This document shows positions 1 through 64,000 of a stretch of DNA of 64,000 bases, piece by piece; position 1 is the first letter of the stretch; the number at the start of each line of letters is the position of its first letter. Source of the DNA: Cylindrospermum sp. NIES-4074 (GTDB lineage Bacteria > Cyanobacteriota > Cyanobacteriia > Cyanobacteriales > Nostocaceae); assembly GCA_003994795.1 (NCBI GenBank), contig AP018269.1, forward strand, positions 2,939,484-3,003,483, read 5' to 3'. The translations under genes and the position numbers were made by a program. The notes beneath the pieces were generated by a model that saw only the letters and a program-made list of their open reading frames with translations, did no database searches and had not been told where the DNA came from.

Positions 1-1
1 A

Positions 2-115
2 ATTAAGATTGGCGATAAGGTGCTGTACTCCAAGTACGCTGGCACCGACATCAAGCTCGGCACCGAAGAATATGTACTGCTTTCTGAGAAAGACATTCTA
101 GCAGTCGTAATCTAA
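2..115 (+). CDS. groES: Co-chaperonin GroES (10 kDa), C-terminal part only
   Basis: Only the last 37 codons are present; the gene begins before the window. The visible residues ([19 protein letters not shown], then [15 protein letters not shown] at the end) are the typical GroES C-terminal beta barrel. GroES is the heptameric lid that closes the GroEL cage during ATP-driven folding of cytosolic proteins. The downstream neighbour is groEL, 139 bp away, so this is the usual cyanobacterial groESL operon. The heat-shock promoter and any CIRCE element would lie upstream, outside the window. Confidence 0.95.
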
Positions 116-248
116 TTGGGTGATGAGGGGTATGGGTCATCAGGCATGGAGATTGGGGACAAAGGAAGAGTTTTCCCACCGACCATCGACCACTGACCAC
201 TAACCGCTGACGAATTCAACACAAATTTGACTTACTCCCTGAATTTAG

Positions 249-1889
<1,641 letters not shown>

Positions 1890-1920
1890 GATTCTTTAAG
1901 TCCCCTAATTTGTGGAAACG

Positions 1921-1951
1921 GCTGCTTCTGAAAAGAAGCGGCTGTTTTTTT
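1921..1951 (+). terminator. Intrinsic terminator of groESL
   Basis: A 9-bp stem (GCTGCTTCT with AGAAGCGGC, one G-U pair) closed by a GAAA loop is followed, after TG, by seven T residues. It sits 31 bp past the groEL stop and should end the groESL transcript. Confidence 0.85.
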
Positions 1952-2018
1952 ATAGCAACCTTCTCGGTGGTTAGGACGGTGTTGATTCCTCAAAGCCTTG
2001 AAGCAACTAGGTTTATAC

Positions 2019-2046
2019 TCAGCACTCAGCACTCAGCACTCAGCAC
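2019..2046. repeat. Short tandem heptamer repeat (CTCAGCA)x4
   Basis: Four perfect tandem copies of CTCAGCA lie between the convergent groEL and ureC genes. Intergenic heptamer arrays of this kind (STRR) are typical of heterocystous cyanobacteria. No function is evident. Confidence 0.85.
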
Positions 2047-2100
2047 TTTGCTATATGTCACGCAGAAGAGGACATTTCTTCCCCAGCTAGAAAATATGAA

Positions 2101-3807
2101 TTAAAACAAAAAGTATCTTTGTGCCATTGGTAAAACTGTCGCTGGTTCGCAAATTAACAATTCCCCATCTGCCCTCACTTCATAGGTTTCAGGATCAACT
2201 TCAATGTGAGGTAAAGCATCATTAAGCTTCATATCGCGCTTACTAATTTCCCTTGTCCCGGAAACTGCGACGGCTGTTTTTTGTAAACCTAATTGCGTGG
2301 GAATGTCCCTCATCTGAGCCGCTTGAGAAACAAAAGTTAACGATGTAGCGTGACGCGCACCCGCAAAACTGCCAAACATCGGCCGCATATGCACTGGTTG
2401 TGGTGTGGGAATACTCGCATTAGCATCACCCATTTGCGACCAAGCGATCATTCCTCCTTTAATTACTATCTCCGGTTTCACACCAAAAAACGCCGGACGC
2501 CACAAGCACAAATCTGCTAATTTACCCGCTTCGACTGACCCCACATACTGAGAAATTCCATGAGTAATTGCAGGGTTGATAGTGTATTTGGCAACATAAC
2601 GCTTTGCCCGCAAATTATCTGCAAGTCCTTCCCCCACAAGGCTTCCACGCTGTACCTTCATTTTGTGGGCTGTTTGCCAAGTGCGAATTATCACTTCTCC
2701 CACCCTGCCCATTGCTTGGGAATCGGAGGAAATCATGCTAAATGCGCCTAAGTCGTGCAAAATATCTTCTGCGGCGATGGTTTCTCGACGGATACGGGAC
2801 TCAGCAAAGGCAACATCTTCGGGAATTCCGGAATCAAGGTGATGGCATACCATCAACATATCCAGGTGTTCTTCTAAGGTGTTGACGGTGTAAGGACGTG
2901 TGGGATTGGTGGAAGATGGTAAAACGTTGGCTTGGCTGCAAACTTTGATGATATCTGGCGCGTGTCCTCCTCCTGCGCCTTCGGTGTGGTAGGTGTGGAT
3001 GGCGCGATTTTTGAAGGCGGCGATGGTATCTTCCACAAATCCGGCTTCGTTTAAGGTGTCAGTGTGAATTGCTACTTGTATATCATATTCATCAGCAATC
3101 GTGAGGCTAGTATCAATAGTCGCGGGAGTTGTGCCCCAATCTTCATGCAGTTTTAACCCCATTGCCCCGGCTTGCACTTGTTCTATTAGTCCTTGAGGTT
3201 GGCTGGTGTTACCTTTGCCTAAAAATCCTAAGTTGACAGGAAAGGCATCAGCGGCTTGCAGCATTCGGTAAATATTCCAAGGGCCAGGAGTGCAGGTGGT
3301 GGCGTTTGTACCTGTTGCTGGGCCTGTTCCGCCGCCGATCATGGTGGTAATTCCGGAGGCGATCGCCACTTCAATCTGCTGGGGACAAATAAAATGTATA
3401 TGGGAGTCAATACCGCCAGCAGTGAGAATCATTCCTTCCCCAGCTAAAGCTTCGGTTCCAGGGCCAATAATAATATCTACGTTGTCTTGAATATAGGGAT
3501 TTCCGGCTTTGCCAATTTTGTGAATTTTGCCGTCTTTAATCCCGATATCGGCTTTGACGATTCCCCACCAATCGAGAATTAAGGCGTTGGTAATGACTAA
3601 ATCCACGGCACCATCGGCGTTAGAAATGGGGGATTGTCCCATCCCGTCTCTGATGACTTTACCGCCGCCAAATTTCACTTCGTCGCCGTAGGTGGTGAAA
3701 TCTTGTTCAACTTCGATCAATAATTCTGTGTCAGCCAAGCGGATGCGATCGCCTACTGTGGGGCCAAAAGTTTCCGCATAGGCACGGCGATCCATTCTAT
3801 AACTCAT
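2101..3807 (-). CDS. ureC: Urease alpha subunit (catalytic)
   Basis: The 568-residue catalytic subunit hydrolyses urea to ammonia and carbamate in the cytosol. The dinickel site is recognisable: GGIDSHIHF (the two His near residues 137-139), GLKLHEDWG with the carbamylated Lys near residue 219, [10 protein letters not shown], and [12 protein letters not shown]. The mobile flap with its catalytic His is [19 protein letters not shown] (around 320), and the metal-binding Asp is in SSDSQAMGR. It is the last gene of ureD-ureA-ureB-ureC and is separated from ureB by 112 bp that carry a palindromic repeat. The accessory genes ureE, ureF and ureG, needed for nickel insertion, are not in the window. 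Confidence 0.98.
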
Positions 3808-3825
3808 ATAAAATCCTTTTTAAAC

Positions 3826-3916
3826 GCAGAGGGACGCTGAGGTTAGCGCAGCGAAAAGTTCCTCGAAGCCGGGTTTCCCGGCGTAGGAAACTTTTCAAGA
3901 CAGAGGGACGCTGAGG
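3826..3916. repeat. Palindromic repeat between two direct repeats, ureB-ureC spacer
   Basis: A strong cruciform (AAAAGTTCCT at 3854 pairing with AGGAAACTTTT at 3885, with an inner GCCGGG-TTT-CCCGGC stem) lies between near-identical 17-bp direct repeats, GCAGAGGGACGCTGAGG at 3826-3842 and its copy at 3900-3916. The direct copies could mark an insertion, or could simply be part of the common cyanobacterial 'cGCAGAGG' intergenic repeat. It separates ureC from the rest of the operon and could affect read-through or mRNA processing. Confidence 0.75.
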
Positions 3917-3919
3917 GTT

Positions 3920-4225
3920 TTAGAGGTTGCCGTTAATTTTGCTGTTGAAGCCGTAGACTTGGCGGCTACCAACTAAAGGAACTAATGTGACTGCTTTTTT
4001 ATCCCCTGGTTCAAAGCGGACTGCGGTTCCGGCGGGGATATCGAGGCGCATTCCCCGTGCTTGTTCTCTGTCAAAATTTAAGGCGGCGTTGACTTCAAAA
4101 AAGTGAAAATGGGAACCAACTTGTATGGGGCGATCGCCTGAATTTGACACTTGTAAATTTACAGTTGGACGACCGGCGTTTAGTTCAATGTCACCGGCTG
4201 GTGTGATAATTTCTCCGGGAATCAT
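3920..4225 (-). CDS. ureB: Urease beta subunit
   Basis: The 101-residue structural subunit assembles with UreA and UreC into the urease trimer. The family signature is clear: [18 protein letters not shown] at the N terminus, then the [19 protein letters not shown] segment and the [16 protein letters not shown] stretch. The start ATG at 4225 fits the family N terminus exactly. The gene lies 14 bp downstream of ureA on the same strand and is probably co-transcribed with it. Confidence 0.97.
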
Positions 4226-4239
4226 AAAAAATTTAAATA

Positions 4240-4542
4240 TTAACGAATAGGATTATGCACTGTTACCAACTTTGTGCCATCAGGAAAAGTTGCTTCTACC
4301 TGTACATCATGAATCATTTCCGGCACACCTTCCATCACTTCATTCCGCATTAATAGCGTTGTGCCATAACTCATTAATTCGGCTACAGTTTGCCCATCTC
4401 TCGCGCCTTCTAAAATAGCAGCAGAAATATAGGCAACTGCTTCGGGATAATTCAATTTCAAACCTCTTACCTTACGTCTTTCTGCTACTAAAGCAGCAGT
4501 AAAAATTAACAGTTTGTCTTTTTCTTGCGGCGTAAGTTGCAT
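4240..4542 (-). CDS. ureA: Urease gamma subunit
   Basis: The 100-residue small structural subunit starts [18 protein letters not shown] and contains the conserved [22 protein letters not shown] helix region and [18 protein letters not shown] strong Shine-Dalgarno sequence, AGGAGG, precedes the ATG. It lies 21 bp downstream of ureD and 14 bp upstream of ureB in a tight minus-strand operon. Confidence 0.97.
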
Positions 4543-4563
4543 TTTTCTCTCCTCCTCTGCGGT

Positions 4564-5427
4564 TTAAACCTGCCAAACTCTCGGTATACAATGGCCACGA
4601 TTCCCAAAAGACACTCGTAACATCTGCCACACAGATGTAAACCAGTCTCTCACTTCAGACGTAGAATCGCCACGATATCGACACAAAAATCCATTTTGCA
4701 GACGACTCACACCAGCTAAAGATTGCTGAGTCAAGAGAGAACGCGCTTTTTGAATAATTTCCTCAGAAACAGGACTTCCCACCCAAACTAGACTACCCAC
4801 AACTGGTTTTCCCGCTAAACCGTGGGGACTGTGAAAAGTTTCTTCGTTACCCGGTAACCATTGTCTATCAATCCACAAGGGAACGCCTTGCTGCCAAATC
4901 TCAGTATGCGATCGCCATTCTCCTTGCAGAAATTTCTCTCCTCTCGCACTGCGTCCAAATCGCGTAATTTCCCAGCCTAAAAAACTGCCCCCGGTAGCTA
5001 GTTCTACCCGCACATCTTGCCGATAAATCGCCCCGTTAAATAAAATTGTCTCTTGGGGCAACCACTCCAAACAAGCACCATCGTCAACCTGAATATCTAG
5101 GGTTTGTCTAGCCTGTAAGCCATTGCTGCGGTATATCTTACTAGCTGCGGCAGTGGTAATTAAGGCTTGAGAATGAGGTTGGAGGTGAATATTGCTAGAA
5201 AGGCGATCGCCCCCCACTACGCCACCGGCAGTGTGTAAAATCACACTATGACAAACTTCTTCACCCTCTGGATAAAAAGGGCGTTGCACTTTCAACGGTG
5301 CTTGGTGGTGGTTGTAGATTAACTGGGTAGAATTTAGGCGATCGCCTCCGATGCGGCGTAGCCGAACGGCATACACTAAGTTAAGCTTGCCCTGCCATCC
5401 TTCTGCCATTTGCGGGTTATAAATCAT
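4564..5427 (-). CDS. ureD: Urease accessory protein UreD
   Basis: The 287-residue scaffold protein binds apo-urease with UreF and UreG during delivery of nickel. Recognisable features are YNHHQAPLKVQRPFYPEG, HTAGGVVGGDRL (around residue 70) and ASKIYRS. Near residues 20-33 there is a basic stretch, VRLRRIGGDRL, just before STQLIYNHHQ. As I recall the family, UreD has no residues there. Its DNA (about 5336-5372) contains GCGATCGCC and GGCGTAGCCGAACGGC, so it looks like a palindromic element that entered in frame. It is the first gene of the operon. Confidence 0.93.
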   Translation of the reverse strand: MIYNPQMAEGWQGKLNLVYAVRLRRIGGDRLNSTQLIYNHHQAPLKVQRPFYPEGEEVCHSVILHTAGGVVGGDRLSSNIHLQPHSQALITTAAASKIYRSNGLQARQTLDIQVDDGACLEWLPQETILFNGAIYRQDVRVELATGGSFLGWEITRFGRSARGEKFLQGEWRSHTEIWQQGVPLWIDRQWLPGNEETFHSPHGLAGKPVVGSLVWVGSPVSEEIIQKARSLLTQQSLAGVSRLQNGFLCRYRGDSTSEVRDWFTSVWQMLRVSFGNRGHCIPRVWQV

Positions 5428-5509
5428 TTATGAAGCAAACATTAAATTTTGTTTTACCTGCAATTTAACATTATTTTTTTGCCAAAATTACATAATCATC
5501 TAATTTATG

Positions 5510-5671
5510 GTTTGACTTATACTTCCGAATAAAATAATTTGAATTGGCGGAGTCATATCCGATTTTTTTAGAAGCTTTCATCAGGTTTCTATTACACAGT
5601 GTTGACGATATATTGCTCCAACTTCTTAATTACTAAATTGGTTTTAATTGCTCATCAAGTATAAGTCAAAC
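5510..5671. repeat. 162-bp element with 15-bp perfect terminal inverted repeats
   Basis: GTTTGACTTATACTT at 5510-5524 is matched by its exact reverse complement, AAGTATAAGTCAAAC, at 5657-5671. The interior is AT-rich and non-coding. It lies between the ureD start and the stop of the TonB-like gene, so it occupies the likely urease promoter region. It may be a MITE-like element. No clear target-site duplication is visible outside the repeats. Confidence 0.65.
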
Positions 5672-5701
5672 TTTTCAAGGTTACTTTTATAGATACACAA
5701 A

Positions 5702-6805
5702 TTAGGGCTGACTGGCACTGATTGTAATCTGTACAAAAAAATTGATCAAAGGTGGCGGTTTTCTGTCATCAGGGAAGCGTGCAGGCTGAAATTTCTCGTC
5801 TTGGAAAATTCTTTGGGCGAAGTTTTCCAATTTCTTTCTTTCTTCTGGTGGTATGCCTGAACCTTGAACCTCAGCACCTATACACTTGCCTGTGTTATCA
5901 ATTACTAAGCTCACAACGAATTCTCCTTGGGGGAGATTCTGATTACTGTTGTCAGTTAAATCTATTTTGTTTTCGTTAGTGCCAATAGTAGGTAGAATCA
6001 AATCTTCAGGAACGCGATCGCTTTTTGCTTTTTCCCTCTGTTCCTCTGGATTTAAAATTTTCCAGTTAGCTATCAGTCCTCCTCCTGTCTGAGAACCAGG
6101 AGTTTTGCCAGCCGGTGTTGCTGAAGGTTCCGCAGTTGGTGTTGCTGAAGGTTCCGCAGTTGGTGTTGCTGAAGGTTCCGCAGTTGGTGTTGCTGAAGGT
6201 TCCGTAGTTGGAGTTGCTGAAGGTTCCGTAGCGGGAGGTGATGAATTGCCTTTTACTGAATCTGGTAATTCGTCTTTTAGTGGAATTCCCTTTCCAGTAA
6301 TAACCTCTTGACGACGGTTTCCGGGAAAATTACCCAGTGCATCTGTCGGCGTTGGCGTCCCTAATGGTGTGGATCTGGGTGTCGCTTCTGGCGTTGGCGT
6401 CCTTTCTGGTATGGGTGTCGCTTCTGGCGTTGGCGTCGCTTCTGGCGTCCTTTCTGGTGTTGGTGTCGCTTCTGGCGTTAGCGTCGGCGTCAGCGTCGTT
6501 TCTGGTGTTGGTGTCGCTTCCGGCGTTAAGTTGGCTGTAGATGGTTTTGGCGAAATCTTATCGGCTGTTGATGTTGATTTAGCTATCGTTTTAGCTTTAG
6601 GAGAAAGTTCTACGAATTCAATAGGAACAGTACCTTGAACTTGTTGCGGGAACCACGGCTTAAACTCATTAGATGAGCGCATCAGCCAAAAAATCAGCAA
6701 GTGCAAAGAGGCTGAACTTATAGCTACAGTAATCCACAATCCTGGTGGATCTGTGTGTTTCCTCGTGGCTTTGGCTGGAGTTTTATTTGCAACCGATGGT
6801 GTCAT
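5702..6805 (-). CDS. TonB-like energy-transducer protein with Pro-rich linker
   Basis: The layout of this 367-residue protein is that of TonB. It has a short cytoplasmic N terminus, one membrane helix (about residues 24-42, LWITVAISSASLHLLIFWLM), a long periplasmic Pro/Thr-rich linker and a small C-terminal domain. The linker has two repeat blocks, TPEATPTPE-type (about 90-145) and PSATPTAE-type (about 195-235), whose DNA is also strongly repetitive. The C terminus (EFVVSLVIDNTGKCIGAEV..., then FQPARFP) matches the TonB C-terminal pattern in which FxPA follows a beta strand. TonB carries proton-motive energy to outer-membrane transporters. No ExbB, ExbD or receptor lies beside it. The repeat-rich linker probably varies in length between strains. 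Confidence 0.75.
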   Translation of the reverse strand: MTPSVANKTPAKATRKHTDPPGLWITVAISSASLHLLIFWLMRSSNEFKPWFPQQVQGTVPIEFVELSPKAKTIAKSTSTADKISPKPSTANLTPEATPTPETTLTPTLTPEATPTPERTPEATPTPEATPIPERTPTPEATPRSTPLGTPTPTDALGNFPGNRRQEVITGKGIPLKDELPDSVKGNSSPPATEPSATPTTEPSATPTAEPSATPTAEPSATPTAEPSATPAGKTPGSQTGGGLIANWKILNPEEQREKAKSDRVPEDLILPTIGTNENKIDLTDNSNQNLPQGEFVVSLVIDNTGKCIGAEVQGSGIPPEERKKLENFAQRIFQDEKFQPARFPDDRKPPPLINFFVQITISASQP

Positions 6806-6991
6806 ATTACAAAACTTGCAGCAGACAACCCACCCATATTAACCAGACTTAGCCTGGTTAATATATTTTTGAAGAGTGAGATGAACCTACAACAGTGACG
6901 GTGTATGTCAGAGGCGAATTCAGCCCAACAATCTCACCTATTTTATGGGGGAGGTTATTCATTGCTAGTACTTGATCATCGAGTGGGAATT

Positions 6992-9900
6992 TTAGCGATT
7001 AGCCATTTGTTCCGGTGAAACAGAAAAGGTGAGAACTGTTTCATCTATTCCTTTGAGTTCCAAAGGACTACCTTTTGTAATTTCTTCTTCCTGCAAATAA
7101 TCTGCCACAGCGGCAGAGACTAGGATAGTACCGGGAACAGCGGCAGATTGCAATCTGGCAGCAATATTCACACTGGGGCCAATGGCGGTGTAGTCGGCAC
7201 GTTCAGCACTACCAAACATTCCCACAACTGCCGTACCTTGGTGGATACCACAGCGAAACTGTACCCCATTACGTTTGTCGGACTCGAATATCCCTTGCTC
7301 CCGCCAGCGATGGTTTAATTCCGATAGTGAGCGGTGCATTCCTCTGGCTGTATTAACAGCACGACGCACCTGTTCGTTTGGCGTTAGTTCTTCTGGCGCT
7401 CCATATAAAGCTAAAATACCGTCTCCCATAAATTTATCCACTGTACCGCCATTGTCAAAGACAACTTTGGACATAGCTTCATAATATTCATTCATCAACT
7501 CTGCTACCCGTCTGGATCTCAGAGTATTTGATAGTTGAGTAAAACCCACAATGTCACTAAACAACACTGTAACTAAGCGCGGTTCTGGTCGTAAATCTAG
7601 GGTCAAGGTTCCTGCGGCAGCTTTTTTTACCAATGCAGGTGGTAAAAAGCGTTTGAGTACTGATTCTGTGAGGTAAGTGTTTAACTCCAAGACTCGGCGT
7701 TCATTTTCCTTCAAGGCTAAAAGATTCCGCACTTCTGCCAGAAGTTCCCGATCATTAAATGGTTTAGCTAAATAAGCATCGGCTCCATGTTCTGTACTTT
7801 CAATGCGAGTTTCCTCATCAACTTTTGCTGTGAGCAAAATGATGGGTGTACCTCTCAAACTTTCCTCGCCACGGATCATCCGAATCATCTCCAGTCCTGT
7901 CACCAAGGGCATCATTAAGTCAGTGACAATTAAGCTGGGTGAAATGTCCGTAGCTCTGCCGTACCCCTCATAACCGTTACGAGCAGTCTGCACTTGATAG
8001 CCACTGCGGCGGAGGATGTCAGCTACATAGCTGCGTAAGTCGGGATTGTCATCTACGACTAAAATTAAGTGTCCGTTGCCCAGAGGAATCAGACCCGCTC
8101 CGTAGGAATCTTGAGTTTCAGAACTAAGTAATAGGTCTTTGTTAATCGGTGCAAAGTTGTCTGCGCCTGACTCTACCTGTTCTAAATCAGCCAGTTCTAC
8201 GCTAGCGCGGCTGATGTTCATTTCTAAAGGTGTGTCTAGTACCTGCTCTGGGGGTAAGTGATCTGTGCCAGTTACTAACCACAAAGTAAAGGTGGTGCCT
8301 TGTCCATAAACTGATTCCACAGTGACTTGACCACCGTGCATTTCCACCAATTCTTTGACTAGGGCTAAACCCAAACCACTGCCTTCATAGGAGCGGTTTT
8401 CGGAGCCTTCAGCTTGCCGAAAGCGCTCAAATAGGTAGGGAATTTGTTCTTGAACAATGCCAATTCCCGTATCTTGTACTTGCAATATGCAACGTTCTGC
8501 ATCCGGTTGCAAGATGACGCGGATTGTGCCCCCTTCGGGTGTAAATTTCATGGCATTTGACAGTAGGTTGTAAAGCACTTTGTCAAATTTTTCCAGATCC
8601 AAATATACGGCAGGGCATTCAGCTAACTGGGTAGCGAGTTGCAGTCCCTTTTTCTCACAGTAGGGGCGAAATGACTCAACAATTTGGTTGACAAAATCGA
8701 CTAAATTACAGGGACGGAAACTCGGCTGCATCCTCCCAGCATCGAGACGTTGCAAATCTAATAGTTGATTGACTAATCGCAGTAGGCGGCGGGAATTGCG
8801 GAGGGCGATCGCACTTTGGGAGTAGGATAACCCCTCACCCACACTCACTGCTGACTCTAAAGGCCCTTGAATTAAGGTGATCGGAGTACGGAATTCATGG
8901 GAAATATTTTGGAAAAACTCGGTTTTTTGTTTGTCTAGTACTAATAAGCGCTCTGCTTGTTCACGAGTTTTATGGTATAAGCGTGACTGTTGTACAGCGA
9001 TCGCTGCTTGTGCTGCCACTGATTTAGCTAGTTCAATATCTGATGATAACCACTGCCGCACTCTGCCTCCTTCTCGGAGGGTAATGCTACCAATACACTT
9101 ACCATCAGCTAGTAAGGGCACAACCATGAGCGATCGCGCTGGTATTTTCAAAGGCAAATCAAAACCCTGGACTTCTGAGGGGGAATTGCTCATGTCCGTA
9201 ATTACCACTGGTTCCTGCGTTTGCAATATTTCTTGCAAAATCGGATTATCCTTAATTGGTGCTTGGGCATGGGGCAATTGCAGAGCTAAAGGGCGATGAT
9301 TGCTGTTGACCTGATTGTCGCCAGCTTCCCCTAGATATTGAAAACTATCATACAAGCCTACACACTGGACAAATTCATCATCCTCTGCCCATAAAGACAA
9401 AGCACAGCCATCGACTTGTAAAGCTTGTCCCAGTTGTTGGGTAATAGCTGCAAAGATATCTTGCGGGTCTAGGCTAGAGCGAATCGCGCTAGTAATCGTA
9501 TTCACAAGCTGCTCCCGCTTTGCCAAAGCACGTACTTGCTCATAAGCATAGGCTTGAGACAAAGCTAGGGCCGCCTGATCCGCCACCATCATCACCAGCT
9601 GCACTTCCTCCTCCGCCCAGAGACGCTGCTGAGAACACTGGTGCAGCGCTAACACTGCCATCAGTTCTTGTTGGCAAATCAGGGGCACAATTAAGCTAGA
9701 GCAAATGTTAGCGGCAGCAAACGCTGTAGCTCGTTCGTCGATGATGCGATCGTCTCCTACCACATCAGTAATCACCAGTACCTCGCGGGTTTCCCAAACT
9801 GTCTGAGCCAGAAGCGACTGAGGAAAAGAAATGTTTGCTTCTGCCTCTGCACCGCTACTTTCCTTCTCCCCTGCTTGCTCAATAGCCGCTTTTTGGTAAA

Positions 9901-10489
9901 TAAATCCCGCCTCGGCTAACTGCTCATCGTGTACGGGACGCAATAGACAGACATCAACCTCCAACATATGGCCCACGGTGTCTACAATTGCTTGTAAAAT
10001 TTGCCGATAGTCTAAAGCGCTGCGAATCGTATTGGTGACAGTGTTCAGCAGCGATTCCTGACGGAGTGTGCGGGTAAGTTCGCGGGTACGAGCCTTGAGA
10101 ACATTATGGGTATCCAAAGCTTGGCGTACCACTGCTTTGAGTTCCTCAGATTCCCACGGTTTAGTGACATATTTGAATACCTTACCAGCATTAATCGCTT
10201 CCACCAAGTCTTCAACATCCGTGTAGCCAGTTAAGATAATCCGGATAATATCTGGATATTGAGTTGCTGTCAGGCTTAAAAATTCTGTACCGCTCATCAT
10301 CGGCATCCGCTGATCGGAGATGATCACAGAGACCTCTCCCTCTTGTGCCAGCAGATCCAGTGCTGCGGGGCCAGATGTTGCCCTCAGCACCTTATAGTCG
10401 CGATAGAAAGTGCGGTAAAGCAAGTCAAGGTTGTCTGGCTCATCATCGACAACCAAAATTTTAGGCTTACTGTTTGCTTGAGATTTCAT
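6992..10489 (-). CDS. cyaC: Hybrid two-component sensor/adenylate cyclase CyaC
   Basis: The domain order of this 1165-residue protein is receiver (about 8-127, with phospho-acceptor Asp in ISDQRMP), two GAF domains (about 150-310 and 330-490), histidine kinase (NISHEFRTPITL near 527, then the ATPase with DTGIGI), second receiver (about 808-920, VTDLMMP) and class III nucleotide cyclase (about 970-1150). This is the architecture described for CyaC of Anabaena and Spirulina. The cyclase keeps the metal-binding Asp in LFSDIVGF and the Lys of DKFMGDGIL, and has ADYTAIG, which favours ATP over GTP, so the product should be cAMP. Regulation is expected through phosphorelay from the two receivers to the cyclase. 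It is a single gene with no partner alongside. Confidence 0.92.
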   Translation of the reverse strand: MKSQANSKPKILVVDDEPDNLDLLYRTFYRDYKVLRATSGPAALDLLAQEGEVSVIISDQRMPMMSGTEFLSLTATQYPDIIRIILTGYTDVEDLVEAINAGKVFKYVTKPWESEELKAVVRQALDTHNVLKARTRELTRTLRQESLLNTVTNTIRSALDYRQILQAIVDTVGHMLEVDVCLLRPVHDEQLAEAGFIYQKAAIEQAGEKESSGAEAEANISFPQSLLAQTVWETREVLVITDVVGDDRIIDERATAFAAANICSSLIVPLICQQELMAVLALHQCSQQRLWAEEEVQLVMMVADQAALALSQAYAYEQVRALAKREQLVNTITSAIRSSLDPQDIFAAITQQLGQALQVDGCALSLWAEDDEFVQCVGLYDSFQYLGEAGDNQVNSNHRPLALQLPHAQAPIKDNPILQEILQTQEPVVITDMSNSPSEVQGFDLPLKIPARSLMVVPLLADGKCIGSITLREGGRVRQWLSSDIELAKSVAAQAAIAVQQSRLYHKTREQAERLLVLDKQKTEFFQNISHEFRTPITLIQGPLESAVSVGEGLSYSQSAIALRNSRRLLRLVNQLLDLQRLDAGRMQPSFRPCNLVDFVNQIVESFRPYCEKKGLQLATQLAECPAVYLDLEKFDKVLYNLLSNAMKFTPEGGTIRVILQPDAERCILQVQDTGIGIVQEQIPYLFERFRQAEGSENRSYEGSGLGLALVKELVEMHGGQVTVESVYGQGTTFTLWLVTGTDHLPPEQVLDTPLEMNISRASVELADLEQVESGADNFAPINKDLLLSSETQDSYGAGLIPLGNGHLILVVDDNPDLRSYVADILRRSGYQVQTARNGYEGYGRATDISPSLIVTDLMMPLVTGLEMIRMIRGEESLRGTPIILLTAKVDEETRIESTEHGADAYLAKPFNDRELLAEVRNLLALKENERRVLELNTYLTESVLKRFLPPALVKKAAAGTLTLDLRPEPRLVTVLFSDIVGFTQLSNTLRSRRVAELMNEYYEAMSKVVFDNGGTVDKFMGDGILALYGAPEELTPNEQVRRAVNTARGMHRSLSELNHRWREQGIFESDKRNGVQFRCGIHQGTAVVGMFGSAERADYTAIGPSVNIAARLQSAAVPGTILVSAAVADYLQEEEITKGSPLELKGIDETVLTFSVSPEQMANR

Positions 10490-10643
10490 GCACCGCTTTC
10501 CTGCTGCAAAGGCAGTCGGATAAAGAATAATCTGATCTCTTAGAGATATTTTTGAATCAGGTAAGAGCAGAGCATTTCGACCAATAAGGCTGTTTGGCTA
10601 CATGACTGCTGAATGTAGGAGAGTTTACTCACAGTAATTGGCC

Positions 10644-10883
10644 TCAATGGCTCGTACCGATTGCTCTTTGCTCTGGTGCAGCGCAATTGGTGTCATCGTC
10701 AGTTTTATTATTTAAAAGTTGATATTGATTTGCCAACTCTTCCCTCACCTCCGCTAATAACTTTCTCATAGTACATACAGTGCTCCTATCTGGCTGAAAA
10801 ATCCAGATGCAGCTACTTATTAAGTTTGCCCGTTGTAGCAGTTGCACTAACACTGGCAGGTCATGTTTATTTATGGTAGTCAT
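10644..10883 (-). CDS. Small hypothetical protein
   Basis: Starting at MTTINKHDLPVLVQLLQ (10883) this gives 79 residues; a longer frame runs to 10955, but its first residues are hydrophobic and Cys-rich and look non-coding. The protein has one helix-rich segment (MRKLLAEVREELANQYQLLNN) and no domain I recognise. There is no strong ribosome binding site. It lies upstream of cyaC on the same strand with a 154-bp gap. It could be a real small cyanobacterial protein or a chance frame. Confidence 0.35.
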   Translation of the reverse strand: MTTINKHDLPVLVQLLQRANLISSCIWIFQPDRSTVCTMRKLLAEVREELANQYQLLNNKTDDDTNCAAPEQRAIGTSH

Positions 10884-10955
10884 GGTAGAGTCAGCAATAT
10901 TACAACAATAAGATTTAAATGCAAAGTATACAATTAGACAAATACCCCTTACCAA

Positions 10956-11702
10956 TTTAGCAATCAGAACTAATCCTCAAATAAGTGGCATGGACTCTCA
11001 AATTGGGAATTTGAGGATCGGGTAGCGCCAGCAAATTCTTCTCCCAGTATCCAGCAACTAGTACCTCTAAAACCAGCCTCCTTAATCAATTAAATGCAAG
11101 TAGGGGTGGTCAAAACCCAAAGTTAGCTTTTGGTGTGCTTGCCCAAAAATTCAATGGGTTCTGCTACGCTTGTTGGTATTCACCCAAGCTAGATCCTTGC
11201 CAACTAATTTTGTCTTCAATATACCGCTCACCACTCAACCCTCAAATAAGGGATACACCTTAACCTCCTAAACTCAGCGTTATGGCTTTATCAACCTGCT
11301 ACTCCCAGGCACTTTGAGGACTCCAGTTTATTAAACCCCAAACAAAGTTTTACACTTTGTATGATTCATGATCAACAGCAAATTCGTAATTTCATAGTTA
11401 GTTGCTTTTCAAAGTCTATGATAAAGGTATAAGAAAGCGCATGGTAGTCCGCAACTTACACTCAGTACTCTTGGATGCGATTTCTGTTCGCTACCCAGTC
11501 AGGACTTAAGGATATGTTTTCTGTTTAATCCTGAACAGAACCTAATGGTAGCAGAGCATCTCAGACATTATTTACTTTGCTAACCCTACCCTGAGAATGA
11601 CAGAATTACGTTGAGATAAGTAAGTCTTGTTGGTATCACTGTTAGTTCCATCCTTCACAAGGCTGAGACTTTTTATCCAGGGAGGATGGTATTTGAGGAT
11701 AC
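10956..11702. other. Intergenic region, 747 bp, no gene seen
   Basis: There is no credible coding frame on either strand. The stretch contains a palindromic segment, CAAATTGGGAATTTG near 11000. Just before the GNAT gene it has a possible stem (CCATCC near 11649 with GGATGG near 11684). A long untranslated leader or a small RNA is possible, but I cannot identify one. Confidence 0.4.
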
Positions 11703-12341
11703 TTGAGAAGATTTTCATTATTAAATAAAATCAATAATAAACTAGCCTTGACATCCTGGTTTTTTCATCCATACCACCAACAGCCAGTAACAGATGCCGC
11801 CGCTCAAACTTCTGGGCAATTTCAAATCCGTGCGGCTACACCTGCTGATTTGACTGGTGTTGCCCAAATCATTACTGAAAGCTTTCACTCCCAACAGGGT
11901 TTATGGGGATGGGCTTTTCCGTTGCTACGTTTAGGTATTTATGAAGATTTGAGGCATCGTCTAGCCTCACCTTTACCTCATCACGTCTGTTTGGTTGCCG
12001 TTGTGGCTAATAATCTAGTGGGAACTGTGGAATTGGGTGTCCGTTTCAGTGATGCGTGGACAAATGTTGGCAGAAGTTTTCCTTACCTATCTAATTTAGC
12101 TGTTCACCCAAAATATCGTAGGCATGGTGTGGCTTCAGGTTTACTGATTAGTTGTGAACAAGTCTCACTTGAGTGGGGGTTTCAAGACTTATATCTCCAT
12201 GTCTTGGAAAATAACCATCAGGCACGGCAGCTTTATTTTAAACTGGGATACCGGGTGCATAAGGTTGAATCTAATTGGAATCCTTTCCTATTGAGCCGCT
12301 CACGGCAAATATTCTTGCACAAGCGCCTGAGTGCTAAGTAA
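11703..12341 (+). CDS. GNAT-family N-acetyltransferase
   Basis: In this 212-residue protein the GNAT fold occupies about residues 40-210: FQIRAATPADLTGVAQII opens beta1-alpha1, and LSNLAVHPKYRRHGVASGLL is the acetyl-CoA binding motif A. LYLHVLENNHQARQLYFKLGY is motif B with its conserved Asn and Tyr. The substrate cannot be read from sequence; this RimI-like type often acetylates protein N termini or small amines. The only possible start is TTG at 11703, preceded by GAGG at a suitable distance. The first 35 residues look like an unstructured extension. Confidence 0.85.
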   Translation: MRRFSLLNKINNKLALTSWFFHPYHQQPVTDAAAQTSGQFQIRAATPADLTGVAQIITESFHSQQGLWGWAFPLLRLGIYEDLRHRLASPLPHHVCLVAVVANNLVGTVELGVRFSDAWTNVGRSFPYLSNLAVHPKYRRHGVASGLLISCEQVSLEWGFQDLYLHVLENNHQARQLYFKLGYRVHKVESNWNPFLLSRSRQIFLHKRLSAK

Positions 12342-12421
12342 GTGGGCGTAAATATTTGTCGTTAGGATCAGGCAAAAGCGACTCTTGCAAGTAGAGGAGT
12401 AGATGTGTCTGCTATACGGTC

Positions 12422-12451
12422 ACACCTAAATCTTTTGGTGTAGGTTTTTTT
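12422..12451 (+). terminator. Probable intrinsic terminator after the GNAT gene
   Basis: ACACC and GGTGT form a 5-bp stem around a 10-nt loop, followed by AGG and seven T residues, 80 bp past the GNAT stop. The stem is short, so this is moderate evidence. Confidence 0.55.
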
Positions 12452-12978
12452 GCAAAAATCCCACAGAATTCTATATTTAACAAAAAATTATATTGATTGG
12501 TGGCTTGATAAATAGCTAAGTAGCTATATAAATAAGTAAAATACTAATTATTATGGGGCTACATCCTGTAATGATATAGCCTTGATATATTCTCTAGCGG
12601 AGACTTTATCTACAGTTTTATGGGAGAGTTTTTAGCTGTAGTTTGGGTTATTGTTTACTATAATTGATTTATTGTGGTTCACGAATACAATTTTGTAAAG
12701 TCAGACTTAATAATAATTAATTCCTCATGCTAACTTTGTATTTAAGTTTTCATCTTTATAAAAACTTTAACAAAACACTCTCTCAACTGGAGACAAATCC
12801 AGCCAAATCCCATAGAATATGATTAAATTGTTGAACAATGCTTATTTACTTCTAATTTTGTTAAATTTGGCAGAGAACTCTTAATAATTAAGAAAAATAA
12901 AAAACTTGATTTGCTTTAATAGCTAGTTTTGTCTGCAAGTGCATATTACTACCAAATTCGTCGGAAGTTTGAGAAAAC
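12452..12978. other. AT-rich intergenic region, no gene seen
   Basis: About 527 bp of very AT-rich DNA with no coding frame. It probably holds the promoter and a long leader for the plus-strand gene at 12979. No operator or RNA structure stands out. Confidence 0.4.
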
Positions 12979-13533
12979 ATGGATAGCGAAAAGCGTCGCC
13001 GCTATCAGACTGCTATGGTATCAACTTATTGCTCTAACACCAATTTTGTTGACAATCTTGTCATGCTAGATGGAAATGAGCAATTCCCAGGCTCGGATAT
13101 ACTCACGCTTCTGCAAAGTAGAAAAGTTTTTATCGTCAATAGTCGTAGGCGGAATGGTTTAATACTATTTAAACAGTACCATGCAGAGTTTGCGGGACCA
13201 GGGGCCGCAGTGGGTGGAGATTATGATTGTGATTGCCAATGGGTTTTGCCTATGGGCAATCTGTCTTTGTTAACTCCTGAATCTTATGAAGATCGCCAGA
13301 AGGCTTATTTGCTTAGGCGACAATGGATTCGATTGATCAAACAAATTACGGAAAATTCGGTGTCTGGGCAGCGAGTCCAGAAGATTATCGATCAATTTGA
13401 ACAATATTTTCCACCTGACATGGTGTCTCATCTACCAGATATTGCCTTTGCCATGTTAGTGGGTGTGCTGCCGCAAACGGTGGGAATAGTACGCCGTGGG
13501 GGCAGCGAGCTAGACAGCAGTGTTAATTACTGA
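12979..13533 (+). CDS. Conserved-looking hypothetical protein, possible C-terminal HTH
   Basis: I do not recognise this 184-residue protein. It is soluble and has no signal peptide or membrane helix. Near residues 65-90 it has a Gly-rich stretch and acidic Cys residues ([10 protein letters not shown]). Near its C terminus [20 protein letters not shown] resembles the recognition part of a Crp-like helix-turn-helix, which would suggest a regulator; that is inference from pattern only. Its last 7 bp overlap the end of hisC, which converges on it. The ATG at 12979 is preceded by a long AT-rich region. Confidence 0.7.
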
Positions 13534-14702
13534 GAAATTTGCTGAGGTTCGAGATTTGTTAAAGCAGCGTTGACTCGATTCAGAGTGCGGCTATTTTCTT
13601 CTGGCGTTCCGACAGTAATTCGCAATCCGTCGCTTAGTAGCCGTACAAGTGTGCCGTAATTCCTGAGTTTTTGGTTGAGAATTTTTAAAGTAGCATCTTG
13701 TGGATGAGAGGCATTTGATTGCAGACGCAGGTAAATAAAGTTGGTAGCGCTTGCTGTAATTTCTAATGCTGGGTGTAGGGATAAAGCGGTGATGAGTTTG
13801 GCTCGTTCGCTCAGAATTTGGGGAATAGAATCTAGCAACAGTGTACGGTTTTGTAAAGCAATTAATGCGGCAGCGATAGAGAAACTGGGGAGATTATAGG
13901 GTAGGCGGACTTTTTCTAAAATGGCGATCGCATCTTGATTCCCTACACAATAGCCGACACGTAGCGCTGCTAACCGAAAAGCCTTAGAGAAAGTACGTAG
14001 TACGACCCAGTTATGGCGCTGTGCTAATTCCCCAATTATAGTAGTTTGGCTAAATTCAAAGTAAGCTTCATCGATAACTACTAAAATATGCTTTGGTAAA
14101 CTTCTTAACCATGCCAACTCTGCCGCAGTTAAGGCATTAGCTGTGGGGGAATTGGGATGGACGACAAAAACCACCCGAATGGGAGGATTTGGATTTTGTT
14201 CTATGGCTGACTGGGCGGCTTTTAAGTCAATTTCAAAATTAGTTTCATTTCTCCCCACCGTCACCACGGGAATGCCCAAAGTTTTTGCCAAAATCCCATA
14301 CATAGAAAAGGTGGGATTGGCAACGAGAATGGAACCCTCTCCTCCCAGACAGGTGGCAATTAATAAAGAACGAATCAGTTCATCTGAACCATTACCCACA
14401 GAAATATTGGCAGCAGTGAACGCAGATGAAGCAAGGCCCGCTGACTCATTGACATATTCGGCGATCGCTTCCTTGAGTGTTTCATGCCCACCATCAGGAT
14501 AACGATTTGTTTCAATGACTTGCTGATATGTCCACGCTAGCTTTTCTTTTAATTCCGCTGGCAAATCATAGGGGCTTTCATTCGTATCCAGCCGGTCAAA
14601 CTGCGCCGGGACAGCTTCGGCTGTATCGCTGCTGGGGTGTGGTTTGTAAGCGGTAAATTGGGCTAAATCTGACCGGATAAATGGCAGCATAATTTTGGTC
14701 AT
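13527..14702 (-). CDS. hisC: Histidinol-phosphate aminotransferase
   Basis: The 391-residue PLP-dependent fold-type I aminotransferase converts imidazole acetol phosphate to L-histidinol phosphate in histidine synthesis. Family features are [13 protein letters not shown] near the N terminus, [18 protein letters not shown], the [13 protein letters not shown] cofactor-phosphate loop and [15 protein letters not shown]. The Asp of [10 protein letters not shown] binds the PLP ring nitrogen, and the Lys in [14 protein letters not shown] forms the Schiff base. It stands alone, as his genes usually do in cyanobacteria. Confidence 0.94.
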
Positions 14703-14736
14703 TAGTCAAACAATTTTGGATTTTAGATTTTAGTGA

Positions 14737-14776
14737 GGCAGCGCGGTCTTGGGGGTTTCCCCCATGAGCGACTGCC
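14737..14776 (-). repeat. 41-bp palindrome family, copy 1 (reverse orientation)
   Basis: A 40-nt palindrome has outer arms GGCAG and CTGCC and a core GGGGGTTTCCCCC. Read on the minus strand (GGCAGTCGCT, then GGGGGAAACCCCC) it matches the copies at 20597, 20661 and 39065. It lies between hisC and the hydrolase gene, and GATTTTAG occurs on both sides. Confidence 0.75.
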
Positions 14777-14884
14777 GAACCCGAAGGGATTTTAGATTGA
14801 CCCCAGGAATCAAGTTAGGGGCTTATCACCCTTTTTAAATTTTGAATCTTGAATCCAAAATCCAAAATTTAAAATCTAAAATTC

Positions 14885-14905
14885 GGTCATTAGTCATTAG
14901 TCAAG
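14885..14905. repeat. Short tandem repeat of TCATTAG
   Basis: GGTCATTAGTCATTAGTCAA contains two to three tandem heptamers, the same STRR unit as at 47582-47622. Confidence 0.6.
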
Positions 14906-14949
14906 AATAACTAAGGACTTGTTAGGGGGGAGGTTAATATTTTACAGCT

Positions 14950-15636
14950 TCAAGGTAATTGACAAAAGAGGCGAATTGCTTGCCAAATTTCTATGGAGAC
15001 GTTGCTTAAGGCGTGATCGCTCTCTAATTCCACTAATTCTACCCAAGGACGCGATCGCGCAAAATCACGACTGGCGTTAATGGGTATAACTTCATCTTGT
15101 TTACCATGCACAATCAAGGTGGGAATGGGACGTTGTAAAACCTCATCTTGGTATTGCATGGCATCTGTGAGGAAATTGTAACTTAGGGGCAGCGTTCGCC
15201 CTTCACCGTAGTGGTACACCTGGAGATATTGTTCCTGCTGCCAAAACTGCACCCCTATATTGCCTAACTTGGCTAACCAATGAGATAAAAACCCAAAAGC
15301 TGGTGCTAGCAGAACGAGACGTTGTACTTGTGGGTGTCGTTCTCCCAAGTGGGCGGCTGTCAAACCGCCTAAACTAGAACCAATCAGTGTAACTGGTGCA
15401 GAATTATCAGGAAATTCGGCTGCAACTTGAGTTAATTGACGAGTAATTGTCAAGCCAGAAAAATCACCAGCATTCAAATCAGGAATTTTCAGTTTTGTTT
15501 GAATTTGAGCAAAGCGATCGCCTATATCTTGGGCTTTGGCAGATTTAGGACTAGAAGCGAAGCCGTGAAGGTAGATGAAATGGTTCAAAATTCCAGTCAA
15601 CAAGTAATTTATGTACAAATGCGACGAAAATCGCAT
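14950..15636 (-). CDS. Alpha/beta hydrolase of the YqiA esterase type
   Basis: In this 228-residue protein the motif FIYLHGFASSPKSAKAQ opens the fold. LIGSSLGGLTAAHLG holds the nucleophile Ser in GxSxG, and LIVHGKQDEVIP supplies the acid Asp. The His is in ELESDHALS, so a complete Ser-Asp-His triad is visible. YqiA-like proteins hydrolyse short esters; the real substrate is unknown. The first 16 residues (MRFSSHLYINYLLTGI) look superfluous, and a TTG start at 15588 (LNHFIYLHGF) is likely. It follows gor by 11 bp or more on the same strand. Confidence 0.82.
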   Translation of the reverse strand: MRFSSHLYINYLLTGILNHFIYLHGFASSPKSAKAQDIGDRFAQIQTKLKIPDLNAGDFSGLTITRQLTQVAAEFPDNSAPVTLIGSSLGGLTAAHLGERHPQVQRLVLLAPAFGFLSHWLAKLGNIGVQFWQQEQYLQVYHYGEGRTLPLSYNFLTDAMQYQDEVLQRPIPTLIVHGKQDEVIPINASRDFARSRPWVELVELESDHALSNVSIEIWQAIRLFCQLP

Positions 15637-15647
15637 CCATAAAAAAC

Positions 15648-17024
15648 TTATCGCATCGTGACAAATTCTTCTGCTGCCGAGGGATGGATGCCAACTGTGG
15701 CGTCAAAATCTTTTTTGGTTGCGCCCATCTTGATGGCGATCGCCACACCTTGTAGAATTTCAGCAGCACTATCTCCCACCATGTGAGCGCCTAGCACTTG
15801 GTTGGTGTTGGCATCTACTACTAACTTCATGATGGTTTTTTCTTGTTTACCCGCCAAAGTATAGTACATGGGACGGAAGCGCGTCTGATAAATTGTCACT
15901 GCGTCACCAAGTTTCGCCCGCGCTTGTTCCTCAGTTAAGCCGACTGTCGCCGCTTCTGGGGTGGAAAATACGGCTGTGGGTACAAATTCATGGCTAAACT
16001 CGCGGCGGTTGTGGCCAAATTCACTATCTGCAAAGGCGCGTCCTTCACCAATTGCTACAGGTGTTAAATTTAAGCGATCAGTAACATCACCTACAGCAAA
16101 AATATTTGGTTGACTGGTTTGACTAAACTCATTAACAGCAATGGCGTCTGTAGTACTGTATCCTGGCCCTTCTAGAGAACAGGCAACGCAATTAACCCCA
16201 GCATTTTCTAAACCCAGTCCATCAACATTGGGAGTCCGACCGGTCGCCACTAAAAACACATCAGCAATTATGGGTTCCTGATTTTCTCCAGATAAACTCA
16301 ACTTTAACCCGTCTTCTACCTGCTCAACGGCTGTCACCTCGGTGTTTTGGATAACACGAATGCCGTGGTGTGTCATTCCCTCTTGAATTCCGGTGCGGAT
16401 ATCTTCATCAAAGCCCTTCAAAATTAGATCTCCGCGAATAATCTGCGTCACCTGGGAACCTAAGCCGTGCATAATACAGGCAAATTCTGTACCAATATAA
16501 CCAGCGCCAATAATGGCGATGTGTTTTGGTTGGGTTTTGAGGTGAAAGATTTCATTAGAGGTAATGGCGTATTCTATCCCTGGTAAATCTGGCTTAATGG
16601 GACGTCCACCAACAGCAATGAGAATTTTGTCTGCGGTAAATTGGTTGCCATTAACCTCTACGGTGTGGGGGTCTACCAAAGTAGCGCGATGGGGAATTAG
16701 TTCCACACCTGCTTTTTCTAACAAGCTGATGTGTATTGCTGACAGTCGCCGGACTTCTTGATCTATAGATGTAATGAAATGTTCCCAGTCTAACTCCGCA
16801 TTACCCACTTTCCAGCCATAGCCTGCGGCATCTTGGAATAGTGCGGGAAAGTGAGAGCCATAGACCATGAGCTTTTTAGGCACACAACCACGAATAACGC
16901 AAGTACCGCCAACTAAATCATATTCAGCGATCGCTACTTTCGCCCCGTAGCTAGCGGCTCGTTTAGAAGCTGCCAAACCCCCAGAACCAGCACCAATAAC
17001 AAACAAGTCGTAATCAAAAGTCAT
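15648..17024 (-). CDS. gor: Glutathione reductase
   Basis: The 458-residue flavoprotein reduces glutathione disulfide with NADPH in the cytosol. The FAD-binding fingerprint IGAGSGGLAASKRAA is at residues 8-22, and the redox-active cysteines are in GGTCVIRGCVPKKLMVYG (about 40-57), the cyanobacterial form of this motif. The NADPH-binding IIGAGYIGTEFA is near 174. FAVGDVTDRLNLTPVA binds FAD, and the catalytic His is in VGIHPSAAEEFV at the C terminus. The start ATG fits the family. The hydrolase gene lies just downstream and may be co-transcribed. Confidence 0.95.
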   Translation of the reverse strand: MTFDYDLFVIGAGSGGLAASKRAASYGAKVAIAEYDLVGGTCVIRGCVPKKLMVYGSHFPALFQDAAGYGWKVGNAELDWEHFITSIDQEVRRLSAIHISLLEKAGVELIPHRATLVDPHTVEVNGNQFTADKILIAVGGRPIKPDLPGIEYAITSNEIFHLKTQPKHIAIIGAGYIGTEFACIMHGLGSQVTQIIRGDLILKGFDEDIRTGIQEGMTHHGIRVIQNTEVTAVEQVEDGLKLSLSGENQEPIIADVFLVATGRTPNVDGLGLENAGVNCVACSLEGPGYSTTDAIAVNEFSQTSQPNIFAVGDVTDRLNLTPVAIGEGRAFADSEFGHNRREFSHEFVPTAVFSTPEAATVGLTEEQARAKLGDAVTIYQTRFRPMYYTLAGKQEKTIMKLVVDANTNQVLGAHMVGDSAAEILQGVAIAIKMGATKKDFDATVGIHPSAAEEFVTMR

Positions 17025-17199
17025 AAATTTATGTTTTTCACTACAGGTGAACTGCTAGGAACCTACCTCAGATATTCTTTTGTAAGTCCTTTCCTAGTTT
17101 TAATGTAGCGTTAGCAGCTAGTGTGGTGTGGGGAATGAGACTTTTGCCTTCGCGAGGATTTTAATCGCCAGAATCTAGGTTGTTAATATTCCCATCATC

Positions 17200-18720
17200 T
17201 TATTTTTTGTCGGAATTGCCAGGGCCATTAGTTTGGTTATTGGTATTGCCACCACCTGGAATGCCATCGGAATTGCCAGGGCCATTAGTTTGGTTATTGG
17301 TATTGCCACCCCCTGGGATGCCATCGGAATTGCCAGGGCCATTAGTTTGGTTATTGGTATTGCCACCACCTGGGATGCCATCAGAATTGCCAGGGCCATT
17401 AGTTTGGTTATTGGTATTGCCACCACCTGGGATGCCATCGGAATTGCCAGGGACATTAGTTTGGTTATTGGTATTGCCACCACCTGGAATGCCATCGGAA
17501 TTACCAGGGCCATTAGTTTGGTTATTGGTATTGCCACCACCTGGAATGCCATCGGAATTACCAGGGCCATTAGTTTGGTTATTGGTATTGCCACCACCTG
17601 GGATGCCATCAGAATTTCCAGGGACATTACTCTGGTTATTATTATTGCCACCACCTGGGATGCCATCGGAATTCCCAGGGACATTATTTTGGTTATTGGT
17701 ATTGCCACCACCTGGGATGCCATCAGAATTTCCAGGGCCGTTATTTTGGTTATTGGTATTGCCACCACCTGGGATGCCATCGGAATTCCCAGGGCCGTTA
17801 TTTTGGTTGCCCGAATTACCACTATTTACAGAGCGCTGGGTAGTATTCAACAGGAATTCTGCTGTTTCAACAACAGTGTCTACCTGTAAATTTTCTTTGA
17901 TAGAATTTGCTGGGGAATTCTCGATCGCAAAATCATTGCTAGGGGAATTTGCAGAACTAGTAGTACCTTGTAAAAAAGGTGGATTATCCACAACTCCCTG
18001 TCCAGTGATTGGTGACTGTGCTGCCAAGGCTGCGGTAGTTTCAGCTTGGACACTGGCAAGAGCCGCATCTGTTCCAGACCCCCCATTTTTTCCAGTTAAA
18101 TCCAGCCCCTGCACCAAATCGCTCGTTTCATAAAAAGTTCTGAGATCAAAGTCGTATAAGCCCTGAAATTGACCTTTAACTACAACCATCAGCTGCCCTG
18201 CTTGCAGGACATAATTTTGCGAAGCTTCTTTGTTTGCTACTTCAATACCGCTATTTGTCAGCGCACCAACAATTGTGGTATCTGTTTCCTTCTGGTAGCG
18301 CACAAATAATGCTGAACCGCGAATTGCTGCTGCTGCACTTGGTGTCTGTATACGTGTTTGCCCCTGTCCTGGTGGAATGAGTAACAGTACAGTGCCATTT
18401 GTCAGTTTAAAATCTCTAGTCTTCGGCAAAAATTGGAATACTGCCTGTTCCCCAACGCGTGCTATGGAACCGTCATTAAACCGCAAGTCTGCCAAGGAAG
18501 CTCGACCAGTGGATAACCCATCCCCAGGACTCAACTTATCTAATTTGCGTGCAGGCAGTTTCGTTGGGTTATTTTTGGGTATCAGTTGCACTAAGTTGCG
18601 GAGGTTCTGAATTTCAGCTCGTGTCAAAGGAGTTGCCGCATTTGCCCGATTTGGCAGAGGCAGTGCTGTTACTCCCCATAAACTAATTGCCAACAGTAGG
18701 ATGGATTTATGAAACATCAT
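17200..18720 (-). CDS. Secreted FecR-domain protein with 19-residue C-terminal repeats
   Basis: This 506-residue protein has a signal peptide (about 1-28, ending near RANAA) and then a FecR-type beta domain (about 65-180: STGRASLADLRFNDGSIAR, then GTVLLLIPPGQGQTRIQTP and AAIRGSALFV). A linker leads to a low-complexity tail. The tail (about 305-506) has ten full copies and one partial copy of a 19-residue unit built on NNQTNGPGNSDGIPGGG. FecR domains in cyanobacteria are often exported and linked to cell-surface or signalling proteins; here the role is unknown. It is divergent from a candidate outer-membrane barrel gene at 19174. The repeats make copy number likely to vary. Confidence 0.8.
   Translation of the reverse strand: MMFHKSILLLAISLWGVTALPLPNRANAATPLTRAEIQNLRNLVQLIPKNNPTKLPARKLDKLSPGDGLSTGRASLADLRFNDGSIARVGEQAVFQFLPKTRDFKLTNGTVLLLIPPGQGQTRIQTPSAAAAIRGSALFVRYQKETDTTIVGALTNSGIEVANKEASQNYVLQAGQLMVVVKGQFQGLYDFDLRTFYETSDLVQGLDLTGKNGGSGTDAALASVQAETTAALAAQSPITGQGVVDNPPFLQGTTSSANSPSNDFAIENSPANSIKENLQVDTVVETAEFLLNTTQRSVNSGNSGNQNNGPGNSDGIPGGGNTNNQNNGPGNSDGIPGGGNTNNQNNVPGNSDGIPGGGNNNNQSNVPGNSDGIPGGGNTNNQTNGPGNSDGIPGGGNTNNQTNGPGNSDGIPGGGNTNNQTNVPGNSDGIPGGGNTNNQTNGPGNSDGIPGGGNTNNQTNGPGNSDGIPGGGNTNNQTNGPGNSDGIPGGGNTNNQTNGPGNSDKK
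17208..17810. repeat. 57-bp coding tandem repeat, about 10.5 copies
   Basis: A 57-bp unit (GGAATTGCCAGGGCCATTAG, then TTTGGTTATTGG, then TATTGCCACCACCTGGGATG and CCATC on the plus strand) repeats ten times plus a remnant inside the FecR-protein gene. Units differ at only a few positions, such as ACA for GCC, which points to recent expansion. Because 57 is a multiple of three, open frames appear on both strands. Confidence 0.9.
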
Positions 18721-19173
18721 TTTTCACTCCGCAAAGTCACCCGTTATCAAAGGGGTTAAATATATATTATATTCTTAAAACGTTAAGTCTCTACTACATA
18801 GTTATAGCAATTTTAGCTATCAAATAAATGAATTTTTAAAGAAGATTGAGATGACTAAACTGACTTTGCATCCAATTGAATTGAGCGACACATTTTCAAG
18901 CAGATGCTTAATAAGCCCTGCTGAATTGGGGAGCGAATGATGCCAAATATTGTGCAAAACTACGAAAAATCAATCTTTGCCGCTCCACCGGGAGCCTCTG
19001 AAGCGTGAGACTTTCATACTTTTATTCAGTCAATCGACTTAACATAAGTTAACTAGAGATTATTCAGGAGCCGAAAAATGCGACTCAATGGCTAAATTTA
19101 ACTAAAACTTATCCAGAAATTGTATATTTCTGATGGGAACTTTTAATAAAGCTTGTGGATCTAAGTTTGCCAA
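18721..19173. other. Divergent intergenic region between the FecR and barrel genes
   Basis: About 450 bp separate the divergent starts, enough for two promoters. A small imperfect palindrome (ATAGCAATTTTAGCTAT near 18802-18818) is the only structure I see. No gene is supported here. Confidence 0.35.
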
Positions 19174-20517
19174 ATGCTATTAATACCCTCAAAGAAGCAA
19201 CCCAAGGGCTGGAAGAATTTGTTGTTTTGGATTTTGTTAGTGTCCAGTGGTGGAAACTGGTGTTGCATCGGGCTGCATGATGCATGGGCGACAAATTTAA
19301 AGACAGGGGTTAGTCAAGATCAGCCAGTACCAAAAATAATAACAAGACCCTTAGCAGAGAAAATTCAGCACTCCAGTGAGTCACCAATACCGTCAAATCC
19401 AGCACCCTTAACAATAGCAACTGCTGACCCCAACCAAGCATCAACGGAAGAATTGGAAACAATTCAACAGCGCCAGGACTCGGCACAGCGAGAAGTGCAG
19501 CCAAGTGATAATTCCCAAGGTGCGCCAGAAGGAATGGAGCAAATATTAAATCCACCTCAGATGAATCAGCCTGAAGGGCTAGAGAGGTTTAGGTTGTTGC
19601 TACAAGAGCCAAGACAGCCACCCCCAGAATCATCTAAGGATAATGAACTGGGGCTGCGGGTACGGCCACGACCCCTAAAACAATTGCCACCCCCATCAAA
19701 GCCACCCCCAGAATCATCTAAGGATAATGAACTGGGGCTGCGGGTGCGGCTACGACCCCTAGAACAACTACCACTCCCACCAACAGAAAAACCTGTGGTG
19801 CAGTTTAAACCCATAGGCTACCTCAGGGCTAATGTTGGCTACTTCCAGACAAGTAACATTTTTTCTGCAAATGACCGTCCAATTGAGGATGGGTTGATTT
19901 TTTCGGGATTGACGCTAGCCTCTGCTTATTTTCCATTGGGGCCCAAGACTTATATAAACGGCTCAATTAATGGCAATCTGATTCGTTATGTTGATCAATC
20001 AAAATACGATTACAACCAGTTGAGATTTAACCTTGGTCTTTACCAGCAACTATCACAGCGAATGTATGGTGAAATCAGTTGGAGCAATCAACAGTTGTTT
20101 TTTGCCGATCAAGGCGATCGCTTTTTGAATGAAAATGCCTTGCGGCTATCTCTGGGAAGGCGAGATCCTCTCACACAACGATTGGCGCTAGATACCTTAT
20201 ACGAATTGAGTGTAAATTTTGCTGACCCCCAAAGCCGTAGTCGGGTAGTTAATTCTTTTTGGGTTTCTTTGAGCTACTACCTGCAAAAACCTCTGAATAT
20301 TGGTCTTGACTACCAGGTGAACTTGTCAGACTTTACCCAGCGCGATCGAGAAGACCAATTTCATCGCCTATTTGGACATTTAAATTACCGCATATCCAAC
20401 TCCAGCAATTTGAATTTGCAGACTGGCTTTACCTTAGGTGGTTCTACTACCCCAAATATTGATTTTTCTGGTTGGTTCTTGAGTGTCAATTACAATGTGG
20501 AATTAGGCAGGTTTTGA
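19174..20517 (+). CDS. Exported protein, candidate outer-membrane beta-barrel
   Basis: This 447-residue protein has a basic N terminus and hydrophobic segment (about 15-36, FWILLVSSGGNWCCIGLHDA) that look like a signal peptide, then a polar Pro-rich region and a C-terminal half made of alternating strands. Examples are YLRANVGYFQTSNIFS and TYINGSINGNLIRYVDQ; SLSYYLQKPLNIGLDYQVNL and the final WFLSVNYNVELGRF follow. Ending in an aromatic residue after a strand is typical of outer-membrane barrels. Residues about 148-200 contain two copies of a unit beginning PPESSKDNELGLRVR. I do not recognise the family. The divergent FecR gene may be a functional partner. Confidence 0.7.
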   Translation: MLLIPSKKQPKGWKNLLFWILLVSSGGNWCCIGLHDAWATNLKTGVSQDQPVPKIITRPLAEKIQHSSESPIPSNPAPLTIATADPNQASTEELETIQQRQDSAQREVQPSDNSQGAPEGMEQILNPPQMNQPEGLERFRLLLQEPRQPPPESSKDNELGLRVRPRPLKQLPPPSKPPPESSKDNELGLRVRLRPLEQLPLPPTEKPVVQFKPIGYLRANVGYFQTSNIFSANDRPIEDGLIFSGLTLASAYFPLGPKTYINGSINGNLIRYVDQSKYDYNQLRFNLGLYQQLSQRMYGEISWSNQQLFFADQGDRFLNENALRLSLGRRDPLTQRLALDTLYELSVNFADPQSRSRVVNSFWVSLSYYLQKPLNIGLDYQVNLSDFTQRDREDQFHRLFGHLNYRISNSSNLNLQTGFTLGGSTTPNIDFSGWFLSVNYNVELGRF

Positions 20518-20596
20518 AATTTGTTAGAGGATGTTTTAAAAGTCCTTGGTGATGTATCAAAAATATTGAGATCCCCCTAAATCCACGCCACTTGAC

Positions 20597-20637
20597 GGCA
20601 GTTGCTACAACGGGGGGAACCCCCGCAACGCACTGCC
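20597..20637 (+). repeat. 41-bp palindrome family, copy 2
   Basis: It has arms GGCAGTTGCTACAAC and GCAACGCACTGCC around GGGGGGAACCCCC. It is nearly identical to the copy at 39065-39105. Confidence 0.8.
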
Positions 20638-20660
20638 TCCTTTAAGTCGGCGGAGCCGAC

Positions 20661-20701
20661 GACAGTCGCCTCAAGTCGGGAAACCCGCCCACGGCGCTGT
20701 C
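20661..20701 (+). repeat. 41-bp palindrome family, copy 3 (diverged)
   Basis: It has arms GACAGTCGCC and GGCGCTGTC around GGGAAACCC. It keeps the length and layout of the family but has a different spacer. Immediately before it is another small palindrome, GTCGGCGGAGCCGAC. Confidence 0.65.
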
Positions 20702-20880
20702 TCCCCAACGCAGTGGCTCCCCTTAAAAAGGGGGACTTTGACTCCAATTCCCCCCTTTTTAAGGGGGGCTAGGGGGGATCTCGATACGACTTGATACTTT
20801 ACAAACATCCTCTCAGAGAAGGCAAGAGGCAAGAGGCAAAAGATAAATACTATTGCTAGTTTGCCTATTGCCTTTTCTTC

Positions 20881-20908
20881 CCAATTACCAATTACCAATT
20901 ACCAATTA
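20881..20908. repeat. Short tandem heptamer repeat (CCAATTA)x4
   Basis: Four perfect CCAATTA units are followed by variants (CCCATTA), ending right at the stop of the sulfurtransferase gene. Intergenic STRR. Confidence 0.8.
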
Positions 20909-20915
20909 CCCATTA

Positions 20916-21734
20916 CTAATAACTAATCCAATCACTCCAGCTGCCAGCATAAAGTTTACCTGTGGGAATTCCAGCGAGTTCTAACGAAAGTAAATTCACA
21001 CAAGCTGTAACACCAGAACCGCAATAAACTAAAATTTCCTTGGCTGTTGCTAGCTTTTGCCAACGTTGACTTTGTTCTGATTGGGGGAGTAAAAAGCCTG
21101 AAGAATCTGTAACTTCTTGCCAGGGAAAGTTAACAGCACCGGGAATATGACCAGCAATTTTATCAATAGGTTCTCGTTCACCTCGGTAGCGATCGCCTTC
21201 TCTCGAATCTACCAAAACCACATCTAAGTTGTCTTTGCGACTCTTCACTACCGTAATATCTACTAGCAATTCTGTTTGGGTCTGGGGGATAAATGTCGCT
21301 ATTCGGGGTTGAGGAATCAAATTTGTGACGGGATAATCGGCTTTTTGCCATCCAGCAAAACCTCCATCCAAGACAGCTACTTGCTCATGTCCCAGATAGC
21401 GCAATAACCACCACAAACGAGATGCAAAGGCAAAACGAGAATCATCATAAGCAACAACCAGAGTTTTTTGGGAATGCACCCCAATTGCTGATAATTTGTT
21501 AGCTAAATTAGTGATATCAGGTAAAGGATGTCTTCCCCCATGTTCTCTCACCGGACTAGACAGATCCTGGTTCAAATCTAGGTAGTAAGCACCCTTAATA
21601 TGACTGGCTTGGTATTGCTTTTGCCCTAATTGTGGATCAGCCAAAGAAAAGCGACAATCTACAATTACGACTTGCGGATCATCAAGGTGTTCAAATAACC
21701 AAGTTGGTGAAACAACAAATTTATCGTTAGTCAT
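20916..21734 (-). CDS. Thiosulfate/3-mercaptopyruvate sulfurtransferase (two rhodanese domains)
   Basis: The 272-residue protein has two rhodanese domains: an inactive N-terminal one (about 5-125: WLFEHLDDPQVVIVDCRF, then GGRHPLPD) and a catalytic C-terminal one (about 150-270). The persulfide-carrying Cys lies in ILVYCGSGVTACVN. The loop CGSGVTA is the type found in mercaptopyruvate or thiosulfate transferases of the SseA group. It moves sulfur from a donor to cyanide or a thiol acceptor in the cytosol. It is divergent from the methyltransferase gene at 21875. Confidence 0.9.
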   Translation of the reverse strand: MTNDKFVVSPTWLFEHLDDPQVVIVDCRFSLADPQLGQKQYQASHIKGAYYLDLNQDLSSPVREHGGRHPLPDITNLANKLSAIGVHSQKTLVVAYDDSRFAFASRLWWLLRYLGHEQVAVLDGGFAGWQKADYPVTNLIPQPRIATFIPQTQTELLVDITVVKSRKDNLDVVLVDSREGDRYRGEREPIDKIAGHIPGAVNFPWQEVTDSSGFLLPQSEQSQRWQKLATAKEILVYCGSGVTACVNLLSLELAGIPTGKLYAGSWSDWISY

Positions 21735-21874
21735 AAGTCAGTTATCAGTTGTCAGTGGAATTATTACAAAAATCCTGGTTTATTGTTTGCCACCCCAGAT
21801 AAATATCACTAAATTATCTGTAGTTCCATTTACATAAAATTGACTTTTGTATCTTGGTAAGATTTATTTATAAA

Positions 21875-22750
21875 ATGTCAGACATAGAAGATTTTACACC
21901 TAACCTTACAGCAGATGGTTCCTTCACTTTCGTCTCTCAGGAGTTTGGTGAAGCTTTTCACAGCCATTATGGAGCTAAACAAGAGAGTTTTCTCAAGTTT
22001 GCTGTTCCTACTCAACTGGCTAAATCTGCCCACAAACCGATTTTGCGGCTTTTGGATGTTTGTTATGGTCTAGGATATAACACAGCAGCGGCTTTAGAGA
22101 CAATTTGGGCAGTGAATCCCAGTTGTCAGGTTGAGGTGATTGGTTTAGAGATCAATCCAAGTGTCCCACAAAAGGCGATCGCTCATCACTTGTTTGAGAA
22201 TTGGGACTACAAATATACAAAACTCTTGTCCCAACTAGCTTTTGAGCATCAAGTACAAACAGATCGTCTCCAAGCCACCCTCCTAATTGGTGATGCGAGA
22301 AACTCAATTCAACAGGTAAATCAGTTGGGTTTCCTAGCAGATGCCATTTTTCTTGATCCTTTTTCACCCCCACAGTGTCCGCAGTTATGGACTGTGGAAT
22401 TTATCCAACAACTGTCACTGTGTTTACACAACAATGGTTTATTAGCAACTTATTCCTGTGCTGCTGCTGTCCGCACCGCACTTTTAGCAGCAGGTTTAGT
22501 CATAGGTTCCACACCACCAGTCGGGAGACGAACACCTGGTACTGTAGCAGCACATGGGGAAGCTTCTGCACTTCCTCCTCTTTCCCCAGCAGAAAAAGAA
22601 CATTTGCTCACTCGTGCGGCTATTCCTTACCGCGATCCGCAATTAAGTGATTCTGCCCAAATTATATTAATGCGACGAGAACAAGAGCAAAAAACCTGTT
22701 CCCTAGAACCTACCTCCCGATGGCGAAAAAGGTGGATAGAGGATACTTAA
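21875..22750 (+). CDS. MnmC-like (DUF752) SAM-dependent methyltransferase
   Basis: The protein resembles the methyltransferase half of MnmC, which finishes the mnm5s2U34 modification of tRNA wobble bases: TADGSFTFVSQEFGEAFHS at the N terminus, RLLDVCYGLGYNTAAAL as the SAM-binding loop and VEVIGLEINP as the acidic ribose contact. FLDPFSPPQCPQLW is the motif IV region. The oxidoreductase half of MnmC is absent, as is normal for cyanobacterial members. ATG at 21875 (MSDIEDFTPNL) is the likely start; an upstream TTG at 21854 is less likely. The exact tRNA substrate is not proven. Confidence 0.85.
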   Translation: MSDIEDFTPNLTADGSFTFVSQEFGEAFHSHYGAKQESFLKFAVPTQLAKSAHKPILRLLDVCYGLGYNTAAALETIWAVNPSCQVEVIGLEINPSVPQKAIAHHLFENWDYKYTKLLSQLAFEHQVQTDRLQATLLIGDARNSIQQVNQLGFLADAIFLDPFSPPQCPQLWTVEFIQQLSLCLHNNGLLATYSCAAAVRTALLAAGLVIGSTPPVGRRTPGTVAAHGEASALPPLSPAEKEHLLTRAAIPYRDPQLSDSAQIILMRREQEQKTCSLEPTSRWRKRWIEDT

Positions 22751-22843
22751 CCTGTCAGTTGGGGATGATTAGCTGATATGATTTGAGCCTGAATCTATAA
22801 ACTACTAAAAGCATTCAACATTGCAATTTACTGTTACTTAATT

Positions 22844-24199
22844 ATGGTTGTTGTAGCAATTCTAGCGGCTGGAAAAGGCACAAGAATGAAATCACACCTG
22901 CCCAAAGTTTTACATACTTTGGGTGGGCGATCGCTAGTCGAGAGAGTGATCACAAGTGTAGAACCACTTTCACCCTCCCGACGGATAGTGATTGTTGGGT
23001 ATCAGTCTGAGGAAGTGAAAGCCGCGATGCATTCAATTCCTAACTTGGAGTTTGTGGAACAGACTGTACAACTAGGCACAGGTCATGCAATCCAGCAATT
23101 ATTGCCGCACCTTGAGGGTTACACCGGAGATTTGCTGGTGTTAAATGGCGATGTGCCGTTGTTACGTCTCGAAACCCTGCAAAATTTGTGGCAAACTCAC
23201 AAAGAAAATGAGAACAGCGCCACCATTCTGACTGCTTATTTATCAAATCCCAAAGGTTACGGGCGCGTTTTTTGTGACGGTGACAGTATAGTTCAACAAA
23301 TGGTGGAAGAGAAAGATTGCACACCTAAGCAAAGAGAAAATAACCGTGTTAACGCTGGTATTTACTGCTTTCGTTGGCCGGAGTTAGCGAAGATATTGCC
23401 TCATTTAGAAGCAAATAATGCCCAAAAAGAATATTACCTGACGGACGCTGTAACTCAGGTGGGTAAAGTGATGGCGGTAGATGTGGCAGATTATCAAGAA
23501 ATTCTAGGTATTAACGATCGCCTACAATTAGCCACCGCTTATGATATTTTGCAAAGGCGCATCAAGGAAAAATGGCTGTTGGCAGGTGTCACCCTCGTTG
23601 ACCCCACCAGCATCACCATTGATGAAACAGTGGAATTACAGCCTGATGTAATTATTGAACCGCAAACCCACCTCCGGGGCAAAACTGTAATTCAGTCCGG
23701 TAGCCGCATTGGCCCTGGTAGTTTAATTGAAAATAGCGATTTGGGTCAAAATGTCACTGTCCTGTATTCTGTGGTGACAGATAGCGTTGTGCAGGCGGGA
23801 ACTAAGATTGGCCCTTATGCCCATTTGCGCGGTCATGCAGAAGTTGGTGCTAATTGCCGTGTGGGTAATTTTGTGGAGTTGAAAAATACTCAATTAGGCG
23901 ATCGCACTAATGTAGCTCATCTATCCTATTTAGGCGATACCACAGCCGGATCTCAGGTGAATATCGGTGCTGGCACAATTACCGCTAACTATGACGGTGT
24001 AAGGAAACATCGTACCAAAATAGGCGATCGGACTAAAACCGGTTCCAACAGCGTTTTAGTTGCTCCAGTTACCTTGGGTGATGATGTTTATGTAGCTGCC
24101 GGTTCCACAGTTACAGAAGATGTCCCTGATGATTCTTTAGTAATTGCCCGGAGTCGTCAAGTAGTTAAACCAGGTTGGCAGAAAAAGAGCGCTGAGTGA
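22844..24199 (+). CDS. glmU: Bifunctional GlmU: GlcN-1-P acetyltransferase / GlcNAc-1-P uridyltransferase
   Basis: The 451-residue enzyme makes UDP-GlcNAc for peptidoglycan and lipopolysaccharide. The N-terminal pyrophosphorylase domain begins [20 protein letters not shown] (nucleotide loop with the key Arg) and has VLNGDVPLL as the metal site. The C-terminal left-handed beta helix (about 250-440) has hexapeptide repeats, and the catalytic His lies in [12 protein letters not shown] or nearby. The start ATG is strongly supported by the conserved N terminus. A terminator follows. Confidence 0.96.
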
Positions 24200-24212
24200 G
24201 ACAAGTTTTATA

Positions 24213-24245
24213 GGGTGCGTCGGGAAGGTAACGCACCCTTTTTTA
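24213..24245 (+). terminator. Intrinsic terminator of glmU
   Basis: A GGGTGCGT / ACGCACCC 8-bp stem is followed by a run of T residues, 14 bp after the glmU stop. Confidence 0.88.
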
Positions 24246-24337
24246 TAATTATTAACCCTATTTACTCATTTTTAATTGTTTATCATAGGATTACAGCATA
24301 TTGCAGGTAGATGAAGTACAAATTTAATGCTAAAACT

Positions 24338-24367
24338 CTTGTGGGGTGGGCATCTTGCCCGCCCTTG
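24338..24367 (+). repeat. GTGGGGTGGGC repeat, single arm
   Basis: CTTGTGGGGTGGGCATCTTG followed by CCCGCCC is the same dispersed repeat that occurs as a two-armed palindrome at 54509-54572. It is common in cyanobacterial intergenic DNA. Confidence 0.65.
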
Positions 24368-24415
24368 TATACCTGATTTTGATGTAATTGGCTGTATGTG
24401 TTGCCAGAGGTTGAC

Positions 24416-25003
24416 ATGACCCAGACATCTGTAAAACTAACGTTTGAGGAATATCTCACCTACAATAATGGCACTGATAACCGTTACGAACTTGTTGATG
24501 GTGAATTAGTAATGGTTCCACTACCAACGGGTAAACATTCAGATGCAATTGATTTATTAGCACAAGTAATAACATCTGCAATTCCTCAAGAACAACAGGG
24601 AAACTGGAAAGTTAAGCGCGATGTTGGGGTATATGTGGGAGTTAACCCCCAAACGGGTAAAGAACGTTCCCGTACTCCAGATTTAACAGTTTTAACTTCT
24701 GCACAGTGGGCAGCAATTAGAGCAGATGAAACCAAAGCGGCTGTGACAAAAACGCCCCCATTGCTGGTTGTAGAAATAGTCAGCCCCGGTTCCAAAAAAA
24801 CAGATTACCAAACTAAAGAGCAAGAATACAAAACAATAGGTGTTCCTGAATATTGGATTGTAGATTTGCAAAACTCCAAAATAACTGTATTGCAGCTTGT
24901 TGGTAATGAATACCAAGCATCTGAATTTACTGGAAAACAACAAATTATCTCTCAGACTTTTCCTAATTTGTTGCTGACAGTACAACAGTTCGCCTCACTC
25001 TAG
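24416..25003 (+). CDS. Uma2-family (DUF820) putative restriction-like endonuclease
   Basis: The 195-residue protein has the PD-(D/E)XK-like layout of the Uma2 family, which is greatly expanded in cyanobacteria: [24 protein letters not shown] at the N terminus, RTPDLTVLT holding the catalytic Asp, and [19 protein letters not shown] holding the Glu and a downstream Lys. Then comes the conserved [13 protein letters not shown]. Function is unknown; a nuclease role is inferred from the fold. ATG at 24416 is preceded by AGAGG at 5 nt and is preferred over an upstream GTG at 24398. Confidence 0.88.
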
Positions 25004-25064
25004 AAACACCTGATTTTGTACCGGACTTATAATAAAATTATCAAAGGGTATACTTTTTATTGTT

Positions 25065-25385
25065 ATGACAAAGCTATCCCAGCCTCGCCGTAGTCGCATT
25101 CTGTCATACCCATCTGTAAAACTATCAGACTCCTATCACCGCCAAGAACAACGTCAGGCGCTTGCAAATCGATGCCGTGTTGTTTTTGAACATTTGCGGG
25201 AGCCGCTAATGGTAACGCATTACAACTGGTTTATTGCCATTGATCCTGATAGTGAAGAGTATTTGATTCATCCTCAATTGCAAGAATTAACGCAACAAAT
25301 ACGTCAGACTTATGGCGATAATGAAGTTAAATTGACTATTTTTCGCTTAAATGAAACAGGAACCTGCGGCAGATTATGGGTGTAG
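25065..25385 (+). CDS. Small hypothetical protein
   Basis: The 106-residue protein has a basic N-terminal 30 residues and a compact C-terminal half with VTHYNWFIAIDPDSEEYLIHP, which reads like a real folded domain. I do not recognise the family. It lies between the Uma2 gene (62 bp upstream) and the DUF29-like gene, all on the plus strand. Proteins of this size beside Uma2 and DUF29 genes are common in cyanobacterial accessory patches, but no pairing can be shown. Confidence 0.6.
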   Translation: MTKLSQPRRSRILSYPSVKLSDSYHRQEQRQALANRCRVVFEHLREPLMVTHYNWFIAIDPDSEEYLIHPQLQELTQQIRQTYGDNEVKLTIFRLNETGTCGRLWV

Positions 25386-25508
25386 GTTCTTTTGGTGATA
25401 ATGGTGGGTTATGGTTGGAAATTCAGCAATTATAATTTATATCTGTAGATTGGTTAAAACTATAACGAAACCCAAAATCAATACTAAATATACAGCTAAA
25501 ACTTCAAA

Positions 25509-25931
25509 ATGGAAGAACTGTTAGAACTTAGACAACTTCTTGAACAAGGCAAAATTCATGAAGCACTACAGCTAGTCGATGAGTTAGAAGAGATGAGCCT
25601 GAGTGACAAAATCAATAAAATTGATAGTTATGGCGTGATTCTACTCATTCATTTAATCAAACAAAAAGCCGAAAATCGCTCAACTCGTTCTTGGGATATT
25701 TCCATAGAAAATGCAGTGCGGGAAATCAATAAAATTAATAAGCGCCGCAAATCTGGTGGTGTTTACTTGAATCCCGCAGAATTAATGGATATTCTACAAC
25801 AAGGATATCAAGTAGCACTCAAAAGAGCGGCGCTAGAAGCATTTGAAGGGCGTTATGAAACTGAAGAATTAGCAGCAATGGTGAACGAACAAGAGACTTT
25901 AGCCGCAGCACTGCAATTCATTCAGCAATAA
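25509..25931 (+). CDS. DUF29-like protein
   Basis: In the 140-residue, all-helical protein, SYGVILLIHLIKQKAENRS and the following RSWDISIENAVREI match the core of the cyanobacterial DUF29 family, in which a helix ends in a short basic linker and RSW. The family has no assigned activity and has many copies per genome. Starts at ATG 25509; its stop abuts the stop of the convergent isoaspartyl peptidase gene. Confidence 0.7.
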   Translation: MEELLELRQLLEQGKIHEALQLVDELEEMSLSDKINKIDSYGVILLIHLIKQKAENRSTRSWDISIENAVREINKINKRRKSGGVYLNPAELMDILQQGYQVALKRAALEAFEGRYETEELAAMVNEQETLAAALQFIQQ

Positions 25932-26894
25932 TCAGCCGATACTAATGCACCCAACTTCTGTATCTGTGGGTAATTCCAAGGTATCGCCCATGTATTCGCC
26001 GTTGTGATAAGCTGCAAGAATGACTTCGCTGGTTTTACCCCAAGCAATATTACCACTTGCATCTAAAGCGATCGCACCCAAATCTCGTTCATTCTTGTGT
26101 GCTTCCGCAAAAGAACGCTGCATCGCTTCCTTGAGAGACATTCCATCAGTGACGCGCACTACAATTTTGGGAGCTAAACATTCATCAATGATGTCTTCTC
26201 CAATCCCTGTACAGCTAACAGCAGCGTATTGAGTAGCATAATTACCCGCAGGCATAGCAGAATCACTGACGCGTCCAATGCGCTCAAAGCCTTTGCCCCC
26301 TGTAGATGTGCCAGATGCCAAATTTCCATAGGTATCTAAAGCGACTACGCCAATGGTGCCACGTCCAGCATTACTAGTTTCCACCAGTTCTGGTTCTGCT
26401 ACCACCCCAGCCATCGTACTTTTAAAATTATCTTGACGCTCTTGAATCCACTCTTGTAACCGCAACTCGGTTAAAGCGTTATAACTGGGAACTTGCAACT
26501 CCCGCGCCAACTCTGCCGAACCGTAATCAGACAGCACCCGATCCGGTGAGCTTTGTAAAAATAGCGCCAACTCAATCGGATTTTTTACCCGCGAGACATT
26601 AATCACACCACTAAAGCGTCCTAATGTTCCATCCATCAAAGAAGCACTCATGCGGATTTGACCATCAGATTGCAATACTGAACCAGTACCAGCATTAAAG
26701 CGAGGTTCATCTTCCAACAATTGGCAACCCCGTACTACTGCTTCTGAGGCGGTTGCACCTGCCAATAGAAGAGAATAAACTTCTTCCACTATCGCATAGA
26801 GCGCACGGCGCACCGCCTCCACTCCTCCTTTACCGTGGAGAGAACTACCAGCCCCTCCATGAATAATTAGTTTAGGTTGCACCTGTAACTTCAT
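25932..26894 (-). CDS. Isoaspartyl peptidase / L-asparaginase (plant type)
   Basis: The 320-residue Ntn-hydrolase cleaves itself to expose an N-terminal Thr. The cleavage site is in NAGRGTIGVVALD, with GTIGVVALD starting the beta subunit (about residue 190). Upstream are LIIHGGAGSSLHG and FNAGTGSVLQSDG. Substrate-binding residues follow in GKGFERIGRVSDSAMPGAG-like form (here SDSAMPAGNYA) and CTGIGEDII. It releases aspartate from isoaspartyl dipeptides and from asparagine. In heterocystous cyanobacteria this enzyme completes cyanophycin breakdown (beta-Asp-Arg), which is a plausible role here. Confidence 0.93.
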   Translation of the reverse strand: MKLQVQPKLIIHGGAGSSLHGKGGVEAVRRALYAIVEEVYSLLLAGATASEAVVRGCQLLEDEPRFNAGTGSVLQSDGQIRMSASLMDGTLGRFSGVINVSRVKNPIELALFLQSSPDRVLSDYGSAELARELQVPSYNALTELRLQEWIQERQDNFKSTMAGVVAEPELVETSNAGRGTIGVVALDTYGNLASGTSTGGKGFERIGRVSDSAMPAGNYATQYAAVSCTGIGEDIIDECLAPKIVVRVTDGMSLKEAMQRSFAEAHKNERDLGAIALDASGNIAWGKTSEVILAAYHNGEYMGDTLELPTDTEVGCISIG

Positions 26895-26927
26895 CTATAC
26901 CCTTGCGCTATTTGCGTCTATGTGCAG

Positions 26928-27098
26928 TTAATTTTGATTCGGTTCATTTTTAACTTCAGAACGGCGACGGCGGCAACGTTCTGAGCAATATTTCACATCG
27001 TCCCAGCAATCTTGCCATTTTTTACGCCAGGTAAAGGGGCGTTGACATACTGGACAGATTTTTTCAGGAAGATCAGATTTAGAACGAGTACGTCCCAT
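26928..27098 (-). CDS. DUF2256 zinc-binding small protein
   Basis: A 56-residue protein with the motif CPVCQRPFTWRKKW, then CWDDVKYCSERCRRRR, giving four Cys for one zinc. This is the DUF2256 pattern, often found near photolyase-like genes; none is visible here. ATG at 27098 (MGRTRSKSDL) is preferred; the upstream extension to 27140 is not conserved in type. Confidence 0.82.
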   Translation of the reverse strand: MGRTRSKSDLPEKICPVCQRPFTWRKKWQDCWDDVKYCSERCRRRRSEVKNEPNQN

Positions 27099-27385
27099 AT
27101 CAATAACTGTGCTGATATGAGTAAAGGCTTCTAAGAGCAATGGATGATAATTATAACGGCTTTACTACAAAAGGAGGATACCTTCTGCAAATAAATATCT
27201 GTCAATATCTCTAAAGATATATTTTTTATCTACTTAAGGTGTGAAGATAGGACTTCGGCTTGCCGGCTCAATAAACAACAAAATTGCCACCATCCCTCTA
27301 AGGTTGTTATTAGTCATTGGTCATTGAAAGAGGGAACAGGCAAGAGGTAATGAGGTAATGAGGCAATAAGTAATTATCCCCCCTG

Positions 27386-27430
27386 CTCCCCACACTCCCC
27401 ACACTCCCCACACTCCCCACACTCCCCACA
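27386..27430. repeat. 9-bp tandem repeat (CTCCCCACA)x5
   Basis: Five perfect copies of CTCCCCACA lie in a 304-bp intergenic stretch that otherwise holds only degenerate repeats (GAGGTAATGAGG, TTAGTCATTGGTCATT). No gene is visible in this stretch. Confidence 0.85.
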
Positions 27431-27444
27431 CACCCCCTGCTCCT

Positions 27445-30372
27445 TCACTTACCAGTTGGGGCTATGAGCAACAGTAGGCTACTAACCACCCGTTGATCTG
27501 GTAGTTGATAAAAATGTAATTCTCCTCCCAACTGCTGCATCAACTTTTGGCAGATGAGCAGATGTAAACCTGGTGGTTGGTTGAGGTGGGAAAGAGTAAG
27601 CAGATCCTTGGGTGTATCGTGATGCAAATCTATCAATAACTGTGGTTCAATAGCGCCGTTGTCTGTAATTGACAGTTCGAGGAAGCGTTCATCTAAGCGC
27701 CGACACCAGATGTCAATTCTGCTGCCATCTTCAGAACGGCGACAGGCAGTGACTAATAATTCATGGAGAACTAATTCAATTTTCACGATGTCGCCTGCGA
27801 TCGCCATTGCTGATAGATTACCTGTTGTGATCATCCCTTTGAGGAATGAGGGAGTTTGCGGTGACTCATGCTCCTCATTTGGTTGTCCCAAACCATGTAC
27901 ACCTATCCACAGCTTGTGTTTTTTGAGTGTATTGTCTATGCGTTCGAGCGATCGCTTTAACAAACTGGTAATTGGCATAGTTTCCCAACTCATATGCAAC
28001 TGCCACTGCTCTAGTTTGAGGATGCCTGTGATTGAGGCTGTTGCGTGGTCTAACTGCCGCAGCAATAGCCGATAGCGCGTCTGAGTCAATTCATTAGCCG
28101 GAATACCCAAATCATGTATTTGACCAAGCAACAACGCCGCTGTTCTGTGGATTTCCTCTAAACGACGATTTTTATACCAATTCAGTTGTCGTAATTCCTC
28201 AGTTATGGACTCTAAAAATTGGCTAATTTGTTGTTGACGACGCCACCAAGCTAATTGAGAAACAAGAGTCACTGTGGCGTTGAGACTTGCTTCTGACCAA
28301 GTTTGCTCTTGATAGTCTGCTAGTAAAACTACACCAGTAGGTTGATAAATAGCAGGAGTACGTAAAGCTACAACAAAAACTTGACTGCTATCAGGGACGT
28401 TCAACCATTTTCTAGTTTCTGGCGGTAAATCATTAGCTTTGAGACATAGGTAACTATCTTGGCTGAGTGTCCACTGAATTAAAGCCTCACCTTGAACCGA
28501 AACAGGAACATCTGCAACAATCCCAAACTGATTATTGGTTATGGCTCCTGGGATAATTTCTGCCCTACTTTGACCAGGAGACCAAGATAACAGCACAGCC
28601 AAGGGACAATCGAGAATAGATGCGATTTGTTCTAAGGCGGCGCGTTCTAGATGCTTTATTTCTGCCTCAGTTGCTTCACTCTGGACTTGTACCAAGATAC
28701 GTAGGCATTGTGTAAATATACGGGAAATTTTTTGCTGCTCCTTGCTGCTGGCACGTAGCTGCCACTGACGAACAATTACACCTATCTGTTGACTAACAAC
28801 CCAGAGTAATTCTTTTTCTGGAGTTGTCCAAGAGCGATGGGTTTCGTGAGTAATCACCAACAGCGCTTCTGGTGTGTGACCTTGAGTACAGTTGCAAATC
28901 AAAAGCGATCGCACACTATTTTCCAGCAAAGGGGGACGCCAGTTAGCCAGCCGCAAATCTTCATCAAAGTTCTCAATCTCTACGGCTTGAGTTGTTTTCT
29001 GCAAAAACTGCCTATCTACATCTGGGAGAGCATTGAGAGCAAATGTCCAAGGTCGGCGATTATGGGGGGATATCTGGTAAAGAACTTGATAATTATTTTG
29101 GTCATAGTCATACTGCAACAATAAAAACCGCGTAGCAGTTAGTCGCTCTAAAACTCTCGTAGCGCAAAGGCGTAAAGTTTCATGAAAGTCTTGCTCATTA
29201 TAGATAGCTTGGGCAACTTGGCTAGTCAGTTGGCTATCCTGTTGAATTTTTCTGATGGTGCTTTCCATATTGTCGGTGGGAGCAATTAAAGAAATCAACC
29301 CAGCTGCTCCCTGAACAAAATGTCGTTCTGCTTCCGTCCAAATCCGTGGTTCCAATCCTTCCACTGCTAGAAACCCTAGCAGGTCTTTTTGCCAAAGGAT
29401 AGGAGCTGCCAAAAGCGATCGCACCTGTAGGCGTTGCAATAGCTTTCCTGTAAAATTGCTTTTCAGAGAACTGCGGGCTTCACCAATAGAAACAATTTGA
29501 TTGTCTGACAAAGCATAATAAAAGTCGTTCAAGTCCTGTACAGTCATACCTGCGGCGGCTTTTTGGGAGCTAGCATTGCGAGCCATATTCACCAACTGAT
29601 TGCTCATCCGACACCAAAAATAATGCCCTTGTGGCTCAAACCAATAAATATTTGTCCGGTGAGGGAAAACAAATTGATGAGTCGATTGCACAACGGCTTC
29701 TAGTCTTTGATCGAGATTACTGAGAGTGCGGACTTTTTCCAACAGTCGTAACAATGGCTCATCTGGACGTTTGGTTTGTTTTTGCTGCAAATTCATCTCA
29801 TGGTGATGCAGCACTGTCCCCAGTTGACCTAACACCATCTGCAACCGTGCTTTGGCTTCCCCAGCCAGCAAATAGCCCCACCGTTGTGAACCCAGCAGCA
29901 CCACACCCATACAGGAATCTCTGTGGCGAATGGGCAAAATAATCGTTCCCTGAATCTCGTATTTAGCAGCGACTTCATGCCATTGAGCGGCCCGGGGTTC
30001 TCGTTGCAAATCAGCTACACCCAAGGGACACTGGGCAATTACCACTTGCTCTAATAAATCCCCAGGATTCAGCCCAACTGGTTTATGTAAAAAACTGATC
30101 TGATGATCGGCGGTGCTGCCCCCTTTACCAATCAATACATGATTGAGGCGATCGTAAAGAGCAATCCAAATTAGTTGATAATTAAACTGCTCTTGCAAAT
30201 AAGTAATGGTAGTTGCAATCAGAACATCAACATTATCCTCTTCTCTAAGGTTCTGGAGGACGCGCCCCAAGGAGAGGATTGGTTGTTCGGCGGCTATCGG
30301 TTTTTGTGGCTGCCCCATCTGATTATCAGTCAACATAGCTTGTAGTAATATATAAGATGCCCAGAAAAGCAT
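27445..30372 (-). CDS. Multi-GAF sensor protein with degenerate histidine-kinase-like C terminus
   Basis: This 975-residue soluble protein has about four GAF-like domains. The first begins NVDVLIATTITYLQEQFNYQ; others start near residues 215, 390 and 560. A helical region (RRLEEIHRTAALLLGQIHDLG, near 760) sits where a DHp domain would be. The C terminus (about 860-970) looks like a histidine-kinase ATPase: HELLVTACRR for the N box and SITDNGAIEP for G1, but GxGL is replaced by PPGLHLLICQK. ATP binding is therefore uncertain. It may be a sensor with reduced or no kinase activity. ATG codons at 30336 and 30318 are alternative starts. It is divergent from pyrD. Confidence 0.75.
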   Translation of the reverse strand: MLFWASYILLQAMLTDNQMGQPQKPIAAEQPILSLGRVLQNLREEDNVDVLIATTITYLQEQFNYQLIWIALYDRLNHVLIGKGGSTADHQISFLHKPVGLNPGDLLEQVVIAQCPLGVADLQREPRAAQWHEVAAKYEIQGTIILPIRHRDSCMGVVLLGSQRWGYLLAGEAKARLQMVLGQLGTVLHHHEMNLQQKQTKRPDEPLLRLLEKVRTLSNLDQRLEAVVQSTHQFVFPHRTNIYWFEPQGHYFWCRMSNQLVNMARNASSQKAAAGMTVQDLNDFYYALSDNQIVSIGEARSSLKSNFTGKLLQRLQVRSLLAAPILWQKDLLGFLAVEGLEPRIWTEAERHFVQGAAGLISLIAPTDNMESTIRKIQQDSQLTSQVAQAIYNEQDFHETLRLCATRVLERLTATRFLLLQYDYDQNNYQVLYQISPHNRRPWTFALNALPDVDRQFLQKTTQAVEIENFDEDLRLANWRPPLLENSVRSLLICNCTQGHTPEALLVITHETHRSWTTPEKELLWVVSQQIGVIVRQWQLRASSKEQQKISRIFTQCLRILVQVQSEATEAEIKHLERAALEQIASILDCPLAVLLSWSPGQSRAEIIPGAITNNQFGIVADVPVSVQGEALIQWTLSQDSYLCLKANDLPPETRKWLNVPDSSQVFVVALRTPAIYQPTGVVLLADYQEQTWSEASLNATVTLVSQLAWWRRQQQISQFLESITEELRQLNWYKNRRLEEIHRTAALLLGQIHDLGIPANELTQTRYRLLLRQLDHATASITGILKLEQWQLHMSWETMPITSLLKRSLERIDNTLKKHKLWIGVHGLGQPNEEHESPQTPSFLKGMITTGNLSAMAIAGDIVKIELVLHELLVTACRRSEDGSRIDIWCRRLDERFLELSITDNGAIEPQLLIDLHHDTPKDLLTLSHLNQPPGLHLLICQKLMQQLGGELHFYQLPDQRVVSSLLLLIAPTGK

Positions 30373-30426
30373 CCCAACTAATCTTGTATCTGGTGTTTAT
30401 TAATAATTGGTAGACGTTAACCTAAT

Positions 30427-31581
30427 TTGGATATTTATCGAGTAGCTTTCAGACCACTTTTTTTCACTCTGCTAAAAACAGATCCAGAGTGGTTACACCA
30501 GCAGACAATTCGCAGTCTTAGCTGGCTATCCCAAACCAGCGATCGCCCGCCGGCTAGCTGGGTTAAACAACGCCTACAGCAGTCTTTGTGTCTGGACGAT
30601 GCACGTTTAGAACAAACTCTGTTTGGGCTAAAATTTCCCAATCCTGTGGGCTTGGCAGCTGGTTTTGATAAGGATGGAGTGGCTGCTCACATCTGGTCTA
30701 GCCTGGGATTTGGCTTTGCAGAACTGGGTACTGTCACTTACCACCCACAGCCAGGAAACCCCCCACCCCGTTTGTTTCGCTTGCCTTTGGACAAAGCTGC
30801 CCTCAACCGCATGGGCTTTAATAATTGCGGTGCGGCAGCAATGGCAGAAAAATTAGCACATAGTACGCACGAGTTAACCCTGTCAGTACCCATACCCTTA
30901 GGCATAAATTTAGGTAAATCTAAGATAACACCCCTAGATGCAGCCGCACAGGATTACTTGAATAGTTTTCAATTGCTCCAAGGTTTAGGAGACTATTTTG
31001 TAGTCAATGTTTCTTCTCCCAATACGCCAGGGTTGCGATCGCTCCAAGATGCCTCAATGCTCAGTAATATCTTGGATTTATTACAGCAGGAGAACGAAAC
31101 ACAAAAGCCGATTTTTGTCAAGATAGCGCCAGATTTGGAATGGGATGCGATCGCCGATATTATTACTCTCGCCAAAACCTACAAATTGGCAGGAATTATC
31201 GCCACTAACACCACCATCCGCCGTGATGGACTCAAAACCCAGGTGATTGAACAAACAGGCAAATCACCCCAGGAAGAAGCGGGGGGAATTAGCGGTGCGC
31301 CATTAGGCGATCGCTCCACCGAAGTAATCAGATTTATTTGGCAGCAAACTCAAGGCACATTGCCGATTATTGGCGTAGGTGGCATTTTTACCCCAGAGGA
31401 TGCTTGGGAAAAAATTACAGCCGGTGCAAGCTTGATCCAAGTTTATACTGGTTGGATTTATGAAGGCCCACTGATGGTACGCCGGATTCTCACAGGTTTG
31501 CTTGCCAAACTAGAAGAAAACGGCTTAACCTCCATCAGCGAAGCAGTGGGTTTACAGGGTAATCGGGAAAAAGGTAATTGA
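30427..31581 (+). CDS. pyrD: Dihydroorotate dehydrogenase (quinone), class 2
   Basis: The 384-residue FMN enzyme oxidises dihydroorotate to orotate in pyrimidine synthesis and passes electrons to quinone. The N-terminal helical extension ([17 protein letters not shown]) marks the membrane-associated class 2. Then come [52 protein letters not shown] with the catalytic Ser, and [24 protein letters not shown] binds the FMN phosphate. The start is TTG at 30427, the only codon that keeps the conserved [12 protein letters not shown] terminus. Confidence 0.95.
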
Positions 31582-31595
31582 TAAGGGAACTCTTA

Positions 31596-31633
31596 CCCAT
31601 TAGCTATTACCCATTAGCCATTAGCCATTACCC
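31596..31633. repeat. Short tandem repeats of CCATTAG/CCATTAC
   Basis: CCCATTAGCTATTACCCATT continues with AGCCATTAGCCATTACCC: heptamer repeats filling the 46-bp gap between pyrD and the convergent gene, and running into the latter's last codons. Confidence 0.7.
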
Positions 31634-32353
31634 TTCCTTCTCAATAGGGAAAAACTCCTTAGTTTTTTGCGAATATGACCAAGCAATGCCATCGGGGTCA
31701 CGACTGCGAGTCCACTCTGGAAAATCTGGATCATTTCGCCGTTTATAAACCGTGCTGGAATAAACATTTAGTCGTTTGGCAAGTTCAGATTGGATTAAAG
31801 AGCCAAAAACTAACTGATTTTCTAGCGATCGCTTAACTTCATGGGTAGCCTGGGGTAGTGATTCAGTTTCTGGTTCCTTTTCCTGTGGCTTTGGTTCTGG
31901 TGGTGCCAAAAGCGATCGCGCAGTTTTGGTAACTGGTTGAGCAGGAAGTTCAGCAACTGGCTCACTACTGTCAAGAATGTCACCCAAAATACTGGCAGTT
32001 ATAAAGTAATAAGACTGACCCCCATCCTCAGAGTTCAGTATACTGGCAGCAAATTCCGTCGCTTTACTATCAAGGTAGCGTTTTGCCTGAGTCCCAGAAA
32101 AATTACCTTTCATTGCCAAGTCCATTGGCGTAATTCTGCCCTGGGTTTCTCTAACCAGCTGATGGAAAATCGGGTTAACTTGCTGACACCATTGTTGCCA
32201 TTGATACCACTGCCAAAGATTAAACCCAGTCAGCAGCAGAAGCAGCACCAGCAAAAATTTCCATGTAGTAACAAGGAAAATAATCAAAAACGAGATTGGC
32301 AAAAGCAGAACGAGAAAAGCATTCCCGTTATCTTCCATTAGTTTTTCACTCAT
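31628..32353 (-). CDS. Hypothetical membrane-anchored protein with C-terminal HTH-like region
   Basis: In this 241-residue protein two hydrophobic segments (about 11-31 and 32-46, FLVLLLPISFLIIFLVTT and then LLVLLLLLTGF) anchor the N terminus. A soluble part follows with ITPMDLAMKGNFSGTQAKRYL, which looks like a DNA-binding-type helix pair. A Pro/Glu linker precedes a C-terminal domain with LIQSELAKRLNVYSSTVYKR, an HTH-like signature. Such proteins are conserved in cyanobacteria without known function. The repeat at 31596 overlaps its end. Confidence 0.7.
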   Translation of the reverse strand: MSEKLMEDNGNAFLVLLLPISFLIIFLVTTWKFLLVLLLLLTGFNLWQWYQWQQWCQQVNPIFHQLVRETQGRITPMDLAMKGNFSGTQAKRYLDSKATEFAASILNSEDGGQSYYFITASILGDILDSSEPVAELPAQPVTKTARSLLAPPEPKPQEKEPETESLPQATHEVKRSLENQLVFGSLIQSELAKRLNVYSSTVYKRRNDPDFPEWTRSRDPDGIAWSYSQKTKEFFPIEKEG

Positions 32354-32828
32354 GCCGATTTATTGCCAAGTGAATTTATGCAAAATAGTATCTTAATCTT
32401 GGCAAAAATTGGGACATTTTTTTGTATCAATTAGCAAAGTTGTGGCAAAATGGCTAAAAAAGCCAGCCTGATAAGGTTTTATCCTCCTCAAACCCTCCAC
32501 TATTGGTCAAAAAATAGGCAAAAAGTTTTTCCTGTCTACAAAACAGTAGTTACACAGCAACTACTTAAGAAATCTATAAATTATAGTATTTAAATATACA
32601 ATTTGTTTTTGCAGCGGCATACAAGAAAGCAAATAAAATAAGAAACTTAGTGATAGTACTAACCGAGTTTATCCTTAGCTGTCTGGTTGCAAAACACGAG
32701 ATTTTTTGAAAAACCAGGTTTCTTGGGCCAGTTCTCCATAAATTAGTTCACTAGCCACTTGACATTTTTGTAGTATGCGTATTACAAATTAAATAAGCCA
32801 ATGTTCATCAAGGAGATAGCTTTCACCA
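32354..32828. other. Intergenic region upstream of the tRNA-like RNA array
   Basis: About 475 bp of mostly AT-rich DNA with no gene. It contains GATTTTTTGAAAAACCAGG followed by TTTCTTGG (32699-32726), a hairpin of the common cyanobacterial kind. It should hold the promoter of the RNA array; no -10 box can be assigned with confidence. Confidence 0.4.
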
Positions 32829-32963
32829 GTAGCGGATAGCTCAAGCGCTAGAGCGCCCACCTTGCCTGCAAAGGCCGACATATTGAGGGTTATCATATAC
32901 AACTTAAACGCCCTTAATTCCACTTCCGGAGGTGCAGGCAAAAATCCTGCTCCGCTACATCCA
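32829..32963 (+). ncRNA. tRNA-like Y RNA (YrlA-like) no. 1
   Basis: An 8-bp acceptor-like stem, GTAGCGGA with TCCGCTAC, closes the molecule. It is followed by TA and a D arm, GCTCAAGCGCTAGAGC; the T arm is GCAGG-CAAAAAT-CCTGC (T loop atypical). In place of the anticodon arm is CTTGCCTGCAAAGGCCGAC (32861-32879), the proposed Ro60 site with a GCAA tetraloop. This copy differs from the others. The partner of ATTGAGGG is CCCTTAAT downstream of the motif, not upstream, so the arm is arranged differently. It may be an ancestral or decayed member. The 3' end reads ACATCCA, not a clean CCA. Confidence 0.72.
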
Positions 32964-32999
32964 ACCTAATTTTGTATTTTTCAACCTTTAAATTTTCAT

Positions 33000-33128
33000 G
33001 TGGCGGGTAGCTCAGTGGCAGAGCGCTAAAAACATCCTTATTCACCCCTTGCCTGCAAAGGCCGACGAATTGAGGGTTATCGATTGGGTTCGAGAGGTCG
33101 CGGGTTCAATTCCCGCCCCGCTACACCA
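33000..33128 (+). ncRNA. tRNA-like Y RNA (YrlA-like) no. 2, Gly-type body
   Basis: The acceptor stem GTGGCGGG pairs with CCCGCTAC (8 bp, one G-U) and is followed by an encoded ACCA. The D arm is GCTCAGTGGCAGAGC and the T arm is canonical, GCGGG-TTCAATT-CCCGC. The D arm and general form resemble tRNA-Gly. No anticodon stem can be formed. Instead CCTTATTC (near 33036) pairs with GAATTGAGG around the proposed Ro60 site, CTTGCCTGCAAAGGCCGAC (33048-33066). GGTTATCG follows, as in the other copies. Confidence 0.82.
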
Positions 33129-33155
33129 AACTTAATTTTGAATTGTAATATTTCT

Positions 33156-33296
33156 GCGGGGATAGCTCAGTTTGGTAGAGCAGTAAAAGGGGTAAAACCC
33201 ATAGTCCTTAGTTTACAAACTTGCCTGAAAAGGCCGACTAATTGAGGGTTATCGTTAATTTATTGGTCGCAGGTTCAAATCCTGCTCTCCGCACCA
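33156..33296 (+). ncRNA. tRNA-like Y RNA (YrlA-like) no. 3
   Basis: This is the most tRNA-like copy at its ends: acceptor GCGGGGA with TCTCCGC, discriminator A and encoded CCA; D arm GCTCAGTTTGGTAGAGC; T arm GCAGG-TTCAAAT-CCTGC. The anticodon position has TAAA/TTTA, an extra small hairpin (GGGGTAAAACCC) and then CCTTAGTT pairing with AATTGAGG around CTTGCCTGAAAAGGCCGAC (33220-33238). The loop is GAAA. A tRNA finder may call this a tRNA with an odd insert; no anticodon is readable. Confidence 0.82.
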
Positions 33297-33318
33297 AACC
33301 TAAATTTTCAATTTTCTT

Positions 33319-33478
33319 GTAGTGGGTGGCGAAATTGGTAAACGCACTAGAATAAAACACCTTGATTAACTCTTGCCTGCAAAGGCCGACAAATTGAGGT
33401 TTATCGGGATCTGGCGACGAAAGTCTTGCAGGTATGCCTCCGGCACGCTACGCGAACAATTCCTGCCTCACTACACCA
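33319..33478 (+). ncRNA. tRNA-like Y RNA (YrlA-like) no. 4, Leu-type body, T loop interrupted
   Basis: The acceptor GTAGTGGG pairs with CTCACTAC (one G-U) followed by ACCA. The D arm TGGCGAAATTGGTAAACGCA is that of tRNA-Leu, and GAC-GAAA-GTC just before the T arm looks like a class II variable arm. CCTTGATT pairs with AATTGAGG around the proposed Ro60 site CTTGCCTGCAAAGGCCGAC (33372-33390). The T stem GCAGG/CCTGC is intact, but its loop is 29 nt long because a palindromic element entered it (33433-33461). Confidence 0.8.
33433..33461 (+). repeat. Palindromic element in the T loop of RNA no. 4
   Basis: The loop carries TGCCTCCGGCACGCTACGCG, about 22 nt more than a normal T loop. GCCTCCGGC folds on itself, and this family (CTCCGGCACGCTACGCGAAC) is dispersed in Nostocales genomes. 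The same sequence sits at the same place in RNA no. 5. Confidence 0.85.
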
Positions 33479-33506
33479 AACCTAATTTTCAATTTTGAAT
33501 TTTCAT

Positions 33507-33654
33507 GTGGCAGGTAGCTCAGTGGTAGAGCGCCTAAAACATCCTTATTCATACCTTGCCTGAAAAGGCCGACGAATGAGGGTTATCGCCTAGTACGCGG
33601 GATGTCGCAGGTATGCCTCCGGCACGCTACGCGAACAATTCCTGCTCTGCCACC
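33507..33654 (+). ncRNA. tRNA-like Y RNA (YrlA-like) no. 5, Gly-type body, T loop interrupted
   Basis: The acceptor GTGGCAGG pairs with TCTGCCAC; the D arm GCTCAGTGGTAGAGC is identical in type to tRNA-Gly. CCTTATTC pairs perfectly with GAATGAGG (one T less than in no. 2 on the 3' strand, which restores a perfect helix) around CTTGCCTGAAAAGGCCGAC (33555-33573, GAAA loop). The T stem GCAGG/CCTGC holds the same inserted palindrome as no. 4 (33612-33640). No CCA is encoded; the 3' end runs into the leader of the Ro60 gene. Confidence 0.8.
33612..33640 (+). repeat. Palindromic element in the T loop of RNA no. 5
   Basis: The sequence and position are identical to 33433-33461, so RNAs 4 and 5 either share a duplication after the insertion or exchanged their 3' halves by recombination. 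Confidence 0.85.
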
Positions 33655-33660
33655 TTTCAC

Positions 33661-33683
33661 TTTGCCCGTAAGGGCCGGGAGAT
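33661..33683 (+). promoter_or_regulatory. Ro60-site-like hairpin in the leader of the Ro60 gene
   Basis: TTTGCCCGTAAGGGCCGGGA lies directly before the start codon. It forms GCCC-GTAA-GGGC with a GNRA loop and then CGG, closely echoing CTTGCCT-GNRA-AGGCCGA of the tRNA-like RNAs. GGGAG inside it is the probable Shine-Dalgarno sequence (ATG at 33690). Ro60 binding here could block its own translation. Seen: the hairpin. Inferred: the regulation. Confidence 0.5.
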
Positions 33684-33689
33684 GAAACC

Positions 33690-35291
33690 ATGAACTACAA
33701 TTTCTTTACCCGAAACAAAAACAGCACACCACAAAATCAGCCTATCCCCGGAAGAGAAGCAGAAATGATTAAAGGCCGTTCCGGCGGCTTTATGTTTGAC
33801 GCTGGTATTTGGCAGATGTTGCGCCGTTGTCTGTTAATTGGCACAGCAAAAAGCACTTACTATGCAGGTAAACAGGAATTAACAGAAGATTTTGTGGCAG
33901 TTGTTAACCAAGCTGTGGCTGAAAATCCCGGTCGTGTGGCAAAAGAAATTCTCTATGCTAGTGATGGCCGCGCCATTAACAACAGCGCACCTATCCTCGC
34001 TTTAGTGCTGCTGTCGATGGGTGAAACACCAGAAGCTAAAAAGGCATTCGGTGAAATCTTCCCCCAAGTTATCCGCACAGGTAGCCACTTCTACGAATGG
34101 TTGAACTACACCAAATCTCTGCGGGGTTTTGGTAAAGTCGTGCGGGAAGCTGGTAAAACTTGGCTATCGCGGGAAGATGTCAAAGGTTTAGCTTATCAGT
34201 TGTTGAAATATCAACAGCGTCAAGGCTTCACTCACCGAGATGCTTTGCGGTTGTTCCACGTTAACCCACCTACAGAAAATCACCGTCAATTATTTGAGTG
34301 GGTAGTCAAAGGCTGGGAAGATTTGCCAGCAGACATCCCCTCAGATGCTTTGGCGCAGATTTGGTGGTATGAGTGGCTGAAGCGCAACCCCACCCAAACC
34401 CATGAAGCCATTTCTCAAGGACGCTTAAGCCATGAAATGGCTGCACCTGTGGGCAAAATGGATAAGCAAGCTTGGCAGCTGCTATTTCAGGAAATGCCAA
34501 TCGGTGCAATGCTGCGTAACTTGGGTTCTTTGACTCAGTTGCAGGTGTTGCGAGCTGATGAAGGCGCTAATTTGCAGCGAGTAAAAGCAGTTCTCAACAA
34601 TTTGGAACATCTGCGTAAAGGACGCATCCATCCAATTGATGTTTTGAAAGCACTCAAAACCTATCAATCTGGGGGAGCATTAGGACGCAGCCAGAAGACT
34701 TGGAACCCAGTTCCCCGCATTGTGGACATTTTGGAAAAAGCGGTGGAAATGTCTTTTGAAGTAGTGCAACCCACTGGTAAGGTGTTCATGCACGCGGTTG
34801 ACATTTCTGGTTCTATGGGTAGTCCGGTTGCGGATATGGGACTGACTTGTTGTGAAATCGCCACCACAATGGCACTGGTGACAGCAAAGGCAGAGAAAAA
34901 CTACGCAATTCGCGGCTTTTCTACTAAGTTTAAAGACTTGGATATTACCGCCAAAGATAGTTTTAGTTCTGCGGTTCGCAAAGCCAGTAACCAAAATTTT
35001 GGCGGAACTGACGCTTCTGTGGCTTATGACTGGATGATTCAGCAAAAGTTTAAAGCAGATGTAGTTTGCTTTTGGACTGACTCGGAAAGCTGGGCCGGGA
35101 ATAAGCATCCAAGTCAAGCGCTGAAGGAGTACCGCAAAAAGGTAAATCCCAATGTTAAGGCAGTGTATATCAGTCTTGCACCTTACCAGATTACCTTGGT
35201 AGATCCTAAAGATCCGCTGTCTTGGGATTTCGGAGGATTTGATCCGGGTATGCCGCGCATCATTCAGATGCTAGCAAATGGTGAATTATAA
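33690..35291 (+). CDS. rsr: Ro60/Rsr: TROVE-domain RNA-binding ring protein with vWA domain
   Basis: The 533-residue orthologue of the Ro60 autoantigen has an N-terminal TROVE domain (about 25-360), a ring of helical repeats: GFMFDAGIWQMLRRCLLIG, TAKSTYYAGKQELTEDF and HFYEWLNYTKSLRGFGKVVR. The C-terminal von Willebrand A domain (about 365-533) has a complete metal site, DISGSMGSP, with the later Thr (FGGTDAS) and Asp (FWTDSES). Ro60 binds misfolded RNA 3' ends through its cavity and Y RNAs on its outside; in Deinococcus and Salmonella, Rsr acts with exoribonucleases. Here it sits among six Y RNA-like genes on the same strand, which supports an RNP with them. No ligase (RtcB) or exonuclease gene is adjacent. 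Confidence 0.93.
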   Translation: MNYNFFTRNKNSTPQNQPIPGREAEMIKGRSGGFMFDAGIWQMLRRCLLIGTAKSTYYAGKQELTEDFVAVVNQAVAENPGRVAKEILYASDGRAINNSAPILALVLLSMGETPEAKKAFGEIFPQVIRTGSHFYEWLNYTKSLRGFGKVVREAGKTWLSREDVKGLAYQLLKYQQRQGFTHRDALRLFHVNPPTENHRQLFEWVVKGWEDLPADIPSDALAQIWWYEWLKRNPTQTHEAISQGRLSHEMAAPVGKMDKQAWQLLFQEMPIGAMLRNLGSLTQLQVLRADEGANLQRVKAVLNNLEHLRKGRIHPIDVLKALKTYQSGGALGRSQKTWNPVPRIVDILEKAVEMSFEVVQPTGKVFMHAVDISGSMGSPVADMGLTCCEIATTMALVTAKAEKNYAIRGFSTKFKDLDITAKDSFSSAVRKASNQNFGGTDASVAYDWMIQQKFKADVVCFWTDSESWAGNKHPSQALKEYRKKVNPNVKAVYISLAPYQITLVDPKDPLSWDFGGFDPGMPRIIQMLANGEL

Positions 35292-35348
35292 GTTTCGCTG
35301 TAGATTGTAGGATGAGGGATAAATGCAAGTTTATCCTTTATCTTTCCT

Positions 35349-35461
35349 GGCGGGTTAATCCCTTGTTCGTAACTTGCCTTTCGGGGCCGAAGAATATAGG
35401 GTTATCGGATAACGTCTCCACCATATTTGGGGATTAGCGGGTTCAAATCCCGTACCCGCCA
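35349..35461 (+). ncRNA. tRNA-like Y RNA (YrlA-like) no. 6, downstream of Ro60
   Basis: The acceptor GGCGGGT pairs perfectly with ACCCGCC, discriminator A; the T arm is GCGGG-TTCAAAT-CCCGT. A good D arm cannot be drawn. The Ro60 site is CTTGCCTTTCGGGGCCGAA (35373-35391), where the GNRA loop is replaced by UUCG, another ultra-stable tetraloop. GTTATCGG follows as in the other copies. CCCTTGTTC and GAATATAGGG can form the flanking helix with an internal loop. Seven T residues directly follow position 35461, suggesting transcription ends there. No CCA is encoded. Confidence 0.82.
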
Positions 35462-35468
35462 TTTTTTT
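35462..35468 (+). terminator. T-run ending RNA no. 6
   Basis: The acceptor/T-arm stem of RNA no. 6 is followed at once by seven T residues, so the RNA's own stem could act as the terminator hairpin. Confidence 0.55.
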
Positions 35469-35530
35469 ATTTTTGAATTAGCTGCTGCATATATTGCTAG
35501 AATACTCAAAGGAGTTCCCTATCATGGGAT

Positions 35531-35950
35531 ATGTCAGCAAAAGATAGATTTCACGATGCAGTAAAAACAGCCCTCAAAAAAGATGGATGGGTGATTACGG
35601 ACGACCCCCTACACATTGCAGTAGACCGCATCACCAATATGTTTATTGATTTAGCTGCTGAGAAAATGATTGTGGCAAATCGAGATAATCAAAAGATTGC
35701 GGTTGAAGTCAAAAGTTTTTTAAGTCCCTCGACTATATCAGATTTTCACACTGCGATAGGGCAATTTATTAATTATCGCTATGCTTTAACAGATTATGAA
35801 CCTGAGCGTGTTTTATATTTAGCTGTACCAGTGACAATCTATGAAGAATTTTTCACTACACCATTTATTAAGTCAGTAATTCAACGCAGTCAAATCAATC
35901 TACTCATTTTTAATCCAGCAACAGAGGAGATTGTGCAATGGCAAAATTAG
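35531..35950 (+). CDS. xisH: XisH-family protein
   Basis: In this 139-residue protein the signature is MSAKDRFHDAVKTALKKDGW, then ITDDPL, and the nuclease-like core IDLAAEKMIVANRDNQKIAVEVKSF, which has the E-x-K pattern of PD-(D/E)XK enzymes, followed by DFHTAIGQFINYR. XisH was named as a factor needed, with XisI, for excision of the fdxN element in Anabaena heterocysts, but most genomic copies lie away from such elements. Overlaps xisI by 13 bp. Confidence 0.93.
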   Translation: MSAKDRFHDAVKTALKKDGWVITDDPLHIAVDRITNMFIDLAAEKMIVANRDNQKIAVEVKSFLSPSTISDFHTAIGQFINYRYALTDYEPERVLYLAVPVTIYEEFFTTPFIKSVIQRSQINLLIFNPATEEIVQWQN

Positions 35951-36282
35951 AAGAATATCGGGAATATGTTCAGCGTGTCTTAACAGATTATGCTCAACGC
36001 AGAACATCCCACAATCAGGATGATGAATTGGAAATGCAAACCATTTTTGATCCGGTGCATGACCATTATCAGCTAATCTATGTTGGCTGGGATAAGGGAA
36101 AGCGGGTTTATGGGCCTGTAATACATCTAGATATTAAGAATGGCAAGATTTGGATTCAGTGGAATGGTACGGAAGATGATATCGCTGCTGATTTAATGGC
36201 GTTGGGTGTGTCTAAACAAGATATTGTGCTAGGATTTCATACGCCTTATATGCGTCAGTTTACAGATTTTGCGGTGGGGTAG
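35938..36282 (+). CDS. xisI: XisI-family protein
   Basis: In this 114-residue protein MAKLEEYREYVQRVLTDYA, then FDPVHDHYQLIYVGWD, then VYGPVIHLDIKNGKIWIQWN, then LGFHTPYMRQFTDFA is the complete XisI pattern. It is translated from within the last codons of xisH, so the two are probably made in fixed ratio and form a complex. No xisF recombinase or element boundary is visible nearby. Confidence 0.93.
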   Translation: MAKLEEYREYVQRVLTDYAQRRTSHNQDDELEMQTIFDPVHDHYQLIYVGWDKGKRVYGPVIHLDIKNGKIWIQWNGTEDDIAADLMALGVSKQDIVLGFHTPYMRQFTDFAVG

Positions 36283-36349
36283 CGTTTTGAGCATAATAGC
36301 CCAGGCGAATAGAATTCGCGGCTACACAGGCAAAACCCGCCTTCGCGGG

Positions 36350-38587
36350 TTAAAAGGCGATCTCATTCCTTCTTTCGAGTTGCCGTTTTTCTATTTCAGC
36401 GATGGGTAGGAGTAGGGTGTCTTCGATATGCGATCGCACTTCTGGAGATACATTACAAAGGCTATTTAGGCAATCAATCAGCAATTTATTCACATCATAA
36501 TACTGATTTAAAATTTCTGTTTGCTCATCATTGAAAATAATATCGAGAGGAAGCTGACGATACTGAATCACTATTGCTTTTAAATCCTCAATCCAATCCT
36601 GACCGTGAATTTGCCACCAAAATTCCTCTACAAGTTGTTTTTGTTCCCGCCATTCTACATCCGAGAATTTTTCTAAGTCTTCTGTTATTTCAGGTATCTG
36701 AGCTTTAAATTTTTGCCATACCTGTAGCAAATCAGAATTATGATCGTTAATACGACACCCATAATTAAGGTCGCTATAAAACTCACCGTAAGAGTCAGAG
36801 AAAATAGTACATACAAGGCTGAGATCAAGAAAGATATCATATAGATGTTCATACACAAGGTCATAGTCAAAGACATTTTCTTCAACCCCTTCAAATTTAC
36901 AAGCACCGCCAAGATAACCAGCTATATGACGGGCAGTTAGAAGATCGTAAACGAGAATATAATAAAATGCGCGGACATTAGCTGGATGACATGGAACTTT
37001 AACTAAATCAGATTTTTTATTTATTAACTCTAGAAAATGTTGCAAAGACTGGTTTGTTTTTTGGATTCCATCAATTTGTTTTTTTATTAAAAGTAGTTTT
37101 TCTCCGTTAGGATTTTCAATTATTTTTAAATCTGCTATAGCTTTCGATTGAATGACCGGATGCAAATAATATCCATTATCTCGTTTTTTTATCAACGAGC
37201 GATCACGCAAAGCATTAACTATCTGTTGTCGATCTTCTAGAATATCCCAAAGCAAGCAAAATACCCATATTTTTGGTAGTATAGAAACATCTTGAGAAGT
37301 GTAAAATCCTAAACGACAAAGAAGTTTATAAGCTGTAAAATTTTCCCTCTTTAGTTTATTAAACTGCCTATCAATCAGGTTAAACAAGGTTGGATTGACT
37401 AATAAATCATCACGATTATCCTGCCAATAATCTCTCAGATTTCCTTTTGCTGTTGTGACAATATCACCACTGAAGACAGACATTACCTCAGCATTCCCTC
37501 CATACGCTATGTACATCTCATTAAGAGAGTCGGCGTCTATAATAATGTTGGAACTAACAAAATATTGTTCCCATACCTCCCTCTTCAGTTCTTTTAACAA
37601 GTAAGGATAAGCCCTAATTCCAGGTTCATGTAGTAATTCTCTACTAGTAATTAAAGTAACTGACTGCACAGTTGAACTAGACAGCACCTTTAATAGTTCC
37701 CTGCATCGATAATGGGATGACGTGAAACTGCTATTTTGTAGAGTTAGGTGGAGATCATCAATCAACACTACAATTCGGTGAACATCGTCTTCTAGTTTAT
37801 CTCTCAAGCTATCCAGTGTAAGGTCAAAGTTTTGTTTTGGCTCTTCTTCAAAGTGTTCTTTCAACCAATTTTCAAGTTTATCTTCTATATAGGATATTTT
37901 CTGAATCTCTCTAATATAGAGTTTTAGCACTGGATGAAAACCTTGCTTTTTCAATTCCTTGAGATACTCCTCAGCAAGAAGTGTTTTACCAACACCACCT
38001 TCTGCATGAATGAGGATGACTCTTTCCCCTTTACTAACAACCTGGTTTAGCTCTGTTATCACCTCATCACGTCCTAAAAAATTAGGATTTTGAGAAGTAA
38101 TAGTTATCTTTTCTTGTGGTGTTTTTTCTTCCAAGTCCCATTGTTGTACTCTCTCAAAAAAAGCTTGAATCTTCCAATGAGACTGCTGATGCTCCACTTT
38201 ATCGTCTGAGCTAACAGCAGCTAACGCACCCGCACACCCCACAAAATCAGAATCGCTTGCTATTACCCTCTCAGCGCTTGAGTTTTGGGGTTGTAGGTTT
38301 GTGTCTGAGTGCAATCGCAGTTTCAGCACTTTTTTAAGTGGTTCTTGAAGATTATCTTTACTAACCTTTTCTCCTATGACTTCCGAAAGGAGTTTCCATA
38401 ACTTGGGAGCCACGTTTCGCTCCTTATGGTCAAGAGTAGAGCGTCCAGGGTAATTTTGATGAATTTCCTTATAAGTTTTTCCTTGCCAAGCTCCCCGAAA
38501 TATAGCCCTTTGCACATCATTAAATCGTTTACCTGTCTTAGCAGAAACTAAATCATCTGCATATTCTAAGGCTGCTTCAACGTCCAT
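36350..38587 (-). CDS. STAND-type NTPase with N-terminal HTH-like domain
   Basis: The first 85 residues of this 745-residue protein (MDVEAALEYADDLVSAKTGK, then LDHKERNVAPKLWKLLSEV) resemble the HTH-like domain found in cyanobacterial vWA-MoxR-associated proteins. An NTPase core follows at about 170-460: FLGRDEV, Walker A HAEGGVGKTLLA, Walker B IVVLIDDLHL, and sensor SVTLITSREL. The C-terminal half is helical with no obvious WD40, TPR or nuclease module. STAND proteins are signalling switches, and many act in anti-phage defence or programmed death; that role is inference. Base composition is more AT-rich than neighbours, suggesting transfer. It is convergent with xisI. Confidence 0.8.
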   Translation of the reverse strand: MDVEAALEYADDLVSAKTGKRFNDVQRAIFRGAWQGKTYKEIHQNYPGRSTLDHKERNVAPKLWKLLSEVIGEKVSKDNLQEPLKKVLKLRLHSDTNLQPQNSSAERVIASDSDFVGCAGALAAVSSDDKVEHQQSHWKIQAFFERVQQWDLEEKTPQEKITITSQNPNFLGRDEVITELNQVVSKGERVILIHAEGGVGKTLLAEEYLKELKKQGFHPVLKLYIREIQKISYIEDKLENWLKEHFEEEPKQNFDLTLDSLRDKLEDDVHRIVVLIDDLHLTLQNSSFTSSHYRCRELLKVLSSSTVQSVTLITSRELLHEPGIRAYPYLLKELKREVWEQYFVSSNIIIDADSLNEMYIAYGGNAEVMSVFSGDIVTTAKGNLRDYWQDNRDDLLVNPTLFNLIDRQFNKLKRENFTAYKLLCRLGFYTSQDVSILPKIWVFCLLWDILEDRQQIVNALRDRSLIKKRDNGYYLHPVIQSKAIADLKIIENPNGEKLLLIKKQIDGIQKTNQSLQHFLELINKKSDLVKVPCHPANVRAFYYILVYDLLTARHIAGYLGGACKFEGVEENVFDYDLVYEHLYDIFLDLSLVCTIFSDSYGEFYSDLNYGCRINDHNSDLLQVWQKFKAQIPEITEDLEKFSDVEWREQKQLVEEFWWQIHGQDWIEDLKAIVIQYRQLPLDIIFNDEQTEILNQYYDVNKLLIDCLNSLCNVSPEVRSHIEDTLLLPIAEIEKRQLERRNEIAF

Positions 38588-38760
38588 AAATCAGGCAGTG
38601 GTGAAAATATACTTCCTATTGTAATCTTAACCTTGCTGAACCTTCAGCTTTATTCACTGAAAGAACAAAACTGAAGTAAGCTGTATTGTTTTCTCTAGCT
38701 TGCTAAAGCAGACTATGGATAGTACGAGCCAAACACAATTTCAAACAAGGAAAACTTGAT

Positions 38761-39027
38761 ATGCATCACAACAACCAACAGCCAGAAGCTATTCAACTGG
38801 AGTTGCTTAAAAAAACTTTGCACGGTTGGGAGCCTGCATTCTCCGCAGATGTATCTTATAGCTTTACCACTGAACAGCTAGAACATCGCTTTGGTATTTC
38901 GCGCCAAGACTTGTACAAAATTAAGAGTAAACCCTACTCTTGGCGTTCCTCATTTTTAATCTTTTTACATTTGCGAAAAAATAAATGGCAGGTTTATAGC
39001 CTCAACCCTGTACCCGTTGGGAAATAA
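38761..39027 (+). CDS. Small hypothetical protein
   Basis: The 88-residue protein starts at an ATG preceded by AAGGA. TTEQLEHRFGISRQDLYKIKS looks like a helix-turn-helix. The protein is basic towards the C terminus. It is not a family I recognise. It is divergent from the STAND NTPase gene, which could make it a regulator of that gene (inference). Confidence 0.5.
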   Translation: MHHNNQQPEAIQLELLKKTLHGWEPAFSADVSYSFTTEQLEHRFGISRQDLYKIKSKPYSWRSSFLIFLHLRKNKWQVYSLNPVPVGK

Positions 39028-39064
39028 AGTCTTCTTATTGCGCTCTTCTTTGCGTCTTTGCGAC

Positions 39065-39105
39065 GGCAGTCGCTACAACGGGGGGAACCCCCGCAACGCG
39101 CTGCC
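39065..39105 (+). repeat. 41-bp palindrome family, copy 4, with recognisable empty site
   Basis: GGCAGTCGCTACAAC, core GGGGGGAACCCCC, GCAACGCGCTGCC. The flanks (TTCTTTGCGTCTTTGCG and CCTTTGCGTGAAACAAAAAG) match 62601-62639, where the same flanks occur without the palindrome. Confidence 0.85.
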
Positions 39106-39185
39106 TCGCCTTTGCGTGAAACAAAAAGAAAATTGCTGCAAAATGCGATCGCCTTTCAACTCCAGGTTAACCTAGCAAAAAGTCT

Positions 39186-41525
39186 CTAAGACTCTCCCGG
39201 CCAAGGAGTAGTGGGATTATCGTAATCATCAGCAGATAAATTATTCGTTGATGTGTATGCTTGTGCTACTAATTCTCTATCCATAATCCCCGTTAACTCG
39301 TCCAACGCCTCCAAAACCTCTGATGCAGACTGATAGCGTTGTTTGTAGTCACTTAGCACCATTTTACTGAGAATCTGAGCTAAAGACTGGCTCACTAGTG
39401 CCTGATCAATCCAGTTCAATTCGCCCTCAGCATCTGTCTTTAGTTGATGAGTAGCAATACCAGTTAAAGCTTTAATTCCAATCATCCCAGCTGCATAGAT
39501 GTCGCTACTATATTGTGGGCGTCCAAAACATTGCTCAGTGGGTGCATAACCCTTTGTCCCAATCCCAATAGTGAAGGCGGTTTGATCGTGATTTTCTGTT
39601 TGGTGGGCGCTGACTTCTTTAACTGCACCAAAGTCAATTAATACTAATTTCCAATCTGAGTGTCGCCGGATGATATTGCTAGGTTTAATATCTCGATGAA
39701 TTACACCATTTGCATGGACAAACACTAATATTTGCAATAAATCTTTTAAAATGGCGATAACTGCACTTTCCTCTAGGGGATTGCCTGATTTCAGTTCTTT
39801 ATTTAGAGGATGACCAAGTATATATTCTTGAACTAAATAAAATTCTCGGTCTTCTTCAAAAGAAGCTAAAAGCTGAGGTATTTGGTTGTGTGTTCCCAAC
39901 TTTTCTAGGGTTTGCGCCTCTGATGTAAATAAACGTCTGGCAAGTTCTAAAGCTTCTGATTTGACATTAGCTGGTTTTAGCTGCTTAACAACACATTGGG
40001 GATTGCCAGGACGTTGGATATCTTCAGCAATGTAGGTTTCACTAAATCCACCTGCACCGAGAACTTTGACAATTTTGTAGCGTCCACTCAGTATTTTTCC
40101 TGACACTGCTAAATCCCGTTGCTGGATGAGGTCTTGCAGGTCATCTTGTTGGCTGATAATCTCTTGGACAACGGCGGAGGATCTATATTTCTGAAAAATC
40201 GTCACTAGTTGACGTTTGCTGATTTTTTCTCTAACTACTTCGGTTCCTAGATAGCCAAATCCGCTGAAGGCGATCGCCATCATGGGGATGACGGTGGGAA
40301 AAATCAACTGACCATAGATAAAAATCCCATAGCTGATACCGCCCCAAACACTGACCAGAACTAGACTTAACAAAAATCGCTTGATACCTTGCTTGGTTCT
40401 GGTGACGATAAAAGCTGTACCACCCACTAGCACCAACACAAACAAACCCTGCAAAACTGGACTATTAATTGCTGGGGCGATCGCTTTTCCTGCCATCAAA
40501 GTGGCGATCGCATTCGCATGAATTTCCACCCCGGCCATCCGTTCGGGATTCAGCCCATTTTGGGAAATAGCTACTGGATGGTAATCTTGACTCAACTTAG
40601 CTGTGGCGCCAATCAAGACGATCTTATTTTTGAACACCTTTCCCTGTTGCAAATAGCCGTTCCAGTTTTCTGGGTCGAGTACATACCATAAGGGAATTGT
40701 CTCAAATGTGCCACCTGTTCCAAAGAAATAAATGCGATCGCCCTTTGGGGGGGAATATTTTACTTCTGCTGCCCCCAAAACTGCCTCTTCAAAAGAGGGT
40801 AGTTTGGTTGTCACCACATCTTCTTGGGCTAACGACTTAGAAAATGCTTTCGCAAATCGGTGAATTTTACCATCCACCTCCACGGGAAAATTAACTGAAC
40901 CAATGGTAGTGGAACCCGTGCGAAACATCTCCTGGGGCTGGGTTAATTGCACAAAACTGCCTTGGTGTGTCTCGAAATTTTCGTAGACTGCGGCTAAGGT
41001 AACTTTGCTGCCGTATTTTTGTAAAGCTGCTTGAAATTGGCGATCGTCAGCAGATCCATAACTACTTGGCGTATCAAAAACTACGTCTAATGCTACTGAT
41101 CGTACACCAGCCTCCATCAAATTTGTAATTATTTGGGCATAAGCAGCACGTTTATAGGGAAAAGATTTCAGTGGTTCTAGGTAGGCATATTGTCGCGGAT
41201 CTGTTTTATAGTACTGTTCGGGGACTGATATGGACTGATCATCAATTGCCAAAATCACGATGTCTTCTGGAGGCACCATTGACCCACGCAGTTGGAAAAA
41301 GGTGGCATTTGCCTGACTTTCCATCAATTGAACCCAGCCCCAACCAGAAGCACTCAGCAGCGCTGCCCCCATTGCTGAAGCACCAGTGAGCAGATGACCC
41401 AACCGGGCTATGAGCTTAGACTGCTGTGTTGATGCCGTCGCCGTTAATTTTGTCGGTTTACTTGCCGAGCCATTAGCAGCAGCGACTGAATTTTTGGTTA
41501 AGGTAGATGTAGGTTCTTCTGCCAT
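39186..41525 (-). CDS. CHASE2-domain serine/threonine protein kinase
   Basis: This 779-residue protein has a first membrane helix near residues 47-70, then an extracytoplasmic CHASE2 sensor (about 75-345: PPEDIVILAIDDQSI, VRSVALDVVFDTPS, FKNKIVLIGATAKLSQDYH). Three membrane helices follow (about 350-435) and then a cytoplasmic Hanks-type kinase (about 490-760). The kinase has YKIVKVLGAGGFSETYIA, VVKQLKP with the ATP-site Lys, VIHRDIKPSNII and LIDFGAVKE, so it should be active. It would transmit an external signal by phosphorylating cytosolic proteins on Ser or Thr. It stands alone on the minus strand. Confidence 0.92.
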   Translation of the reverse strand: MAEEPTSTLTKNSVAAANGSASKPTKLTATASTQQSKLIARLGHLLTGASAMGAALLSASGWGWVQLMESQANATFFQLRGSMVPPEDIVILAIDDQSISVPEQYYKTDPRQYAYLEPLKSFPYKRAAYAQIITNLMEAGVRSVALDVVFDTPSSYGSADDRQFQAALQKYGSKVTLAAVYENFETHQGSFVQLTQPQEMFRTGSTTIGSVNFPVEVDGKIHRFAKAFSKSLAQEDVVTTKLPSFEEAVLGAAEVKYSPPKGDRIYFFGTGGTFETIPLWYVLDPENWNGYLQQGKVFKNKIVLIGATAKLSQDYHPVAISQNGLNPERMAGVEIHANAIATLMAGKAIAPAINSPVLQGLFVLVLVGGTAFIVTRTKQGIKRFLLSLVLVSVWGGISYGIFIYGQLIFPTVIPMMAIAFSGFGYLGTEVVREKISKRQLVTIFQKYRSSAVVQEIISQQDDLQDLIQQRDLAVSGKILSGRYKIVKVLGAGGFSETYIAEDIQRPGNPQCVVKQLKPANVKSEALELARRLFTSEAQTLEKLGTHNQIPQLLASFEEDREFYLVQEYILGHPLNKELKSGNPLEESAVIAILKDLLQILVFVHANGVIHRDIKPSNIIRRHSDWKLVLIDFGAVKEVSAHQTENHDQTAFTIGIGTKGYAPTEQCFGRPQYSSDIYAAGMIGIKALTGIATHQLKTDAEGELNWIDQALVSQSLAQILSKMVLSDYKQRYQSASEVLEALDELTGIMDRELVAQAYTSTNNLSADDYDNPTTPWPGES

Positions 41526-42253
41526 ATCGTGTTACTGATTAATTTAAGTACAACACTTTTATTTGTTCAGACCCTGTTTTAGTGCCAACACTTTGAAATT
41601 AGACTTAAATGAAAATCCTATACATTTGTCAAGTATCCTTTAATTCTCACCAAACTTGCGTTAACACAGTTCCTATAAGAAGCGCCCAAACCAGAGACTG
41701 CCTAATTTCTTCTCTGACTGAACTCCCATCTGTGATTGTGGCACAGACTTGAGCCAGAGATGCTTACCGGGAGCAATTGCTGGCGGTGAGATTCTACCCT
41801 AGCCAACAAGCAATCCCCTAACCAGGGTTCTAGTAGAAACCACCCCAAGGATGTTTTCTGCCTCTGGTGCAAAGTTGCTACTTTCCTCAAAACATTTCTT
41901 GATATTGATGACAAAACCTATTAATGGGCATCAGCCTATATCTTACTCTAAGCCTATGGCATACCTCTTTGGGGGTAAACTTGACTGTTGTAGAGATCAG
42001 AATGCTGTTACTCAGTCAATTTTATTGGTAGATTTTGATCATAGGGCGTCTGTTGAAAGTCTTGGAGGTGAAAAAGGTGCAGCGCCCAGCATCTCAACTC
42101 TAATGTTTTAGCCGATGCTCTGCTTTGCAAGAGGTAAGATACAAGCTATACATGCACATCTACTTTATAGATATTAGCAAAATTGTCATTTGAGAATTGC
42201 TATAATCTATTGTTCCATCTAACTTTCTTATCTATTATTAGGTGTAAATTTCT
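41526..42253. other. Intergenic region, 728 bp, no gene supported
   Basis: Short open frames here have no protein-like character. There is one imperfect stem (TTGCTGG near 41777 with CCAACAAGCAA near 41801). The stretch carries the promoters of the divergent kinase and LabA-like genes. A small RNA cannot be excluded. Confidence 0.4.
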
Positions 42254-42775
42254 ATGGGTTCTCCAATGAATCGTCTGTCTATTTTTGTAGACGGAAACAA
42301 TATGTTCTATGCTCAACAAAAAAACGGCTGGTTTTTTGACCCGCGACGGGTCTTAGAATACTTCAAACATGAGCAGTCAGAGACAACATTAATTAATGCA
42401 TTTTGGTACACTGGCTTAAAAGATCCACAGGATCAACGTGGTTTTAGAGATGCGCTAATTAGTCTGGGATATACAGTACGCACTAAAATTCTCAAAGAAT
42501 ACTATGATGATGTCTCCGGTCGTTACTCGCAAAAAGCGAATTTAGATATTGAAATTGTAGTAGATATGTTTAATACAGTAGACCAGTACGACCGAGTTGT
42601 ATTATTCAGCGGCGATGGAGATTTTGAAAGAGCAATCGAACTATTACGCTCAAAAAATACCCATATAACTGTGGTATCAACAGAAGGAATGATTGCTAGA
42701 GAGTTACGTAATGCTACTGATAGATATATAGACTTGAACGATATCAGAAACCAAATAGAAAAAACAGAAGGTTAG
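42254..42775 (+). CDS. NYN-domain protein, LabA-like
   Basis: This 173-residue PIN-like (NYN) fold has the acidic residues of the metal site in LSIFVDGNNMFYAQ, DIEIVVDMFN and VVLFSGDGDFERAIELL, as in LabA/DUF88 proteins. LabA of Synechococcus modulates circadian output; homologues in other bacteria are presumed ribonucleases. The conserved fold begins at MNRLSIFVDG, so ATG 42266 is an alternative start. leuA follows on the same strand after 92 bp. Confidence 0.88.
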   Translation: MGSPMNRLSIFVDGNNMFYAQQKNGWFFDPRRVLEYFKHEQSETTLINAFWYTGLKDPQDQRGFRDALISLGYTVRTKILKEYYDDVSGRYSQKANLDIEIVVDMFNTVDQYDRVVLFSGDGDFERAIELLRSKNTHITVVSTEGMIARELRNATDRYIDLNDIRNQIEKTEG

Positions 42776-42867
42776 TAACCTTAGCAATTATTTACAAATG
42801 TTAAAAGTAAAAAACTAAGGTTGAAGGTATTTTAAGCCAACAGTAAAAACTAAACAACGAACCGCAG

Positions 42868-44472
42868 ATGAGCAACCAAGCAGATAGAATCATTATTTTT
42901 GACACCACACTCCGGGACGGAGAGCAATGTCCGGGAGCAACTCTAAATATAGACGAAAAGCTAGCTATTGCGAAGCAACTGGCACGCCTGGGTGTAGACA
43001 TTATTGAAGCAGGATTTGCCTTTGCTAGTCCTGGAGATTTTGAAGCAGTCAACAAGATTGCCCAAATTGTGGGGACAGAAGATGGCCCAGTAATTTGTAG
43101 TTTAGCCAGAGCTAGACACGATGATATCAAAGCGGCAGCAGAAGCAATCAAACCGGCGGCTCGTGGTAGGATTCATACTTTTATTGCCACCTCTGATATA
43201 CACCTCCAGTACAAGCTAAAAAAGACAAAATCAGAAGTCCTGGCAATAGCTGAAGAAATGGTAGCTTATGCCAAAACCTTTACTGATGATGTAGAATTTT
43301 CTCCTGAAGATGCCGGACGCTCTAAGCCAGAATTTCTTTACCAAGTGTTAGAGCGTGCGATCGCAGCTGGAGCAACAACTGTTAATATTCCTGATACGGT
43401 GGGTTACACCACGCCCAGTGAATTTGGGGCAATAATTAAGGGCATTAAAGAAAATGTCCCCAACATCGACCAAGCAATTATCTCTGTTCATGGTCATAAT
43501 GATTTAGGTTTGGCAGTTGCCAACTTTTTAGAAGCTGTGAAAAATGGTGCTAGGCAACTAGAATGCACCATCAATGGTATTGGTGAACGGGCAGGAAATG
43601 CCGCACTAGAAGAGTTGGTGATGGCGTTACACGTCAGGCGGCAATATTTCAATCCCTTCTTGGGACGTTCAGCAGACTCTGAAGAACCACTCACAAATAT
43701 CGACACCAGACAAATTTACAAATCTTCGCGCCTAGTTTCCAACTTAACGGGAATGCTAGTGCAACCAAATAAAGCCATAGTCGGGGCAAATGCCTTTGCT
43801 CATGAGTCGGGTATTCATCAAGATGGGGTGTTAAAAAACAAGCTCACCTACGAAATTATGGATGCTCAATTGATTGGGTTATCAGATAATCAAATCGTTT
43901 TGGGCAAACATTCCGGGAGAAATGCCTTCCGCACCCGCTTAAAAGAATTGGGCTTTGAACTGTCAGAAACAGAATTAAATAAAGCCTTCGTTAGATTCAA
44001 AGACGTAGCGGATAAAAAGAAAGAAATTTCTGATTGGGATTTGGAAGCTATTGTCAATGATGAAATCCAACAAGCACCCGCTTTGTTTCGGGTAGAGTTG
44101 GTACAAGTTTCCTGCGGTAGCAACGCCAAACCTACCGCTACAGTCACTCTCCGCACCCCAGAAGGTGAAGAATTAACTGATGCGGCTATTGGTACAGGGC
44201 CAGTTGATGCTGTCTACAAAGCCATTAACCGTGTGGTGAATGTACCTAACCAGTTGATTGAGTTTTCTGTGCAGTCAGTAACAGAGGGAATTGATGCTCT
44301 TGGGGAAGTAACTATCCGGTTGAAACATGAATCGAGAGTCTATTCCGGTCATGCAGCAAATACGGATATTATTGTGGCATCGGCTCAAGCTTACGTTAAT
44401 GCACTTAATAGATTATATGCAGCATTACAGCATCAAGAACAGCCAGAGGAAGTAATTGCACAGAAGGTGTAA
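42868..44472 (+). CDS. leuA: 2-isopropylmalate synthase
   Basis: The 534-residue enzyme condenses acetyl-CoA with 2-oxoisovalerate, the first step of leucine synthesis. The catalytic TIM barrel begins [18 protein letters not shown] (Asp and Arg of the metal site). Then come [37 protein letters not shown] with the metal-binding His pair, and [18 protein letters not shown]. The C-terminal regulatory domain (about 395-520) that binds leucine for feedback inhibition is complete. The ATG start fits the family. Confidence 0.97.
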
Positions 44473-44516
44473 AACGTCCCTATCTCATAAACAGGCTAGT
44501 TACTTGTTAAAAAAAT

Positions 44517-44547
44517 ATTCCCCAAGCTCACCCTAGAGTTGGGGAAT
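44517..44547 (+). terminator. Hairpin between leuA and the RecQ-type gene
   Basis: ATTCCCCAA pairs with TTGGGGAAT (9 bp) around a 13-nt loop, 45 bp past leuA. There is no proper T-run after it, so it may act as an mRNA-stabilising or weak termination structure. Confidence 0.55.
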
Positions 44548-44559
44548 GTCAATATTTAG

Positions 44560-46026
44560 ATGAATGTGATTAAACTGATTATGAATCACCCAATTACAAC
44601 ATCTTGGCATGAAGTCCGCGCTGCCTTTAAAAAAATTTGGGGTTATGAAGATTTCCGTCCGCCACAGGGAGAAATTGTTCGCAGTTTGTTGGCAAAACAA
44701 GATACATTAATTATTCTGCCCACAGGTGGGGGAAAGTCGATTTGTTTTCAACTTCCTGCACTGCTACAAACAGGATTAACTTTGGTGGTTTCTCCCTTAG
44801 TGGCGTTGATGGAAAACCAAGTTGAGGAATTACGCCAAAAACACCAAAAAGCGGCGCTTTTGCATAGTGAATTATCTTCATTTCAGCGGCGGACAACTTT
44901 GCTAGCTTTAGAAAGAAAACAATTAAGATTACTGTATTTATCACCAGAAACTTTACTAAGTGCGCCAGTGTGGGAAAGATTGTGTGATCCACAATTGCAA
45001 ATTAATGGTTTAATTTTGGATGAAGCGCATTGTTTGGTGCAGTGGGGTGACACATTTCGCCCAGCTTATCGGCGATTGGGGGCGGTGCGATCGGCTTTGC
45101 TAAAATCAAAACCACCGGGAACAAAAATTAGCATAGCTGCTTTTACTGCTACAGCTGATCCTTTAGCCCAAAAGATTATTTCTACAGTTTTACAATTACA
45201 AAAACCTGAAGTTTTTCGCCTTAATCCCTACCGTTCTAATTTGCATTTGAATGTCCGCATTGCTTGGACTCCCAGAGGTAGGAAGCAACAATTATTAAAA
45301 TTTATTCAAAATCGACCAAATCAACCGGGTTTAGTTTATGTTCGCACTCGACGAGATAGCGATAACTTAGCCGAGTGGTTAACCCAGATGGGTTATGAGA
45401 CAGCGAGTTATCATGCGGGACTAGGTGCAACAGAACGCCGTGCTGTAGAAGCCGGCTGGCTAAGTGGCAAAATGCCCTTTGTGGTGTGTAGCTGTGCTTT
45501 TGGGATGGGGATAAATAAAACTGATGTGCGCTGGGTGATTCATTTTCACTCACCAAATCTGCTGTCTGAATATGTGCAAGAAATTGGCCGGGGGGGAAGG
45601 GATGGTAAACCAGCAGAAGCGTTGATGTTGGTAAGTGAACCTACGGGGTGGTTAGATGCTGAGGATAAGCAGAGACAGCGGTTTTTTGAGGAGAAAGTGC
45701 GATCGCAACAACAAACAGCACAACAATTAATCAAAAAGCTGCCACAGCAAGGAGAAGTGAACGCTGTAACCAAAAAATTTCCTGATGGTGCGATCGCACT
45801 TTCCCTACTCCACAGTAGCGGACAACTGAAGTGGATTGACCCTTTCCATTACACTATTACCCAAAAAACGGGAAATCAGCCACCAACGCAATTACAAGCC
45901 GCACAACAAATGAATAAATATTTAACTACCAAGCAGTGTCGTTGGCAATTCTTATTAAACGCCTTTGGTTTTGACAAAGAAGCAGCTAACTGGCGTTGTG
46001 GACATTGCGATAATTGCAAAAATTAG
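44560..46026 (+). CDS. recQ: RecQ-family ATP-dependent DNA helicase (short form)
   Basis: The 488-residue protein has the motifs of a superfamily 2 helicase: FRPPQGEIVRSLLAKQD (motif 0), LPTGGGKSICFQLPAL (Walker A), VSPLVALMENQV, LDEAHCLVQWGDTFRP (DEAH and aromatic loop), AAFTATADP and VYVRTRRDSDNLAEWL. The arginine-finger region is EIGRGGRDGKPAEAL. The C-terminal zinc region CRWQFLLNAFG...CGHCDNC is partial, and HRDC is absent. It should unwind branched DNA in repair. ATG 44560 or 44581 may be the start. Confidence 0.9.
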   Translation: MNVIKLIMNHPITTSWHEVRAAFKKIWGYEDFRPPQGEIVRSLLAKQDTLIILPTGGGKSICFQLPALLQTGLTLVVSPLVALMENQVEELRQKHQKAALLHSELSSFQRRTTLLALERKQLRLLYLSPETLLSAPVWERLCDPQLQINGLILDEAHCLVQWGDTFRPAYRRLGAVRSALLKSKPPGTKISIAAFTATADPLAQKIISTVLQLQKPEVFRLNPYRSNLHLNVRIAWTPRGRKQQLLKFIQNRPNQPGLVYVRTRRDSDNLAEWLTQMGYETASYHAGLGATERRAVEAGWLSGKMPFVVCSCAFGMGINKTDVRWVIHFHSPNLLSEYVQEIGRGGRDGKPAEALMLVSEPTGWLDAEDKQRQRFFEEKVRSQQQTAQQLIKKLPQQGEVNAVTKKFPDGAIALSLLHSSGQLKWIDPFHYTITQKTGNQPPTQLQAAQQMNKYLTTKQCRWQFLLNAFGFDKEAANWRCGHCDNCKN

Positions 46027-46028
46027 AA

Positions 46029-46508
46029 CTATGCAATAATTTCATGTTTTTTACCATTGAATTGCTCAAATATGGAACGATGGGATAAATAACTAAATTC
46101 ATCATCTCGCTCTTCATATTGTTGAATCCAATTATTGAGAAACTCGAAAGTTTGTGCTTGCTCCTCTGGTGATTTGAATTTGTGTGGCTCCCAAGGGCGA
46201 TTACGGTTATTTTCAACGCACTTATCAATGCCGGGGTTGAGGAAATAAACTTCAGTTGCGAATTCAATAGCAATTTTTATTAGTGTACTGTAGCAGCCTT
46301 CAATTACCCAAGAAGGATGATTTTTGATAAAGCCTCGTAGATCATTTTCTGCATCTTCGTGAGGACGCCGTATAGCAATTTGGTTTGGTTCCCAGACGAT
46401 AGTATCGAGGTCGAGAACAGGAATGCTGTATTCTTGTCCAAGCTTATTTGCGAGAGTGCTTTTTCCAGAACCAGAATTACCAAATATTATAAATCGATAC
46501 ATTGTCAT
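46029..46508 (-). CDS. P-loop NTPase, adenylate/shikimate-kinase-like
   Basis: In this 159-residue protein FIIFGNSGSGKSTLANKLG is a clear Walker A, and VLDLDTIVWEP is the substrate-side Asp region typical of small nucleoside-kinase-like proteins (topology-modulation FlaR-like group). HPSWVIEGCYST is the conserved middle strand. The substrate is unknown. It converges on the helicase gene with 2 bp between the stops. AT-rich composition suggests an accessory gene. MYRFIIFG could be the true start (46502). Confidence 0.82.
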   Translation of the reverse strand: MTMYRFIIFGNSGSGKSTLANKLGQEYSIPVLDLDTIVWEPNQIAIRRPHEDAENDLRGFIKNHPSWVIEGCYSTLIKIAIEFATEVYFLNPGIDKCVENNRNRPWEPHKFKSPEEQAQTFEFLNNWIQQYEERDDEFSYLSHRSIFEQFNGKKHEIIA

Positions 46509-46595
46509 GTTTTGATGATAAATATCTGTCTGTGCAGTATTATTTTTTGTTATTTTACCGTTGACTGAGAGGGCGGGGAGACCCCGCCCCTACAT

Positions 46596-47588
46596 TTAAA
46601 ATTGCTGTAAGAAGCGCAAATCGTTGTTGTATAAACGGCGAATATCATCGATTTGGTGTAACACCATTGCAAAGCGTTCCACACCAAAACCGGCAGCAAA
46701 CCCAGTGTAAACTTCTGGGTCATAACCCACAGATTTGAGAACATTGGGATCGACCATACCGCAACCCATCACTTCTAACCAGCGCCCATTCCACTGCAAA
46801 TCCACTTCAGCAGAGGGTTCAGTGAATGGGAAATAACTGGCACGGAAGCGAATTGGCAAGTCGCCAAATATTGCTTGCAAAAATACCTTAATTGTGCCTT
46901 TGAGGTCTGTAAAAGTCAGTCCTTCATCAATGGCTAACAATTCTATTTGATGGAAAACTGCCGAGTGGGTGGCGTCTACATTATCTCGCCGATAAACTCG
47001 TCCTGGGGCAACCACCCGGATGGGTGGTTCTTCTTTTTCCATGTAACGAATTTGCACCGATGAGGTGTGAGTCCGCAGCAAATTACCATCTGGCAGATAG
47101 AAAGTATCTTGCATATCACGGGCTGGGTGATCAGGTGGGGTATTGAGAGCCTCAAAATTGTAGTAGTCTGATTCCATTTCTGGCCCTTGAGCCACAGTGT
47201 AGCCCATACCCACAAAGATATCTAAAGCGCGATCGATAATGCCGTTGAGGGGATGGATGCGACCTTGGGGGCGAAAAATTCCCGGCATTGTCACATCTAG
47301 GGTTTCTGCCTCTAACTGTGCCTGAATTTCAGCAGCTTCTAGGACAGCCCGTTGCTGGTCGAGACTAGCTTGCAGTGCTTCTTTAACTGTATTGGCGATC
47401 GCCCCAATTTTTGGTCGTTCCTCCGCACTCATCTGTCCCATGCTTCGCAACAGCGCCCCCAATTCCCCTTTTTTGCCCAAATAGTTGACTCTGAGTTCTT
47501 CTAGGCGTTCTAGGGTGTTAGCGGCGGCGATCGCTTGTTCTCCTTCTTGCCGCAGTGCTAAAAGTTGAGCCTCTAAATTGCTAGTCAT
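46596..47588 (-). CDS. pheS: Phenylalanyl-tRNA synthetase, alpha subunit
   Basis: The 330-residue class II aminoacyl-tRNA synthetase catalytic subunit works as a tetramer with PheT. After an N-terminal coiled coil (1-85), [47 protein letters not shown] (motif 1 side), [20 protein letters not shown] (motif 2) and [18 protein letters not shown] (motif 3) are present. The pheT gene is not in the window. An STRR array sits directly upstream of the start. Confidence 0.97.
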
Positions 47589-47622
47589 TAGTCATTAATT
47601 ATTAGTCATTAGTCATTAGTCT
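47582..47622. repeat. Short tandem heptamer repeat (TAGTCAT)n
   Basis: About five TAGTCAT units, one degenerate (TAATTAT), begin inside the pheS start codon region, so they lie in the pheS leader. Confidence 0.8.
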
Positions 47623-47868
47623 ATATTCCAAACCTGTGGACTGCTCGACAAATTACCTTTGTTATGTGGCATTAATGAAGAAGGCAGCAATGCTTGAGGC
47701 AGTCAGCCATGAAAAAAATTTATTTCCCCACACTCGAACCTGCAACCCTACACCCCACACCCTCTTTGAATAAATGAGATGTTTTTTATTTGGTGGTTGT
47801 GATATCAGACACTGACAAGCGACCCTTGACTAATGACTAAATGACTAATGTGTATTGACTGTTGACAG

Positions 47869-48666
47869 ATGAAATTACTAATTAGCAATGATGACGGCAT
47901 TTCTGCCCTGGGTATCCGTACCCTAGCCAACGGCTTGGCAGAAGTAGGTCATAATGTTACTGTAGTTTGTCCAGATCGAGAGCGATCGGCAACTGGACAT
48001 GGATTAACCATGCACCAACCAATTCGCGCCGAAATTGTCGAGTCGGTTTTTCATCCTGCTGTTCATGCTTGGGCTTGTGATGGCACTCCCTCTGACTGTG
48101 TGAAATTGGCGCTGTGGGCTTTGCTAGAGTCTCCCCCAGACTTGGTACTTTCTGGGATTAATCAAGGTGCCAATTTGGGAACAGAAATTCTTTACTCTGG
48201 CACTGTTTCGGCAGCAATGGAAGGGATGATTGAAGGTATTCCCAGCATAGCCTTCAGTTTGACTAGTCATACACACAAGGACTTTCAGCCAGCAGCAAAA
48301 TTTGCCCAACTCTTAGTAGAGCAAATAGCAGCCCAACCCTTACCAGAGGTGATGTTGCTCAACGTCAATATCCCAGCAGTCAAGTGGGAAGACATAGCAG
48401 GCGTCACTCTTACTCGTCAGGGAGTGCGACGCTACGTTGATGTGTTCGACAAGCGAGTCGATCCCAGAGGAAAAACTTACTACTGGTTAACAGGAGAAGT
48501 TCTTGAGGACGTAGAACCACCAACAGGGTTAAATCTGCCGCAAAACATACCCATCGACGTGAATGTGATTCGTAAAAATTACATCAGTATCACGCCATTA
48601 CAATACAATCTTACCTATGGAAATGCACTACAGCAGTTGTCACAGTGGAAATTCCGGTTCCCGTGA
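47869..48666 (+). CDS. surE: 5'/3'-nucleotidase SurE
   Basis: The 265-residue metal-dependent phosphatase acts on nucleoside monophosphates. The site is [19 protein letters not shown] (Asp-Asp pair), [16 protein letters not shown] (Ser), then [11 protein letters not shown] and [13 protein letters not shown] with the Asn ligand. The C terminus matches the dimer-swapping extension. ATG start at 47869. The MBL hydrolase gene follows after 286 bp. Confidence 0.95.
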
Positions 48667-48952
48667 ATATTGGTATGTACAGATGAGTAACTGTACTTTA
48701 GTTAAATGCGTTACAGCAAAATTTAGGCTATAAAGTAGGAACTAAGATTGAAAACGCCTCTAAGCATTAGCCCGGAGAACTTGAGTCTTGTGCCTTGCAG
48801 TACTTTATTCACGTTTACCAACCCACCTTTAAATAGAGTATGGTGTTTTACTAAAAATTCTCCTCTACCTAAGGTGGTAAGACAGCATAAACTGCACAAA
48901 ATAAGTAACATTTTTTTGATTTATCGCCCGCTCAGTCCAGCAAGCAACACCC

Positions 48953-49849
48953 ATGTCTAGGATAGAGAATCAATTTACTGTACAATTTTGGGGCGTTCGC
49001 GGCAGCATCCCCAGTCCAGGGCCACACACCGTCCGTTACGGTGGGAATACCCCTTGCGTTGAGATGCAAGCGGGCGGTAAACGCTTAATTTTTGATGCTG
49101 GTACAGGACTGCATGTTTTGGGGCAATCTTTATTGCGCCAAATGCCCCTAGAAGCTCATATATTTTTCACCCATTCCCACTGGGATCACATGCAGGGGTT
49201 TCCCTTCTTTGGGCCAGGATTTGTCCAAGGGAACAACTTTCATATCTATGGTGCGATCGCCCCCGACGGTTCCACAATAGAACAGCGTCTCAATGACCAA
49301 ATGCTCCACCCCAATTTTCCTGTGCCTTTGCAGATTATGCAGGCCAATTTAAATTTTCACGATATTCAAGCGGGGCAACCAATCCAAATTGATGACGTGC
49401 TCATAGAAACGGCACATTTAAACCATCCCGGTGAAGCTGTAGGATATCGAGTTAATTGGCGTGGTAGCGCTGCGGTTTACATCACCGACACAGAACACTT
49501 TCCTGATCGCTTGGATGAAACAGTTCTGTGGCTAGCGCGGAATGCCGACGTGTTAATTTATGATTCCACCTATACTGACGAGGAATATAATTCCCCAAAA
49601 ACACCGAAAATTGGCTGGGGACACTCTACTTGGCAAGAAGCTGTCAAAGTGGCAAAAGCTGCTAACGTCAAAACTTTAGTAATTTACCACCACGACCCTG
49701 CCCACAATGACGACTTTTTGGACTCTGTAGGGGAACAAGCAGTAGAGAAATTTCCTGGTGCAATCATGGCACGGGAAGGATTAGTACTTCAGGTTCCGGT
49801 CTCAGTTCCTTTATCAGAAACTTTTCCGGTCAGTAAGTCTTCAGCCTAA
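48953..49849 (+). CDS. MBL-fold metallo-hydrolase
   Basis: In this 298-residue protein VQFWGVRGSIPSPGPHTVRYGGNTPCVE is the start typical of a bacterial MBL group. FFTHSHWDHMQGFPFF holds the HxHxDH motif; further ligands are the His of ETAHLNHPGEA, the Asp of YITDTEH and the His of VIYHHDPAHND. It should bind two metal ions and hydrolyse a phosphodiester or similar; the substrate is unknown. Confidence 0.9.
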   Translation: MSRIENQFTVQFWGVRGSIPSPGPHTVRYGGNTPCVEMQAGGKRLIFDAGTGLHVLGQSLLRQMPLEAHIFFTHSHWDHMQGFPFFGPGFVQGNNFHIYGAIAPDGSTIEQRLNDQMLHPNFPVPLQIMQANLNFHDIQAGQPIQIDDVLIETAHLNHPGEAVGYRVNWRGSAAVYITDTEHFPDRLDETVLWLARNADVLIYDSTYTDEEYNSPKTPKIGWGHSTWQEAVKVAKAANVKTLVIYHHDPAHNDDFLDSVGEQAVEKFPGAIMAREGLVLQVPVSVPLSETFPVSKSSA

Positions 49850-50242
49850 AGGTTGCTATGGTCGGCATTGATAGATTTTAGATTAGATTGGTGATCAGCA
49901 GCTCTCAGCGCGGCGATAACCTGAGGATACGCTTTATGGTTTCACTCTTAAGAGCACAAAAGCCACAAAATGCCATCTCTAGCGGTTGAGGTTAAGTTGT
50001 TAGCCCCAGCTTAATCAGGCAACTAGACTTCTTTTGGCTTTGGTGTATGGAATCCTCTGGACGCAGCTAATAGCAGAAAAGCCCTAATCAGGGGACTTAC
50101 CTTAGGGTATGCTTTTGGCTGATAGCTAAAAGGGGTGAAATAAACGCCCCTTGGCTATGTGCTTGGTGGAGTCCTCGGTGATTTCCCATCAAAGGATAGC
50201 TACCGCTGATAGCTAAAATAAACCTAAAATCCCAGAATCCAC
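49850..50242. other. Intergenic region with 14-bp direct repeats
   Basis: 393 bp without a gene. GCTGATAGCTAAAA occurs at 50118-50131 and again at 50205-50218. The first copy is followed by a stem-loop, AAGGGGTG with CGCCCCTT. It forms the leader of ribF. I found no RFN (FMN riboswitch) motif. Confidence 0.45.
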
Positions 50243-51343
50243 GTGCTAAATTTGTCTCAAAATGGGTGTTCTGTGTGGGTTGCTTCTTCAACAGAAGGGC
50301 TGCTAACACCTACTGCTGTTGCTCTTGGCAAATTTGACGGTGTCCATCTTGGTCATCAAAGGGTAATTCAACCAGTTTTGCAACAAGCAAGAAGCGATGG
50401 GGCGATAGGGCAATGGGGCAATGGGGAAAATTTACCAGAAAGCTCACCCCAGAAGTCCAGCAGCCCACTAAGCCCACAACGGATATATTCCACTGTTGTC
50501 ACCTTTCATCCCCATCCACAGGAGTTTTTTACAGGTCAACCGCGTGCATTGTTAACTCCACTGGATGAAAAAGTTCAACAATTGCGATCGCTTGGGGTAG
50601 ATCAACTGGTATTATTGCCCTTCGACAAAGAATTATCGGCGTTGTCTCCCGAAGAATTTGTCGCCAAAATTCTTGTGCAACAACTGCAATGTCAACAAAT
50701 TAGCGTCGGGCAAGATTTTTGTTTTGGCGAAAAGCGTGCTGGTACTGCTAAAGATTTGCAATTACTCGCCGCCAAATACGATATCCCTGTGACGATCGCT
50801 CCCTTAGAAACTTATACAGGCGATTCACCCAAAGAAAGCACTTGCGTCAATAGTGCGCCAACACAGGATAGTCGCATTAGCACTTCCTTGATCCGTGAAA
50901 CCCTGGAAAGCGGCGAGATTCAACGAGCAAATCGCCTACTAGGACGCCCTTACACGCTTACAGGTGTTGTTATACAAGGTCAACAACTAGGCAGAACAAT
51001 AGGTTTCCCCACCGCCAATCTCCAACTACCACCAGACAAATTTGTCCCCCGCCAAGGAGTTTACGCTGTCCGCGTGTTTACCTTCAATGCTGTATCAGAT
51101 GTTGCCAGCACTCAAAGTTTGGGGGTGATGAATATCGGCAACCGCCCTACAGTAGATGGTATTCATTCATCTGTAGAAGTGCATTTGTTAGATTGGTCTG
51201 GTGATTTGTACGGTAAAAAACTGACTGTGCAGCTAGTAAAGTTTTTGCGACCAGAACAAAAATTTCCTTCTCTAGAAGCCCTAAAAACCCAAATTCAACT
51301 TGATTGCACCGTAGCTAGAGAAGTTTTGCGTAATGAATGCTGA
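50243..51343 (+). CDS. ribF: Bifunctional riboflavin kinase / FAD synthetase
   Basis: The 366-residue enzyme makes FMN from riboflavin and then FAD. The N-terminal nucleotidyl-transferase has VALGKFDGVHLGHQRVI, VTFHPHPQEFFTG and RISTSLIRETLESGEI; the C-terminal kinase has GRTIGFPTANLQLP and GVMNIGNRPTVDG. GTG at 50243 is the start. Between residues about 53 and 80 there is a low-complexity insert (IGQWGNGENLPESSPQKSSS) ahead of the conserved YSTVVTFHPHP. Its DNA has the repeat GGGGCAATGGGGC-like form, so an intergenic-type repeat seems to have entered the gene in frame. Confidence 0.93.
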   Translation: MLNLSQNGCSVWVASSTEGLLTPTAVALGKFDGVHLGHQRVIQPVLQQARSDGAIGQWGNGENLPESSPQKSSSPLSPQRIYSTVVTFHPHPQEFFTGQPRALLTPLDEKVQQLRSLGVDQLVLLPFDKELSALSPEEFVAKILVQQLQCQQISVGQDFCFGEKRAGTAKDLQLLAAKYDIPVTIAPLETYTGDSPKESTCVNSAPTQDSRISTSLIRETLESGEIQRANRLLGRPYTLTGVVIQGQQLGRTIGFPTANLQLPPDKFVPRQGVYAVRVFTFNAVSDVASTQSLGVMNIGNRPTVDGIHSSVEVHLLDWSGDLYGKKLTVQLVKFLRPEQKFPSLEALKTQIQLDCTVAREVLRNEC

Positions 51344-51382
51344 GTTGGGAATGCTAATTGGGAATACTGTAAATATCGGTAA

Positions 51383-51449
51383 TTTGGTAATTGGTAATTG
51401 GTAATTGGCTTCGCCGTGAGCGTCAGCCGAACGGTAATTGGTAATTGGT
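51383..51449. repeat. GGTAATT heptamer array interrupted by a palindromic element
   Basis: GGTAATTGGTAATTGG units flank CTTCGCCGTGAGCGTCAGCC followed by GAAC (about 51409-51432), and the array then resumes. The small GC-rich element must have entered after the array formed. Confidence 0.8.
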
Positions 51450-51480
51450 GGTTTTAAACAACTATCTACTCATTCTCTAT

Positions 51481-51535
51481 TACCCACCACCTATTTTCCA
51501 TTACCCATTACCCATTACCCATCACCCATTACCTC
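51481..51535. repeat. CCCATTA heptamer array
   Basis: About six CCCATTA-type units (TACCCATTACCCATTACCCA and variants) lie just upstream of the moxR start. Confidence 0.8.
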
Positions 51536-51547
51536 TTTCCATAGTGC

Positions 51548-52456
51548 ATGAGAGAAAAAATTGACGCTTTAACACAAAATCTAGCTCGTACCATCGTTGG
51601 TAAAAATGAAGCTATACGCCTAGTGCTAGTAGCTTTACTTGGTGGTGGTCATGCTTTGCTAGAAGATGTCCCTGGTGTGGGCAAAACCCTCCTCGCCAAA
51701 TCCCTAGCCCGTTCTGTAGATGGCAGATTTCAGCGGCTACAATGTACCCCCGATTTATTGCCTACTGACATCACAGGTACCAATATTTGGAACCCCAAAA
51801 GCGGCGAATTTAGTTTTCTCCCTGGGCCAGTATTCGCTAATGTGCTGCTAGCTGATGAAATTAACCGCGCTACACCCCGCACCCAGTCAGCTTTGCTGGA
51901 AGTGATGGAAGAACATCAGGTAACAGTTGATGGTGTCTCTCGTGCAGTTCCCCAACCTTTTTTTGTGATTGCTACCCAAAACCCCATTGAGTACCAAGGC
52001 ACATTTCCTTTGCCAGAAGCACAAATGGATCGGTTTATGCTGTCCTTGAGTTTGGGCTATCCTTCAGAAACAGAAGAATTGCAAATGTTGCAAAATCTGC
52101 AAAATGGTGTTCGAGTCGCTGATTTGCAACCTTGTATTACCTTGGCAGAGGTAGCGGAATTACGCAAAATCTGTTCTCAGGTAAAAGTGGAAACTCCCTT
52201 GCAACAATACATTTTGGACTTGGTGCGGGCTACAAGGGAAGATGAAGAAATCACTCTAGGCGTTAGTCCCCGTGGTACTTTGGCATTACAAAAAGCTAGC
52301 CAAGCGCTGGCTTTTTTATCAGGGCGTGATTATGCTATTCCCGATGATGTCAAACTGCTAGTTCCTCACGTCCTCTGCCATCGTCTGATCCCTAGAGGGG
52401 GAAGGAATGCGAGAACTATTGTAGAGCGGATATTGCGATCGCAACCTATCCCTTAA
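51548..52456 (+). CDS. MoxR-family AAA+ ATPase
   Basis: In this 302-residue protein the Walker A is LLEDVPGVGKTLLAKSLA, Walker B is VLLADEINRATPRTQSALLEVM, and FFVIATQNPIEYQGTFPLPEAQMDRF is the MoxR signature with sensor 1. The C-terminal lid ends with VLCHRLIPRGG. MoxR proteins act as chaperones that mature partner complexes, usually with a DUF58 and a vWA protein; neither partner is adjacent here. STRRs fill the upstream gap. Confidence 0.93.
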   Translation: MREKIDALTQNLARTIVGKNEAIRLVLVALLGGGHALLEDVPGVGKTLLAKSLARSVDGRFQRLQCTPDLLPTDITGTNIWNPKSGEFSFLPGPVFANVLLADEINRATPRTQSALLEVMEEHQVTVDGVSRAVPQPFFVIATQNPIEYQGTFPLPEAQMDRFMLSLSLGYPSETEELQMLQNLQNGVRVADLQPCITLAEVAELRKICSQVKVETPLQQYILDLVRATREDEEITLGVSPRGTLALQKASQALAFLSGRDYAIPDDVKLLVPHVLCHRLIPRGGRNARTIVERILRSQPIP

Positions 52457-52509
52457 AAATATAAAAAAAGCGTCTCCCACAGCCAGAACAACTCAGCCAA
52501 TCGCAAAAT

Positions 52510-52838
52510 ATGAGCGGTGTGGCTGCAACTGGCGGTGTGGTTCAACAAGCACAAGCAGGGCGAGATACTGTCAGCTTTCAGAATAGCCAAGAGAACCAAG
52601 TCACCATTAATAATATTATCCTGCGGCTGTTTGGCAAATCAGAGCGATCGCAAGTTGACTGGGATTGAGGAAAGCGGTTACTAGAACAAAAGCAGTTACC
52701 TGATATCCGTCAACGCTTGACTGATACCTTGGGACAGAAGCGCATTTCTATGAATGTCTCCCTCAAAGAACAACCATCCTGGGTAAGTCGAACATTGCAG
52801 ATTAATGGAAAAGATTACGGAACCCTGGATGCAGATAA
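52510..52838 (+). pseudogene. N-terminal remnant of a NACHT-type NTPase gene
   Basis: From ATG 52510 the frame reads MSGVAATGGVVQQAQAGRDT, then LRLFGKSERSQVDWD and hits TGA at 52666, exactly where the intact gene would most naturally have TGG. The frame continues GKRLLEQKQLPDIRQRLTDT, then SMNVSLKEQPSWVSRTLQ, and ends at about 52838 where a repeat element begins. The wording resembles the region before the P-loop in cyanobacterial NACHT NTPases (from memory). The NTPase core is missing, so the gene is dead through both a stop and a truncation. Confidence 0.65.
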
Positions 52839-52839
52839 A

Positions 52840-53015
52840 CTATACTTTTTAGCTACCATTTCTATGAAAATATCTATACTTAACTCGCTTTTATCTGCCA
52901 AAGCCACAACAAAAGTGCAACGAAAGAATAAAGGTTTCAGCCATGTTTTGTCATAATACAAACGGAAGTTTTGTATTACTTGCCCTTAGTGACACGCACG
53001 CCAGAATTTATCCCA
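52840..53015. repeat. Inverted repeat element, left copy (truncated)
   Basis: From TATACTTTTTAGCTACCATT to ACTTGCCCTTAGTGACACGC, and a little beyond, this is an imperfect reverse complement (roughly 85 percent by eye) of 53893-54068. It lacks the outer terminal repeat seen in the right copy, so it is truncated where it joins the NACHT remnant. Confidence 0.8.
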
Positions 53016-53120
53016 ATTTCTTAAAAATGATAATTATTATTAAGCAGAGAAAGCGGTTGCCGTCGCCAGTACTGATTCTCCTCATTTTATAATAATTATC
53101 ATTTTTATTAATTGCCTATT

Positions 53121-53819
53121 TTATTTTGACAAGCTTTTTTCCTTGATATATTCTTCTTCAAGTTTTACATCCGTTTTCAATCTCTCTAATCCATTATAGG
53201 CTAGCCCTAAGGTATCTCTTGCTCTTAGGTCACGAGAGACGAAATGCCCATTATACCAGGTGTTAGCTGTGACGGAATCACGACTCAAATAAGGGATGAT
53301 AGTAAGGAGATTAGTGGGAAGACCATCGTCGTCATAGCTACTTAGCAATTTCTCATAGTATTCATCATTATCATGGATACCTTTTTCCTCATCCTCGTCC
53401 CATTTCTTATTAATTTCTTCTACTTTATCGGCAAAATCTTTCCGTTTACCAACAGCAAATTTGTATTTATCAGATTCAGCATTTGGATAAACATCGTTCT
53501 CATCAGCAAGACGGGCATCGATTACGTACTTTATACCTTTCAATGCTTCTTGAGTTTTTGTTGAATCCAATTCTGGTAATATAAATACCAGTACAGGTTT
53601 TGTAGATTTCACCACTTCAGTCTCAAAATTATCTGGAGTTAGATCCACAATTGTCACTGGCGAAGTAGCAAGATCATAATCTTTATAATCTATATCTAAC
53701 CGAGATGTCGCTGATGAAGTAGCAGCAATCGCAGGAGATGATAAGAACATCATGCTGCTTGCAACGAATGCCATAAACACTAACATCAGTCGGCGTGTAA
53801 TTTTGGGGATGTTTTTCAT
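53121..53819 (-). CDS. Secreted thioredoxin-like protein without CxxC
   Basis: From ATG 53819 (MKNIPKITRRLMLVFMAFVA) there is a clear signal peptide with cleavage near SSPAIAA. Residues about 45-85 (VTIVDLTPDNFETEVVKSTK, then PVLVFILPELDST) have the start of a thioredoxin fold, but the CxxC is replaced by a PELD stretch, so redox activity is unlikely. The rest is charged and helical with no domain I recognise. It lies between two inverted copies of one repeat element, which suggests transfer or mobilisation. The role is unknown; a periplasmic binding or chaperone function is possible. Confidence 0.7.
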   Translation of the reverse strand: MKNIPKITRRLMLVFMAFVASSMMFLSSPAIAATSSATSRLDIDYKDYDLATSPVTIVDLTPDNFETEVVKSTKPVLVFILPELDSTKTQEALKGIKYVIDARLADENDVYPNAESDKYKFAVGKRKDFADKVEEINKKWDEDEEKGIHDNDEYYEKLLSSYDDDGLPTNLLTIIPYLSRDSVTANTWYNGHFVSRDLRARDTLGLAYNGLERLKTDVKLEEEYIKEKSLSK

Positions 53820-53892
53820 TGTTGTATACTTTAACGAATTTTTTAGCAAAATAGCATTTACTGATTGTAAACAACAAGTGTCAAATTAAAAA

Positions 53893-54128
53893 GTGGGGGT
53901 AAATCTAGTGTGCGTGTTACCAGGGGCAAGTAATACAAAACTCCAGTTTATAACATGACAAAACATGGCTAAAACCTTTATTTTTTCGTTCCACTTTTGT
54001 TATGACTTTGGCAAATGAGAGCGAGTTAATTCTAGATATTTTCATGGAAATGGTAACTAAAAAGTATGTGTAGCAATACTTTCAGCCTATCTTGCCCCTG
54101 GTAACAGGCTCACTAGATTTACCCCTAG
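53893..54128. repeat. MITE-like element, right copy, with 37-bp terminal inverted repeats
   Basis: GGGGTAAATCTAGTGTGCG then TGTTACCAGGGGCAAG at the left end is matched by CTTGCCCCTGGTAACAGGCT then CACTAGATTTACCCC at the right end (about 54091-54128). The interior (to 54068) is the inverted copy of 52840-53015. There is no transposase, so it would have to be mobilised in trans. Confidence 0.8.
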
Positions 54129-54154
54129 TTAAAAGTTTTTTATTCTGCTCCCCA

Positions 54155-54477
54155 GAACTCGGAACTTCGTGTTCTGAACTCGGAACTTCGTGCTCAGAAC
54201 TCGGAACTTCGTGTTCAGAACTCGGAACTTTGTGCTCAGAACTCGGAACTTCGTGTTCAGAACTCGGAACTTCGTGCTCAGAACTCGAAACTTCGTGTTC
54301 AGAACTCGGAACTTCGTGTTCGGAACTCGGAACTTCATGCTCAGAACTCGGAACTTCATGCTCAGAACTCGGAACTTCATGCTCAGAACTCGGAACTTCA
54401 TGCTCAGAACTCGGAACTTCATGCTCAGAACTCGGAACTTCATGCTCAGAACTCGGAACTTCATGCTCAGAACTCTA
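54155..54477. repeat. 21-bp minisatellite, about 15 copies
   Basis: GAACTCGGAACTTCGTGCTC plus A repeats about 15 times with small variants: the first half alternates GTGTTC and GTGCTC, and the last seven or so have CATGCTC and are identical. The 21-bp period leaves several reading frames open (SELGTSC on the plus strand, MKFRVLS on the minus strand), but I regard none as a real gene. It is evidently expanding at its right end. Confidence 0.85.
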
Positions 54478-54508
54478 AGAAACTGCCAACAAATAAATTA
54501 CCCAGTCT

Positions 54509-54572
54509 TGTGGGGTGGGCGTCTCGCCCGCCCATCAATCAATTAGGGCAGGCAGGATGCCCACCCCACAAG
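54509..54572. repeat. GTGGGGTGGGC palindromic repeat
   Basis: TTGTGGGGTGGGCGTCTCGC on the left is mirrored by GGATGCCCACCCCACAAG on the right, with GCCCGCCC and GGGCAGGC inside. The single-armed version is at 24338. Confidence 0.75.
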
Positions 54573-54651
54573 AGATAGTTGGAGCTTTTTTTATTTGGAA
54601 GTCTCTTATGATTAGCTAGAAGCACGACATCTATCTGTGAGTGTGAGGTGT

Positions 54652-55191
54652 ATGTCAAATCTGGTTAAGCCTAAATTCGGTAAACGCCAACTCAAAGGCC
54701 GTCCCTTTGGGTTAATTTTGGTAATATTAGCTTGGAGTCTGGCTATGGGCTGGCTGCTGTCCTTCGCAACCAGCGCTCAAGGTGCTAACCCCGTTTCCAC
54801 CATTGGCACTGTTGACGTAGTGCCAGCAAAATACCAACTAGGGCAAGAACTGTATCTAGAAAACTGCTCAACTTGCCATATCCCTTTACCGCCATCTGTA
54901 TTTCCCACCGAAACTTGGAAAAATCTCCTCCAAGACTCCCAGCACTACGGCGCACAACTCAAGCCGTTAGTAGATCCGCCGCGCCTTTTGGTGTGGAGAT
55001 ATCTTTCAACCTTCTCCCGTACCCAGCTAAAAGACGAAGAAACACCTTATCGCCTCAAAGATTCCCGTTCTTTTAAAGCCTTACACCCCCAAGTCAAGCT
55101 ACCAAGCCCCGTCCAGGTTAGCAGTTGTGTAAGTTGTCACCCTAGCGCTCGTGAGTACAATTTCCGCAGCCTCAGTTCAGAGTGGAAGTAG
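54652..55191 (+). CDS. Di-haem-type cytochrome c (DHC-like)
   Basis: The 179-residue protein has a membrane helix or signal anchor (about 22-43, LILVILAWSLAMGWLLSFA) and two haem-binding CxxCH motifs: ENCSTCH near residue 80 and SSCVSCHPSA near residue 164. It thus carries two c-type haems on the periplasmic or lumenal side and should transfer electrons; the partner is not known. ATG 54652 (MSNLVKPKFG) has GTGAGG upstream and is preferred over GTG 54637. Confidence 0.88.
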   Translation: MSNLVKPKFGKRQLKGRPFGLILVILAWSLAMGWLLSFATSAQGANPVSTIGTVDVVPAKYQLGQELYLENCSTCHIPLPPSVFPTETWKNLLQDSQHYGAQLKPLVDPPRLLVWRYLSTFSRTQLKDEETPYRLKDSRSFKALHPQVKLPSPVQVSSCVSCHPSAREYNFRSLSSEWK

Positions 55192-55781
55192 AGGTAGAGG
55201 AGACTCTTATCTTACATCTTGCATGAGTCCCAGCAACCGTCTCAGAATGAATTCTGAGTCTCAAAGCCAAAGTCGTCTCAAGACGACTGAAAAAGAGTTT
55301 CAGTCTGCTTTAACTTATGTCTTGCATCTTTCTCAATTAGCCCTTAAATAAACTTAGCGGTAAAAGCCTAACTTAAAAGACAGCTAACTAAAATAAGGGT
55401 TTTAACCAGTTTTAACTGGTTTGTGCTTTCAGCCGGAACTTTAGTTCACGGTTTTTGGCAATTGGTGCAAGATATCATTTATCGGCCGTTCGGACATTCG
55501 GCGTCACCTCGGCCTCCCTCGGTTCGGCTACGCTCACCGCAAAGCCCAATCCCCAATGCTTCATCTGGGGGTGAAATGATACTATGAAGAGAGTAGAAAT
55601 ATAAGATATAAGTTAAAACCAATCAGTTTACTAAATGATTTGGGTCTTTTTCTCTACCTTTTTGAGCTAATTCTCATTTAATGCCCAACCACAACCTAGA
55701 CGGTTGGGTTAGGTTAAATGTTTATAATCAAATGCCAAACCTTTAATCCCCGTACCCCTTGATTTAGTTCCATAACCTGCC
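55192..55781. other. Intergenic region upstream of secA with two palindromes
   Basis: 590 bp without a gene. AACCAGTTTTAACTGGTT (about 55405-55422) is a near-perfect hairpin and may end the cytochrome transcript. A GC-rich composite repeat (about 55485-55547, GGCCGTTCGGACATTCGGCG then CGGTTCGGCTACGCTCACCG) belongs to the dispersed cyanobacterial 'GGCTACGC' palindromes. The rest would hold the secA promoter. Confidence 0.55.
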
Positions 55782-58574
55782 ATGCTAAAACTTTTGTTGG
55801 GCGATCCCAACGCTCGTAAGCTTAAAAAGTATCAACCTTACATTACGGAAATTAACCTTTTAGAGGAAGATATTCAAACTCTCTCTGACGAGGCGTTAAA
55901 AGCCAAAACCGCAGAGTTTAAACAACGTCTTGCCAAAGGTGAACCTCTAAATGACATCTTGCCAGAAGCTTTTGCTGTCGTTCGGGAAGCAGGAAAGCGC
56001 GTTTTAGGGTTGCGGCACTTTGACGTTCAACTCTTAGGCGGGGTAATTCTTAACTCAGGGCAAATTGCCGAAATGAAAACCGGTGAGGGTAAAACCTTAG
56101 TTGCCACCTTACCGAGTTATTTAAATGCTCTAACGGGTAAAGGCGTCCACGTTATTACCGTGAACGATTACCTAGCTCGTCGGGACGCGGAATGGATGGG
56201 ACAAGTACATCGCTTCTTGGGGTTAAGCGTGGGGCTAATCCAAGCTAGTATGAATCCCAGCGAACGCCAGAAAAACTATGACTGTGATATTACTTATGTC
56301 ACCAACAGCGAGATAGGCTTTGACTATCTGCGGGATAACATGGCGACATCGATGGCGGATGTGGTGCAACGTCCGTTCAATTACTGCGTAATTGACGAGG
56401 TAGACTCGATTTTAATCGATGAAGCCCGGACACCGCTGATTATTTCTGGACAGGTGGAACGACCGACGGAAAAATACTTGCAAGCAGCCGAGATTGCCTT
56501 TAGACTGCAAAAAGATGAGCATTACGATGTGGATGAAAAAGCTCGGAATGTGCTGTTGACGGATGAAGGCTTTGCGGAAGCAGAAAACCTGTTGGGGGTT
56601 ACAGATTTATTTGACCCGGAAGATCCGTGGGCACATTTTGTTTTTAATGCCATTAAAGCTAAAGAACTATTTCTCAAGGACGTAAACTATATCGTCCGCA
56701 ATGGGGAAGTGGTGATTGTGGATGAATTTACTGGTCGGGTGCTACCGGGACGGCGTTGGAGTGATGGACTGCACCAAGCTATTGAAGCTCAAGAACACGT
56801 AGATATTCAGCCAGAAACCCAAACTCTAGCGACGATTACCTATCAAAACCTGTTCTTGCTATATCCCAAATTGGGAGGGATGACGGGAACTGCGAAGACG
56901 GAAGAACCAGAATTTGAAAAAATTTACAAACTGGAAGTAGCGGTAATTCCCACCAACCGTCCTAGAAATCGTCAAGACTGGTCTGATATGGTGTTTAAGA
57001 CGGAACCAGGCAAGTGGGGGGCGATCGCTAGAGAATGTGCAGAAATGCACGAACTCGGCAGACCTGTGCTAGTGGGAACCACCAGCGTGGAGAAATCTGA
57101 ATATCTCAGCCGACTCCTGAAGCAAATCGAGATTCCCCACGAATTGCTGAACGCTAGACCCGAAAACGTGGAACGGGAAGCGGAAATTGTCGCCCAAGCA
57201 GGACGCCGGGGGGCTGTAACCATCGCCACTAACATGGCTGGACGGGGAACAGATATTATCCTTGGTGGTAACTCCGAATACATGGCGCGGTTGAAACTGC
57301 GGGAATACTTTATGCCCCGCATTGTCAAACCAGATGATGAAGATGCCTTTGGTGTCCAAAGAGCAGCCGGACTACCCACGGGTACTGGTGGCGGTCAAGG
57401 CTTTGTTCCTGGCAAAAAAGTGAAAACTTGGCGGGCTTCACCAGAGATTTTCCCCACCCAGTTGACAAAAGAGACAGAACAGCTTTTGAAAGATGCAGTG
57501 GAAGTTGCGGTCAAAGAATATGGCGATCGCAATTTACCAGAACTGGAAGCAGAAGATAAAGTTGCAGTAGCAGCCGAAAAAGCGCCAACAGATGACCCTG
57601 TAATCAAGAGATTGCGGGAAGCGTACAACCGCGTGAAGCAGGAGTATGAAGAATTCACCAGCCGCGAACATGATGAGGTAGTGGGACTGGGCGGTTTGCA
57701 CGTAATTGGTACAGAACGCCACGAATCACGCCGCATTGACAACCAGTTGCGGGGAAGGGCGGGAAGACAAGGCGACCCTGGTTCCACAAGGTTCTTCCTT
57801 AGTTTAGAGGATAACCTATTGCGGATATTTGGTGGCGATCGCGTCGCCGGCTTAATGAACGCCTTCCAAGTAGAGGAAGATATGCCCATTGAGTCAGGAA
57901 TGCTCACCCGCAGTTTAGAAGGCGCACAGAAAAAAGTCGAAACCTATTACTACGACATCCGTAAACAGGTGTTTGAGTATGACGAGGTAATGAATAATCA
58001 ACGCCGCGCCATCTACGCCGAACGCCGTCGGGTGCTAGAAGGTCAAGACTTAAAAGAACAGGTAATTAAGTACGCCGAAAAAACGATGGATGACATCGTT
58101 GATTTCTACATCAACCCAGAATTACCCTCGGAAGAGTGGGAATTAGATAAGTTGGTGGATAAAGTCAAGGAATTTGTTTATTTGTTAGCGGACTTGCAAC
58201 CCAGTCAGTTAGAAGATATGGGTGTTAGCGAGTTGAAAGCTTTTCTTCATGAACAAGTGCGAATTGCCTATGACATGAAGGAAGCGCAAATAGACCAAAT
58301 TCAGCCCGGACTAATGCGCCAAGCTGAACGCTTTTTTATCTTGCAACGCATTGATACTTTGTGGCGGGAACACTTGCAACAAATGGACGCTTTGCGTGAG
58401 TCGGTGGGGTTACGTGGTTACGGTCAAAAAGACCCGCTGATTGAGTATAAGAGTGAGGGTTATGAGTTGTTCTTGGATATGATGGTGAATATCCGCCGAG
58501 ATGTGGTTTATTCGCTGTTCATGTTCCAGCCGCAGCCGCAGCCCGTGGTGCAAACTTCGTCTGAGATGGTGTAA
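55782..58574 (+). CDS. secA: Preprotein translocase ATPase SecA
   Basis: The 930-residue motor drives unfolded proteins through SecYEG in the plasma and thylakoid membranes. NBD1 has [18 protein letters not shown] (Walker A, near residue 102) and [21 protein letters not shown] (DEVD). NBD2 has [27 protein letters not shown] and [22 protein letters not shown]. The helical scaffold and wing follow. The C-terminal zinc/SecB-binding tail of E. coli is lacking, as usual in cyanobacteria. Residues about 525-620 form a longer, less conserved insert, also usual in cyanobacteria. Confidence 0.97.
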
Positions 58575-58643
58575 AGAAGGGAAGATTTCACGCAGAGACG
58601 CAGAGAGTCGTTTCTGCGTCTTTGTTTTGAGAGTTGATGTTAA

Positions 58644-58973
58644 TCATTCAGCAAACATTTCAGCCAAGATATCAAGAACTGTTTTTTGTTCATCTTCAGT
58701 AATTTGACCAAGAAATTTGACTAATCGAGTTTTATCTACTGTGCGAATTTGGTCAAGTACAATTTGTCCATCTTGTCCTTGAAATTGACAAGTTACCCTT
58801 GTAGGATATGTTTGCCCTTTTGTTGTCATTGGTGCAACAATGACGGTAGCAATATGATGGTTCATCTCGTTTGGTGAAATTACTACACAGGGGCGTGTTT
58901 TTTGAATTTCACTACCAATGGTAGGGTCAAGATTAACTAGAAAAACATCAAATCGGTTGACTACCATTGCCAT
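58644..58973 (-). CDS. MazF/PemK-family toxin (mRNA interferase)
   Basis: The 109-residue protein has RFDVFLVNLDPTIGSEIQKT and RPCVVISPNEMNHH, then IVAPMTTKGQTYPTRV, with LDQIRTVDKTRLVKFLG in the C-terminal half: the complete MazF fold. The Arg and Thr used for RNA cleavage are present. It cuts mRNA at short sequences when its antitoxin is lost. It overlaps the antitoxin gene by 13 bp, and the antitoxin is translated first. Confidence 0.93.
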   Translation of the reverse strand: MAMVVNRFDVFLVNLDPTIGSEIQKTRPCVVISPNEMNHHIATVIVAPMTTKGQTYPTRVTCQFQGQDGQIVLDQIRTVDKTRLVKFLGQITEDEQKTVLDILAEMFAE

Positions 58974-59221
58974 TCAATCTGATCCCATTCCGTTGTATTC
59001 ACATCATCTAATAGGACATCATCCTGTTTTTCTGCCATTGCTGCAAACGCTTTGTCCCAACCAAGCCTTACTTGTTCAACTGGGCGAATAATGAGATGAT
59101 TACCTTGAACTTCAATTTCTACTTCTGAGTTAATACCGCTTTGTTCTAACAGGGTTTTGGGGATACGAAGCCCTTGGGAATTGCCGATTTTTACTATTCT
59201 AGTTTTAATAGCTGTACCCAT
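58961..59221 (-). CDS. MazE-type AbrB antitoxin
   Basis: In this 86-residue protein the N-terminal swapped-hairpin AbrB domain (TRIVKIGNSQGLRIPKTLLE, then VEIEVQGNHLIIRP) binds DNA, and the acidic C terminus (DVNTTEWDQIEWQW) should wrap the toxin. It precedes the toxin in the operon. The pair should repress its own promoter. Confidence 0.93.
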   Translation of the reverse strand: MGTAIKTRIVKIGNSQGLRIPKTLLEQSGINSEVEIEVQGNHLIIRPVEQVRLGWDKAFAAMAEKQDDVLLDDVNTTEWDQIEWQW

Positions 59222-59578
59222 TTTATTTTATTGGGAATAGGATAGTATCTACATTGTAATTACAAATATAAAAATAGTCAACTTGAAAGCCTCAAGCAAC
59301 GATGCAAAGTTCGGAGATTGTGTAATATTTTTTTTCACGCAGAGGCGCTGAGAGTTTTTTCTGCTTCTTTGTTTTATCGTGAAAATGGAAGAAATGAACC
59401 ACGGAAAAATGAAGAACACGAAGGTAAGAGAGTGAAAGAAAAAACACTCTTACTTAGCAATGTGAAACATACCAAACTTGAATAATTTCGTTAAGCAGTT
59501 TACAATCTTAAGCTAGACGAAGTTTTTTGATACATCGCAAAAAATATTTGTTAATAATTAATATTTTTGGGAGTATTT
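59222..59578. other. Intergenic region, repeats only
   Basis: 357 bp with the dispersed CACGCAGAGGCGCTGAGAG repeat at about 59337-59355 and AT-rich DNA. It must contain the promoters of the MazEF-like operon and of the PIN-GNAT gene. Confidence 0.4.
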
Positions 59579-61288
59579 GTGACCATATTTACTTTAGATA
59601 CATCTTGTGTCCTAAATCTGCTTAATACCCATGAACAAGTAGACCATGAACTTATTCTGCTTTTACGATTTGGCTTTAATGATGATGTGAAATTAGTAGT
59701 AACAGAGCAACTGTCAGCAGAGGTTATAGGAAATGCTGGTAGTCAAAGACCAGAAATAGCGCAGCGTATAGGCATTCTTCCTGTTCACAGTGTTTCTCCA
59801 GAACGATGTGCTGAACGTAATACGCTGGCTCAAAAAATGTTTCAAAAATTTTGGCCAAATGTAATTCCTGGTTCTCGGAATGCAGAACATAGCCATCTTG
59901 ATTGTTTACATTTGGCTTCCCATAAAATCTGCGGTGGTGATGTATTTATAACCCGTGATAAAAACCTGCATAAAAAAGTAACAGCTCATGGTGCTAGTTT
60001 TGGAATTACAGCATTATATCCCAAAGAAGCTGTCCCTAAAATTCAAAAGGAGTTGCCATTTTTAACTGAAATAGAAGTGCCATCCCCAGTTATTAGACTT
60101 TCTCAACCAGACGATAGAGACGCGCTCAAAAGTTTATTAGAGCCGTTAAAAGATTCTTACTTAGACTTTGATAGCTGGTTGAGCAAAACGTTAAATGATG
60201 CGAATGCCCGCATTAACATAGCATCAATCGGAAATAATCCTATCGGCGCAGTAGCTATTTGGAAGAAGAAAGATACACTAACAGCTAAACTTTCTTTATT
60301 TTACATAGCACCTGAAAGCCGAAAAAAAGGTTTAGGTGAGCATCTGTTGTTTTATTGTATAAGAGAGTGGATTGTAAATTGTGTTGAAAAAATTATTGTG
60401 ACTATATCAGAGCAAAATGCAGAATATTTGACGTTTTTTACACGTTATGGTTTTCGCATAGAAGGAATTTCTCAACGTAGATATCAGCGTGCTGATGGTA
60501 ATAGTTCGGCTGAACTTGTTCTTGCTAAACATTTCTTCTATCGCCGCATCACAGAAGCGGATATAAATATTTTTACTGACGAGTTAGTTAATACAGTTTT
60601 TTCTTTTCCTCAAAATGAGAAGATTATAAATAATAAAAATTGGTTTATTCCTCCCCAAAATATAAAGATACAAGCTAAATTACATAACAATAATCTGATT
60701 TTATATGATGGAAATCAAGAAATTAATAATTTTGCTATTTCTGATTTAGAAAAGTTGTTCTATCCAGTTCGATTCGCTTTTAATAATCGGCAAGCTTACC
60801 TTGTCCCAATTCAGCCAAGATGGGCTAATAAAATGATCCAAATAAACAACATGCAAACACAATTAAATAATGGTGTTCATGATGGACTTTTTCTTCGTAC
60901 AGATAATGTTTACTACTGTACACCTTGGTTTGCTGATAAAGACGTTGTTGGTGCGCCAATATTATTTTATATTTCAAGTCCAGAAAGCAGAATTGGTGGA
61001 ATGGGTTATATTCTTGAACGCCGTATCGCTTTCCCTGAAGACCTCTTTTTCAAATTTGGAGGTATTGGCATATACCAGATATCTGATATTCAAAAGCACA
61101 TTAAAAAACAAGGCTCTGGCCAGGGGTGTGCAATGGCGCTAAAATTTGGTTGGTGGATACCATTTACCAACCCAATTCCTCGTACCGAATTCAGCCAATT
61201 TGGTATTAATGGTGTTCCTCAACATATGCAGACTATCAGCTATCAGCAATATGAAAAGCTGATGAAAGCCGGTGGTCTGGAATGGTGA
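59579..61288 (+). CDS. PIN - GNAT - ASCH-like three-domain protein
   Basis: An unusual 569-residue fusion. The N-terminal PIN domain (about 1-150) has TIFTLDTSCVLNLLN with the first acidic residue, LSAEVIG, HLDCLHLA and DVFITRDKNLHKK with the later ones. The GNAT acetyltransferase (about 170-315) has LFYIAPESRKKGLGEHLLFY (acetyl-CoA loop) and FTRYGFRIEG. In the C-terminal region (about 330-569), GAPILFYISSPESRIGGMGYI parallels GNLILLYETAPDSVIRGGFI of the ASCH protein encoded at 61348, so I call it ASCH-like. GTG 59579 with GGGAG upstream is the likely start. An RNA-targeting toxin or defence role is inference. Confidence 0.82.
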   Translation: MTIFTLDTSCVLNLLNTHEQVDHELILLLRFGFNDDVKLVVTEQLSAEVIGNAGSQRPEIAQRIGILPVHSVSPERCAERNTLAQKMFQKFWPNVIPGSRNAEHSHLDCLHLASHKICGGDVFITRDKNLHKKVTAHGASFGITALYPKEAVPKIQKELPFLTEIEVPSPVIRLSQPDDRDALKSLLEPLKDSYLDFDSWLSKTLNDANARINIASIGNNPIGAVAIWKKKDTLTAKLSLFYIAPESRKKGLGEHLLFYCIREWIVNCVEKIIVTISEQNAEYLTFFTRYGFRIEGISQRRYQRADGNSSAELVLAKHFFYRRITEADINIFTDELVNTVFSFPQNEKIINNKNWFIPPQNIKIQAKLHNNNLILYDGNQEINNFAISDLEKLFYPVRFAFNNRQAYLVPIQPRWANKMIQINNMQTQLNNGVHDGLFLRTDNVYYCTPWFADKDVVGAPILFYISSPESRIGGMGYILERRIAFPEDLFFKFGGIGIYQISDIQKHIKKQGSGQGCAMALKFGWWIPFTNPIPRTEFSQFGINGVPQHMQTISYQQYEKLMKAGGLEW

Positions 61289-61347
61289 GTGATTATGTTT
61301 CTCTAAGCCTATAAGATTTGATGCAAACGACAATATTTGAAAAGTCG

Positions 61348-61845
61348 CTAATGGGTGAATAGGTTTAACTGTTTACTGAGCCGTTCTGCTTGCATCAATT
61401 CATCTCTGCTCTCACTTAGTACATTAATCCACTCTTCATCAATATACCAATCTTCTCGCCAATTAATTGTAGCTTGCGGAGGTGTAAAACCAGAACAGAG
61501 CTTATTTATTTGGTTCAGAGGCAACTCAGAAAAGGTGAAACTGCGATATATTAAAGTACCGAATGCAAATTCACACTTATCAAAATAGCTATCGTAAAAC
61601 TCTCTTTCTACTCCCATCACAGAGTGATACTTTTCCCACATTTTTGGAACAGGTAAAGATATAGTCTTATCTGCTATAAAGCCTCCCCTTATAACAGAAT
61701 CAGGAGCAGTTTCATATAAAAGAATAAGATTACCTAACTCCATACCAATTGGGCGCTTTCGCAACTCAATAGTTTTTATACCAGCTATAATGCGTTCAGC
61801 ATATATTCGCTTGATACTCAGAGCTTTGATGTATTTAGCCTGCAT
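61348..61845 (-). CDS. ASCH-domain protein
   Basis: In this 165-residue protein KYIKALSIKRIYAERIIAGIKTIELRKRPIG is the classical ASCH start (a PUA-like fold that binds RNA or nucleobases), and LILLYETAPDSVIRGGF is the next conserved strand pair. The last 40 residues are charged. It converges on the PIN-GNAT-ASCH gene with 59 bp between stops; the shared C-terminal fold suggests the two work together, or that one arose from the other. Confidence 0.85.
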   Translation of the reverse strand: MQAKYIKALSIKRIYAERIIAGIKTIELRKRPIGMELGNLILLYETAPDSVIRGGFIADKTISLPVPKMWEKYHSVMGVEREFYDSYFDKCEFAFGTLIYRSFTFSELPLNQINKLCSGFTPPQATINWREDWYIDEEWINVLSESRDELMQAERLSKQLNLFTH

Positions 61846-61896
61846 AAAAACCTCCTAAATAAACAGTTCTTGTGTAATAAACTAGAAAAATACTAT

Positions 61897-61951
61897 GTAT
61901 GAATTGTTTGCCTATGAATTTTGAACAAACCTACATTGAGTATTTTATAGG
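61897..61951 (+). pseudogene. C-terminal remnant of a retropepsin-like gene
   Basis: TTGCCTATGAATTTTGAACA then AACCTACATTG reads LPMNFEQTYI and matches the last codons of the gene at 62725 (LPMNSEQTYLSVL, ending near 63183). A 1-bp insertion near the end breaks the frame. The rest of that gene copy is missing here. Confidence 0.6.
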
Positions 61952-62025
61952 CAAACACCCCCTTTCTGATTCCCCTCATAGTACAACTACAATAATGAAC
62001 AGAACACATTTGGGGAGAGCACACT

Positions 62026-62565
62026 ATGCCAAAAATAACCCTAGAAGTATCAGAGGAACTATATCAACAACTAGCACAAATAGGCAATGAACGCCTACCG
62101 GAATTACTCGCTTTGAGTCTTCAACAACCAGCAGTACCAGCACAAGTTTACCGATATATTCTTGATTTTATAGCCAGTAACCCTACTCTTGAACAAATTG
62201 CCGATTTTAAACCTACACCGGAAATGCAAGCAAGGTTGCGTACCTTATTAGCACGCAGTAAAGCAGGAGAACTCACACCCACAGAGTTACAAGAACTGGA
62301 TGAGTATGAGCGCATAGAACACCTGATAATGATGATTAAAGCAGGTAATCTATCTAAACTTAAAGGTGTTCCCGGTAAGCAATTACTAGGTTTTGTGGGT
62401 TCAATACCAAAAGAAGACTTACAGCTAATCAGCGAAGCAATTGAACAAGATTGTAACCAGGTTAACACCACAGAAGAAAACAAATATCCTCTTCGCGGTT
62501 TTCCTATTGAATACATTGAACCAACTGAACCCACAGCACAGAGTGATTTGGAAACAGCACAATGA
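62026..62565 (+). CDS. Antitoxin-like hypothetical protein
   Basis: This 179-residue soluble protein has an N terminus, ITLEVSEELYQQLAQIGNER, that resembles small antitoxin or RHH-type beginnings. The C-terminal part, LLGFVGSIPKEDLQLISEAIEQDCNQV, follows a pattern I know from cyanobacterial type II antitoxins (xxFAGxIPxxDLxxMxxAIxxxCxxV). No toxin gene is adjacent. The ATG is preceded by GGGGAG. The gene may be a solitary or rearranged antitoxin; moderate certainty. Confidence 0.6.
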   Translation: MPKITLEVSEELYQQLAQIGNERLPELLALSLQQPAVPAQVYRYILDFIASNPTLEQIADFKPTPEMQARLRTLLARSKAGELTPTELQELDEYERIEHLIMMIKAGNLSKLKGVPGKQLLGFVGSIPKEDLQLISEAIEQDCNQVNTTEENKYPLRGFPIEYIEPTEPTAQSDLETAQ

Positions 62566-62724
62566 TTAGAATTATTACAAAAATTCCTCCTTTTGCGTTC
62601 TTCTTCGCGCCTTTGCGCCTTTGCGCGAAACAAAAAGAGATTTATACAAACAGTATATAGTGTTAGATAACGACAACTAACCCAACTAGAATAAACTTAA
62701 ACCCCTAGCCAGGAGTTCACTGAT

Positions 62725-63183
62725 ATGGGTAAGCTGGTAATGCCAAATCTTCAGGGTAAGCAAATGGGACAAGTAATTGTTACCCTCACTGTCACTAATC
62801 GCATTGATCAAGTTTTAGCACAACGAGGCTTTATTTCTAAAGATGAAATTCGCTCTTTAACTCTAGATAATGTTTTAGTTGACACGGGTGCAACCTTACT
62901 TTGCTTACCTGCTAACATTATTGTTCAACTCGGTTTAGTTCAAGGTGGAGAAGCCCAGGTAGAGACTGCGGCTGGAGTGCAGCAGGGGCGAATTTTCCGA
63001 GATGTTGAACTATCGATTGGAGAACGCCAAGGAACTTTTGATTGTTTGGAATTAATAGAAGTACCCTATGCACTTTTGGGCGTAACGCCAATGGAAGTTT
63101 TAGGGCTAGAACCAGACTTGAGAAATCGTCAATTACGAGTTTTACCGATGAATTCTGAGCAAACCTACCTCAGCGTTTTATAG
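62725..63183 (+). CDS. Retropepsin-like aspartic protease family protein
   Basis: In this 152-residue protein NVLVDTGATLLCLPANIIVQLGL holds the Asp-Thr-Gly of aspartic proteases (near residue 53), and a later turn, ALLGVTPMEVLGLEPD, closes the fold. Being one lobe, it should act as a dimer. Such proteins are numerous in cyanobacteria, often beside antitoxin-like genes, and the substrate is unknown. AGGAG lies 11 bp before the ATG. Confidence 0.85.
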   Translation: MGKLVMPNLQGKQMGQVIVTLTVTNRIDQVLAQRGFISKDEIRSLTLDNVLVDTGATLLCLPANIIVQLGLVQGGEAQVETAAGVQQGRIFRDVELSIGERQGTFDCLELIEVPYALLGVTPMEVLGLEPDLRNRQLRVLPMNSEQTYLSVL

Positions 63184-63273
63184 TCTGTTGCTATAAATTG
63201 AGGCAAGTTTCTGAATTTTAACAGAATGCGATCGCCATCTTCGCCACCTTGATCCTCTAAATAGTAGATACTG

Positions 63274-63951
63274 TTGGTAAAATCACAGGCCTGCTATGAA
63301 CAGTCCCTCTCCTTCATCCATTGGCAGCTTTGGCGACAATGGGTGCTTGTATGCAGCGCTACAGCCTTTATCCGCGTTACCTTCGATTTGATCAGTTCTA
63401 GCGCTTCATCTGCCATTGGTAACACAAGTATTATCACTATCTTGATATTCACAGCCATTAGTGGTGCTTTAGGTGGAATGGCACAATATTCTGTCCTGCG
63501 TCGGTGGATTTCCACAGCTAAATATTGGGTGCTTGCTACCAGTTTAGGCAGTGCTTTAGGATTGGCTGTCAACAATTTTATACACGAGTTAGATATAGCA
63601 ACTTTGCCTGTGAGGGACGCGAATAATTTCCTCGCTGTATTCGCAGGTAGCGCTGGACGCATCCCTTTAGTAATATTTGATATCATCTCTGGTTTAATAT
63701 TAGGACTTGCTCAATGGCTGGTGCTGCGGGGGAAAGTTCCTCAAGCTGGCTGGTGGGTGCTAGCTAGTAGTTTTGGGATGCTTTTCAACGGTGTTGCGGT
63801 CAATGTGATGCGTCAGGTTTTTGGTAGAATGGGTTTATACTCTGGTGCTGCATACGACCCGCTAAACTGGGTAATAGCTATTATCGGCGGAGCAATTTAT
63901 GGTGCTATTACAGGGATTATTTTGGTGAGGTTGCTGCAAAAAACGCAGTAG
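63274..63951 (+). CDS. Multi-pass membrane protein, unknown function
   Basis: In this 225-residue protein at least five hydrophobic segments can be drawn (about 24-42, 53-73, 88-105, 128-152, 163-180 and 200-221). The pattern GMAQYSVLRRWI...WVLATSLGSALG recurs as GLAQWLVLRGKV...WVLASSFGML, so the protein contains an internal duplication. Cyanobacteria encode many such Trp-rich 'GxxQWxVLR' membrane proteins of unknown role. The only start is TTG at 63274; the last base lies 49 bp before the window ends. Confidence 0.72.
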   Translation: MVKSQACYEQSLSFIHWQLWRQWVLVCSATAFIRVTFDLISSSASSAIGNTSIITILIFTAISGALGGMAQYSVLRRWISTAKYWVLATSLGSALGLAVNNFIHELDIATLPVRDANNFLAVFAGSAGRIPLVIFDIISGLILGLAQWLVLRGKVPQAGWWVLASSFGMLFNGVAVNVMRQVFGRMGLYSGAAYDPLNWVIAIIGGAIYGAITGIILVRLLQKTQ

Positions 63952-64000
63952 CTAGAATATGAAAAAGCTTTTATTTATTTGTAGCAGAAATAAATTGCGA

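Follow-up and report, generated by a model that had tools for sequence, protein, structure and literature searches.

The Ro60 (Rsr) gene of the cyanobacterium Cylindrospermum sp. NIES-4074 is flanked by six RNA units that, taken as a whole, are probably best explained as Y RNAs that use a tRNA body as their scaffold and have open, tRNA-like ends. Sequence and covariation show an architecture in which tRNA-type acceptor, D and T arms go together with a Ro60-type stem of two helices (Y arm) at the place of the anticodon loop. In the predicted topology, which is the reverse of that of known bacterial Y RNAs and is herein referred to as “open-ended”, what is left of the anticodon stem carries the Y stem. 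Members of the family were met next to Ro60 throughout the cyanobacterial order.

In the window, i.e., the whole analysed stretch of 64,000 nucleotides (contig AP018269.1), five units precede and one follows Ro60, all on the plus strand, which confirms the arrangement given in the first-pass annotation; the A+T-rich motif common to the linkers between copies, also described there, is seen by eye. Ro60 itself (33690–35291, plus strand, 533 aa) comprises a TROVE ring and a vWA domain, and the earlier identification is borne out by Pfam domains (vWA_Ro60, 1.2e-37; TROVE, 3.9e-16) and relatives in the PDB (2nvo, Rsr, 3.1e-71; 1yvp, Xenopus Ro, 1.4e-68).

The individual copies were delineated with R1, a covariance model trained on the 37 rows of the class A alignment (window copies 2 and 3 plus 35 of 49 non-redundant units); its scores are given in bits. 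Copy 1 (class B, 32829–32959) has an 8-pair acceptor, a D arm, a Y arm with a re-ordered outer helix (CTTGCC-loop-GGCCGA...GAGGG...CCCTTAATT), a T arm with a degenerate loop and A73, without an encoded CCA; its R1 match (32829–32958, 34.5 bits) is at the level of ordinary tRNA genes, which reach up to ~41 bits, and the assignment therefore rests on a separate class B alignment. Copy 2 (class A, 33000–33128; R1 match 33000–33124, 118.8 bits, training row) is composed of an 8-pair acceptor with G3·U70, a D arm, a Y arm replacing the anticodon loop, a T arm, A73 and an encoded CCA, and its free minimum free energy fold alone yields the full predicted shape, at -44.5 kcal/mol. Copy 3 (class A, 33156–33296; R1 match 33155–33293, 87.3 bits, training row; RF00005, 50.9 bits) contains a 7-pair acceptor, a D arm, the anticodon-stem remnant GTAAA/TTTAT, a Y arm, a T arm, A73 and an encoded CCA. 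Copy 4 (class A, 33319–33478; R1 match 33319–33474, 63.3 bits) is characterised by a Leu-type D arm, a long variable region, a dispersed repeat in the T loop, A73 and an encoded CCA. Copy 5 (33507–33654; R1 match 33507–33653, 107.3 bits), the last before Ro60, has the acceptor GTGGCAGG/TCTGCCAC, followed by C and no CCA, and also a dispersed repeat in its T loop; it was called Z-like by eye from its place and acceptor, the parser having scored it “a” because of the repeat insert. Copy 6 (class C, 35349–35461; R1 match 35348–35461, 53.1 bits) consists of an acceptor, a Y arm, an extra hairpin and a T arm, without a D arm; 7 consecutive T follow.

The 27-bp repeats of copies 4 (33431–33457, plus strand; contig 2972914–2972940) and 5 (33610–33636, plus strand; contig 2973093–2973119) recur at 38 genomic places with at most one mismatch. 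Free folding of these two copies did not reach the tRNA shape, hence the inserts may disable them. Promoter-like sites at the array were not in excess (3 versus 5.4 in shuffles), and the terminator scan flagged none on the plus strand, the T-run behind copy 6 included. As to the arms ascribed to the copies beforehand, copy 6 lacks the D arm as stated, while the T arm of copy 1 has a degenerate loop. Of the proposed isotypes, the Leu type of copy 4 is supported, as all six host tRNA D regions closest to it (68 compared) are Leu, whereas the Gly type has weak backing in copies 2 and 5, to which Gly and Asn come closest; this test is informative for Leu only and uses an incomplete host tRNA list (no tRNA-His).

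The evidence for the fold comes from the family as a whole. Units were counted by position-wise scans with a loose motif, and those kept scored at least 26, lay within -2500 to +700 of Ro60 and had a D arm (194 of 330 plus-strand hits). The loose motif also matched 90 times on the minus strand and often, at low scores, on the plus strand, which was put down to chance. A later set comprises 373 units in 137 loci, with some genomes counted twice (160 non-redundant units); window copies 4 and 5 fall below the parser threshold and are absent from it. In the class A alignment, 96.1% of the cells are paired, 22 of 28 pairs show two-sided changes, and the covariation amounts to 0.604, against 0.262 after shuffling and 0.10–0.16 after sliding; for class B (19 rows), the corresponding values are 97.4%, 16 of 29 and 0.388, against 0.208 when shuffled. 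Because the parser required pairing in the acceptor, D and T arms and in part of the inner Y helix before a unit entered the covariation analysis, these helices are favoured; the outer Y helix was no selection criterion. RNAalifold recovered the helices of classes A, B and C without prior input (class C: 16 of 26 units). Where Y arms were found by motif together with a T arm, 126 of 151 had an acceptor of their own with 7/7 pairs, compared with 19% when upstream sequence of other loci was used.

Across the class alignments, the Y arm shows a near-invariant strand together with covarying helices, as expected of a Ro60-type stem, and conservation within the unit is highest there. That the units have “no anticodon arm” proved too strong: the loop is replaced, yet a stem remnant persists in class A. 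Positions 27–31/39–43 pair in 55.7% of cases versus 40.5% with shuffled partners (z 6.9; 60 non-redundant class A units) at an offset which is the best of 48 tried and also the one expected for tRNA, and 4–5 pairs are present in 12 of the 60 units. An encoded CCA alone occurs in 72 of 194 units, compared with 7 of 68 host tRNAs. An 8-pair acceptor was counted in 339 of 373 units, a figure inflated because a T before the stem can pair with A73 (copy 3 was so miscounted).

These tRNA features could be read as tRNA genes with an intron-like insert in the anticodon loop that are spliced into working tRNAs, consistent with the remnant anticodon stem being detectable family-wide and with copy 3, the only copy to reach the Rfam tRNA cut-off, which aligns with 71 nt inserted at the anticodon-loop position. 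ARAGORN detected 0 tRNAs in the window. We regard splicing as highly improbable, given that the insert holds the best-conserved part of the unit, that the family was met only alongside Ro60 in the genomes searched, and that class A is devoid of any anticodon loop, which the Y arm replaces and of whose stem a remnant is left, with many copies lacking a full anticodon stem, A73 or CCA.

A second alternative concerns how the array is divided into units. YrlA (RF02553; PDB 6CU1) likewise lies beside Ro60/Rsr and has T, D and acceptor-like arms and a Ro60-type stem replacing the anticodon arm; its ends pair, forming the Ro60 stem (PMC8394870), and it superposes on tRNA through circular permutation (PMC11472068). 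In contrast, the array units have an open acceptor and a Ro60 stem closed by a short loop, with covariation within the unit. Their D and T arms resemble those of tRNA, apart from class C, which has no D arm. Were the units ordinary permuted YrlA, each would run from the Y stem through the T arm and a linker into the D arm of the next copy, as in Salmonella YrlA. The Rfam model does align weakly across neighbouring copies (33073–33211, 31.8 bits; 31.0 bits in PCC 7002), and permuted YrlA-type genes exist in the phylum, at locus L256 of genome G324 (38.4 bits) and, by eye and with no Rfam YrlA hit at the cut-off, in a Nostocaceae relative (G246, L102). However, acceptor ends are present at both array ends, and only the open reading makes complete units of copy 6 and of single-copy loci. 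Acceptor strands pair 7/7 within the unit in 125 of 128 cases, a figure favoured by the parser, against 40 of 128 with the next unit. In the covariance-model searches, the tRNA model reached its cut-off in one copy, and YrlA peaked at 31.8 bits, far below its cut-off of 69 bits, which gave 0 hits in the window and 15 loci. This is weak evidence, because a phage and a Bosea plasmid carry permuted YrlA-type genes that fall short of it as well (42.2 and 36.7 bits). With L188 and L189 permuted-looking yet below the cut-off, the score is not discriminating. At E ≤ 0.05, no YrlA match was obtained at the Ro60 locus of phage Myrna. A loop closes the acceptor in L188, unlike in the array units. We regard the permuted reading as improbable.

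The distribution follows Ro60. At E ≤ 3e-11, R1 matched 68 of 291 genomes, all among the 72 with a Ro60 match, and none of 219 Ro60-less genomes had a match below 9.3e-10 (both hand counts); 28 of the 68 contributed training rows and 40 did not. Weaker hits (E 1e-9 to 1e-6) turn up in all genomes and, where checked, fall on ordinary tRNA genes, hence only E ≤ 3e-11 was counted. Among loci L106–L189, R1 was run on 70 of 84. The units thus lie beside Ro60 and co-occur with it, as Y RNAs do, with one exception as to neighbourhood, genome G162, in which array and Ro60 are on different contigs and the Ro60 locus (L073) has no array. Class order is conserved (class B is present in 37 of 81 loci, Z in 54 and a downstream copy in 51), copy number differs widely between relatives, and an array is also present on plasmid pAQ7 of Picosynechococcus sp. 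PCC 7002. Rfam does not describe the family, apart from stray tRNA hits. Among the papers listed in the literature searches, none deals with these RNAs according to its title or the beginning of its abstract; an earlier report of cyanobacterial open-ended forms is possible, and their novelty is judged with caution.

A subset of the units carries alanine identity elements. Among non-redundant units with an 8-pair acceptor, excluding the Z class, G·U at pair 3:70 occurs in 20 of 40 with A73-CCA versus 6 of 81 without. Window copy 2 carries G3·U70, A73 and an encoded CCA, the sequence features of an alanine-accepting RNA. Under stricter redundancy removal (0.75 similarity), the link weakens (5 of 7 versus 8 of 37, p 0.017), and the last acceptor pair is often G·U as well (35 of 121), so descent contributes. 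Judged by these elements, the G3·U70, A73 and CCA subset is a plausible substrate of alanyl-tRNA synthetase, which Z copies, with G3-C70, and the class C copy of the window are predicted not to be; the 8-pair acceptor could prevent charging by AlaRS.

Upstream of Ro60, the leader survey and pair counts revealed a hairpin, TTTGCCC-GTAA-GGGCCGGGAG (33661–33681, plus strand), that looks like the inner helix of the Y arm. It overlaps the Shine-Dalgarno-like GGGAG of the Ro60 ribosome-binding site, a position that suggests Ro60 autoregulation. Such a hairpin occurs in 121 of 135 Ro60 leaders, 18 loci without a recognised start having been excluded beforehand, versus 209 of 38832 random windows, and in 44 of 52 non-redundant leaders; the rows of the leader alignment were selected for having it. 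An ordinary initiation-region hairpin without a Ro60 site is a substantial possibility, if not our expectation: the structure is short (~4 pairs), and its likeness to the Y arm rests on ~10 bases, but the TTGCC/GGCYG-type core in those 121 leaders is the same as in Y arms and recurs in plain Y-RNA-like hairpins of genome G322 (GGGCCGGAG...TTTTGCCC). By eye, the plain Y-RNA-like hairpins of G322 and G306 have the Y-arm core.

A scheme for the array can be outlined. The five upstream copies would be co-transcribed as the Ro60 leader and cut out at their acceptor ends by tRNA-processing enzymes, copy 6 ending near its own T-run. Ro60 would grip the Y stem and leave the tRNA body turned to the tRNA-handling machinery, each particle thus bearing one of several tRNA-like “faces”. 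When Y RNA is scarce, free Ro60 would occupy the Y-like hairpin at the ribosome-binding site of its own mRNA and lower Ro60 translation. In Chlorogloeopsis fritschii PCC 9212, a TROVE gene transcript is reported to be strongly up with erythromycin (PMC6424891); another strain of the species, PCC 6912, carries the array (L155), and we infer that the two genes correspond. The system probably serves as an RNA surveillance particle, induced under stress and tuned to the tRNA or translation state. Far more tentative, and rather unlikely in full, is the idea that a subset of the open-ended chimeras on Ro60 is alanine-charged via G3·U70, that Ro60 particles read or use this aminoacylation in a tmRNA-like branch, and that the Y look-alike over the start site sets the Ro60 level. 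Conversely, the variety of tRNA bodies might reflect neutral drift after tandem duplication, with one job for all copies and the body serving processing or stability only; the wide range in copy number (up to 11), the mostly generic D and T arms and the repeat inserts in the T loops of two window copies speak for such drift, which we consider possible but doubtful. The initial interpretation, in which different mimics could bring Ro60 to different tRNA enzymes or targets, is partly supported.

The mimics described here are predicted to have free tRNA-like ends and form a set in conserved order, which is also present in the laboratory strain PCC 7002, so that direct tests of processing, CCA addition, charging and Ro60 dependence are feasible. 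The L256 genome offers a natural pair of permuted and open forms that helps to trace the relationship between tRNA genes and Y RNAs. Among known systems, tmRNA owes its alanine identity to G3·U70 and is, like these units, a tRNA-like RNA without an anticodon; the units have a Ro60-type stem where tmRNA has its tagging frame, and no homology is claimed. The Y RNA of Deinococcus radiodurans RYPER (Rsr-Y RNA-PNPase) is likewise a Ro60 partner RNA, which possibly tethers Ro60 to an RNA enzyme (PMC8058203, PMC4726728), while the cyanobacterial form is an array of tRNA-bodied RNAs. CCGRAG and GGGUUAUC of the array Y strand are also found in the RF01656 consensus of nematode stem-bulge RNAs, and UUAUC is common to stem-bulge and vertebrate Y RNAs; bacterial Y RNAs are not homologous with the vertebrate clades, according to the same review (PMC4726728). 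Unlike the array units, vertebrate Y RNAs and stem-bulge RNAs have no tRNA body and follow another linear order.

The Ro60/Rsr gene of the window (33690-35291, plus strand), recognised by gene and domain matches in a genome of 7.7 Mb, has as its closest named relative, among the 80 loci kept, that of Anabaena catenula FACHB-362 (91%). As the first-pass annotation had described, it is flanked by six RNA units, all on the plus strand, with copies 1-5 immediately upstream and copy 6 downstream. R1, a covariance model trained on 37 class A units, including two window copies, matches all six, with a score for copy 1 that ordinary tRNA genes also reach. The array is followed by XisH and XisI genes (35531-36282), and a 5_ureB_sRNA Rfam match of 101.6 bits lies at 3366-3653. 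A 27-bp dispersed repeat, found at 38 places in the genome, occupies the T loops of two window copies (33431-33457 and 33610-33636) and also lies inside a tRNA match elsewhere in the genome (L241, G000:C1:4207816-4207911); a T loop at another locus, L034, carries a different insert. Such elements may land preferentially in T loops.

Class A units (copies 2-4 in the window) consist of an acceptor stem of 7-8 pairs, U8-A9 and a D arm, followed by the Ro60-type Y arm, a variable region and the T arm. The Y arm comprises two helices, the outer formed by CCTTATTC and GAATTGAGGG, the inner by CTTGCC-loop-GGCCGA. This architecture was recovered by RNAalifold from a MAFFT alignment to which no structure had been supplied. 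Pair counts gave 96.1% of cells paired, two-sided changes in 22 of 28 pairs and a covariation of 0.604 versus 0.262 after shuffling. Because the parser that selected the rows required pairing in the acceptor, D and T arms, the cleanest part of this evidence is the outer Y helix (8 pairs, 94.3% paired, two-sided change in 4). Class B, usually the first copy, contains the same strands as class A, with the outer 5' strand moved to after the Y arm, while class C, downstream of Ro60, is devoid of a D arm and carries an extra hairpin. By eye, tRNA-Leu(CAA)-like units downstream at three further loci (L046:2539-2677, L050:3794-3933, L054:5931-6067) have their Y arm within the D loop, retain an anticodon arm and show a 7-base loop with CAA at the anticodon place.

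The absence of an anticodon arm, claimed initially, holds for the loop; a remnant of the stem persists. In a non-redundant set of 60 class A units, pairing between tRNA positions 27-31 and 39-43 exceeds that of shuffled partners (z 6.9 at this offset, the best of the 48 compared), with three pairs in 26 units, four to five in 12 and fewer in 22. Therefore, the Y stem is grafted on the remnant of the anticodon stem, and the part lost is the anticodon loop.

The acceptor test used 189 motif-found Y arms from 60 loci, 152 of them with a T arm; a complete acceptor of their own was found in 126/151 Y arms with a T arm versus 19% with upstream sequence taken from other loci. Within the order, Ro60 is matched in 72 of 291 genomes and R1 (E<=3e-11) in 68, all of which are among the 72 (hand count); 28 of these 68 supplied R1 training rows and 40 none. 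None of the 219 genomes lacking a Ro60 match has an R1 match below 9.3e-10 (hand count). Of the four Ro60-positive, R1-negative genomes, G094, G042 and G160 hold Ro60 fragments and G246 a divergent Ro60. Sampling 244 genomes across the phylum, with 20 positives common to the 291-genome set, gave the RNA (E<=1e-10) in 23 and Ro60 in 30, with 23/23 among the 30. In G162, the Y RNA array resides on contig C30 and Ro60 elsewhere (C42, L073). Genus g51 includes both G042 and G160, with their Ro60 fragments, and G084, the top R1 match (9.3e-10) of the Ro60-less genomes; possibly, the whole system is decaying in these three.

Alanine identity is conferred by G3.U70 together with A73, and the anticodon is not needed. 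The unit set comprised 373 units from 137 loci (some genomes counted twice), 160 of them non-redundant. Among 40 non-redundant 8-pair units outside class Z (the last before Ro60) with encoded A73-CCA, G.U occurs at pair 3:70 in 20, at pairs 1, 2, 4, 5, 6 and 7 in 0, 0, 2, 1, 1 and 2, and at pair 8 in 17; of 81 corresponding units without A73-CCA, six have it at pair 3. The link is present in classes A and B separately and within loci (39 versus 1, ties 15), and is weaker (p 0.017) with only 44 very different units retained. In the window, copy 2 alone of the six carries the set. Judged from sequence, G3.U70 with A73-CCA on an 8-pair stem is a candidate alanine signal, and charging is putative.

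After setting aside 18 loci without a recognised Ro60 start, a TTGCC-loop-GGCYG-type hairpin ends 8-19 bases upstream of the start codon in 121/135 leaders (44/52 non-redundant), versus 209/38832 random windows from those loci under the identical test; by eye, 12 of the 14 missing leaders hold a variant. The fourth pair, which was not part of the selection of 44 aligned leaders for having the hairpin, is standard in all 44, with two-sided change in 17. Since the hairpin overlaps the GGGAG/GGAGG ribosome-binding stretch, we infer that Ro60 regulates itself through it. This hairpin and the alanine signal are the most testable surprises.

In published work, erythromycin strongly raises a TROVE gene in C. 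fritschii PCC 9212 (PMC6424891), and damaged tRNAs elicit a response from the Salmonella rsr-Y RNA-RNA repair operon (PMC7790460). We read the present system as a putative stress-induced Ro60 particle, which would present several tRNA-like faces. The first-pass observation of six units at Ro60 is confirmed and its interpretation supported in part. Chen's 2014 survey of Y RNAs in bacteria, reportedly a broad one, may already include cyanobacterial members.

Rfam YrlA matches in the window are weak, spanning two copies. The permuted form occurs in a Gordonia phage (L188, 42.2 bits) and a Bosea plasmid (L189, 36.7 bits), both below the YrlA cut-off. G324 holds both forms at one locus (L256, G324:C179:9000-17500), a permuted YrlA-type gene by Ro60 (3420-3521, 38.4 bits) and open-ended Y RNAs (1298-1420 and 2131-2256) in an array with 22 tRNA matches. 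The divergent Ro60 of G246 (33% identical; L102, G246:C31:40954-50504) lies inside an array of 21 tRNA matches on the same strand, with permuted YrlA-type RNAs just upstream (by eye). Plain hairpins resembling Y RNAs occur in G322 and G306; those of G322 score 37.4 and 31.3 bits against the nematode stem-bulge model RF01656 (cut-off 38) and adjoin a T-arm-like piece (by eye). On one reading, the Y stem was taken up by tRNA genes within arrays. In published YrlA, the two ends pair into a stem, and DusA and TruB modify the tRNA-like domain (PMC8394870); a circular permutation lets the RNA superpose on tRNA (PMC11472068). Whereas the stem of published YrlA arises from its two ends, class A units carry the Y stem on the remnant of an anticodon stem.
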